A stretch of DNA of 38,823 nucleotides from Pseudomonadota bacterium (GTDB taxonomy: Bacteria; Pseudomonadota; Gammaproteobacteria; Xanthomonadales; Ahniellaceae): NCBI GenBank assembly GCA_022705045.1, contig JAKJFE010000012.1, positions 1 to 38,823 on the forward strand, written 5' to 3'. The notes beneath the pieces are model-generated. The model worked only from the letters and a program-made list of their open reading frames with translations, made no database searches and had not been told where the DNA came from. Shown piece by piece: positions 1-38,823 of this stretch (positions are counted from its first letter, which is position 1; every line of letters starts with the position of its first letter). The position numbers were made by a program, and so were the translations under genes.

Positions 1-768
1 CTTGCGGAATTCGTCGATGGTGTGGTCCGAGACCACGTCGCTGCGGCCGCCCGAGATCAGCAGCACCGGCAGGCGCAGGGCGCTCGCGGCTTGCGTGAGT
101 CCGGCGATGTAGCGTTCGCCGCCATCGGCGACGGTGTCGAGCAGGCGCGGATCCCAATGCCAGCGCAGGCGACCATTGCCCATCGGCACCAGCATCTTCT
201 GCAAACGGCCGGGATCGCTGCGCTGCGCGCGATGCGGCAGATAGGCCGCCACCGCCGCACTGGCTTCCTCGACCGACGCGAATCCTTGCGGATGCGCGCG
301 CATGAAATCGAGGATGCGGTTGACGCCGGCGCTTTCCCAGCGCGGTGTCACGTCGACCAGCACCAGCGCTTCGAACAGCCCGGGCTGCGCGGCTTCGGCC
401 ATCATCCCGATCAGCCCGCCCATCGATGCGCCGACCCAGACCGGCCGGCGCGGCAGCGATGCAGTCAGCGCCAGCGCATCGTCGACGAAGCGTTCCATGT
501 CGTAAGAGTCGGCATCCTGCCATGCGCTGTCGCCATGACCGCGGCCGTCGAGTGCGAGACAATGGAACCCGTCGCGCGCCAGCTGTTCGGCGGCACCGGT
601 CCAGGCCAGTCGCGATTGGCCGAAGCCGTGTGCGAACACCAGCGGACGTTGTACCGATGCGCCGAAATGTTCGACCGCGAGGCTCAGGCCGTCACGGGCG
701 ACGAAACGACGCAGTTCGCGGGTCACCGGAAGGTCGGGCACGGCGGCGAGGGCGGCATGATTCACCAT
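1..768 (-). CDS. alpha/beta hydrolase, 3' end outside window
   Basis: The reading frame runs leftward from an ATG at 768 and is still open at base 1, so 256 codons of an alpha/beta-hydrolase fold protein are visible and the C-terminus is missing. Visible marks are the HGFGQS oxyanion-side loop, the strand-turn LALDGRGHGDS, and the nucleophile elbow GASMGG, whose Ser is the likely catalytic residue. No signal peptide is seen, so it is probably cytoplasmic. The substrate cannot be told: this fold covers esterases, lactonases and haloperoxidase-like hydrolases. The start codon lies inside a palindrome and just downstream of a TTGACA-N18-CATACT promoter, so the mRNA may have almost no leader. A GTG at codon 10 is an alternative start. 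It is divergent from the TetR regulator, its likely repressor. The family call is secure; the exact start is less so. Confidence 0.85.
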   Translation of the reverse strand, partial: MVNHAALAAVPDLPVTRELRRFVARDGLSLAVEHFGASVQRPLVFAHGFGQSRLAWTGAAEQLARDGFHCLALDGRGHGDSAWQDADSYDMERFVDDALALTASLPRRPVWVGASMGGLIGMMAEAAQPGLFEALVLVDVTPRWESAGVNRILDFMRAHPQGFASVEEASAAVAAYLPHRAQRSDPGRLQKMLVPMGNGRLRWHWDPRLLDTVADGGERYIAGLTQAASALRLPVLLISGGRSDVVSDHTIDEFRK

Positions 769-782
769 ACGGCCGAGTATGG
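765..782. promoter_or_regulatory. TetR-type operator palindrome 1
   Basis: CCATAC-GGCCGA-GTATGG is a perfect 6-bp inverted repeat with a 6-base centre. It covers the hydrolase start codon and its -10 box. The same pattern recurs 38 bp away, centre to centre, which supports a specific binding site. The TetR gene alongside is the obvious candidate ligand-responsive repressor; binding is inferred. Confidence 0.65.
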
Positions 783-805
783 TCGTGCTGCGCTGCGCTT
801 GTCAA
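776..805 (-). promoter_or_regulatory. Promoter of the alpha/beta hydrolase gene
   Basis: On the minus strand TTGACA (805-800) is followed after 18 bases by CATACT (781-776). The -35 box is a perfect consensus and the -10 matches 4 of 6. Counting from the -10 box puts the start of transcription at about 769, next to the ATG at 768, so the transcript would be leaderless or nearly so. Both boxes overlap the neighbouring palindromes, as expected for a repressible promoter. Confidence 0.6.
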
Positions 806-820
806 TACGGCGGCGTATGG
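803..820. promoter_or_regulatory. TetR-type operator palindrome 2
   Basis: CAATAC-GGCGGC-GTATGG repeats the architecture of the first palindrome with one mismatch between its arms. It overlaps the -35 box of the hydrolase promoter. It also sits just downstream of a possible rightward -35 (TTGTCA, 799-804) for the regulator gene, so one repressor could control both directions. Confidence 0.6.
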
Positions 821-862
821 TGTTACGCTCCGTTGCCTGTTTCACGAACCGTCCACGCTGCC

Positions 863-1456
863 ATGCCGCAACCACAGACTGCCGATCCCCGCGCCGACCG
901 CACCCGACTCTCCAGCGCCGATTGGGAAGCCGGTGCGCTGGATCTGCTGGCCGAACAGGGCGTCACGGCCGTCGCGGTCGAGCCGTTGGCGCGCCGTCTG
1001 GGTGTCACCAAGGGCAGCTTCTACTGGCATTTCCCGTCGCGCGAAGCACTGCTGAAAGCGGCGCTAGAGCGTTGGGAAAAGCTGGACGAGGAAACCGTGT
1101 TCGAGCCGCTGGAGGAAATCGCCGATCCGGCCGAACGCCTGCGCGAACTGTTCGTGCGCACCAGCAAGGAAATGCGGTCACACGTGCTCTACAGCGAGTT
1201 GCTGAAGGCGCTCGATCATCCAGTGGTGCAGCCGGTGATGGCGCGCGTGTCGCAGCGGCGCATCCATTTTCTGATGCAGGCCTACCGGTCTCTGAACTTC
1301 TCGCGCAAGGACGCGATGAACCGCGCCCGCCTCGCCTATTCGGCCTATGTCGGCTTCCTGCAATTGATGCTGCAGCTCAAGCTCACGCGCATGAGCGTCG
1401 AGGAGTTCGACGCCTACGTCGGTCACGTCGTCGAGACGCTGATTCCGGCGGCTTAG
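863..1456 (+). CDS. TetR/AcrR family transcriptional regulator
   Basis: A 197-residue regulator of typical TetR size. The N-terminal helix-turn-helix occupies roughly residues 33-68 (GVTAVAVEPLARRLGVTKGS, then FYWHFPSREALL), which is the classic TetR signature. The rest is the helical ligand and dimer domain, with no ligand-defining motif that I recognise. The start was placed at ATG 863 (MPQPQ) because the longer frame back to 779 runs through the operators and encodes an unlikely Cys-rich stretch. The gene is divergent from the alpha/beta hydrolase and separated from it by two matching palindromes, so autoregulation and repression of the hydrolase are likely. Its stop is one base from the convergent lipoprotein gene. 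The inducer is unknown but could be a substrate of the hydrolase. Confidence 0.9.
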   Translation: MPQPQTADPRADRTRLSSADWEAGALDLLAEQGVTAVAVEPLARRLGVTKGSFYWHFPSREALLKAALERWEKLDEETVFEPLEEIADPAERLRELFVRTSKEMRSHVLYSELLKALDHPVVQPVMARVSQRRIHFLMQAYRSLNFSRKDAMNRARLAYSAYVGFLQLMLQLKLTRMSVEEFDAYVGHVVETLIPAA

Positions 1457-1457
1457 T

Positions 1458-2309
1458 TTAGGGATCGCTCATCCGCTTCACGTAGTCGACGACGTCCTGC
1501 AGCGTCGGGGCGAGGTCGGAGCGATCCCGCGCCAGTGCAGTGACGATCTGTGAGTGTCCGACCTGAGCATAGGTCTTCACCTCCACCGGCACGCCGACGG
1601 TACCCAGTAGTGCTGCCATTTCCTCGTTGTGACGTGGCAGGACGACGATGTCCTGGTCGCCACGCAGCAGCAACATCGGTGGTTCGTCGCCGTCGACGAA
1701 ATGGATCGGCTGCGTCTCCTGCAGTTCGCCGTTGTCCGGGAAAATCTCCTTCATCCGCGGGTTCCAGATCGGCAGGAAGTCGTAGGGACCGGCGAGGCCG
1801 ATGAAGGCGCGGAAGTCGCGCGGCTTCATGCCGACGGCACCGAGCCAGCGGGCATCGGTCGCCAGCATGGCCGCGATGTGGCCGCCCGCCGAATGACCCA
1901 TCAGGAACAGCTTCGACGGATCGGCGCCGTAATGCGCGGCATGGGTTTTCGCGAACGACGCGGCCCGCGCCGCATCCTCGATGAAGGCGGGCCAAGTCAC
2001 GTCCGGCGCGGTCCGGTAGTCCGGAATCATCACGACGAAGCCATGGTCGGCCAGCGATTCGCCGGCGAATCGGTACCACTCGCGTTGCCCGTAGCGCCAG
2101 GTGCCGCCGTAGAAAAACAGGATCAGCGGTGCGTTTGCGGGTGCGTCGGTGGCGCGGTAGATGTCGACGGCCAAGCCGCGTTCGGCGTCATAGACGACCG
2201 AGCGCGACTCGACCAGCGGCGCGTCCGCGCCGATGTTGATGGTGCCGAAATAGGCTTGATGGCAGCCGCCCAGCAGGGCGAGCAGGAGCAGCGAAAACAG
2301 TCGGGACAT
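1458..2309 (-). CDS. alpha/beta hydrolase lipoprotein (esterase)
   Basis: A 283-residue esterase anchored as a lipoprotein. The N-terminus MSRLFSLLLLALLGGC is a signal peptide with a clear LGGC lipobox, and the residue after Cys is His, which does not suggest inner-membrane retention. The fold is that of small carboxylesterases of the BD-FAE/kynurenine-formamidase type. An oxyanion loop FFYGGTWRYG stands where HGG is usual, GHSAGG holds the nucleophile Ser (about residue 140), and an Asp in GDQD and a His in VGHSQ complete a plausible triad. The natural substrate is unknown. A TTG two codons upstream (2315) is a possible alternative start. It is convergent with the TetR gene and divergent from the PycTM-like gene. 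The replacement of His by Tyr in the oxyanion motif is a small oddity. Confidence 0.85.
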   Translation of the reverse strand: MSRLFSLLLLALLGGCHQAYFGTINIGADAPLVESRSVVYDAERGLAVDIYRATDAPANAPLILFFYGGTWRYGQREWYRFAGESLADHGFVVMIPDYRTAPDVTWPAFIEDAARAASFAKTHAAHYGADPSKLFLMGHSAGGHIAAMLATDARWLGAVGMKPRDFRAFIGLAGPYDFLPIWNPRMKEIFPDNGELQETQPIHFVDGDEPPMLLLRGDQDIVVLPRHNEEMAALLGTVGVPVEVKTYAQVGHSQIVTALARDRSDLAPTLQDVVDYVKRMSDP

Positions 2310-2386
2310 GGGCAATGGGCTGATGGGGCATTCCTTTCCGGCGGCAATGCTACAAAACTAGGGATGAATCGAGCCTCAGGACGGTC

Positions 2387-2929
2387 ATGGACGCGAACCC
2401 GCAGCAGTTTTCGGAGATTCCCGAGCGCAACACCGGTGACAACGTGCTGCGTACGGCGCAGCAGCATCATGTGCAGATGAGCATGATGGCCGATACCAAG
2501 GCCAACATCATCATCACCGTGTCGTCGATCGTGCTGACGATGGCGCTCGGACGCAGTCGCGACGAGTTGCACGGACCGAGTGCGCTGGTGCTGGCGGTGT
2601 TCACGATGCTGGCGCTGATCCTGGCCATCCTCGCGGTGCTGCCCAAGTTCAAGGCGCTGAAGGTGCGCGACCAGACCCTGCCGGCGGAATTCAACATCCT
2701 GTTCTTCGGGCATTTCGCGCAGATTCCGCGCGAGCGCTTCCTCGACGAGGTCGCCGGGCGGATGAAAGCCGACGGTTCCGCGTATCAGCTGATGGCGAAC
2801 GACCTCTACAGCCTCGGCTACTACCTCGCGCACTACAAATATCCGTACCTGCGCTGGGCCTACATCTTCCTGCTCAGCGGCTTCGTTGTTGCCGGCCTGA
2901 CCGAACTGGGCATGGTCCTGTTGCGCTAA
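2387..2929 (+). CDS. PycTM-like (Pycsar effector family, DUF5706) membrane protein
   Basis: A 180-residue inner-membrane protein. Residues 29-50 (VQMSMMADTKANIIITVSSI and on) carry the hallmark helix of the DUF5706/Pycsar transmembrane effector family. There are transmembrane segments at about 41-55, 66-86 and 157-178, with a soluble stretch between the second and third. In Pycsar phage defence such proteins are opened by cCMP or cUMP made by a neighbouring cyclase. Here no cyclase gene is next to it: the neighbours are an esterase and an unrelated envelope protein. Members of this family also occur as chromosomal singletons of unknown role, and this looks like one. An AGGA at 2378-2381, five bases before the ATG, supports the start. 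The family call is good; a defence role is not shown. Confidence 0.8.
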   Translation: MDANPQQFSEIPERNTGDNVLRTAQQHHVQMSMMADTKANIIITVSSIVLTMALGRSRDELHGPSALVLAVFTMLALILAILAVLPKFKALKVRDQTLPAEFNILFFGHFAQIPRERFLDEVAGRMKADGSAYQLMANDLYSLGYYLAHYKYPYLRWAYIFLLSGFVVAGLTELGMVLLR

Positions 2930-2984
2930 CCCCTCGCACACGGATGCCGCGTTGCAGCGGCTTCCCTCCACCGGAGAACCCTCG

Positions 2985-5900
2985 ATGCGCGTCCATTGGT
3001 TGCATGGCTTCCTGCTGGCGCTGGCGGCGTCCGGCACCTCGTTCGCGACACCGACACCGGTCCCCGATGTGTTGCGCGACTGGGTGCCGTGGGCGCTGGA
3101 AGGCCACGAATCCGCGACCTGCCCGAGCCTTGCCGGCGACAACGAGGCCCACGTCTGCCTGTGGCCGGGCGAGTTGCAGTTGTCGGCCCGCGACGACGGC
3201 GCGAGCTTCACCTTGCCGGTGACCGTGCACGCGCGTTCCGCGGTGCCGCTGCCCGGTGACGAGACACACTGGCCGCAGGACGTGTCCGCGGACGGCCGCA
3301 GCCTGCCCGTGGTGCCGAGCGAAGACGGTGTGCCGGTGGTCTGGCTGGCGCCCGGCCAGTACCGCATCGAAGGCCGTTTCCTTTGGGACGAGCGCCCGGA
3401 ATCGATCGCCCTGCCCGAATCGATCGCGCGCATCGCGCTCAGTCTCGACGGCGTGGCCCAGCCGTTCGTGCAGCGCGACGACGACGCGCTCTGGCTCGGT
3501 CGTGTGGCCGCTGCGGTGGCCGAACGCGACAGTCTGGCGGTCGATGTCTTCCGCCAGCTCGACGACCGTATCCCGGCGCGCCTCGAGACACGATTCAAGT
3601 TCACCGTTTCCGGCAAGGGTCGCGAGGAGAAACTGGCGCTAGTGCTGCCTGAGGGTTTCGTGCCGGTGTCCTTGTCGGGCGATCTGAATGCGCGCCTTGA
3701 TACCGACGGCACCTTGATCCTGCAGGTGCGCTCCGGCGAACACTGGCTGACCCTGGTTGCGCGCGCGACCGCGCCGTTGGCCGCGGTGAAGACGCGAACG
3801 CTGGAGGCGCCCTGGCCCGAAGCCGAGATCTGGAGTTATCGCGCGCAGTCGTCCTTGCGTGTGACCGAACCGGAAGGCGCGGCGCAGATCGATCCGGCGC
3901 TGGCCGAAGTGCCGAACGACTGGCGCGAGCTGCCGGCCTTCGCGCTCGAACCGGGGCAGGGCCTGACCATCGCCGAACGCTCGCGCGGCCTGTCCGAGCA
4001 GGACCAGAATCGCCTGTATCTGAATCGCACGCTCTGGCTCGATCACGACGGCGGCGGCTACACCGCGCGCGACCAGGTCAGCGGCCAGATGCTGCGCGAC
4101 TGGCGCCTCGACCTCGCGCCGCCGTTCAAGGCCATGCGCGCCAGCGAGAATGGCGAACCGGTGCTGATCACGTCAGGCCGCCATCCCGGTTTCAGCGGCG
4201 TCGAACTGCGCTCGCGCGATCTGAGCCTGAATGCGACGGCGCGTATCGACAGCGCGACGTCGACCTTGCCCGCCACCGGCTGGCAGCAGGCCTTCGAATC
4301 GGTGCAGACGACGCTGAACGTGCCGCCCGGCTACGAGCTGGTCGCCGCGACCGGGGCCGATCGTGCGCCGTCGGCCTGGCTCGATCGCTGGAACCTGATG
4401 GACGTGTTCGTCGCGGCACTGATCGTGTTCCTGTTCGCGATCGCGTTCGGCAAGCTGGCCGGCCTGATTCCGGCCGCGTTCGTGCTGCTCGCGTGGCATG
4501 AGCCCGATGTGCCGCAATGGTCGCTGATGCTGGCCATCGTCGCCGCGATGCTGCTGTCGCCGCGCTGGCGCGAGAAGCTGCCGCGCTGGGCGATGCGTGC
4601 CGCGCAGGTCGTGCTGATCCTGCCCCTGCTCGCGGCCGTGCCCTTCCTCGCGACGCAATTGCGCCTCGGCCTGCATCCGCAGCTCGAAGCCGAATACGGT
4701 CGCACGTCCTATAGCGACTACTACGGTCGCAACACGATGGCGGCGGGCATGGTGCAGCAGCAAGCGGACAACGCACCGATGTACGACCAGAATGTGGCCG
4801 AAGAAGCGCCGATGCCGGCGGCTGCGCCGGCCCCGGAAAGCCCAGTGGATGTGTCCAGCGTCGAATCGACAACGGTGCTTACGGCAGAACAAGTCCAGAA
4901 ACTTCCCAATGCACGCGATGTGACCAACGTGGCTCTGCTTGGGAAAGCCAAGCAGCTGCGCCGTTACGCCAGCAACACCATGATCCAGGCCGGCGGTGGC
5001 GAGCCGTCGTGGAACTGGCGCAGCTACTCGATCGAGCTGGCCGGGCCGGTGCTGCAGACCCAGGAAGTAAAGCTCTGGCTGTCGCCGCCGTGGCTGACCC
5101 GCCTCGCGCGTTTCGTCATTGCCGCGTTGTTCGCCGTGATCGCCATACGTCTTGTCGGTGTCGCGTTCGCGTGGACACCCAAGTTCCCGCTGAAGCGCAG
5201 TGCGGCCGCCCTGTTGATTGCTGGCCTCGTGTTTGGCGGCGGCGTGCAGGCACAGACCTTGCCCGATGCCGAACTGATCAAGGAATTGCGCGAACGCCTG
5301 CTGAAGGCGCCCGACTGCGCACCGACCTGCGGCGCCGTTGCGCGTGCCGAAGTCGTCGCCACGAATCAGAGCGTCGAGGTCGCGTTGACCGTGCATGCCG
5401 CCGAACGCGTCGGCCTGCCTTTGCCTGGCAACGCGACGTTGCTCGCACTCGATGGCGTGCAGCTCGATGCCACTGCTGTGAACGCGTTGCATCGCGACGA
5501 CGCCGGCACCGTCTGGATCGAAGTGCCGCGCGGCGTGCATCGCGTCGCCTTGCGTTTCGCTGTCGCGGCCGCGGACCAGATCGCGCTCGCGTTCCCGATG
5601 TCTCCGGCGCATGTGCAATTCAGCGGCGACGGTTGGGAAGCCGCAGGCATCGAGGATGGCCAGTTGCCGAACGGCACGCTGGAGCTGACACGGCTGTCGG
5701 CGAGCAGCGAGACGCAGAGTGCCGGCGTCGCACAACGCTTCGAGCCGTATGTCGTAGTCACGCGCGAACTGCGCTTCGATCTCGACTGGGAAGTCGCGAC
5801 GACGGTGCAACGCATCGCGCCGGAATCCGGTGCGTTCTCGATCGCGGTGCCCTTGCTCAAGGGTGAGCGCGTGACCAGCGAAGGATTCGAAGTGATCGAC

Positions 5901-7154
5901 GGTGCCGTGCAGGTGCGTTTCGCCGATGGTGATGGCGCACTCGCCTGGGTGTCGCGGCTCGAAGCGGTCGATGCGATGACCTTGTCGGCCCCCGAACTGA
6001 CGCAACGCGCCGAGATCTGGAAGCTGGTCGCGAGCCCGACCTGGAACGTGCAGGCCAGCGGCGTGCCGGGCGTGCATCCGGAAGACACCGCAACGCTGCA
6101 GCAATTCCATCCGCTGCCGGGCGAGTCGCTGCAGCTGGCGGTGTCGCGGCCCGAAGCCGTGGCCGGTCGCGTCGTCGCGATCGACCAGGCGGCGCTGAAC
6201 AGCAGTTTCGGCAAGCGTTCCGGTGAACACACCTTGTCGTTGAGCCTGCGCGCGACCCAAGGCGGACAACATGCGCTGATCCTGCCGGCTGATGCCGAGG
6301 TGCTGCGTGTGGTCGTGCGTGGCGAAACCTTGAACCTGCGCCCGGAGAAGGGCGTGTTGCGCCTGCCGTTGCGGCCGGGCGTGAACGCGGTCGAGGTCGG
6401 GTTGCGCATCAACGCGGAGCCGGGTCTGCATCCGCGTCTGCCTGTCATCGATCTCGGTACGCATGCGTCGAATATCGAATTGGCGATGCAATTGCCGTCT
6501 GATCGTTGGGTGCTGGTCACGAGTGGTCCGCGCATCGGGCCGGCGGTGTTGTACTGGGGCGAGTTGATCGTGATGCTGCTGCTCGCGTTCGCGATTGCGC
6601 GCAGTGGCTTCCTGCCGATCAAGTTGCACGAGGCCTTCCTGCTTGGCATCGGTTTCTCGACGGTGTCGTGGTGGTCGCTGGTGATCTTCGTGGCCGTGCT
6701 CGCCGCGTTCGCGGCGCGCGCACGTTGGTCGCGCGAGGGCCGCTTCTGGTTGTTCAACCTGACGCAGATCGCCCTGGTGTTCGCCGCCTTGGTGGCCGCA
6801 AGCGTGTTGCTGGTGGCCTTGAACGGCGGCCTGCTCGGTTATCCGGATCTGCACGTGACCGGCCACAGTTCGACGGCGACCAATCTGCGCTGGTTCGCCG
6901 ACCAGACTGCGGGTCGTCTGCCCGATGCGAGCGCCTGGGTGCTGCCGATGTGGATGTATCGCGCGCTGATGCTGGCCTGGGCGTTCTGGATGGCCTGGTT
7001 CCTGATCCGCATCGGGCGCTTCGCGTTCGAGAGCTGGACGGCCGGCGGTGCGTGGTCGAAGTGGTCAGCGCCAAAGGCGAAGGCGCCCGCTGCCGAACCG
7101 CCGCCGCTGGAACCGCGTCCGCAGGAATCGGTGCCCGCGAAGGCGGGCGAATGA
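2985..7154 (+). CDS. Large two-half envelope membrane protein, unknown function
   Basis: A 1389-residue protein that I cannot name. It begins with a signal peptide (residues 1-21, ending SFA). Then come a periplasmic beta-rich region, a hydrophobic cluster (about 472-560), a Pro/Ala-rich linker, and a TonB-plug-like stretch (about 626-653). A transmembrane helix (about 708-730) is followed by a second signal-like helix ending VQA at about 756, a second periplasmic region, and C-terminal transmembrane helices (about 1186-1345). The two periplasmic regions look related: residues 75-92 (FTLPVTVHARSAVPLPGD) match residues 799-816 (VALTVHAAERVGLPLPGN), and each is preceded by a pair of Cys. This suggests an ancestral fusion or internal duplication. 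GGAGA seven bases before ATG 2985 fixes the start. It overlaps prmC by ATGA, so the two are translationally coupled. Confidence 0.75.
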   Translation: MRVHWLHGFLLALAASGTSFATPTPVPDVLRDWVPWALEGHESATCPSLAGDNEAHVCLWPGELQLSARDDGASFTLPVTVHARSAVPLPGDETHWPQDVSADGRSLPVVPSEDGVPVVWLAPGQYRIEGRFLWDERPESIALPESIARIALSLDGVAQPFVQRDDDALWLGRVAAAVAERDSLAVDVFRQLDDRIPARLETRFKFTVSGKGREEKLALVLPEGFVPVSLSGDLNARLDTDGTLILQVRSGEHWLTLVARATAPLAAVKTRTLEAPWPEAEIWSYRAQSSLRVTEPEGAAQIDPALAEVPNDWRELPAFALEPGQGLTIAERSRGLSEQDQNRLYLNRTLWLDHDGGGYTARDQVSGQMLRDWRLDLAPPFKAMRASENGEPVLITSGRHPGFSGVELRSRDLSLNATARIDSATSTLPATGWQQAFESVQTTLNVPPGYELVAATGADRAPSAWLDRWNLMDVFVAALIVFLFAIAFGKLAGLIPAAFVLLAWHEPDVPQWSLMLAIVAAMLLSPRWREKLPRWAMRAAQVVLILPLLAAVPFLATQLRLGLHPQLEAEYGRTSYSDYYGRNTMAAGMVQQQADNAPMYDQNVAEEAPMPAAAPAPESPVDVSSVESTTVLTAEQVQKLPNARDVTNVALLGKAKQLRRYASNTMIQAGGGEPSWNWRSYSIELAGPVLQTQEVKLWLSPPWLTRLARFVIAALFAVIAIRLVGVAFAWTPKFPLKRSAAALLIAGLVFGGGVQAQTLPDAELIKELRERLLKAPDCAPTCGAVARAEVVATNQSVEVALTVHAAERVGLPLPGNATLLALDGVQLDATAVNALHRDDAGTVWIEVPRGVHRVALRFAVAAADQIALAFPMSPAHVQFSGDGWEAAGIEDGQLPNGTLELTRLSASSETQSAGVAQRFEPYVVVTRELRFDLDWEVATTVQRIAPESGAFSIAVPLLKGERVTSEGFEVIDGAVQVRFADGDGALAWVSRLEAVDAMTLSAPELTQRAEIWKLVASPTWNVQASGVPGVHPEDTATLQQFHPLPGESLQLAVSRPEAVAGRVVAIDQAALNSSFGKRSGEHTLSLSLRATQGGQHALILPADAEVLRVVVRGETLNLRPEKGVLRLPLRPGVNAVEVGLRINAEPGLHPRLPVIDLGTHASNIELAMQLPSDRWVLVTSGPRIGPAVLYWGELIVMLLLAFAIARSGFLPIKLHEAFLLGIGFSTVSWWSLVIFVAVLAAFAARARWSREGRFWLFNLTQIALVFAALVAASVLLVALNGGLLGYPDLHVTGHSSTATNLRWFADQTAGRLPDASAWVLPMWMYRALMLAWAFWMAWFLIRIGRFAFESWTAGGAWSKWSAPKAKAPAAEPPPLEPRPQESVPAKAGE

Positions 7155-8053
7155 CGATCGACGCGTGGCTGCGTGCCGCGGCGGCTCGGCTCAACACCGA
7201 GTCGGCGCGGCTCGATGCCGAGTTGCTGCTGACGCATGTGCTCGGGCTCACGCGCGCCGCGTTGTATGCGCGGTTGCGCGATGAACTCGATGCCGACGCG
7301 CAGGCCAAGGTCGATGCGTTGCTGGTGCGACGCGTGCGTGGCGAGCCGATCGCCTACATCACCGGCCTGCGCGAGTTCTGGTTCATGCCGTTGAAGGTGA
7401 CGCCGGCGGTGCTGGTGCCGCGTCCGGAAACCGAGGTGCTGGTCGAGCAGGCCTTGCTGCGGCTACCGACTGATCGTGACTTGACCTTGATCGATCTCGG
7501 CACCGGCAGTGGTGCGATCGCACTCGCATTGGCGAAGGAGCGTCCGCGCGCGATCGTGCATGCGGTCGATGCCAGCGAGGCCGCACTCGCGGTCGCCGAA
7601 GAGAACGCGAAGCGCCTCGGGCTGACGAATCTTCGCTTCGTGCTCGGCCACTGGTTCTGGGGCATTCCTGGCGAATGGGAGCGCTCGCTCGAATCCGACT
7701 TGCGCTTTGATCTCGTTGCTTCGAATCCGCCGTATGTCGCCGGCGACGATCCGCATCTGCTGCAAGGCGACCTGCGCTTCGAACCCCGCATGGCGCTCAC
7801 GCCCGAAGGCGACGGCCTGTCCGCCATCCGCGAGATCAGCCACGACGCCCGCGCCCGTCTCAAGCCCGGCGGCTGGCTGCTCTTCGAACACGGCCACGAC
7901 CAGGGCCCCGCCGTCCGCCACATCCTCGAACGCGACGGCTACACCAACGTCGAAACCCTCCGCGACATGGAAGACCGCGACCGGGTGACGGTGGGAAGGT
8001 GGAACGTTGTCTCCGGTTCGTTCGAAGCCGAAGATTCAGGGCGGGAATCGTGA
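7151..8053 (+). CDS. prmC: Release factor glutamine methyltransferase PrmC (HemK)
   Basis: PrmC methylates the Gln of the GGQ motif in release factors RF1 and RF2, using S-adenosylmethionine, in the cytoplasm. The 300-residue length is close to the usual 275-290, with a short C-terminal tail. The N-terminal helical substrate domain is followed by the linker motif FWFMPLKVTPAVLVPRPETE. Then come the SAM-binding motif LIDLGTGSGAIALAL and the catalytic NPPYV signature. The ATG at 7151 overlaps the stop of the envelope-protein gene (ATGA), and its own TGA overlaps the GTG of the next small gene, so three genes are chained. Coupling of prmC to an envelope protein is unusual, since it commonly follows prfA. 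As a SAM user, it fits with the methionine-cycle genes further along. Confidence 0.95.
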   Translation: MTIDAWLRAAAARLNTESARLDAELLLTHVLGLTRAALYARLRDELDADAQAKVDALLVRRVRGEPIAYITGLREFWFMPLKVTPAVLVPRPETEVLVEQALLRLPTDRDLTLIDLGTGSGAIALALAKERPRAIVHAVDASEAALAVAEENAKRLGLTNLRFVLGHWFWGIPGEWERSLESDLRFDLVASNPPYVAGDDPHLLQGDLRFEPRMALTPEGDGLSAIREISHDARARLKPGGWLLFEHGHDQGPAVRHILERDGYTNVETLRDMEDRDRVTVGRWNVVSGSFEAEDSGRES

Positions 8054-8484
8054 AGCGTTTGATTTCTTCAATGATCGGCCTGTTTAGGCGTGGAACATCG
8101 TCTTTCACCAGTTTCGAGCGCTGTGTTCTCGATGCGATTGCCAATGAACTGACCGATACCAGGAAAGAGAGTTGGGAAGCGCGTATTCGTGCGGTCAATT
8201 TGGTGCAACGCTTGGATGGCGCTCGCGAGATCAACTGCTATTCGATGCGTGGCGGAAAGCCGCTGCTGGACAAGTCACGTCGCGTTCTGGATGTTGCTGG
8301 CGAGTGCAAGTTGGCCGTCGTCGCAATTCGCGGCGCGGCCGGAACTGCCAACGTCGTGGACGTATGGCTGGTCGATGGTCTGCTCTTTTCTCTGGAATTC
8401 AGATGGCCGACCGAACATGCCGATCCTCTTTCGATCACGTCGATCGAAGTCAATCTGGCTTCGACAGCTTGTGAAGCATCATGA
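8050..8484 (+). CDS. Hypothetical protein coupled to prmC
   Basis: A 144-residue protein not recognised. The GTG at 8050 overlaps the prmC stop (GTGA), which argues for a real, translationally coupled gene; an ATG at 8071 is an alternative start. No signal peptide or transmembrane helix is visible. A C-terminal part alternates strands (VVDVWLVDGLLFSLEFRWP, then ITSIEVNL) and could be a small alpha/beta domain. The DNA here looks less GC-rich and less codon-biased than prmC or the envelope gene, which hints at recent acquisition together with the toxin-antitoxin-like module just downstream. Small coupled ORFs of this kind could be immunity-like or accessory proteins, but there is no direct evidence of function. 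Confidence 0.6.
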   Translation: MKRLISSMIGLFRRGTSSFTSFERCVLDAIANELTDTRKESWEARIRAVNLVQRLDGAREINCYSMRGGKPLLDKSRRVLDVAGECKLAVVAIRGAAGTANVVDVWLVDGLLFSLEFRWPTEHADPLSITSIEVNLASTACEAS

Positions 8485-8587
8485 CGATGCTTTTCGATCA
8501 CTTTCGCGCAACCTGAACATCACCGGCGCAAACACGCAGGCGACGAGCAGGGCGACACCGAGGTAGAACAATGGGCGTGAGTTCGCG
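8479..8587 (-). pseudogene. Relic of an EamA transporter gene 3' end
   Basis: Read on the minus strand this stretch gives RELTP, then after a one-base insertion FYLGVALLVACVFAPVMFR and a short new tail to a stop. This matches the C-terminus of the intact EamA protein encoded at 9265-10170. The inserted A (near 8571 on the plus strand) breaks the frame, and the upstream nine tenths of the gene are absent. It is therefore a leftover fragment, not a gene. It lies tail-on to the end of the small prmC-linked ORF and marks the left border of the toxin-antitoxin-like module. Confidence 0.75.
8515..8587 (+). repeat. Direct repeat, left copy
   Basis: About 67 of 73 positions match 9292-9363, with one single-base indel. 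The repeat is the 3' coding end of an EamA transporter gene. Together with the right copy it brackets about 700 bp that contain exactly the DUF433/DUF5615 gene pair and its upstream region. Confidence 0.85.
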
Positions 8588-8661
8588 CCATCTGGAAGAC
8601 TGCCGCGTACTTCGTCAACTCGCTACGATGAGCGGGCGAAACTGATTCCGTGGAGGTATCC

Positions 8662-8907
8662 ATGAGCATCGATTACAAGGCCTACATCCAGCGCAATCCC
8701 GTCATCTGCGGTGGTGAGCCGGTCATCGCCGGAACGCGCGTCACCGTTCGTACCGTGCTTGCGAGTTTGGCCGAAGGCGCAGAAGTGGACAGCATCCTGG
8801 CCGATTTCCCGAGCCTGAATCGGGATGCCGTGCGTGCGGTCATTGCGTTCGCAGCGGCCTCCGCCGAGGAAGACCTGCCTGCGCCGCCGTTGCCCGAAGT
8901 CGCATGA
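8662..8907 (+). CDS. DUF433 family antitoxin-like protein
   Basis: An 81-residue protein with the whole DUF433 core: NPVICGGEPVIAGTRVTVRT, then a short helical tail with SILADFPSLNRDAVRAVIAF. DUF433 proteins carry a winged or helix-turn-helix fold and are usually found directly before a DUF5615 PIN-like gene, where they are taken to be antitoxins that also autoregulate. GGAGG at 8652-8656 sits five bases before ATG 8662. The last codons overlap the next gene (ATGA), which is the typical antitoxin-first, coupled layout. The pair lies between two direct repeats, suggesting that it moved in as a unit. Toxin-antitoxin activity is inferred from family association only. Confidence 0.88.
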   Translation: MSIDYKAYIQRNPVICGGEPVIAGTRVTVRTVLASLAEGAEVDSILADFPSLNRDAVRAVIAFAAASAEEDLPAPPLPEVA

Positions 8908-9254
8908 AGATCAAGCTCGACGAGAACATTCCGCACCGGCTCGTCGACGCTCTTGCTCGGCGCGGACATGATGTCGACACGGTGCTCGATGAAGACTTGA
9001 AGGGCCACGACGATGCTGCGGTCTGGCAAGCAGCAGGTCGCGAAGGTCGCTTCTTCATCACCCAGGATCTGGATTTCTCCGACATGCGCCGCTTCAAGCC
9101 GGGCACGCATCCGGGATTGCTGCTCGTTCGTCTCTCCGAGCCGGGCGCGGATGCCTTGGTCGGCGCCGTGAGCGCGATCGTTCCGGAACTCGAAGGTTGG
9201 CAGCGTTGCTTTGTCGTCCTGACTGGCAAGAAGATTCGCATTCACCGGCCCTGA
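8904..9254 (+). CDS. DUF5615 PIN-like toxin candidate
   Basis: A 116-residue protein of the DUF5615 (Mut7-C-like PIN) family. The start MKIKLDENIPHRLVDAL gives the acidic DEN motif. GHDV and then DLDFSD supply the further acidic residues expected of a PIN-type metal site, and FFITQDLDF is the family signature. Members are predicted RNases and form the toxin half of DUF433/DUF5615 modules. The start codon overlaps the stop of the antitoxin-like gene by four bases, so synthesis is coupled. The gene ends shortly before the right-hand direct repeat. Nuclease activity is inferred, and the RNA target is unknown. Confidence 0.87.
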   Translation: MKIKLDENIPHRLVDALARRGHDVDTVLDEDLKGHDDAAVWQAAGREGRFFITQDLDFSDMRRFKPGTHPGLLLVRLSEPGADALVGAVSAIVPELEGWQRCFVVLTGKKIRIHRP

Positions 9255-9264
9255 TAGCGCAACG

Positions 9265-10170
9265 CTAGGCCGCTGCAGCAACTCTTGCTCGAAACACCAC
9301 CGGCGCAAAGACGCAGGCGACGAGCAGGGCGACGCCGAGGTAGAACATGGGTGTGAGTTCGCGTTGTTCGTTGAGCAGGACGATGGCGAGCAGCACGGTG
9401 TAGACCGGTTCCAGGTTGATCGCGAGTTGTGCGTTGAAGGCGCTCATGTGTTTGAGCACGACCAGGGACAGCGCGAACGGCAGCAGGGTGCATGCGACCG
9501 CGAGCAGCAGCAGGTAGCCGAAGTCGCGGGCGTCGGGCCAGACCAGCAGGGGCGCGTCGAACAGCGGGATGAAGCCGGACGCCAGCGGCGCGGCGATACT
9601 CAGCATCAACACGCCCGCGCCCATTTCGAGGAAGGTCATGGCCAGCGGATCGGCGCCGTCGACGTAGCGCTTGTTCAACGAGCCGAACAACGCCGCGAGG
9701 GCCGCCGACAACACGCCGACCGCGATGCCGGTCCACATGCCGCTCGGCACGCCGCCAACCACAAGCACCACGCCCGGAATCGCGGCGATGCCGAGCAGGA
9801 CTTCGCCGAATGCAAAGCGGCGCTTCGCCGCGAACGGTTCGATCAGGGCCGTGAATACTGAGCCGAGTGCCATGCAGGTCGCGGCGACCGAAGCATTCGA
9901 CAGCTTGATCGATGCGTAGAACGTCAGCCAGTGCAGCGCGACGACCACACCAACGCCCATCAAGGCCGCGATCTGTCGCGCCGACATCGTGCGCAATGCA
10001 CGCCACAGTCGCGGCACGAATGCGAGCAGGGCCGTGACCAGGGCCATGCGCCACCACACCAGCGGCAACGCCGCCAGCGAAATCAATTTCCCGAGAATCG
10101 CGGTGAAGCCCCAGAGCAGCACGCAGAGATGGATCTGCCACTGCGCGCGGGCGGCGTCGGACATCGGCAT
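9265..10170 (-). CDS. EamA/DMT-family inner-membrane transporter
   Basis: A 301-residue protein with about ten hydrophobic segments arranged as two EamA repeats, the usual drug/metabolite transporter layout. Conserved pieces include HLCVLLWGFTAILGK in helix 1, WWRM in helix 2, the LKHMSAFNAQLAINLEPVYT motif near helix 9, and LGVALLVACVF in the last helix. Such proteins export amino acids, nucleobases or other small metabolites; the substrate cannot be read here. It starts eight bases after metF on the same strand, so it is probably cotranscribed with it, and a role in export of a sulphur amino acid or related metabolite is conceivable but unproven. ATG 10170 was chosen, with a second ATG at 10164 as alternative. 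Its 3' end has been duplicated at 8479-8587. Confidence 0.88.
   Translation of the reverse strand: MPMSDAARAQWQIHLCVLLWGFTAILGKLISLAALPLVWWRMALVTALLAFVPRLWRALRTMSARQIAALMGVGVVVALHWLTFYASIKLSNASVAATCMALGSVFTALIEPFAAKRRFAFGEVLLGIAAIPGVVLVVGGVPSGMWTGIAVGVLSAALAALFGSLNKRYVDGADPLAMTFLEMGAGVLMLSIAAPLASGFIPLFDAPLLVWPDARDFGYLLLLAVACTLLPFALSLVVLKHMSAFNAQLAINLEPVYTVLLAIVLLNEQRELTPMFYLGVALLVACVFAPVVFRARVAAAA
9292..9363 (+). repeat. Direct repeat, right copy (inside eamA)
   Basis: This is the intact 3' coding end of the EamA transporter gene, matching 8515-8587 at about 67 of 73 positions. Because this copy is in frame and the left one is broken, the left copy is the relic of an earlier junction. Confidence 0.85.
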
Positions 10171-10178
10171 GGTGGAAC

Positions 10179-11003
10179 TCAGCCGATCGCGTCGATCACG
10201 GCCAGCGTGGTCTTGGCGCGGTTCAGCGTGTAGAAGTGCAGCGCGTCGACGCCGCCGGCGACCAGTTGTCGGCACAGGTTCGCGACGATCTCGACACCGA
10301 AGCTGCGCACCGATTCGGCATCGTCGCCATAGGCCAGCATGCGCTTCGATATCCAGCGCGGGATTTCGGCGCCGCAGAGATCGGAGAAGCGCTTGAGCTG
10401 GGAGAAATTCCCGATCGGCATGATGCCCGGCACGATTGGCTGGGTGATGCCGAGGCGGCGTGCGTCGTCGCGGAAACGGAAATAGGCATCGGCGTTGAAG
10501 AAGTACTGGGTGATCGCGCCGTTCGCGCCGGCCGCGAACTTGCGCTTGAGATTGGCGAGATCGACGAAGGCGTCGTCGGCCTGCGGATGCGTTTCCGGAT
10601 AGGCACCGACTTCGATATGGAACCAGTCCCCGGTTTCGGCGCGGATGAATTCGACCAGCTCGTTGGCGTAGCGGAAGTCGCCGAATGCAGCCATGCCCGA
10701 AGGCATGTCGCCGCGCAGCGCGACCAGACGCTTGCAGCCGAGGGCGCGATACAGCTGCAGCAGGTTGGCGATTTCCGCGCGCGTGCCGCCGACGCAACTG
10801 AGGTGCGGGGCGACATCGAGCCCGTGTTCCTGGCGCAGGTGGCGCACCGTTTCCGGCGTGTACGACAGCGTCGAACCACCGGCGCCAAACGTCACCGAGA
10901 CATATTCGGGTGAACGCGCCTTCAGCTTCTGGACGCTGCGTTCCAGCTGCTCGCGCTGTTCGTCGGTCTTGGGCGGGAAAAATTCGAAACTGATCGCGGT
11001 CAT
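10179..11003 (-). CDS. metF: 5,10-methylenetetrahydrofolate reductase MetF
   Basis: MetF is the FAD enzyme that reduces 5,10-methylene-THF to 5-methyl-THF for methionine synthesis. The 274-residue length is standard. Family marks are FEFFPPKTDEQREQLERS at the N-terminus, FGAGGST, the LVALRGDMPSG loop, GAYPETHPQ, ITQYFFNAD, and PGIMPIGNFSQLKRFSDLCG. These define the TIM barrel that binds FAD and folate. ATG 11003 gives the canonical MTAISFEFF start. The gene is divergent from a GGDEF gene and probably cotranscribed with eamA. The promoter has a TATACT box enclosed by a CCGGACA/TGTCCGG inverted repeat and shares a motif with the metK leader, so a methionine or SAM-sensing regulator is likely. 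No SAH riboswitch is present here. Confidence 0.96.
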   Translation of the reverse strand: MTAISFEFFPPKTDEQREQLERSVQKLKARSPEYVSVTFGAGGSTLSYTPETVRHLRQEHGLDVAPHLSCVGGTRAEIANLLQLYRALGCKRLVALRGDMPSGMAAFGDFRYANELVEFIRAETGDWFHIEVGAYPETHPQADDAFVDLANLKRKFAAGANGAITQYFFNADAYFRFRDDARRLGITQPIVPGIMPIGNFSQLKRFSDLCGAEIPRWISKRMLAYGDDAESVRSFGVEIVANLCRQLVAGGVDALHFYTLNRAKTTLAVIDAIG

Positions 11004-11012
11004 CGCGCTGGT

Positions 11013-11052
11013 CCGGACAAAGGATGCCGGAGTATATCTTTCTGTCCGGATG
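11013..11052 (-). promoter_or_regulatory. metF promoter with inverted repeat
   Basis: A minus-strand TATACT (11036-11031) is a good -10 box without a recognisable -35 at the right distance. It lies between CCGGACA (11013-11019) and TGTCCGG (11043-11049), a perfect 7-bp inverted repeat whose inner flanks (AAGGAT/ATCTTTC) are also partly complementary. This layout suggests an operator or activator site. Positions 11028-11052 also match about 18 of 25 positions of the metK leader. Confidence 0.5.
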
Positions 11053-11081
11053 AAGCGATGGAGTGACGCGGGCAGGCCCTG

Positions 11082-11109
11082 TTGACGGCGCGTGACAATT
11101 CGGTAAAGT
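11082..11109 (+). promoter_or_regulatory. Promoter of the GGDEF gene
   Basis: TTGACG (11082-11087) is followed after 16 bases by TAAAGT (11104-11109), five of six and four of six matches to sigma-70 boxes. It would start transcription about 26 bases before ATG 11142. It points away from the metF promoter, so the two genes share a divergent control region of about 140 bp. Confidence 0.5.
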
Positions 11110-11141
11110 TCGCGCGACGGCAGTCGTGGCTTGGGGCCAGG

Positions 11142-12266
<1,125 letters not shown>

Positions 12267-12273
12267 CGACCGC

Positions 12274-14016
12274 TCAGTCGCGCCCGGCCCAGTCCTCGGC
12301 GAGCAGGGCGAGCTGCGACTTCACCTTGTCGCCGAAGCGGGCGTGATGCACGCCGAGCAGTCGCTTCAGTTCGCTCTCGGTGATGTAGCCGATCGAGGCG
12401 CGATAGTCGCGTTTGACGCGTTGGCCTTCGCGCCAGCGGCGTTCCATGCCGTCGAGATCGTCGGCGGTCATCGCGACATGGGTCGGATGCGTCAGCTTGT
12501 GCTGGGCGACGCGGGCGATGTGGCGGGCGACCAGATCGCGCATCGGCGTCTTGCGCGGCAGGCGCTCGATCTGCACGCGCCCGCCGAACTCGAACACCGA
12601 GGGATTGTCGTACTGCGTCGACAGGTGCGTGCCGTCGTCGAACTGGCTGACGCATTCCAGCATACGATGCACGCGCCACTTGCCGGTCAGCAACAGGAAC
12701 AGGAAGCCGATCAAGCCCGGCCATTTCGGTTTCATCGCGAAGCTGGCGACACCGATCTCGCCGGTGTCGTCGGCAAAGAACCGGAGCAGCACCCGTTGGC
12801 CGAGCATCAGGAACAGGCCCTTGGCTTCCGCATCGCCGACGTGGCGCAGGCCGAGCGCACCGATGTCGCGGGCCGCGGCGTCGACGAATCGGCGCTGGTA
12901 GGCCGGATAGTCGGCGGCATCGACGATTTCGAGTTCGGGGGGCGGCTCATGCGCGACATTCAGGATCTGCTGCGCGATGTTGGTCGCCATCAACGTGTCC
13001 GGATCGTCGCTGACACGCGACTCGATGGCCTCGGAGACCGACTTCCCGGCGCGAATGGCATTTGCTGCGGCGATCAGCGCCTGGGCCGCGATGTCTTCGT
13101 CGAGTTTGCGATTCTTCCCGTCGCCGATCAGTCCCGATTCGATCAGGCGCGCCATCTGCTCTCGCTCGCCGGCACCGTTGTGTTCGGACTTGGCGCGTGT
13201 CTCCAGGATGAAGCCGCGTTTCGGATCATCCGCAGCCATCGTCGCCAAGGCTTCGTCGTAGGCCGCCAGCGCTTCGTCGTAACGGCCAAGATCGTGCAAC
13301 AGCATGCCCTTGCGCACGGCGTAGCGGTATTCGTCACTCAGCGCGAAGGCGGTTTCGTAGTCGGCCAGCGCCGCTTCCAGGCGGCTGCGTGAATAGCGCA
13401 GGCCGGAGAAGGTCTTGACGGTGTCGGCGTCGTCCGGACCGTTGTCGTATCGCATCGCCGCGGAACGGCGCAGCGACGCCCGCGCGTCGATCAGGTCGAT
13501 CCGCAGCGGCGCGAGTTCGATGGCACGGTCGAGCAGCGCATCGGCTTCGGCGACTTGGCTGTTGCCATCGTCGCGGTAGCGGAGCGTGTTCGACAGCAGG
13601 AACAAGCCGTCGACGAGGTTCGGATCGATGGCGAGTGCGCGCCGCAACTCGGCCTCGTTGCGCATCGACGCCGCCAGCGCCTGTGCGCGCTGTTCGGCAT
13701 CGATACGTGCACGCTCGGCTTCAGTCGCGTTCTCGTCGTCAAGTTCGCCCAGATCCTCATCCAGGCCGAGATCGGCGAATTGCACGCGCTTGACGATGGC
13801 GGGCGCATAGTCCGGCTTCAACGCCAGCAGACGATCGAGCGTCGCCGCGATCTCGGCGTGCCGTTCCAGCTTTTCCAGGCAGTTCGCACGATGCCAGTAC
13901 AGGGCCGCGGCCTGCGGATTCGCCGTGATCAGGGCGTCGATGCGTTCCAGCGCTTCCTGATGGCGGCCCTGCTTGAAGGCGTCGGCGAAGCGGCTGAAAT
14001 CGGGATGCAGGCTCAT
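12274..14016 (-). CDS. TPR protein with a paralogous C-terminal domain
   Basis: A 580-residue protein without a signal peptide. The N-terminal half is made of tetratricopeptide-type helix pairs (EALERIDALITANPQAAALY, ALAIDPNLVDGLFLLSNTL, ALADYETAFALSDEYRYAVR and ALAAYDEALAT). The C-terminal 230 residues form a domain of unknown role with VLLRFFADDTGEIG, a hydrophobic GLIGFLFLLLTG stretch, LECVSQFDDGTHL, and LPRKTPMRDLVARHIARVAQH. The protein at 14119-14778 carries a shorter version of the same domain, so the two are tandem paralogues. A stretch of about 100 bases separates them and they are probably cotranscribed. The protein ends eight bases from the convergent GGDEF gene. Function is unknown; the TPRs point to protein binding. 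Confidence 0.8.
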   Translation of the reverse strand: MSLHPDFSRFADAFKQGRHQEALERIDALITANPQAAALYWHRANCLEKLERHAEIAATLDRLLALKPDYAPAIVKRVQFADLGLDEDLGELDDENATEAERARIDAEQRAQALAASMRNEAELRRALAIDPNLVDGLFLLSNTLRYRDDGNSQVAEADALLDRAIELAPLRIDLIDARASLRRSAAMRYDNGPDDADTVKTFSGLRYSRSRLEAALADYETAFALSDEYRYAVRKGMLLHDLGRYDEALAAYDEALATMAADDPKRGFILETRAKSEHNGAGEREQMARLIESGLIGDGKNRKLDEDIAAQALIAAANAIRAGKSVSEAIESRVSDDPDTLMATNIAQQILNVAHEPPPELEIVDAADYPAYQRRFVDAAARDIGALGLRHVGDAEAKGLFLMLGQRVLLRFFADDTGEIGVASFAMKPKWPGLIGFLFLLLTGKWRVHRMLECVSQFDDGTHLSTQYDNPSVFEFGGRVQIERLPRKTPMRDLVARHIARVAQHKLTHPTHVAMTADDLDGMERRWREGQRVKRDYRASIGYITESELKRLLGVHHARFGDKVKSQLALLAEDWAGRD

Positions 14017-14118
14017 GGCGTGTGTCGAATTGTGACGAAGACCACAAACCTAGCGGAAATCAGCGTCGAAACAAGAGCCTGCAGCCGACCAGCGGAAGGA
14101 TTCCGGGTATCGACGGGT

Positions 14119-14778
14119 TCAATTCGCGGCGATCGACTGCCAGACGCGGTCGCAATCGGCCAAAGTCCGCAGCGGCCGACACGTCAGGTCGGGGCTGCGA
14201 CGCAGGTGCGTGGCGCAGTGGCCGACGTGGCGGGTGACCAGTTCGACCAGGCTGGCGCGCTGCGGCAGACGGCTCACGTCGATGCCGGCGGCCGTCGGTA
14301 CCGGCCAGTCGCCGTCGCGTTGGGCGATCACGACATGTCCGTCGGAAAACATCGAAGTGCAGGCGAGCAGCTGCGCTGGGCGCTGTTGCAGCACGGCCGA
14401 AAACCGGATCACCAGGTTGTCGCCGGATTCGTCGCCGTAGAAGCGGATCAGGATCGGGGCCAGGCCGCGTCGCGAAAAGGCCGGTGACGCCGCATCCAGC
14501 AATGGCGCAAAGCCGAGTGTGCGCAATTCGGCCGCCGGCGCGTTGCAGTCGCGTTGCTGGTCGAACGAGAACAGGCTGGCATCGACCCGCACCAGTTCCG
14601 GTGGCCTAACCGATGCCGCTTCCTCCAGCGCGATCGCCTCGGCACAGGCGGCTCGCTGGCGTTGCAGGCTGGCCGATGGCATACGCGCCAGCAAATCGTC
14701 GATCAGGGCCAAGGCCTCGCGATGGCGCCGGTGATGCATGGCGCGCGCGAGAGCGGCAAACGACGACGGTGCAGACAT
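14119..14778 (-). CDS. Hypothetical protein, small paralogue of the TPR protein
   Basis: A 219-residue protein of unknown function. The first 50 residues resemble a single TPR-like helix pair (ALARAMHHRRHREALALIDD, matching the start of the 580-residue neighbour). The rest parallels the C-terminal domain of that neighbour: ELRTLGF, then ILIRFYGDESGDNLV against VLLRFFADDTGEIGV, LLACTSMFSDGH against MLECVSQFDDGT, and RLPQRASLVELVTRHVGH against RLPRKTPMRDLVARHIAR. No signal peptide is seen. The upstream position on the same strand suggests a two-gene operon born by duplication. It is divergent from the haloperoxidase-like gene. Confidence 0.75.
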   Translation of the reverse strand: MSAPSSFAALARAMHHRRHREALALIDDLLARMPSASLQRQRAACAEAIALEEAASVRPPELVRVDASLFSFDQQRDCNAPAAELRTLGFAPLLDAASPAFSRRGLAPILIRFYGDESGDNLVIRFSAVLQQRPAQLLACTSMFSDGHVVIAQRDGDWPVPTAAGIDVSRLPQRASLVELVTRHVGHCATHLRRSPDLTCRPLRTLADCDRVWQSIAAN

Positions 14779-14885
14779 CGCATCTCCCCGGGATGCGCCG
14801 CGAACGATAACCGAGTGCCGACCGGAACAGAATTGGGCCGTGTTAACGTCGGTCGCATCGTTCTTCGGTCAATGGGAGGGGCACC

Positions 14886-16103
14886 ATGGCAGGTTCGGTA
14901 CGATGGGGATTGGGCGTGCTCAGTGCGCTGGGCATGATCTGGGCACCGCGGGCGCAGGCCGGCGTAATCGAGAGTGTGGTGCTCGATTGGCATCAGCACA
15001 TCGAGAAATGCGAGGCGGACGAAGGCTGGCTGGATCGAGGTGCCGCCGTCCATGTGGCGATGTTCGACGCGGTCAATGCCATCGCCGGTCGTTACCAGCC
15101 TTACAGCGCGGGCCTGAATGCGGCACCCGACAGCGACATGACCGTGGCCGCCGCCACCGCTGCGCACGACGTGCTGGTCGCGCTGTGCCCGGGCGAGGCG
15201 GAGGTGTTCGAAGGCGCGTTGAAGAAGACCGTAGATGCGGTCGCGTCGAAAACCGCGCGCGACGGCGGCGCCGAGATTGGTCGCCGCGCCGCGGCAGCCG
15301 TGTTGGCCGCGCGCAAGGACGCGGGTGCAGAGCATCTCGACCCGTTGTTCGAGCCGAGCAGTCCCGGCGCCTACGTGCCCACCGTGCCGCGCGTCGGCGT
15401 GAATACGGCACGCGTTCGCCCCTGGGTCCTGAAGATGCCGGAAGAGTTGCGGCCGCCGCCGCCGCCAGCGCTCGACAGCACGACTTGGGCTGCGGATTTC
15501 AACGAGATCAAGCGTCTTGGCGGCAAGAAGTCGCCCGACCGAACGCCCGTGCAGACCGACATCGGCAAGTTCTGGGCGCGCGATGTGCGTGAAGTGTTGC
15601 CGCAGTTGCTCGATCGGCCCGGCCGCGATGTCGTCGACGATGCACGCTTCATGGCGTTGGCGGAAATGGCCTGGTCGGACTCGTACGTTTCGATGATGGA
15701 CGGCAAGTACGCCTACATGTTCTGGCGGCCGATCACCGCCATTCGACTCGCCGATCGCGATGGCAACGAGGCGACCTCGCCCGATGCCAAGTGGCGACCG
15801 CTGCTGGACGGCACTCCGCCGCATCCCGAGTATCCCTGCGGCCATTGCATGTCGGCGGCAGCGCTGGGCGCAGTCATCGCCGAAGAGTTCGGATCGACCG
15901 CGCCGCCGATCGTGCTCGTCGACGAAGACACGATGCTGCGTCGTTTCGACACGCCGCAGGAATTCGTCGACGAAGTCAGCCTTGCTCGCCTCTACGGCGG
16001 CGTGCACTACCGCTTCTCGATCAACGCGGGTCGCGACATGGGCGACAAGATCGGACGGTTCGCCGTCGAGCGATATTTCCGGAGGCTGCCGCCCAGCCGG
16101 TAA
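14886..16103 (+). CDS. Vanadium-haloperoxidase-like PAP2 superfamily protein, secreted
   Basis: A 405-residue protein with a signal peptide (MAGSVRWGLGVLSALGMIWA, ending AQA). The C-terminal half has the PAP2/vanadate-pocket motifs: K-x6-RP in KYAYMFWRP, then PHPEYPCGHCMSAAAL where the archetype has PSGH, then R-x5-H in RLYGGVHYRF. The His of CGHC and the His of GVHYRF would be the acid-base and vanadate or phosphate ligands. The Ser-to-Cys change at the pocket is shared by a bacterial subfamily, as far as I recall, so the enzyme could be a phosphatase or a haloperoxidase. It acts in the periplasm or outside. GGGAGGGG (14873-14880) precedes ATG 14886 at good spacing. A bidirectional terminator follows. 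No electron or halide partner is nearby. Confidence 0.82.
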   Translation: MAGSVRWGLGVLSALGMIWAPRAQAGVIESVVLDWHQHIEKCEADEGWLDRGAAVHVAMFDAVNAIAGRYQPYSAGLNAAPDSDMTVAAATAAHDVLVALCPGEAEVFEGALKKTVDAVASKTARDGGAEIGRRAAAAVLAARKDAGAEHLDPLFEPSSPGAYVPTVPRVGVNTARVRPWVLKMPEELRPPPPPALDSTTWAADFNEIKRLGGKKSPDRTPVQTDIGKFWARDVREVLPQLLDRPGRDVVDDARFMALAEMAWSDSYVSMMDGKYAYMFWRPITAIRLADRDGNEATSPDAKWRPLLDGTPPHPEYPCGHCMSAAALGAVIAEEFGSTAPPIVLVDEDTMLRRFDTPQEFVDEVSLARLYGGVHYRFSINAGRDMGDKIGRFAVERYFRRLPPSR

Positions 16104-16129
16104 GGTCGGTCTGAACCCATCCAAAGAAA

Positions 16130-16156
16130 AACGCCGCGCTGTGGGCGCGGCGTTTT
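16130..16156. terminator. Bidirectional intrinsic terminator
   Basis: AACGCCGCGC, a TGTGG loop, and GCGCGGCGTT form a perfect 10-bp stem. It is flanked by AAAA on the left and TTTT on the right, so it works on both strands. It lies between the convergent haloperoxidase-like gene and ahcY and serves both. Confidence 0.9.
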
Positions 16157-16179
16157 CGTTACGGCGATGAAGCGGTCGA

Positions 16180-17607
16180 TCAGTAGCGGTAATGGTCCGG
16201 CTTGTACGGGCCGGCCTTGTCGACGCCGAGATAGGCGGCCTGCTCGTCGGTGAGCACGGTCAGTTTCACGCCGATCTTTTCCAGGTGCAGGCGCGCGACT
16301 TCTTCGTCGAGCTTCTTCGGCAGGATGTAGACCTTGGCTTCGTACTTGTCCTTGTTCGCCCACAGGTCGATCTGCGCCAGCGTCTGGTTCGAGAACGAGT
16401 TCGACATCACGAAGCTCGGGTGGCCGGTGGCGCAGCCGAGGTTGACGAGGCGGCCTTCGGCGAGCAGGAAGATGCTGTTGCCGTTCTTGAAGGTGTACTT
16501 GTCGACCTGCGGCTTGATGTTGAGCTTGGTCGCGCCCGAAGCGTTGAGCTTGTCGACCTGGATCTCGTTGTCGAAGTGGCCGATGTTGCAGACGATGGCC
16601 TGGTCCTTCATGGCCTGCATGTGCTCAAGCGTCAGCACGTCCTTGTTGCCGGTGGTGGTGACGTAGATGTCGCCACGGCCGAGCGTCGATTCGACGGTGT
16701 TGACCTCGAAGCCTTCCATCGCCGCCTGCAGGGCGTTGATCGGATCGATCTCGGTGACGACGACGCGGCAGCCGTACGCGCGCAGCGAGTGCGCCGAACC
16801 CTTGCCGACATCGCCGTAACCGCAGACGACCGCGACCTTGCCGGCCAGCATCACGTCCATCGCGCGCTTCAGACCGTCGGCCAGCGATTCGCGGCAGCCG
16901 TAGAGGTTGTCGAACTTCGACTTGGTGACCGAGTCATTCACATTGATCGCCGGCACCAGCAGCTTGCCCTGTTCGAGCATCTGGTACAGACGGTGCACGC
17001 CGGTGGTGGTCTCTTCGGACACGCCCTTCCAGTCCTTGACGACCTTGGTCCAGAAGCCCGGACGTTCCTTGGCGACGCGCTTCAGCAGGTTCTTGATGAT
17101 CTGCTCTTCGTGCGAACCGCTGGGCGTGTTGACCCAGTCCGAACCCTGTTCGAGTTCGTAGCCCTTGTGGATCAGCAGGGTGACGTCGCCGCCGTCGTCG
17201 ACGACCAGTTCCGGACCGGTCATGCCCGGATGCGTGACCGCATCGAGCGTGCAGTCCCAATACTCTTCCAGCGTCTCGCCCTTCCACGCGAACACCGGCA
17301 CCTTGGCCGCGGCGATCGCGGCGGCGGCATGGTCCTGGGTCGAGAAGATGTTGCAGCTGGCCCAGCGCACCGAGGCGCCGAGGTCGACCAGGGTCTCGAT
17401 CAGCACCGCGGTCTGGATGGTCATGTGCAGCGAACCGGTCACGCGCACGCCCTTGAGCGGCTTCGACGCGGCGTATTTCTTGCGGATCGACATCAGGCCC
17501 GGCATCTCGTGCTCGGCGATCTCGATTTCCTTGCGGCCCCATTCGGCCTGGCCCATGTCGCGGACCTTGAAATCGGAAAACGGCAGGGTTTGAACGACAG
17601 CGTTCAT
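16180..17607 (-). CDS. ahcY: Adenosylhomocysteinase (SAH hydrolase)
   Basis: AhcY splits S-adenosylhomocysteine into adenosine and homocysteine, removing the product inhibitor of SAM-dependent methyltransferases and feeding the methionine cycle. The 475-residue length is normal for the bacterial enzyme. Typical pieces are [16 protein letters not shown] at the N-terminus, [18 protein letters not shown], the NAD-binding [44 protein letters not shown], and the C-terminal KPDHYRY with the Lys and Tyr that reach the NAD of the partner subunit. ATG 17607 gives the standard start, with TGGAGC as the ribosome site. An SAH riboswitch directly upstream should turn expression on when SAH builds up. It is divergent from the HD-GYP/EAL operon and ends at a shared terminator. 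Confidence 0.97.
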
Positions 17608-17625
17608 CAGGTGTGCTCCATTGGA

Positions 17626-17705
17626 TGAGCGGGCGCCGTTCGAAAAGTCATCCGTCGAGCCTGATCCCGGGCCATGCGGCCGGTCTTGCAGCGCCCCTCG
17701 ACGGG
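17626..17705 (-). promoter_or_regulatory. SAH riboswitch upstream of ahcY
   Basis: The minus-strand leader has the SAH riboswitch layout. P1 pairs CCGTCGAG (17704-17697) with CTCGACGG (17659-17652). An internal hairpin CCGGCC-GCAT-GGCCCGG lies within it. The conserved GGGGCGCTGC segment gives GGGCGC (17696-17691), which pairs as a pseudoknot with GCGCCC (17636-17631). The conserved AGGCTCG and AACGGCGC blocks are present. The 3' side of the pseudoknot ends a few bases before the ribosome site TGGAGC (17623-17618), so SAH binding most likely frees translation or prevents termination. Known SAH riboswitches sit before ahcY in beta- and gammaproteobacteria and act as ON switches. Confidence 0.92.
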
Positions 17706-17718
17706 AAATGCGACGCGC

Positions 17719-17724
17719 ATTCTA
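17719..17724 (-). promoter_or_regulatory. ahcY promoter, -10 box
   Basis: TAGAAT on the minus strand matches five of six positions of the -10 consensus and would start transcription at about 17712, just before the riboswitch P1 stem. No convincing -35 box is seen 16-18 bases upstream. Confidence 0.5.
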
Positions 17725-17897
17725 GCGACGAATCATCTGTGCCGCGTGAATCGCCGGTTCAGTCATGGCGCCCGGGCGCCTGTCCAATCCGACAGCGCGC
17801 ATCTTCACGACGATCGTGGCATGCTGGAACCGTCCGGCGGCCGGGGTGGCCGCGTCGGATCGACCGTAGGCCAGCGGACCCTCAGGCAGGGCAGCGC

Positions 17898-19106
17898 ATG
17901 GAACTCGAAGAACGCCAAGTACATGTCGATCATCTGAAGCTGGATATGTACGTGTACCGGCTGGATCGCCCGTGGCTCGGTCTGCCGTTTCCGCTGGAAG
18001 GGTTCATGGTGCAGAACCCGAAGCAGATCGAGGTGCTGCGCCAGCATTGCGACCATGTCTTTGTCGACGTGCAGCGCAGCCAGACCCCGATCCGGGGCTA
18101 CATGGCGCATCCGCGCCAGCACGAGCAGCAGCGCGCCGTGGTCCGGCACGTCGATACCGCCACGCTCGACGAGGAACTGCCGCGCGCGCGCGAAGCGCAT
18201 GCGCAGGCATCGCAACTTGCCGCCAAGATCCTCGACGACGTCAAGGTCGGGCGCAAGGTCAGCGTCGAGGACGTGCGCAACGCCGTGGTGCCGGTGGTGA
18301 AGTCGGTGCTGCGCAACGCCGACGCGTATTTCTGGGTCACCGCGCTGCGCAAGCGCGACGCCTACGAATACAGCCACGCCATCCATTGCAGCCTGCTCGC
18401 CGCCGCCTTCGGTCGGCACATGGGCTTCACCGAGGACGTGCTGGTGAATCTCGCGACCGGCGGCCTGTTGATGGACATCGGCAAGACCGAAATCGACGAA
18501 TCGCTGTTGTCCAAGCCTGAAGCGTTGACGGCGGAAGAAACCGAGGCGGTACGCAAGCATGTCGAGAACAGCCTGCGCATCATCGAGGAAGCCGGCATCC
18601 ACCATGCCGACGTGCGCGAGATGGTGCTGACCCATCACGAGCGCCACGACGGTTCCGGCTATCCCGACAAACTGATGCGCAATCAGATTCCCCTGTTCGG
18701 GCGGATGGCCGGCCTGATCGATTCCTACGACGCCATGACCAGCACCCGCGTGTTCCGCAAGGCGGCGTCCGCGCACCATGCGCTGCAGCAGCTGTATCGC
18801 CACGGCGACCAGTTGTTCCAGCGCGAGGTGATCGAGCAGCTGATGCAGTGCCTCAGCGTCTATCCGACCGGTTCGCTGGTGCAATTGTCGAGCGGCGAGG
18901 TGGCCATCGTCATGGCCCAGAACCACGCACGCCGGCTGCGTCCGCGAGTGATGTTGCTGATGACCGCGGACAAGGTGCTGCGCGAGAACTTCATTGAGCT
19001 CGATCTGATGGCCCAGGCCGAGGGCGAGGTTCCGTTGCGCGAGATCGTCACGACGCTGGAGCCGGGTGCCTACGGGCTCGATCCGACCGAGCTGTACCTC
19101 GGCTGA
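17898..19106 (+). CDS. HD-GYP domain protein with DUF3391, degenerate HD
   Basis: A 402-residue protein with an N-terminal DUF3391-type domain ([20 protein letters not shown]) followed by an HD-GYP domain. Proteins of this kind hydrolyse cyclic di-GMP to GMP at a metal centre. Here the defining HD pair is changed: GLLMDIGK has Met192-Asp193 where LLHDIGK is usual, so one metal ligand is lost. The later HHE (246-248) and HDGSGYP motifs are intact. Activity may be reduced, altered, or purely regulatory. The first residue of the family's upstream His (SHAIHC) is kept. ATG 17898 follows GCAGGGCAG. The gene is divergent from ahcY and leads, 16 bases on, into the EAL gene, forming a two-gene operon. 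Confidence 0.9.
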
Positions 19107-19122
19107 TGCGGACGGGACCGGG

Positions 19123-20352
19123 ATGCTGAATCGTTCCGAGGTGCTGAGCGAACTCGATGCCGAACGGTTGCGTGCCGTGGAGGCGCACGAACACTTCGCA
19201 TTCCTGTTGTTGCGGGTGCATCGCCACCGCGAAGAACACCAGCTGTTCGGTGACTTCCTGAGCATGGCCGCGCGCACCCGCATCCGCAGCGCCGTGCGAC
19301 CTCAGGACCGCATCCTGCCGATCGGCGACAACGCATTCGCGCTGATCCTGCCGAATCTTCGCGACAGCGGCCATGCGTTGCTGGCCGCAAACCGGCTGGT
19401 GCGTGCGTTTCGTGAGCCCTTGCTGGTCGGCGACCGATTGCAGCAGGCATTGCCAACCATCGGCATCGCGATGTTCCCGGAACACGGCGACGTTGCGGAG
19501 GCCTTGTGTCGTGCCGCCGAGCAGGCGTTCGCGCAGGCGCTGACCTCACGTGACCGCTACAAACTGTTCCAGCCGGAGCGCATGCGTGTCGAGCCGCCGT
19601 ATGTCGATCTGCGCGAGGCGATCATCAACAACCGGCTGGAGGTCTTCCTGCAGCCGCTGTGGGACATCCGTTCCGGGTGCGTAATCGGCGCCGAGTCGCT
19701 GGCGCGCTGGCACAGCGATGTGCACGGTGCCATCAGCCCGACCGATTTCGTGCTGCTCGCGGAACAGACCGGCTTGATCGAGTCGCTGACGCGCTGGAGC
19801 GTCAACACCACGCTGCGCCACGCGGCCGCGGCGCGCGCACGCGGGCAGCACCTCCGTTTCTCGATCAATCTCAGTCCGCGGGTGTTTCACGAGCCCGGCC
19901 TGGTCGAACAGTTCCGGAACGCCGTCGCGATCTGGGACGTGCCGGCCACCGACATCGTGCTCGAGGTGACCGAGAGTTCGGTCATGGAGGATCCGAGCCT
20001 CAGCGCCATCGTGCTCGGCCAGTTGCGCGACCACGGTTTCGGCATCTCGATCGACGACTTCGGCATCGGCTATTCGTCCTTCGCCTATCTCAAGCGGTTT
20101 CCCGCCACCGAGCTGAAGATCGATCAGGAATTCGTGCTCGACATCGGCGTCAACACGCGTTCGGCGCAGCTGGTGCATTCGATGATCGATCTCGCCCACC
20201 ATCTCGATCTCGTCGCGGTGGCCGAAGGCGTGGAAGACGAAGCCACGCTGGCCCGCCTGCGCGACATGGGCTGCGATCTCGCCCAGGGTTTCCTGTTCGG
20301 TCGACCGCAGCCGGCGGCGGAATTCGTGACCGCGCTCGGCGCGTCACCCTAG
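19123..20352 (+). CDS. EAL phosphodiesterase with degenerate GGDEF
   Basis: A 409-residue cytoplasmic protein. The N-terminal GGDEF-fold domain has PIGDNAFAL (about residue 64-72) in place of GGDEF, so it cannot make cyclic di-GMP and probably senses GTP or mediates contacts. The EAL domain keeps the catalytic set: E-S-L-A-R-W (about 191) for EAL, INLS with its Asn, [15 protein letters not shown] with both Asp, ELKID with its Lys, and VAEGVED. It should therefore linearise cyclic di-GMP to pGpG. It lies 16 bases after the HD-GYP gene on the same strand. Its TAG stop lies in a CTAG that is also the stop of the convergent M28 peptidase gene. ATG 19123 was chosen because the frame further upstream overlaps the HD-GYP gene. 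Confidence 0.92.
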
Positions 20353-21992
20353 TTGTCGTCGCAACCGCCGCCGAGCGGGTCGCTGGAACGCACCGCGTTC
20401 ATTTCGCCAGCGGGCAGGCCGGTGCGCGCGTTCGGCAGCCAGCGGATATGCATCCGGTCGCAGGTGTTGAAGGTGAGTTCGAAACTGCCCCAGGGCAGCA
20501 CCTGCACCTGTGTCGGGTCGAAGGCCGGCGGGAAGCTGCCGCCCGTCGCCTCGTAGGCGTTCAAGGTCGCAGTGTTGCCGTTCACGCTGCCGATCGCTGT
20601 GACCCACAGGCGTTCGCCATTGGCGGCGAAGGTGTACCAGGTGAGGAAGACCTGGTTGTTGTCCTGCAGTTCGACCTGGAAACCATGTCCGGACTGCGCG
20701 GGATCGTACCAATAGCCGCTGTGGCGACTGCCGTCGCGCAGTCGGGCAATCTCGACGGTCGTGGCCAGCGACATCTTCATCACTTCGTGTGCCATCGTGT
20801 CGCTGACGTTGGCCGCCACATCGTCGACCGTGTGGTATTGCGGATAGGTGACGTAGTCGTTCTCGATCACCAGCACGGCGGACATGCCGAGGTCCGAATA
20901 GGCGCGGTGATCGGAGCAACAGGTCTGGAAGGCGAGCTCAACCTCAAGGTCGGTATAGCGCGCCGCATTGTCGGCAAGGCGTTGTTGCAGACCGAAACCC
21001 GGCGCATTCGCCTGCAGCGACACGTCAAGCCGGTTGTCGCCGTCGTAGGCGATCATGTCCATATTGATCACGCCCAGGATCTGCGACGGCGTCTGCGCCG
21101 CAGCATGCGCACGTCCGCCGTAAAGGCCGCGTTCTTCGAGTCCGTAGCAGATGTAGAGAATGTCGGCTTCGAAGCGGTAGTCGCGCAGCACACGCGCGGT
21201 TTCCAGCACAGCTGCGCAGCCGGATGCGTTGTCTTCGGCGCCGGGTGAGGGCTGCTGGTCGTTGAACGACGAGTTTCGTGAATCCAGATGCGCGCCGACG
21301 ATCAGCAATCCCTGACCGAGGCCCCGTTGCAGACCCAGCACGTTGAAATTGCGTCCGCTCGACGGCACCGTTTCCGGCACCGTGAAGCTTTGCCGCGAGG
21401 TCTCCAGGCCGAGTGCGTTGAATTGTGCTTGCAGCCAATTTGCAGCTGCGCCGTAGCCTGCCTCGGATTGGCGATTGAAGCCCGAGAGCGCCTGGAGGTT
21501 GCGCCGCCAGGTCGCGATCTGGATCTCGCCCAAGAGCGCGGCGACGTCCGCGTCGGTTGCCAGTTGCTTGGCGGCACGATTGCCGAGTTGGTGCGCCACC
21601 ACGCGACCTGGGCGCAGGATTTCATCGTCCGCGCGTTTGCCGAATGCAGGCACCAGCTGCCAATGCGCACGTTCGAACAGCACGTCGTCTCCGCGATGTT
21701 TCCCGTGGTCAGCTTCTTGCCCGTCGCAGTGCACTTGCGCCCGCGACGCGAGGGCTTCAATCCCCGGCACCGGCAGGCTCGCCAAGACACGCTCGCGCTG
21801 CGCGTGAATGAAGCGCGCGTCGCCATCGACAACCAGCGTGTCGCCGAGTTCGGCCCAGGCACGGACGCCGGGCGATTGTTTCAGCGCGGCGACCGCATCG
21901 GCGCCGGCGCGGTCGATATCGAGCACGACCACCTCGGCGGCAGCGGCTCCGGCGAGCAGGGTGGCGATGAGGCCGATACAGGTTCTGCGCAT
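20349..21992 (-). CDS. Secreted M28-family zinc metallopeptidase
   Basis: A 547-residue exported peptidase. [20 protein letters not shown] is a signal peptide. The M28 domain (roughly residues 170-430) has the co-catalytic zinc set: GAHLDSR (His), AEDNASG (Asp), [10 protein letters not shown] (Glu, with the catalytic Glu beside it), NMDMIAYD (Asp), and QYHTVDD (His). Such enzymes are aminopeptidases. The last 110 residues are a separate domain ([36 protein letters not shown] and [20 protein letters not shown]), related to the end of the protein encoded upstream (22086-25253) and common, to my knowledge, on secreted proteins of this order. Residues about 85-145 are charge-rich and do not resemble the family, but the frame is unbroken. 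It shares a CTAG stop with the EAL gene. Confidence 0.9.
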
Positions 21993-22085
21993 GACGGGGC
22001 TCCAGTGTGCTCACGCAGCATAGTCGAGCATCGGAATCCGGCCCGTGTCATCGGTCATTGCCGCTTCGCTGCAATCGCCGACCGC

Positions 22086-25000
22086 TCAAGGGCCGCCATT
22101 GCATGCGCCCGGGCGCGAAAACTCGAGGCCACCGCGCAGTCCGCTGAATGATCCCAGCGCATCCGCCGTATCGAACGCATACTCGAATCGTGCCCGATCG
22201 CATGCGGCCAGGGTCCAGCTTGCAATGCCGACCCGTCGCGCATTGTCGGGACGCACGCCGCCCGAGGACCCGGTGATGCTCAGGTAGATCGTCAAATCGA
22301 CGCGGCCTTGGGTGTCCACCGGGATCGCGCCCTGCAGCGTGAACCAGTGATCGCCGATCGGCATGTCGGCGGGCTCGGACACCGGCCAGTGTGTGAACCA
22401 GGCGGCGAAGAAGGTGCCGACCGTCGTTGCACCGGGCGGCTGGATGCCGAGCATCACCCCTTCGTTGGGTGCCGAGGTCGAGGTCCAGGCACCGGATTGC
22501 CGTGGATCGAATCCGCCGCGTGGGGCCGCATCGATGTCAGCGGGCAAGGTGCGGCCATCGTCCAGGACGCACGATTGTGCGCGTGGTCCCGCGCGTCGGA
22601 GATGCCTGATCTGGACCGATGGCTGGGTGCCACCGGTATCGTCGATGAGTTCGGCATGGTCGCAGCCATCGAAACGCAGGCTCGTTGTTCCGCGGACAAC
22701 GATGGTCGCGTCCTGCGCTTGTCCAAATCGGCCGCCTGATGTCCGGTAGCGCGTGAGCATGAATGCGTCCGTCGGGGCGTCGACCCGTCCCTGCAGAGTT
22801 TCCCAATAGAGATTGCGCCGATCGGCGAGTTCGTTGCGGTTGCTGTCGAACGAGGCGCCGAACACGGCGTTGAACGACGGCAGGTAGTCGAGCAGATAAC
22901 CCCGGAAGGTCTGGTCGGTGCCGACGAATACACCGCTCCAGCCTCCTGCGCTGGCACGCGGAATCGAACGCGCTTCGAAGGGTGTCCGCAACGTGAGCGC
23001 GGTCAGCGCGAACTCGGCGAAGGGTGGGCTGGTCGTGGCCAGCAACTGCAGTTCGGTGGCGCGGATTCGGTCGCCGATCGATCGACAGGTACCCGGGCAG
23101 CGCCAGGTCCGTGCGATCAACGGGATGCCGTCCCTGGAAAATGCGCGCCAGGCGATGGTTCCGCCGGTCGTCAGCGGCGCGTCCGATGTGCGCACATCGC
23201 CCACCACGCCCGCGCCGGCGCCATCGGCCGCGACCAACAACCGGGCACCTTCGTCGCTGTCCAGAACTTGGCCTGGCGCAACGGCATGACCCGCGAGCGC
23301 GTCGATGAACAGCAGTTGTTGACGTCGCGCCCCGGCAGTCTGGACGGCATACACCCGGTCTTCATCCGCCGCGATATCGCCCAGATGCTCGCCGAGCGCG
23401 AGGACTCGACGCCAGACCTCGCGTCCGTCGGTGCGAACCCGCCGCAACACGGCCGGTGCGGTCGCGGAAGCGGCTTCGCCGACGAGCCAGTCGCCGTTCT
23501 GCCAACGGTGCCGCACGCCAACCGGACCAAATGCCGTGGGGGTCGTTTGGAGCATCCGCCCGTCCATCGCGAACATGCGGAGTCGGCCCTGCTCGGCACC
23601 TTCGGGCGTCAGAAGCAGGACCGTGTCACCGCTCCCCGCGAGCCACGATGCCGATCCGTCGATCCCAGCGCCCAGTGCGATGGACATCGTCGACCTGCCG
23701 TCGGACAGGGCGATGCATTCCAATGTCGATTGCGTCAATCCGCAGTAGTGCGAATCGCCGATCCAGCGTCCGGTCTGCGGCCACAGAGAAGGCACCGATC
23801 GTCGCCAGCGCACCTCGCCATCGGGCGCGATGCGCTGCAAGGTATCCAGCGCAGTGTCCTCAGCGACGGTCTTGTACAGCACGACGTCGCCGCCATCGAG
23901 CAGACGTCCGTCCTGGGCGTCGGACAGGTGGGCCGAGCCGATGTCCGGCACAGCCAGGACCGGGCCCATCTCGCGATCGTCGCCGTCGAACAGCCAGCTG
24001 TGCGCTGTATTCGAGCCTTGTACCCACAGGCGTCCATCCCCGAGATCGGTTGCCCCCAGGAACGTGCCGATGTCCAGGTCGCTGATCATGCCGTCGAGAT
24101 CGAGTTCCCATGCGGCGCCGAGCAGCGCGTCCTCGGTGCCGCCCGAACCGAAGATGTCGGGTTCGCCTTCGACGACGCGATTGAGGTAGAGCCGATGGCG
24201 GCCGTCGCGGCTTTGCTTGAAGTGATGGCGCTGCAGGTTGATGACGTCGTCCGTCGCGCCCTCGCGAAGGAGGTCGCCGGCATCGGACAACATCGCCAGC
24301 GTGGTGGCAGCGGCGCGGGCGCCGATGACCGCCACCTTGTCGTCGTCGAAACGGTGCACGGTGGAGATCGTGGTCCATTGACCGATGTGGTGGCTGCGTA
24401 CCCAGACGGGTTGCAGTTGCGCGTCGAGCTTCGCGAGGTAGAGGTCGCTGTTGCCGACACCGACAGGCCGAGTCAGCCCGACCGCCAGGATTCGGCCATC
24501 GGGCAGGGGCAACACGCTGCTGATCCGGACATGTCCGCCCGAAACGGACGGTGGTGAGAACGAATGCGTCACCCGGCCTTGCGCGTCGAGACGAACAACG
24601 GCGAGTGCCTCGCTCGGGCTTCCGTTTGCCCAGGCGAGTGCGATCCAGGCCAGGCCGTGCTCGGGTATGGTGGCCATCGCGCTGAACTCGGCGCCTGCCG
24701 ATACATCCAGATCGCTGGGTCTGATCGTGATCCCGGTGCCGCCGTCATCATCGATGCGAACGATTTCGCGCGCATTCCAGGACCACATCGTGCCGTTGCT
24801 GCCTTCGACGTAGTCATCGCACGTCTCCCGATCGACCACACGTATCGCGCGCAGGGCCCGGTGTTGAATGTCGGTCCGCCCGGCAACGCAAACGGCATGG
24901 ACCGAGCCATCGGTGGTAGCCAGTGCGCGTGCTTCCAGCCATTCGCCTCCTTGGGCGAGCGGGCGCAGCGTGCCCGGATATTCACCGATGACACCGAGCC

Positions 25001-25253
25001 AGCGGCCATCGTCGCCGAACCTCAGCCAGCGCGAGCGCGCGGTCAGCAGTTCGGCGTCGAGTGCCTGCGGTTCGATCTGTCGGACCGCGATGTCGTGGGC
25101 TGCAATGCGAACCGGATCCGCAAGCAGGAAACGGGCCTCGTGCCGAACCGGCACATCGCGTGCGACGAAGTCGACGGCAGCAGCCGGAGCAGCGATGCTC
25201 AGCGCGAACAGCCATGCCGCTGCGTTGGCGCGGTGTCGGACGACGTTACTCAT
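22086..25253 (-). CDS. Large secreted protein with two C-terminal W/G-type domains
   Basis: A 1055-residue exported protein of unknown function. The signal peptide ends AAPAAA at about residue 30. The body is a series of strand motifs such as ALAVVRLDAQGRVTHSF, LYLAKLDAQLQPVW and LPDGRILAVG, which look like delta-60 or other beta-propeller repeats. Near the C-terminus there are two tandem copies of one domain. The first has GGWSGVFVGTDQTFRGYLLD and TSLRFDGCDHAEL. The second has SGAWTSTSAPNEGVMLGIQ, AAWFTHWP, HWFTLQG and ACDRARFEYAF. The second copy is similar to the tail of the M28 peptidase. ATG 25253 was chosen because it begins the signal peptide; the frame is open to 25337. It is followed on the same strand, 93 bases on, by the peptidase. 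Confidence 0.78.
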   Translation of the reverse strand: MSNVVRHRANAAAWLFALSIAAPAAAVDFVARDVPVRHEARFLLADPVRIAAHDIAVRQIEPQALDAELLTARSRWLRFGDDGRWLGVIGEYPGTLRPLAQGGEWLEARALATTDGSVHAVCVAGRTDIQHRALRAIRVVDRETCDDYVEGSNGTMWSWNAREIVRIDDDGGTGITIRPSDLDVSAGAEFSAMATIPEHGLAWIALAWANGSPSEALAVVRLDAQGRVTHSFSPPSVSGGHVRISSVLPLPDGRILAVGLTRPVGVGNSDLYLAKLDAQLQPVWVRSHHIGQWTTISTVHRFDDDKVAVIGARAAATTLAMLSDAGDLLREGATDDVINLQRHHFKQSRDGRHRLYLNRVVEGEPDIFGSGGTEDALLGAAWELDLDGMISDLDIGTFLGATDLGDGRLWVQGSNTAHSWLFDGDDREMGPVLAVPDIGSAHLSDAQDGRLLDGGDVVLYKTVAEDTALDTLQRIAPDGEVRWRRSVPSLWPQTGRWIGDSHYCGLTQSTLECIALSDGRSTMSIALGAGIDGSASWLAGSGDTVLLLTPEGAEQGRLRMFAMDGRMLQTTPTAFGPVGVRHRWQNGDWLVGEAASATAPAVLRRVRTDGREVWRRVLALGEHLGDIAADEDRVYAVQTAGARRQQLLFIDALAGHAVAPGQVLDSDEGARLLVAADGAGAGVVGDVRTSDAPLTTGGTIAWRAFSRDGIPLIARTWRCPGTCRSIGDRIRATELQLLATTSPPFAEFALTALTLRTPFEARSIPRASAGGWSGVFVGTDQTFRGYLLDYLPSFNAVFGASFDSNRNELADRRNLYWETLQGRVDAPTDAFMLTRYRTSGGRFGQAQDATIVVRGTTSLRFDGCDHAELIDDTGGTQPSVQIRHLRRAGPRAQSCVLDDGRTLPADIDAAPRGGFDPRQSGAWTSTSAPNEGVMLGIQPPGATTVGTFFAAWFTHWPVSEPADMPIGDHWFTLQGAIPVDTQGRVDLTIYLSITGSSGGVRPDNARRVGIASWTLAACDRARFEYAFDTADALGSFSGLRGGLEFSRPGACNGGP

Positions 25254-25376
25254 CGGATTCGGGTTCCCGTGGGGTGAGGCCGCATCGACCATCGCGCGAC
25301 CTACACGCAGGACGAACCTCCGCGCGCCAACCCCCAACGCAGCTTGGCTTCCTGTATCAGCGAGTCTCAGACGGAA

Positions 25377-26756
25377 TCAGTGCCCGATGCGCCGCACGCG
25401 GAAGCTGCGGCCCTTGATCTTGCCGTCACGAAGCCGGTGCAGGGCGGCGTCGGCGTGGCTGCGCTGGATCGCGACGTAGCTGCGGGTCGGGAAGATGTCG
25501 ATCTTGCCGACCGCGTCGCCGGGCAGGCCGGTGTCGCCGGTCAAGGCGCCGAGCAGGTCGCCGGGGCGCAGTTTGTCGGCGCGGCCGCCATCGACGGCGA
25601 TGGTCAGGTGCGAACTCAGCAGCGGTCGCGGCTTGCCGCCCACTCGCGGCAATGCGGTGCGTTGCAGCGATTGCCCCGGGCGTTCCGAGATGACGAGGAG
25701 GCGACCGGCATCCCGTGGCGTGGCCAAGGTCAGCGCGAGTCCGCGCGCGCCGGCACGGCCGGTGCGGCCGATGCGATGCACGTGGGCGTCGGCATCGCTG
25801 GCGACGTCGTAGTTCACGACCAGCGGCAGTTCCTTGATGTCGAGTCCGCGCGCGGCGACATCGGTGGCCACGAGGATGGTGCAACTGTGGTTGGCGAAGC
25901 GCACCAGCATCTCGTCGCGTTCGCGCTGGTCGAGATCGCCGTGCAGGGCCAGCACCGAGAATCCGCAGCGATCCAGCGACTCGGCGACATCGCGGGTATC
26001 GGCGCGGGTGTTGCAGAAGACGATGGCCGAGGCGGGGCGTTCGGTCACCAGCAGGTCGACCAGGGCATCAAGCTTGCGGCTGCCGTCGGCGACTTCGTAG
26101 ACGCGTTGTTCGATGTCCGGGCCGGCGTCGCCGTTGGCGATCGTGATCGTCTCCGGATCGCGCAGATGGCGTTCGGCGATCGCGCGTGCGCTGTCCGGAA
26201 AGGTGGCCGAGAACATCAGTGTCTGACGCTGCTTCGGCGCCGCCTTGAGGATGGCTTCGATGTCGGCCGAGAAACCCATGTCGAGCATGCGGTCGGCTTC
26301 GTCCAGCACCAGCATCTGCAGCGCTTTCAGCGACAGCGCCTGCTTGCGCAGCAGTTCGAGGATGCGTCCGGGCGTGCCGACGACCAAGTGCGGCTCGTGC
26401 GCCAGTGACGCGAGGTGCGGGCGCAAGGACACGCCGCCGCACAGGGTCAGCACCTTCACGTTCGGCAGCGGTCGTGCCAGGCGACGGATCTCCTTGCTGA
26501 CCTGGTCGGCAAGTTCGCGCGTCGGGCAGAGCACCAGCCCCTGCAATTGCACGGTGCCGACATCGAGCATCTGCAGCAGGCCGAGGGCGAATGCGGCGGT
26601 CTTGCCGCTGCCGGTTTGCGCTTGTGCGATGACGTCATGCCCGGCCAGCACCAGCGGCAGGGCCGCGGCCTGGATCGGCGTCATGTCGTGGTAGTCGATG
26701 GTCGCCAGTCCCTTGACCAGCGCCTCGCTCAGATTCAGTGCGGAAAAGGCATTCAT
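25377..26756 (-). CDS. dbpA: ATP-dependent RNA helicase DbpA
   Basis: A 459-residue DEAD-box helicase. Motifs appear in order: the Q motif (MTPIQAAALP), Walker A AQTGSGKTAA, PTRELADQV, TPGRI, VLDEADRML, SATFP, IVFCNTR, ATDVAARGLDI and HRIGRTGRAG. The C-terminal 70 residues (DKLRPGDLLGALTGDTGLPG and IGKIDIF-like AVGKIDIFPTRSYVAI) are the DbpA RNA-binding domain. In E. coli that domain recognises hairpin 92 of 23S rRNA and brings the helicase to the nascent 50S subunit. ATG 26756 is used. It is divergent from the glycine-rich gene and has no partner genes on its strand. Identification is firm. Confidence 0.96.
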   Translation of the reverse strand: MNAFSALNLSEALVKGLATIDYHDMTPIQAAALPLVLAGHDVIAQAQTGSGKTAAFALGLLQMLDVGTVQLQGLVLCPTRELADQVSKEIRRLARPLPNVKVLTLCGGVSLRPHLASLAHEPHLVVGTPGRILELLRKQALSLKALQMLVLDEADRMLDMGFSADIEAILKAAPKQRQTLMFSATFPDSARAIAERHLRDPETITIANGDAGPDIEQRVYEVADGSRKLDALVDLLVTERPASAIVFCNTRADTRDVAESLDRCGFSVLALHGDLDQRERDEMLVRFANHSCTILVATDVAARGLDIKELPLVVNYDVASDADAHVHRIGRTGRAGARGLALTLATPRDAGRLLVISERPGQSLQRTALPRVGGKPRPLLSSHLTIAVDGGRADKLRPGDLLGALTGDTGLPGDAVGKIDIFPTRSYVAIQRSHADAALHRLRDGKIKGRSFRVRRIGH

Positions 26757-26793
26757 GCGCGCATGATCGCACGCGGTGGCATCACGGCGCCGC

Positions 26794-26799
26794 TATGCT
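26794..26799 (+). promoter_or_regulatory. -10 box for the glycine-rich protein gene
   Basis: TATGCT on the plus strand matches five of six positions and lies about 25 bases before ATG 26825, in the 68-bp gap shared with divergent dbpA. AGGGGAA at 26814-26820 is a good ribosome site. A -35 box is not clear. Confidence 0.4.
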
Positions 26800-26824
26800 C
26801 GCGGCTTCGGGACAGGGGAATTTC

Positions 26825-28237
26825 ATGCGTGCACATCATGGGCGCCGCACGGCGCTGAGTCTGGCCGTCGCCTTGGCCCTGACCGGGGCGCCGGCGACGC
26901 AGGCCGCGACGATCACCGTCGGCACGCCGGCGCAATGCGACCTCGCGGCCGCCATTGAATCGGCCAACGGCGACAGCAGCGTCTCCGGGTGCGTCGCCGG
27001 CAATGGCGCCGACGTGGTCCAGTTGCCGGCCGGCACGATGTCTCCGACCCTGCCGTTGCCGCCGATCGTCAGCACCCTGGAAATCCGCGGCGATGCGCTC
27101 GGGACCAGTGCGATCGATTGCGGCGGTGGCGGTCAGCCGATCGTCATCGGCGGCGAGTTGATCGCGGGCACGGCCGCGCCCAGCGTGGTGCTGCGCCGCT
27201 TCGGCGTGCAGAACTGCGCATATGTGGCCGGCGCCGGCCAACTCGGCGGTGGCGGCGGTGCGGGCATGGGCGGCGCGTTGTTCATCTACGACGGCGCGGT
27301 CACGCTGGACCGCATGCGCTTCAGCAATTCCGGTGTGTCGGGTGGCGCGGGCAGCGCCGTGATCTTCGGTGGTGCAGTGGGTGGCGGTGGCGGCCTGCAC
27401 GGCGCCGGCGGTGCCGGCACGGTATCTGCCGATGCGACCGGTTTCGGATCGGGCGGCGGCGGCAGCGGGACGCCTGCGACGTCCAGTCCATCACCCGGCT
27501 CGCCCGCAGGATTGCCGAATGGCGGTGCGGGCGGTTCCGGCGGCATCTTCCCGGCACCGCCCGGTGCGGGCGGATTCGGCGGCGGTGGCGGCGGTGGCGC
27601 CAGCCTGGCCAGCAATCAGGGTGGCCAGAACGGCGGCCTCGGCGGATTCGGTGGCGGCGGCGGTGCCGGTGGACCGACTTCGGCATCGACGACGACTGCC
27701 TTCGGTGGCAACGGCGGCAAGGGCGGATTCGGCGGTGGTGGCGGCGGCGGAGGCGGCTCTCCGCTCGGCAATCCCGGCAATGGTGGCGACGGCGGCTTCG
27801 GGGCAGGCGGCGGCGCGATGGGTTATTTCGAGAACGGCCTCGCGGCGACGGTCGGCAAGAGCGGCTTCGGGGCCACGGCCGCGACGAATTTTTCCGGGGG
27901 CACCGGTGCTGCCCTGGGTGGCGCCATCTTCGTGCGCGCCGGCCTGGTCGATCTGCGCAACACGGTCTTCCAGGGCAATGCCGCGAATGGCAGCGTCGGC
28001 AGTCGATTGGGTGGCGCGATCTTCGTGCTCGATCAGGCTGCGGTGACTGCACACCAGGGCAATCCCGACGGCCTGCCGGTTGCGCTGCCGGACATCGGCG
28101 GATGTGGCGTCAGCTTTTCGGGCAATACCGCGGCGAGCGCGGGGGCGACCGACACCAACAATGTCGACGTCTACGGTGCCAGCCGATCGGAACTGGTGAC
28201 GCCCTGCAAGGACATCTTCATGGACGGCTTCGAATGA
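26825..28237 (+). CDS. Secreted glycine-rich repeat protein, C-terminal DGFE
   Basis: A 470-residue exported protein. The signal peptide (RTALSLAVALALTGAPATQA) is followed by a CSLREA-like opening (CDLAAAIESANGDSSVSGC, ADVVQLPAGT) typical of beta-helix surface proteins. GGALF and GGAIF segments followed by FxN-type pieces (MRFSNSG, NTVFQGNAANG) recall polymorphic membrane protein repeats. The centre (about residues 138-335) is Gly-rich with GGGG and GFGGGG runs and very little else. The end has a Cys-Lys-Asp-Ile-Phe-Met-Asp-Gly-Phe-Glu tail (CKDIFMDGFE). I recall similar DGFE ends on many secreted proteins in this group, possibly a sorting or processing tag. It overlaps the next gene (ATGA). 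Its function is probably surface adhesion or structure, which is an inference. Confidence 0.8.
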   Translation: MRAHHGRRTALSLAVALALTGAPATQAATITVGTPAQCDLAAAIESANGDSSVSGCVAGNGADVVQLPAGTMSPTLPLPPIVSTLEIRGDALGTSAIDCGGGGQPIVIGGELIAGTAAPSVVLRRFGVQNCAYVAGAGQLGGGGGAGMGGALFIYDGAVTLDRMRFSNSGVSGGAGSAVIFGGAVGGGGGLHGAGGAGTVSADATGFGSGGGGSGTPATSSPSPGSPAGLPNGGAGGSGGIFPAPPGAGGFGGGGGGGASLASNQGGQNGGLGGFGGGGGAGGPTSASTTTAFGGNGGKGGFGGGGGGGGGSPLGNPGNGGDGGFGAGGGAMGYFENGLAATVGKSGFGATAATNFSGGTGAALGGAIFVRAGLVDLRNTVFQGNAANGSVGSRLGGAIFVLDQAAVTAHQGNPDGLPVALPDIGGCGVSFSGNTAASAGATDTNNVDVYGASRSELVTPCKDIFMDGFE

Positions 28238-28908
28238 TGCTGCTGCCGTTCGCGGGCGTGCTCGACGCCGGCGAACTCGCGCAGGTGCGTGCCCTCGCGG
28301 CGCAGGCCCGATTCGTCGATGGCTTGTCCACCGCCGGCACGCGGATACAGGACGCGAAACATAACGAACAGATTGCACACGACGATCCGGCGTTGCCGGA
28401 AATCCGGCACATCGTGCTCGCGGCGCTGAAGCGCAACGAGGCCTTTCGTCTCGCGACGTGCCCGAACCAGCTGCATGGCCTGATGCTTGCGCGTTATCGG
28501 CCGGGCATGGCCTATGGTCTCCATGTCGACGCGCCGCTGATGGGCGAGCAACACGTGTTCCGCAGCGATCTGTCGCTGACGTTGTTCCTGTCCGATCCGG
28601 CCGACTACGACGGCGGCGAACTGGCACTGCAAACCGGTATCGGCCCGATCACCGCGAAGCTCGCTGCCGGCGACCTGGTCGCCTATGCCACCGGCGACAC
28701 GCACCAGGTGCACCCGGTCACACGCGGCGAACGTCTGGTCGTCGTCGCCTGGATCCAGAGCTTCATCCGCGACGAAGGCATCCGCACCATGCTCTGGGAC
28801 CTCGCCCAGGCCCGCGACGAGGTCTTTGCGCGCGAGGGCCGCAGCGTGACGTTCGAGCGGATCAACAAGACCCACGCGAACCTGCTGCGGCGTTACGCCG
28901 AGGTGTGA
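28234..28908 (+). CDS. PKHD-type Fe(II)/2-oxoglutarate dioxygenase (PiuC/YbiX-like)
   Basis: A 224-residue cytoplasmic oxygenase of the PKHD hydroxylase family. The iron ligands are visible as H97-V-D99 (HVDAP) and H160 (within HQVHPV), and TRGERLV provides the Arg that holds 2-oxoglutarate. The frame starts MLLPFAGVLDAGELAQVRAL, and RYRPGMAYGLHVDAP and YDGGELAL are family hallmarks. In Pseudomonas, PiuC is tied to iron uptake next to a TonB receptor. Here no receptor is near, and the gene overlaps the glycine-rich secreted protein gene by four bases (ATGATG within GAATGATG). Substrate unknown: iron-related, or possibly the coupled protein itself. ATG 28234 is used, with 28237 as alternative. 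A hairpin lies 15 bases after the stop. Confidence 0.9.
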   Translation: MMLLPFAGVLDAGELAQVRALAAQARFVDGLSTAGTRIQDAKHNEQIAHDDPALPEIRHIVLAALKRNEAFRLATCPNQLHGLMLARYRPGMAYGLHVDAPLMGEQHVFRSDLSLTLFLSDPADYDGGELALQTGIGPITAKLAAGDLVAYATGDTHQVHPVTRGERLVVVAWIQSFIRDEGIRTMLWDLAQARDEVFAREGRSVTFERINKTHANLLRRYAEV

Positions 28909-28922
28909 GCCCTGTAACGCAA

Positions 28923-28944
28923 ACGGCCCGCGTGAGCGGGCCGT
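28923..28944. terminator. Hairpin between convergent genes, probable terminator
   Basis: ACGGCCCGC-GTGA-GCGGGCCGT is a perfect 9-bp stem with a four-base loop between the dioxygenase gene and metK. Its T-runs are short: only TTT on the minus strand and none on the plus strand. It is a weak intrinsic terminator by sequence but well placed to serve both genes. Confidence 0.6.
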
Positions 28945-28984
28945 CTGGCAAACAGCATCGCGCCGCACGCGGCGCTCCTACCGA

Positions 28985-30199
28985 TCAACCCTTGAGGCCG
29001 GCGGCCTTGCGCAGGGCTTCGGCGCGGTCGGTTTTTTCCCACGAGAACGCGGTGGCCTTGACCTTCTTGCCGTCCTTGTTGGTGTACTCGTGCTCGTACG
29101 GCTTGCGGCCGAAGTGGCCGTAGCTCGCGGTCGGCTGGTAGACCGGGTGGATCAGGTCGAGCATCTGGATGATGCCGTACGGACGCAGGTCGAAATGCGC
29201 GCGGATCAGCTTCTCGATCTTGTCGTCGCCGATCTTGCCGGTGCCGAACGTGGTGACCGAAATCGAGGTCGGTTCGGCCACGCCGATGGCGTAGCTGACC
29301 TGGACTTCGCACTTGTCGGCGAGACCCGCGGCGACGATGTTCTTCGCGACGTAGCGTGCGGCATACGCGGCCGAACGATCGACCTTGGACGGATCCTTGC
29401 CCGAGAACGCGCCACCGCCATGGCGGGCCATGCCGCCGTAGCTGTCGACGATGATCTTGCGGCCGGTCAGGCCGCAATCGCCCACCGGTCCGCCGATCAC
29501 GAACTTGCCGGTCGGGTTGATGTGGAACTTGGTCTTCTTGTCGATCAGCTTGGTGGGCAGCACCGGCTTGATGATCTCTTCCATCACGCCTTCGACGAGG
29601 TGCTTGTGCTTCACGCTCTCGTCATGCTGGGTCGAAAGCACGATGGCGTCGATGCCGGCGATCTTGTTGCCGTCATAACGCAGCGTGACCTGCGACTTTG
29701 CGTCCGGGCGCAGCCACGGCAGCGGCGAGTTCTTCTTCTTGCGGATCTTGGCCTGCTGCTCGACCAGGCGGTGCGAGTAGTAGATCGGCGCCGGCATGTA
29801 TTCCGGTGCTTCGTTGCAGGCATAACCGAACATCAGGCCCTGGTCGCCCGCACCCTGTTCTTCCGGCTTCTTGCGATCGACGCCCTGGTTGATGTCCGGC
29901 GACTGCTTGCCGAGCATGTTGATGATGGCGCAGGTGTGGCCGTCGAAGCCGACGTCGGAATTGTTGTAGCCGATGTCGTTGATGACCTTTCGCGCCAGTG
30001 CCTCGATGTCGACCCAGGCCGACGTCGTGACTTCGCCGGCGACGATCGCCGCGCCGGTCTTCACCATCGTTTCGCAAGCGACGCGGGCGCGCTTGTCCTG
30101 CGCCAGGATGGCGTCGAGAACGGCGTCGGAGATCTGGTCGGCGATCTTGTCCGGGTGGCCTTCGGAAACGGATTCGGAGGTGAAGAGGTAGCTGCTCAT
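28985..30199 (-). CDS. metK: S-adenosylmethionine synthetase
   Basis: MetK makes S-adenosylmethionine from methionine and ATP, the starting point of the cycle that ahcY and metF serve. The 404 residues include [20 protein letters not shown] at the N-terminus, the loop [25 protein letters not shown], and [19 protein letters not shown] with the catalytic Lys and Asp. ATG 30199 is preceded by AAGGA about 11 bases upstream, a rather long spacing. The leader carries a hairpin with a T-run and shares a 25-base motif with the metF control region. It is divergent from the acyltransferase gene. Identification is certain. Confidence 0.97.
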
Positions 30200-30201
30200 C
30201 T

Positions 30202-30226
30202 CGGCAAATATCCTTCGATTCGGATG
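30202..30226 (-). promoter_or_regulatory. 25-base motif shared with metF control region
   Basis: The minus-strand sequence CATCCGAATCGAAGGATATT and its next five bases match about 18 of 25 positions of the metF region (11052-11028). Both keep CATCCG, GAA and GATAT. Here it lies in the leader over the ribosome site. A shared regulator of the methionine cycle would explain it. Confidence 0.4.
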
Positions 30227-30234
30227 GAGGGATG

Positions 30235-30308
30235 AAAAAACGGCCGCGCACTATACCGGCATCGGCGGCCGGGTGCAGCACTTTAGCGGCTTGCGCCGGC
30301 CCTGTTCA
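30235..30308 (-). promoter_or_regulatory. metK promoter and leader hairpin with T-run
   Basis: On the minus strand TGAACA (30308-30303) and TAAAGT (30285-30280) form a 17-base-spaced promoter that would start at about 30273. The transcript would then begin at once with CGGCCGC (30271-30265), 17 bases, GCGGCCG (30247-30241) and TTTTTT (30240-30235), a terminator-like hairpin. A second possible -10, TATAGT (30255-30250), lies in the loop. The layout suits early attenuation of metK, though it could be chance in GC-rich DNA. Confidence 0.4.
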
Positions 30309-30349
30309 GCGCCGGTTGCCGCGTGGTCGACATGGAACTGTCTTGGCGC

Positions 30350-30387
30350 CGTCATCGCGGTCGCATCCGCCCGCAATGGCGATGACG
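30350..30387. promoter_or_regulatory. Inverted repeat upstream of the acyltransferase gene
   Basis: CGTCATCGC (30350-30358) and GCGATGACG (30379-30387) are perfect 9-bp inverted copies with a 20-base spacer, 47 bases before ATG 30435. It could be an operator or a leader hairpin. No T-run follows, so it is not a terminator. Confidence 0.35.
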
Positions 30388-30434
30388 TGGCCGCGCGTTA
30401 GCGTGCCGGTCCGACACAGACGTCGGAGCAGGGC

Positions 30435-32132
30435 ATGATCGATCTCGAACACACGCTGGCGGCGCGCTTTCCGCGCTGGTTCGAAGGCCATCGCGCACGC
30501 GTGTCGCGGCCGCTGGTCGGGGCGTTGTCGCGCTGGTCGCGGCTCGGCGAGATCAACGCCTTCCTCGGTCGCAACGGCCACTTGCGTGGCTTCGGTTTCG
30601 TCGAGGCCGCGCTGGAGCATCTCGATGCACGTTGCCTGGTCGATCATGTCGAACGCGAGCGCATTCCCGAGTCCGGGCGCTGCGTGATCGTCGCGAATCA
30701 TCCGCTCGGCGCCATCGACGCGCTGGCGCTGCTGCACTGTGTCGGCAGCGTGCGCCGTGACGTGAAGATTCTTGCGAACGATCTGCTGTTGTCGCTCGAT
30801 GCCTTGTCCGACCTGTTGCTGCCGCTGCGCATCCTCGGCGGCAAGCCATCGTCCGAATCGATCGCTGCGGCCGAGCAGGCGCTGGCCGAGGAGCAGGCCT
30901 TGATCGTGTTTCCGGCCGGTGCTGTGTCGCGCTTCGGGTTTCGCGGGGTGCGCGATGCGCGCTGGCGCCGCGGCTTCTTGCGCTTCGCCGAGAAGATGGA
31001 TGCGCCAATCGTCCCGGTGCATCTGTCGGGGCGGAACTCGGGCTTGTTCTATGGTCTGTCGCGCATCGCGCCGCTGCTCGGCACGGCCATGCTGCCGCGC
31101 GAGATGTACACGCGGCGTGGTCGTCGCATCGAGCTGCGCGTGGGTGTGCCGGTCACTCCGATGCAGTTGCATGCACGCGCCGACACGGCCGCGCAGCGCG
31201 TCGTGCTGATGCAGCGTTCGGTCGATGCTTTGGCGCGCGGGCAAGATCTGTTGCCATCGCGACCGACGCCGATCCTGCACGCGCCGAAACTGCGCGACCA
31301 GCTCGCCGACCTGCGCGGCTTGCAGGAACTCGGACGCACGCCGGACGGCAAACGCATCTGCGCCGGCCGGCTCGATGCCGATCGCCCGCTGATGCGCGAG
31401 ATCGCGCGCCTGCGCGAGTTCACCTTCCGCGCGGTCGGCGAGGGCAGCGGCAAACGCCTCGATCTCGATCGCTACGATGCGCACTATGACCAACTCGTGC
31501 TCTGGGACGACGAGCGTCTCGAAATCGCCGGCGCCTACCGGGTCGGTCGTTGCGCGCCGATCCTGGCGTCACAGGGCTTGTCGGGTCTGTACACGGCCAG
31601 CCTGTTCGATTTCTCCGACGAACTGGTGACTCAGCTCGACGGCGCGATGGAACTCGGGCGCAGCTTCGTGCTGCCGAAATACTGGGGCTCGCGCAGCCTC
31701 GACTACCTTTGGCTCGGCATCGGCGCCTATCTGCGCGCCTATCCGCACGTACGCCGATTGTTCGGTCCGGTCTCGATCAGTGCCGAATTGTCGGCGACGG
31801 CGCGCGCCTTGCTCGTCGCCTACTACCAGCGATTTCACGGTGAGACGCGGCCGCTCGCGCGCTCGCATCGGCCGTTCGCCGTCGATGCGGTCTCGGCGCT
31901 GTTCGATGATCTCGACGCCGATTCGGCGATGCGCGTGCTGCGCGACAACCTGGCCGCGCTCGGTGCGCGCGTGCCGACGCTGTACAAGCAGTACACCGAA
32001 TTGTGCGAACCCGGCGGCGCGCGTTTCCTCGCGTTCGGCACCGACCCGGATTTCGCGAACGCGGTCGATGGGTTGATCCTCGTCGACCTCGACCAGGTCA
32101 CGCCGAAGAAGCGCGCGCGTTATCTCGAGTGA
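30435..32132 (+). CDS. olsF: OlsF-like bifunctional acyltransferase (ornithine lipid synthesis)
   Basis: A 565-residue fusion. The N-terminal half is a PlsC-type O-acyltransferase with ANHPLGAIDALALL (about 87-100, holding the catalytic His and Asp), FPAGAVSRFGF (about 159) and VPVHLSGRNSGLFY. The C-terminal half, from about residue 329, is a GNAT/OlsB-type N-acyltransferase (EFTFRAVGEGSGKRLDLDRY, DERLEIAGAYRVGR and LPKYWGSRSLDYLW). In Serratia, OlsF of this build adds both acyl chains of ornithine lipids, with the C-terminal domain doing the first step. The same role in the inner membrane is likely here. ATG 30435 follows GGAGCAGGGC. A 9-bp inverted repeat lies upstream. The last 13 bases overlap the convergent permease gene. 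The fusion is well supported; the lipid product is inferred. Confidence 0.85.
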   Translation: MIDLEHTLAARFPRWFEGHRARVSRPLVGALSRWSRLGEINAFLGRNGHLRGFGFVEAALEHLDARCLVDHVERERIPESGRCVIVANHPLGAIDALALLHCVGSVRRDVKILANDLLLSLDALSDLLLPLRILGGKPSSESIAAAEQALAEEQALIVFPAGAVSRFGFRGVRDARWRRGFLRFAEKMDAPIVPVHLSGRNSGLFYGLSRIAPLLGTAMLPREMYTRRGRRIELRVGVPVTPMQLHARADTAAQRVVLMQRSVDALARGQDLLPSRPTPILHAPKLRDQLADLRGLQELGRTPDGKRICAGRLDADRPLMREIARLREFTFRAVGEGSGKRLDLDRYDAHYDQLVLWDDERLEIAGAYRVGRCAPILASQGLSGLYTASLFDFSDELVTQLDGAMELGRSFVLPKYWGSRSLDYLWLGIGAYLRAYPHVRRLFGPVSISAELSATARALLVAYYQRFHGETRPLARSHRPFAVDAVSALFDDLDADSAMRVLRDNLAALGARVPTLYKQYTELCEPGGARFLAFGTDPDFANAVDGLILVDLDQVTPKKRARYLE

Positions 32133-33460
32133 CGTTGTGCCGACGACGGTCCAGCGAGTATGCGTTGACCGACGTGGATCGCGACCAGCAGTACGAGCGC
32201 GATGCCGATCGCCGACCACTCCGCCGACTTCAGCGTCGCGAGGATCGCGAACATCGCGCCGATGGCAAACAGCGGCACCAGCGCGCCGCCGCGGAGCAGG
32301 AACGGTGTGCCGTGGTCGGCGCGGCCCAAGCGCTGCAGGCGCCAGGCGGCGGCGCTGACGCCGACGTAGACCAGGCAGTTCGCGCCGGCGGAGACGATGA
32401 CCAGGAAATCGAAATTGCCCGCGAGGGCCAGCGCGCAGGCGACACCGCCGTGCACCAGGATGGCTGCCAGCGGCACGCGGTGCCTTGCGGTGACGCGGCC
32501 GAGTGCGCGCGGCAACACGCCATCGCGCCCGAGCGCGAACACGACGCGCGACGTGCCGAGCAGGTTGCCCATCAGGAAGCCGAACATCGAGAGGCCAGCG
32601 GTCGCCAGCAACAACGTCCGGCCGGGCGACCAGATCGCACCGGCGCTGTCGGCCAGCGGCGCGGTGCTGGTCGCGAGCGCGGGGCCGAGCACGCCCTGGG
32701 CGACCACCTGGATCGCGACATAGAGCAGGATCACCAATGCGGTCGCGGCCAGGGTCGCGCGCGGTACGTCGCGCGCCGGATTGCGCACTTCGCCGCCGGG
32801 AATCAATGCGGTCTCGGCGCCCGAATACGCAAACATCACCATCACCATCGATACCCCGAGTGCGTCCCAGGACGGCACCGCGATCCAGTCGATCCGACCC
32901 CAGTCGACGAAGGCGAGACCGATGCCGGCGAGCACGAACAGCGGCGTCAACTTCAAGGTCGCGAGCGCAACGATGGCGCGCGCGCCGAGTTTCACGCCGA
33001 AGGCATTCAACGTGATCAGCAGCGCGTAGACAGCGACCAGGAAAGCAGCGCGTGCACCGCTCTGCTGCAGCAATGGCCAGGCGTTCGCAGCCTGGTCGGC
33101 GAGTGCCGCGGCCACGCCGGCGCTGGAAGCGATGTTGCAGATCCACATCAGTCCACCCGCGATGAATCCGGCGAACGGGCCAAACGCGGCGTCGACGTAA
33201 CTGTAGGGTCCGCCACTGCTCGACACGCGACTTCCGGCTGCTGCAAAGCAGAGTGCGATCGGCAGGATCGCGAGTGCGCCGAGCAGGAAGGCGGTCGGGG
33301 CCGCCGGGCCGAGGTTGGCGCCGAGCGCCGAAGGCAGGCGGAAGATGCCGCCGCCGACGATGACATTCACGACGGCAGCGGTCAGCGCAGCGAAACCGAC
33401 CGCACGGATCAGTGCGGCGTCGCCGTGCAACGACGGGTCGGTCGAGCGCGGCGGGTTCAC
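32120..33460 (-). CDS. APC-family amino acid permease
   Basis: A 446-residue protein with about twelve hydrophobic helices. Family motifs are the helix-1 [18 protein letters not shown], where GGGIFRLP is the substrate loop, [18 protein letters not shown] in helix 3, [20 protein letters not shown] in helix 6, and [14 protein letters not shown] after helix 8. It imports or exchanges amino acids or polyamines at the inner membrane; the substrate is unknown. The start is GTG 33460, which overlaps the scoB stop (GTGA), so it is translated as the third gene of the scoA-scoB operon. A TTG ten codons later is possible. Its stop lies inside the 3' end of the acyltransferase gene. Coupling with a ketone-body CoA-transferase suggests a link to amino-acid breakdown. 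Confidence 0.9.
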
Positions 33461-34089
33461 GCGGCGAGCAACGGCACGCCGGTCTTCTCGCGCAGTTCGT
33501 CGGTAGTGACGCCGGGCGCGGATTCGACCAGCTTGAGGCCCTGCGGCGTCACGTCCATCACCGCGAGTTCGGTGATGATGCGGTTGACCACGCCGACGCC
33601 GGTCAGCGGCAGCGTGCATTTCGGCACGATCTTGTGTTCGCCGCCCTTGGCCGTGTGCTCCATCAGCACGACGACGCGACGCACGCCAGCGACCAGGTCC
33701 ATCGCGCCGCCCATGCCCTTGACCATCTTGCCGGGCACCATCCAGTTCGCGAGGTCGCCCTCGTGCGTCACTTGCATGGCGCCGAGGATGGCGAGGTCGA
33801 TGTGGCCGCCGCGGATCATCGCGAACGAATCGTGACTGCCGAAGTAGCTGGCACCTTCGCGTGCGGTGACCGTCTGCTTGCCGGCATTGATCAGGTCGGC
33901 ATCGACTTCGTCCTCGGTCGGGAACGGACCGATGCCGAGCAGGCCGTTCTCGCTCTGCAGCCACACGTCCATGCCGTCCGGAATGAAGTTCGCCACCAAG
34001 GTCGGCAGGCCGATGCCGAGGTTCACGTAGGCGCCGTCGCTCAATTCCTTGGCGGCGCGCTGAGCCATTTCGTCACGGGTCCAGGCCAT
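33457..34089 (-). CDS. scoB: 3-oxoacid CoA-transferase subunit B
   Basis: The 210-residue beta subunit of succinyl-CoA:3-ketoacid CoA-transferase. The catalytic Glu lies in the SENG motif ([15 protein letters not shown]), with [11 protein letters not shown] before it and [28 protein letters not shown] and [17 protein letters not shown] after it. It moves CoA from succinyl-CoA to acetoacetate or a similar 3-oxoacid in the cytoplasm. ATG 34089 overlaps the scoA stop as TGATG. It ends in GTGA shared with the permease gene. The call is secure; the physiological 3-oxoacid (acetoacetate or a degradation intermediate) is not fixed. Confidence 0.95.
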
Positions 34090-34829
34090 CACTTGTCTCC
34101 TTGGCGAACGGTGCGCTGTTCGATGCGTTTCTCCGGCGTCGCGTTCAGCACGATGCGATCGACGTAGATGCCGGGCAGGTGAACCTGGTCCGGGTCGATG
34201 GCGCCGATCTCGACGATCTGTTCGACCTCGGCGACACAGACCTTGCCGGCCATCGCGCAGGCCGGGTTGAAGTTGCGCGAGGTCTTGCGAAACACCAGAT
34301 TGCCGGCCTTGTCCGCCTTCCACGCCTTGACCAGCGACACGTCGGCCTTCAGCGCGGTTTCCATCACATACCAGTGACCGTCGAACTGCCGCGTCTCTTT
34401 TCCATCGGCAACGATCGTGCCGTAGCCGGTGCGGGTGAAGAAGGCCGGGATACCAGCACCGCCGGCGCGCAGGCGTTCGGCCAGCGTGCCCTGCGGGTTG
34501 AATTCGAGTTCGAGTTCGCCGGACAGGTACTGGCGTTCGAACTCCTTGTTCTCGCCGACGTAGGACGAAATCATCTTCCGGATCTGGCGTGTCGTCAGCA
34601 GCATGCCGAGGCCGAAGCCGTCGACGCCGGCGTTGTTCGAGATCGCGGTCAGGCCCTTGACGCCCGAGTCGCGCAGCGCCGCGATCAGCGCCTCGGGAAT
34701 GCCGCACAGGCCGAAGCCGCCGACTGCGAGCGTCTGGCCGTCCGCGACCAGATCACGCAGCGCCGCGGCCGCATCCGGATACACCTTCGATTTGCCGCGC
34801 GTGGGCGCGGGCTGCGTCGATACCGACAT
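34089..34829 (-). CDS. scoA: 3-oxoacid CoA-transferase subunit A
   Basis: The 246-residue alpha subunit pairs with ScoB to form the active CoA-transferase. Seen are the CoA-binding [51 protein letters not shown] and the [11 protein letters not shown] segment, all standard. An excellent ribosome site AGGAGGT (34840-34834) lies four bases before ATG 34829. It is the first gene of a scoA-scoB-permease operon whose members overlap by one to four bases, and it is divergent from the Hsp90-family gene. Ketone-body or branched-chain amino-acid catabolism is the likely setting. Confidence 0.95.
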
Positions 34830-34955
34830 CGAGACCTCCTGAGTGAGGCGGCGAGTTTACCTGTTGTGATGGCCACGGCACTCGTACCTTGGGACAGGGA
34901 TCCAGCTCGCCTTTCTGCTGCCGCGGTCCGGGTCTGCCCTGCCGTCGGGGTCGGC

Positions 34956-34961
34956 TATGCT
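34956..34961 (+). promoter_or_regulatory. Possible -10 box for the Hsp90-family operon
   Basis: TATGCT matches five of six consensus positions and lies 37 bases before ATG 34999. No good -35 is seen 16-18 bases upstream, and no sigma-32 heat-shock promoter pattern is evident, which matters because the downstream gene is an Hsp90 homologue. Confidence 0.35.
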
Positions 34962-34998
34962 GTTCGTTCCCTAGTCCAGATTGGGTGATTTCGTCCGC

Positions 34999-36777
34999 AT
35001 GACGACGACGATCAGAAAGACCCAGGTAGATCTCGCCGGACTGATGCGTGTGCTCGGCGAGGCGTTGTATTCAACCCCATTCGTCGCGATTCGCGAACTG
35101 GTGCAGAACGCCCATGATTCGTGCGTGCGGCGAAAGCTCGAAGCGCGGGACGAGTTCGCGCCGGCCATCAGCGTTCGCGTCACGGATGATTCGCTCAGCT
35201 TCATCGACAACGGCGCTGGTCTGACGGTGGACGAGATCCATGCCTACTTGGCCACGGTCGGTACCGGCTACACCCGTGCGCTACGCGATCAGGGTGCGGG
35301 CGAGGGGTTGATCGGCTATTTCGGTCTGGGCTTTCTGTCCGCGTTTGCAGTCAGCGACCGTGTCGAAGTGTGGACCTGTTCGTATCGCACGCCGGATCAG
35401 GCGCATCGCTTCGTCAGTCGTAGTGGCGAGACCTATTCGGTCGAGCGTGCAGAATCGCGGCCGATCGGAACCGAAGTGCGTCTGACGCTCAAGCCGGGGT
35501 TGCCGGAGCTCGCGGATGCCGATGTCGTGCTGGCCTGGCTGCGGCGCTACTGTTCGTTGCTGATTCATCCGGTCGATTTGAACGGGGGCGAGCCGGTCAA
35601 TGCGGACTCTCCGCCATGGCGCCGCACGGATCTGAGTCCGTTGCGCCGTCGAACCCTGTCGTTGGAATTCGCGAGTCGCTTCGAGCCGACGTTCGCGCCG
35701 ATGACGACCATCACCGTCGATGTGCCAGATGCGCAATTGTCCGGTCTGATCTGGGTGCAGGATGGCAGCACCTACTCAAGCAGCGACAACCGTAACGTTG
35801 GCGTATTCGTGCGTGGCATGCTGATCAGTGACGAGGAGCGCGACTTGTTGCCGCGCTGGGCGGGATTCGTCGGCGCGGTGATCGAGAGTGCCGCATTGCA
35901 GCCGACAGCCAGTCGCGAGTCGCTGAAGCAAGATGCTCAGTACGACCGTGTCGCCGAGGTGCTCAGGCAGCGATTGATCGACGGTCTGCGCGAGATCGCC
36001 ACCAATGATGCCGCGACCTGGCGGCGGGTACTCGGTCGCCACAATGAGGCGCTGCTCGGTGCAGCGCTGGCCGACGAAGGGCTGTTCGATTTGATGGCCG
36101 AACAGCTGACGGTGCCGACGACGGAAGGTGACCTGACCTTGCCGGCGTTGTTGGCGAGGGGAAACCGCTCGGTCTATCTGACTCAGGAAGAGCGGGTCGG
36201 CTTCGAATCGATTCTGATGCGTGCGTTGAAACAACCGATCGTGCTCGGCAGGCGCTTTGGCGCGGCACCATTCTGTGCCCGCTACCTGCAGAAGCGTGGT
36301 GGAAAGCTGGTCTCCCTCGGGACTGACACTGGAGACCGCAGCGTGTTTCGGGACGCAGTCATCGACGAAGAGTCACGATCCACGCTCGAATCCGGGTTTT
36401 CGGCGCCGGATCGGAAGGTTCAGGTCTGCACCTTCGAGCCCGCGCACCTTCCGTTCGCGCTCATTACCGATCGCGAAGCGATGCTCAAGCGGCGAATTGA
36501 AAGTGACGAAGCGGATCGACGCATTGGCCAGGCTGTGCTCGGGCTGGCGCGCCAGTTCACGCGTACCATCACCGCCGATGCGCCCGTGCGGATGTATCTG
36601 AACCATGCGAATCCCGTGATTCGAATGCTGCCGGCATTGCCCGAGCCCAGGCGACAACGTGCGCTGGCGATGTTGCAGCCATTGATCGCGATGATGTCGG
36701 ACGCGGTCGCAACGGACATGGAGCGCGCGATGCAGATGTTCTGCGAGGCCTTGACCGCCGAGCTGGAGACGCCCTGA
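34999..36777 (+). CDS. Hsp90-family ATPase distinct from typical HtpG
   Basis: A 592-residue Hsp90 homologue, near HtpG in length. The GHKL ATPase domain has FVAIRELVQNAHDSC (the Asn that binds magnesium), FIDNGAGLTVDEI, the lid and glycine loop LIGYFGLGFLSAFAV, and GTEVRLTL. The middle domain has VGVFVRGMLISDEERDLLPR and PTASRESLKQD, keeping the Arg that contacts the ATP phosphate in Hsp90. The C-terminal part is divergent and ends LTAELETP, with no MEEVD-type TPR-binding tail. ATG 34999 was preferred to TTG 34981. The stop overlaps the start of a TPR-like gene (TGATG). It is divergent from scoA. It could be a specialised chaperone or part of a conflict system; its clients are unknown. Confidence 0.88.
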   Translation: MTTTIRKTQVDLAGLMRVLGEALYSTPFVAIRELVQNAHDSCVRRKLEARDEFAPAISVRVTDDSLSFIDNGAGLTVDEIHAYLATVGTGYTRALRDQGAGEGLIGYFGLGFLSAFAVSDRVEVWTCSYRTPDQAHRFVSRSGETYSVERAESRPIGTEVRLTLKPGLPELADADVVLAWLRRYCSLLIHPVDLNGGEPVNADSPPWRRTDLSPLRRRTLSLEFASRFEPTFAPMTTITVDVPDAQLSGLIWVQDGSTYSSSDNRNVGVFVRGMLISDEERDLLPRWAGFVGAVIESAALQPTASRESLKQDAQYDRVAEVLRQRLIDGLREIATNDAATWRRVLGRHNEALLGAALADEGLFDLMAEQLTVPTTEGDLTLPALLARGNRSVYLTQEERVGFESILMRALKQPIVLGRRFGAAPFCARYLQKRGGKLVSLGTDTGDRSVFRDAVIDEESRSTLESGFSAPDRKVQVCTFEPAHLPFALITDREAMLKRRIESDEADRRIGQAVLGLARQFTRTITADAPVRMYLNHANPVIRMLPALPEPRRQRALAMLQPLIAMMSDAVATDMERAMQMFCEALTAELETP

Positions 36778-37829
36778 TGGATATCTGGCGTTGGGTGGGA
36801 CAGGTGGGTTATGACTTGCGTGATGCCGGGCATCATCGCCTGGCCGAGATCATCGACGATTTGCCGCCTGCCGTCTGCTACGGACGCCACGAGGCCGCCG
36901 AGGCCATGGTCCCTGAAGGATTGGCGCTTGCGCGGGGGTTGGACTTGCCTTGGGTCGAGGTTTTTCTCCGCCATTGGCTCGCGCAGAGTCGTCTCGCCCA
37001 CCGGCGTGATGTATCCAGCGGCTTGGCTGAAGTCATCGACTTGCTCGACTTTGCACATCAGGAATCTGCGCGTGAATGTCCGCAGAGTATCTGTGTGACC
37101 CAGGACGTCTGTATCGCCTACGGGGCTCTGGACGGACCGGGATACGGCGAGGAGCGTTTGGCTGCAGCGGTCGAAGCGATGGCGAGGATCGATGTGTCGT
37201 GGCCTTGTTTCGGGTGCATTTCCAGCGAGCAGGCGAGTGCGCTGCTGGATCTCGACCGGTTTGCCGAAGCCGAGGCGTTTTGTCGAGCGCAGATCGCGAC
37301 GGCCGCGAAAGCCGGGCAGTCGCGCCCGGGAGAGGTGACGATCTGTCTTGCCGAAGCGCTGCTGGCACAAGGTGAATACGAGGAAATGCTCGCCTTGGTT
37401 CGCCGCCGACAGGAGTTCTCGCAGACCACGTCCATCAAGCAGCGACGGCAGATCCTCGAATGCATTGCATTGGCGAAACTGGGGCGTCTCGAGCAGGCAC
37501 TAAAGGAAAACCCCAAGCCGACTCGACTCGACCCCTCGCAGTATGCCTACTGGTCTAGGCTGCAGCTTGCGCTCTGCGAACGGCGTGCAGAGCTGAATAC
37601 GCCCGCACTCGATCAAACCTTGGATCGCTACCGTAGCGAGCTCGAAAGCAATGGTGCCTTGTTCGATCAGGCCGAAATTTCTGCTGCTGCGGCCAAGCTT
37701 GCCTGGATGCGACAGGATCACGCCCGCGTCGCTCGCTACTTGGCGATCGTCGACGACTTGCTGCCGAGGCTGAAGCGTCCGAAACGCATCATCGAACTCG
37801 CCGATGAACTGCGCAAAATGATGTCGTAA
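36777..37829 (+). CDS. TPR-like helical partner of the Hsp90-family protein
   Basis: A 350-residue all-helical protein of unknown function, without a signal peptide. Helix pairs fit a TPR or similar alpha-solenoid (EEMLALVRRRQEFSQTTSI, LDLDRFAEAEAFCRAQIATA, CLAEALLAQGEYEEM and CIALAKLGRLEQALKENP), with about six to eight repeats of low conservation. Four Cys cluster at about residues 105-145 (SICVTQDVCIAY and SWPCFGCISS) and could bind a metal, since the second pair is CxxC. The ATG is shared with the Hsp90-family stop (TGATG), so the two are made together. TPR proteins are the classic co-chaperones of eukaryotic Hsp90, which makes a physical partnership a reasonable inference. Confidence 0.75.
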   Translation: MDIWRWVGQVGYDLRDAGHHRLAEIIDDLPPAVCYGRHEAAEAMVPEGLALARGLDLPWVEVFLRHWLAQSRLAHRRDVSSGLAEVIDLLDFAHQESARECPQSICVTQDVCIAYGALDGPGYGEERLAAAVEAMARIDVSWPCFGCISSEQASALLDLDRFAEAEAFCRAQIATAAKAGQSRPGEVTICLAEALLAQGEYEEMLALVRRRQEFSQTTSIKQRRQILECIALAKLGRLEQALKENPKPTRLDPSQYAYWSRLQLALCERRAELNTPALDQTLDRYRSELESNGALFDQAEISAAAAKLAWMRQDHARVARYLAIVDDLLPRLKRPKRIIELADELRKMMS

Positions 37830-38070
37830 ATCGCGTTCAGCCTGGCTTCGCGCTCGTTCTCGATGATCCGTCGCGCAACTGGATCGCGTGCGAAGCAAGA
37901 GCTGCGGTCCGAGGCGGTATTTGCTTTCACATCTGATTGCATCTCGCTGCAGCGGTGCCTGAGATTGCGTTGACCCACGTCGAAGATGACCCGGACATCG
38001 GCAATGCGGATGGCGGTGGCTTTGCGATGTGGCGCGTCACAGCCGGCGAACACCGAGCCGATCCGCACCC
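37830..38070. other. Region of 240 bp with no supported gene
   Basis: No start-codon frame with coding character or terminator is seen here. A minus-strand frame stays open across it and into both neighbours, but it is read out of frame through the gene at 38071-38364 and has no ribosome site. The stretch may be a 3' untranslated region of the Hsp90/TPR operon or a decayed repeat. Confidence 0.4.
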
Positions 38071-38364
38071 TCAGTCGGTCGCGGAAAACGGCTGGGACAG
38101 GTCGCGCAGGCGTGTCCATGCGCCGTTCTGGCGGCCGAACTCGGCGTTGAGGATGACGTCTTCGCTGCTGCTCGCGAGCCAGGACAGCTCGAATTGCAGG
38201 GTTGCGAGCTGGCCGCTGCTGTTCACCAGTGCGCAGCGCAGCATCTGTGCCGTGGCCGGCGTGCCATCGGCCTGCACGGCCGACGCCAGTTCGCGCAAGG
38301 CATGGCCCTGTTCGTTCGGGGCAAAGCGTCGGGAGACGTAGGCGGCGATGTCGTTGGGCACCAT
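38071..38364 (-). CDS. Small hypothetical protein
   Basis: A 97-residue protein not recognised. ATG 38364 begins MVPNDIAAYVSRRFAPNEQG. Strand-rich segments follow (LRCALVNSSGQLATLQFELSW, then VILNAEFGRQNGAWTRLRDL), without a signal peptide or transmembrane helix. A longer frame to 38511 exists, but the extra 49 residues are Cys/Arg-rich and read like non-coding DNA, so the short start is preferred. It is divergent from the sensor gene at the right edge and might share its promoter region. The gene could still be spurious, although its codon usage looks like that of the real genes. Confidence 0.55.
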   Translation of the reverse strand: MVPNDIAAYVSRRFAPNEQGHALRELASAVQADGTPATAQMLRCALVNSSGQLATLQFELSWLASSSEDVILNAEFGRQNGAWTRLRDLSQPFSATD

Positions 38365-38522
38365 GAAGCAACAGTCTCGCGGATCGCCCGGTCGCGGCGT
38401 ACGCCAGAGTGTCCGGGTTCCGGCCGCGCGGTCAAGACAACGGATCGATGCCGCGCCGACGACGCACAGCCGCTCGCTATGATCCCGGGTCAGGGCAACG
38501 GTCGGACCCACGGGGTGCAGGC

Positions 38523-38823
38523 ATGATGCGGGAGCGATGGGCGGGCAAATGGCGGAGCATCGCCGTGCTGCTGTCGTGTCTCCTTGCCTGGCAGGCGCCG
38601 GCCATCGCCGAAGCGGGTCCGCGTCCGTTCGATTTCGGCGAACGCGTGCTCGACACCGTCGGCAGCGAGGACGACATTCCCAACGGCGTGATCACGGCGC
38701 TGGCGCAGGGTGCCGATGGCTATCTCTGGATCGGCACGCAGAAGGGCCTGTTGCGATTCGATGGCTATCGGTTCCGGCGCTTCGAACATCGCGTCGACGA
38801 TACGACGTCGCTCGGCGGCGATT
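38523..38823 (+). CDS. Sensor protein with regulator-propeller repeat, 5' part only
   Basis: The first 100 residues of a protein that continues past the window. A signal peptide (RSIAVLLSCLLAWQAPAIAEA) is followed by the first blade of a two-component regulator propeller: IPNGVITALAQGADGYLWIG, then TQKGLLRFDGYRFRRF. In this family the periplasmic propeller precedes a transmembrane helix and then a histidine kinase, GGDEF or HTH output, which cannot be seen here. Given the cyclic-di-GMP genes nearby a GGDEF output is possible. ATG 38523 is used, with ATG 38526 directly after it. Confidence 0.82.
   Translation, partial: MMRERWAGKWRSIAVLLSCLLAWQAPAIAEAGPRPFDFGERVLDTVGSEDDIPNGVITALAQGADGYLWIGTQKGLLRFDGYRFRRFEHRVDDTTSLGGD

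Follow-up and report, generated by a model that had tools for sequence, protein, structure and literature searches.

A Bacterial Hsp90 Subfamily Distinct from HtpG Is Encoded Beside a TPR-Type Protein with Four Conserved Cysteines

Introduction

Could a bacterial Hsp90 have a tetratricopeptide repeat (TPR) partner of its own? The question is raised by two overlapping genes, here called A and B, in a 38,823-nucleotide contig (JAKJFE010000012.1, assembly GCA_022705045.1) from an Ahniellaceae bacterium of the Gammaproteobacteria; the whole of this stretch is referred to below as the window. Current annotation names A an "ATP-binding protein" and B a "hypothetical" or "tetratricopeptide repeat" protein. 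We know of no classical Hsp90 co-chaperones in bacteria, where Hsp90 is regarded as working without eukaryotic-type cofactors. Hop, Aha1, and p23 have been described as lacking apparent orthologues in eubacteria (PMC8082187), the bacterial HTPG proteins have been split into three groups, labeled A, B, and C in that study, with two copies noted in Streptomyces coelicolor (Chen et al. 2006, PMC1525184), and a survey of conflict systems does not mention Hsp90 (PMC7159879). A full-text literature search, which left out most subscription papers and preprints and so does not prove priority, returned no description of a bacterial Hsp90-TPR operon.

Results

Gene A encodes a member of the Hsp90 superfamily

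The features of the two genes are as follows.

34999..36777, forward strand: gene A, Hsp90-family ATPase of 592 aa, of a subfamily apart from HtpG and PRK14083
35095..35118, forward strand: Hsp90 N-box ELVQNAHD with catalytic Glu33 and Asn37, invariant in 31 relatives
35206..35220, forward strand: DNGAG nucleotide motif, D70-x-G72-x-G74, with D, G, and G invariant
35314..35331, forward strand: GYFGLG ATP-lid motif, residues 106 to 111, from the alignment of 31 relatives
35911..35919, forward strand: middle-domain Ser-Arg-Glu, with invariant R306 equivalent to the HtpG SRE Arg by alignment
36775..36779, forward strand: TGATG stop/start overlap coupling A and B, read from the sequence
36777..37829, forward strand: gene B, TPR-type alpha-solenoid of 350 aa, equal to the N-terminal unit of a family of about 770 aa
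37077..37094, forward strand: CPQSIC, with C101, P102, Q103, and C106 invariant in the B alignment
37206..37217, forward strand: CFGC, with C144 and C147 invariant in the B alignment

Gene A opens with an ATG at 34999, with a possible TTG start upstream at 34981, and closes with a TGA at 36775 to 36777. Its product matches Pfam HSP90 (PF00183) at 1.6e-8, and a PDB search returns TRAP1 at 7.8e-28. In an alignment of 31 sequences, the others being 41 to 53% identical to the window's A, the ATPase residues E33, N37, and D40, D70xGxG74, and G106xFGxG111 are invariant, as is the middle-domain S305-R306-E307. The C-terminal part aligns to the HtpG C-terminal domain (hhalign profile alignment, 531 columns), and an AlphaFold model of the A orthologue from locus L035 aligns along full-length Hsp90 structures in Foldseek. 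A is a member of the Hsp90 superfamily, with GHKL motifs that include the catalytic Glu and Asn, a middle domain with the SRE Arg, and a C-terminal domain, and it would act as an ATP-driven clamp of N-M-C architecture, a putative chaperone. The tails of the 31 A proteins have neither a shared motif nor an EEVD-type ending. A preliminary description, made from the window alone, had credited A with all the Hsp90 ATPase motifs and the middle-domain SRES Arg and had pointed out the absence of MEEVD, all of which the alignment bears out; the C terminus that it called divergent is divergent but still Hsp90-like.

Scores and phylogeny set A apart from HtpG and PRK14083

The product of A matches the NCBIfam models for HtpG (1.1e-50) and PRK14083 (3e-85), both under the curated cut-offs, with 173 bits against 371 for HtpG (NF003555) and 286.8 bits against 455 for PRK14083 (NF010683). 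With an A-type HMM, PRK14083 proteins score about 175 to 252 bits and HtpG proteins about 130 to 190, compared with about 850 for an A-type protein scored alongside them, and in a tree of 49 Hsp90s the A-type, PRK14083, and HtpG sequences form three groups with SH-aLRT values of 99 to 100. Judged by these scores and this tree, A is a bacterial Hsp90 subfamily distinct from both named families, and its earlier designation as a non-HtpG Hsp90-family ATPase stands. HtpG shares with A the full-length N-M-C architecture, the ATPase motifs, and the SRE Arg, whereas A lies under the HtpG cut-off and in a separate clade. PRK14083, an "HSP90 family protein", is the nearest named family and adjoins A in the tree, but membership of A in that family was rejected by score and by its separate clade (SH-aLRT, 99).

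The host genome also encodes a canonical HtpG (793 bits). Among 24 other A-type genomes, several of which are drafts, a canonical HtpG scoring above cut-off is present in 16 and absent from 8. In Enhygromyxa salina (L036:2381-10169), canonical htpG lies a few kilobases upstream of the A-B pair. In Pseudomonas sp. KNUC1026 (G321:C1:2456046-2457788, the genome of locus L053), canonical htpG is split over frames and A-B is intact, which reflects either a sequencing error or a real loss.

Gene B encodes a TPR-type solenoid with four invariant cysteines

The preliminary description had read the second gene as an alpha-solenoid that overlaps the first as TGATG and carries a CxxC pair. The overlap is confirmed, since the stop of A at 36775 to 36777 shares its last base with the ATG of B at 36777. 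The repeat fold is likewise supported: the model of the window's B is all helical, a 17-helix solenoid with a pLDDT of 94.7 and a pTM of 0.92, and among PDB structures it is matched best over its full length by MalT domain III (TM score, 0.65; MalT range, 0.63 to 0.65). At the sequence level, the window's B matches TPR models weakly and below the Pfam cut-offs, and its long orthologues pass them. As modeled, B is a TPR-type repeat protein, an antiparallel helix-pair superhelix. It has the same fold as MalT domain III and Rap-type TPR proteins, yet it shows no convincing sequence relationship to them and has no DNA-binding, STAND, or phosphatase part.

The CxxC is present, but the conserved cysteines number four, in CPQSxC and CFxC, rather than a single CxxC pair. 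The invariant residues of B (E47, W59, H66, W67, C101, P102, Q103, C106, Q109, D110, D119, G120, C144, C147, and E151) all belong to the N-terminal unit (about 350 residues) and fall within its first half. In the model, C101 and C106 lie at the beginning of one helix, with C144 and C147 at the beginning of a later one, an arrangement from which we infer a shared metal site; lying beside the conserved E..W..HW set, this is probably a zinc site. The redox chaperone Hsp33 likewise has four cysteines in two pairs about 30 to 40 residues apart. In Hsp33 they occur as CxC and CxxC, in a fold different from that of B.

In most B orthologues, which are about 750 to 800 aa long, the N-terminal unit is followed by additional TPRs and by a conserved stretch of about 170 aa at the C terminus, for which Pfam gave no match. 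The N-terminal unit occurs alone in the window, in three Pseudomonas loci, in one tandem copy at locus L034, and in genome G041. We looked for the missing C-terminal half of the window's B and did not find it nearby or elsewhere in the host assembly (86% complete), so this B appears to be a short form like that of Pseudomonas. At the L034 locus of Parabeggiatoa (L034:4593-8017), two tandem B genes follow A, a short form of 352 aa and a long form of 765 aa.

A and B occur together across phyla

A locus search with A alone returned 80 loci, which are not independent because many are from Stenotrophomonas and Xanthomonas. A B homologue was present in the same contig in 77 of them, usually directly downstream of A on the same strand at a distance of -4 to about 120 nucleotides, in two loci directly upstream, and in five at 1 to 3 kb. 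Of the three loci without B in the contig, two (L039 and L044) carry B at another place in the genome, and in the third (L111) the contig stops right after A and the B N-terminal unit was not found in that draft genome. In evenly drawn genomes, A was present in 3 of 274 Gammaproteobacteria, all three with B (the B N-terminal unit is present in one further genome, where a contig end interrupts A), and in 5 of 209 Myxococcota, each with B as well, in four cases on the contig that carries A. The association is seen in four phyla, and the pair is known in a minority of Escherichia coli, in Pseudomonas aeruginosa, Stenotrophomonas, Xanthomonas, Myxococcota, Actinobacteria, and Chloroflexi, so that conservation as neighbors across genomes, which had been put forward as the first check, holds. 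The P. aeruginosa pair is WP_003082113.1 and WP_003082116.1, which we take to be PA1068-PA1069, the former annotated as a probable Hsp90-family heat shock protein.

The distance matrices of A and B correlate at r = 0.83, a mirror-tree value that includes shared ancestry. Every aligned B protein that is associated with A keeps the HW pair and all four cysteines. Distant B-like proteins occur in five Myxococcota genomes without A. An N-terminal part is readable in two of these genomes, a small sample, and there the solo proteins lack the HW pair and three of the four cysteines; a second B-like copy, in G533, retains all four cysteines without HW. With the B HMM, 29 HtpG loci and 26 PRK14083 loci, the latter with 1.5-kb flanks, yielded nothing but one weak generic TPR match. 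B was thus rejected as a general partner of HtpG (0 of 29 loci, apart from that weak generic match). No third conserved gene accompanies the pair, with repeated neighbors found within close genera only, and a scan for sigma-70 promoters found none.

In the tree of 49 Hsp90s, the window's A groups with Myxococcota sequences and not with the Stenotrophomonas/Xanthomonas version, an A-type gene is present in 1 of 40 relatives of the host, and the nearest relative of the window's B is also a Myxococcales sequence, which together suggest that the pair reached this host by transfer as a unit.

The pair is a presence/absence locus in E. coli

A is found in 245 of 5,426 complete E. coli genomes and B in the same 245, and a query spanning both genes maps to 245 single places. 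In the commensal E. coli SE15 the two genes (products WP_000105776.1 and WP_000382017.1) form a bare unit between fdhD and yiiG, whereas K-12, without the pair, has about 150 nucleotides at that site; the pair is also downstream of fdhD in Salmonella Infantis SARB27. Comparison of the two E. coli allele classes gives dN/dS values of 0.034 (A) and 0.118 (B), which at the sequence level demonstrate purifying selection on both genes, and dN is 0.050 for B versus 0.009 for A.

A comparable gene pair accompanies PRK14083

In 25 of 26 actinobacterial PRK14083 loci (L117 to L143 and L144 to L163), the Hsp90 gene is followed by a gene for a TPR protein of 676 to 1,033 aa, with a -4 overlap in many of them. 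This protein has three invariant cysteines (C167xxC170 and C202) and one invariant His. Homology between it and B was considered and rejected, as the full-length profile match lies in generic TPRs alone and the in-register CxxC match in the N-terminal part is weak (probability, 26 to 38%). PRK14083 is like A in having a coupled downstream CxxC TPR protein, although that partner itself matches B weakly, and two non-HtpG Hsp90 lineages each have such a coupled protein.

Discussion

The near-constant pairing of A and B in unrelated bacteria suggests that B is a dedicated helper for a bacterial Hsp90. The partnership itself is well supported, and from it we infer a biochemical role: A and B probably work as a single unit in which B serves the Hsp90 as its dedicated TPR co-chaperone or adaptor. 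This role is favored because the pairing is one to one, a solenoid by itself is the minimal unit, and TPR solenoids are in general protein-binding. B would recruit or hold a limited range of clients for A, or tune its ATPase cycle, and the working part would be the N-terminal unit of about 350 residues, the sole part kept in short forms. Since A lacks a conserved C-terminal tail, contact would be made through domain surfaces, and an EEVD-type contact appears unlikely on present sequences. The eukaryotic TPR co-chaperones Hop, FKBP51/52, and PP5 are similar in that a TPR protein is partnered with Hsp90, but they are three-repeat clamps that use (M)EEVD and a carboxylate clamp, whereas A has no EEVD-type tail and B resembles the MalT/Rap solenoids and has a conserved tetra-cysteine site. 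Against a co-chaperone role stand the distant B-like proteins that occur without A, the fact that no neighbor or domain indicates a client, and the want of a confident A:B interface in the read-through model described below.

The main rival to a co-chaperone role is that B is a dedicated client or effector, which A folds or activates, or whose metal loading A permits; the cellular job would then fall to B, acting by way of its TPR surface and of the C-terminal domain in those forms that have one. The one-to-one pairing would fit this, B evolves faster than A, and most B proteins carry the extra domain of about 170 aa; nevertheless, short B proteins without that domain persist with A in the window, in Pseudomonas, and in the single L034 and G041 examples, and B is predicted to be a regular, very confident solenoid with no obviously difficult fold, so that we regard the client role as unlikely. 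That the two genes are neighbors by operon inertia alone and act independently seems highly improbable to us. A read-through AlphaFold model of the L035 pair, with the stops read as Gly, gave well-folded halves and no confident interface, which would agree with independence but is a weak test, as it was a monomer model from a shallow alignment with a short linker and no PAE, and its pTM of 0.58 is about what two unconnected domains give. Operon inertia does not account for co-retention where gene order is swapped or the genes lie apart, for the identical set of E. coli genomes, for the association in four phyla, or for the parallel PRK14083 pair.

The pair might instead be a conflict or anti-phage module, as the preliminary description had also considered, in which the GHKL/Hsp90 ATPase would be the sensor, or set the threshold, and B would be the acting component. 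The patchy distribution and the presence/absence pattern in E. coli are consistent with this, and PADLOC models of TmtA (Tiamat), which like other GHKL conflict proteins shares the ATPase fold with A, match the ATPase domain of A at 1.3e-10. However, these models are 1,063 to 1,782 positions long and match across that shared fold alone, whereas in A the middle and C-terminal domains of an Hsp90 are both complete; the window's B has no PADLOC match and the long B proteins have at most one weak TPR match, and no known PADLOC anti-phage system was matched by both proteins. The 141 neighbors of 27 loci are mostly housekeeping genes with isolated defense matches (a Type III methyltransferase, two of the TIR type, and a few others), and in raw counts, taken without a background set, no enrichment of defense genes around the pair is visible. 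The E. coli pair stands alone between its two flanking genes, the pair keeps its genomic position among Stenotrophomonas and likewise among Xanthomonas, and the window flanks are metabolic, with MTHFR, DbpA, an acyltransferase-GNAT protein, and a CoA transferase. With neighbors of this kind, a defense-island setting is not supported for this lineage, and a conflict role is distinctly unlikely here. It is kept alive at low probability by a remote cyanobacterial Hsp90-like protein with a C-terminal TIR-like domain, whose gene neighbors include a ThsB TIR gene, one for a DrmD-like helicase, and one for a TPR protein, and some non-HtpG Hsp90s may serve in conflict.

That cyanobacterial protein, on Pseudanabaena plasmid NZ_AP017561.1 (L180:422-12790), is a non-HtpG Hsp90-like ATPase of 877 aa (HMM score, 339 bits), its C-terminal domain is a weak match of the CAP12/Pycsar type, the ThsB gene is of the Thoeris type, and a VWA protein is also encoded there; the locus is a candidate Hsp90-TIR conflict system. 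A further observation in the window is a second TPR protein of 580 aa, encoded at 12274..14016 on the reverse strand among metabolic genes.

Returning to a co-chaperone role for B, the two coupled pairs lead us to a tentative and, on balance, doubtful speculation that in at least two related non-HtpG Hsp90 lineages a dedicated TPR co-chaperone, working without EEVD, senses metal or redox state through its cysteine site, so that the Hsp90 works on demand, in a partnership separate from the eukaryotic one. A conserved Hsp90-TPR unit would supply a genetically tractable Hsp90-partner pair, and A and B would let one ask if cooperation between Hsp90 and TPR proteins arose more than once. Because K-12 has a natural empty site, the effect of presence or absence is directly testable. 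A natural E. coli strain with a broken B also exists: PT62 (L183:3338-5644) has an internal stop in B and an intact A.
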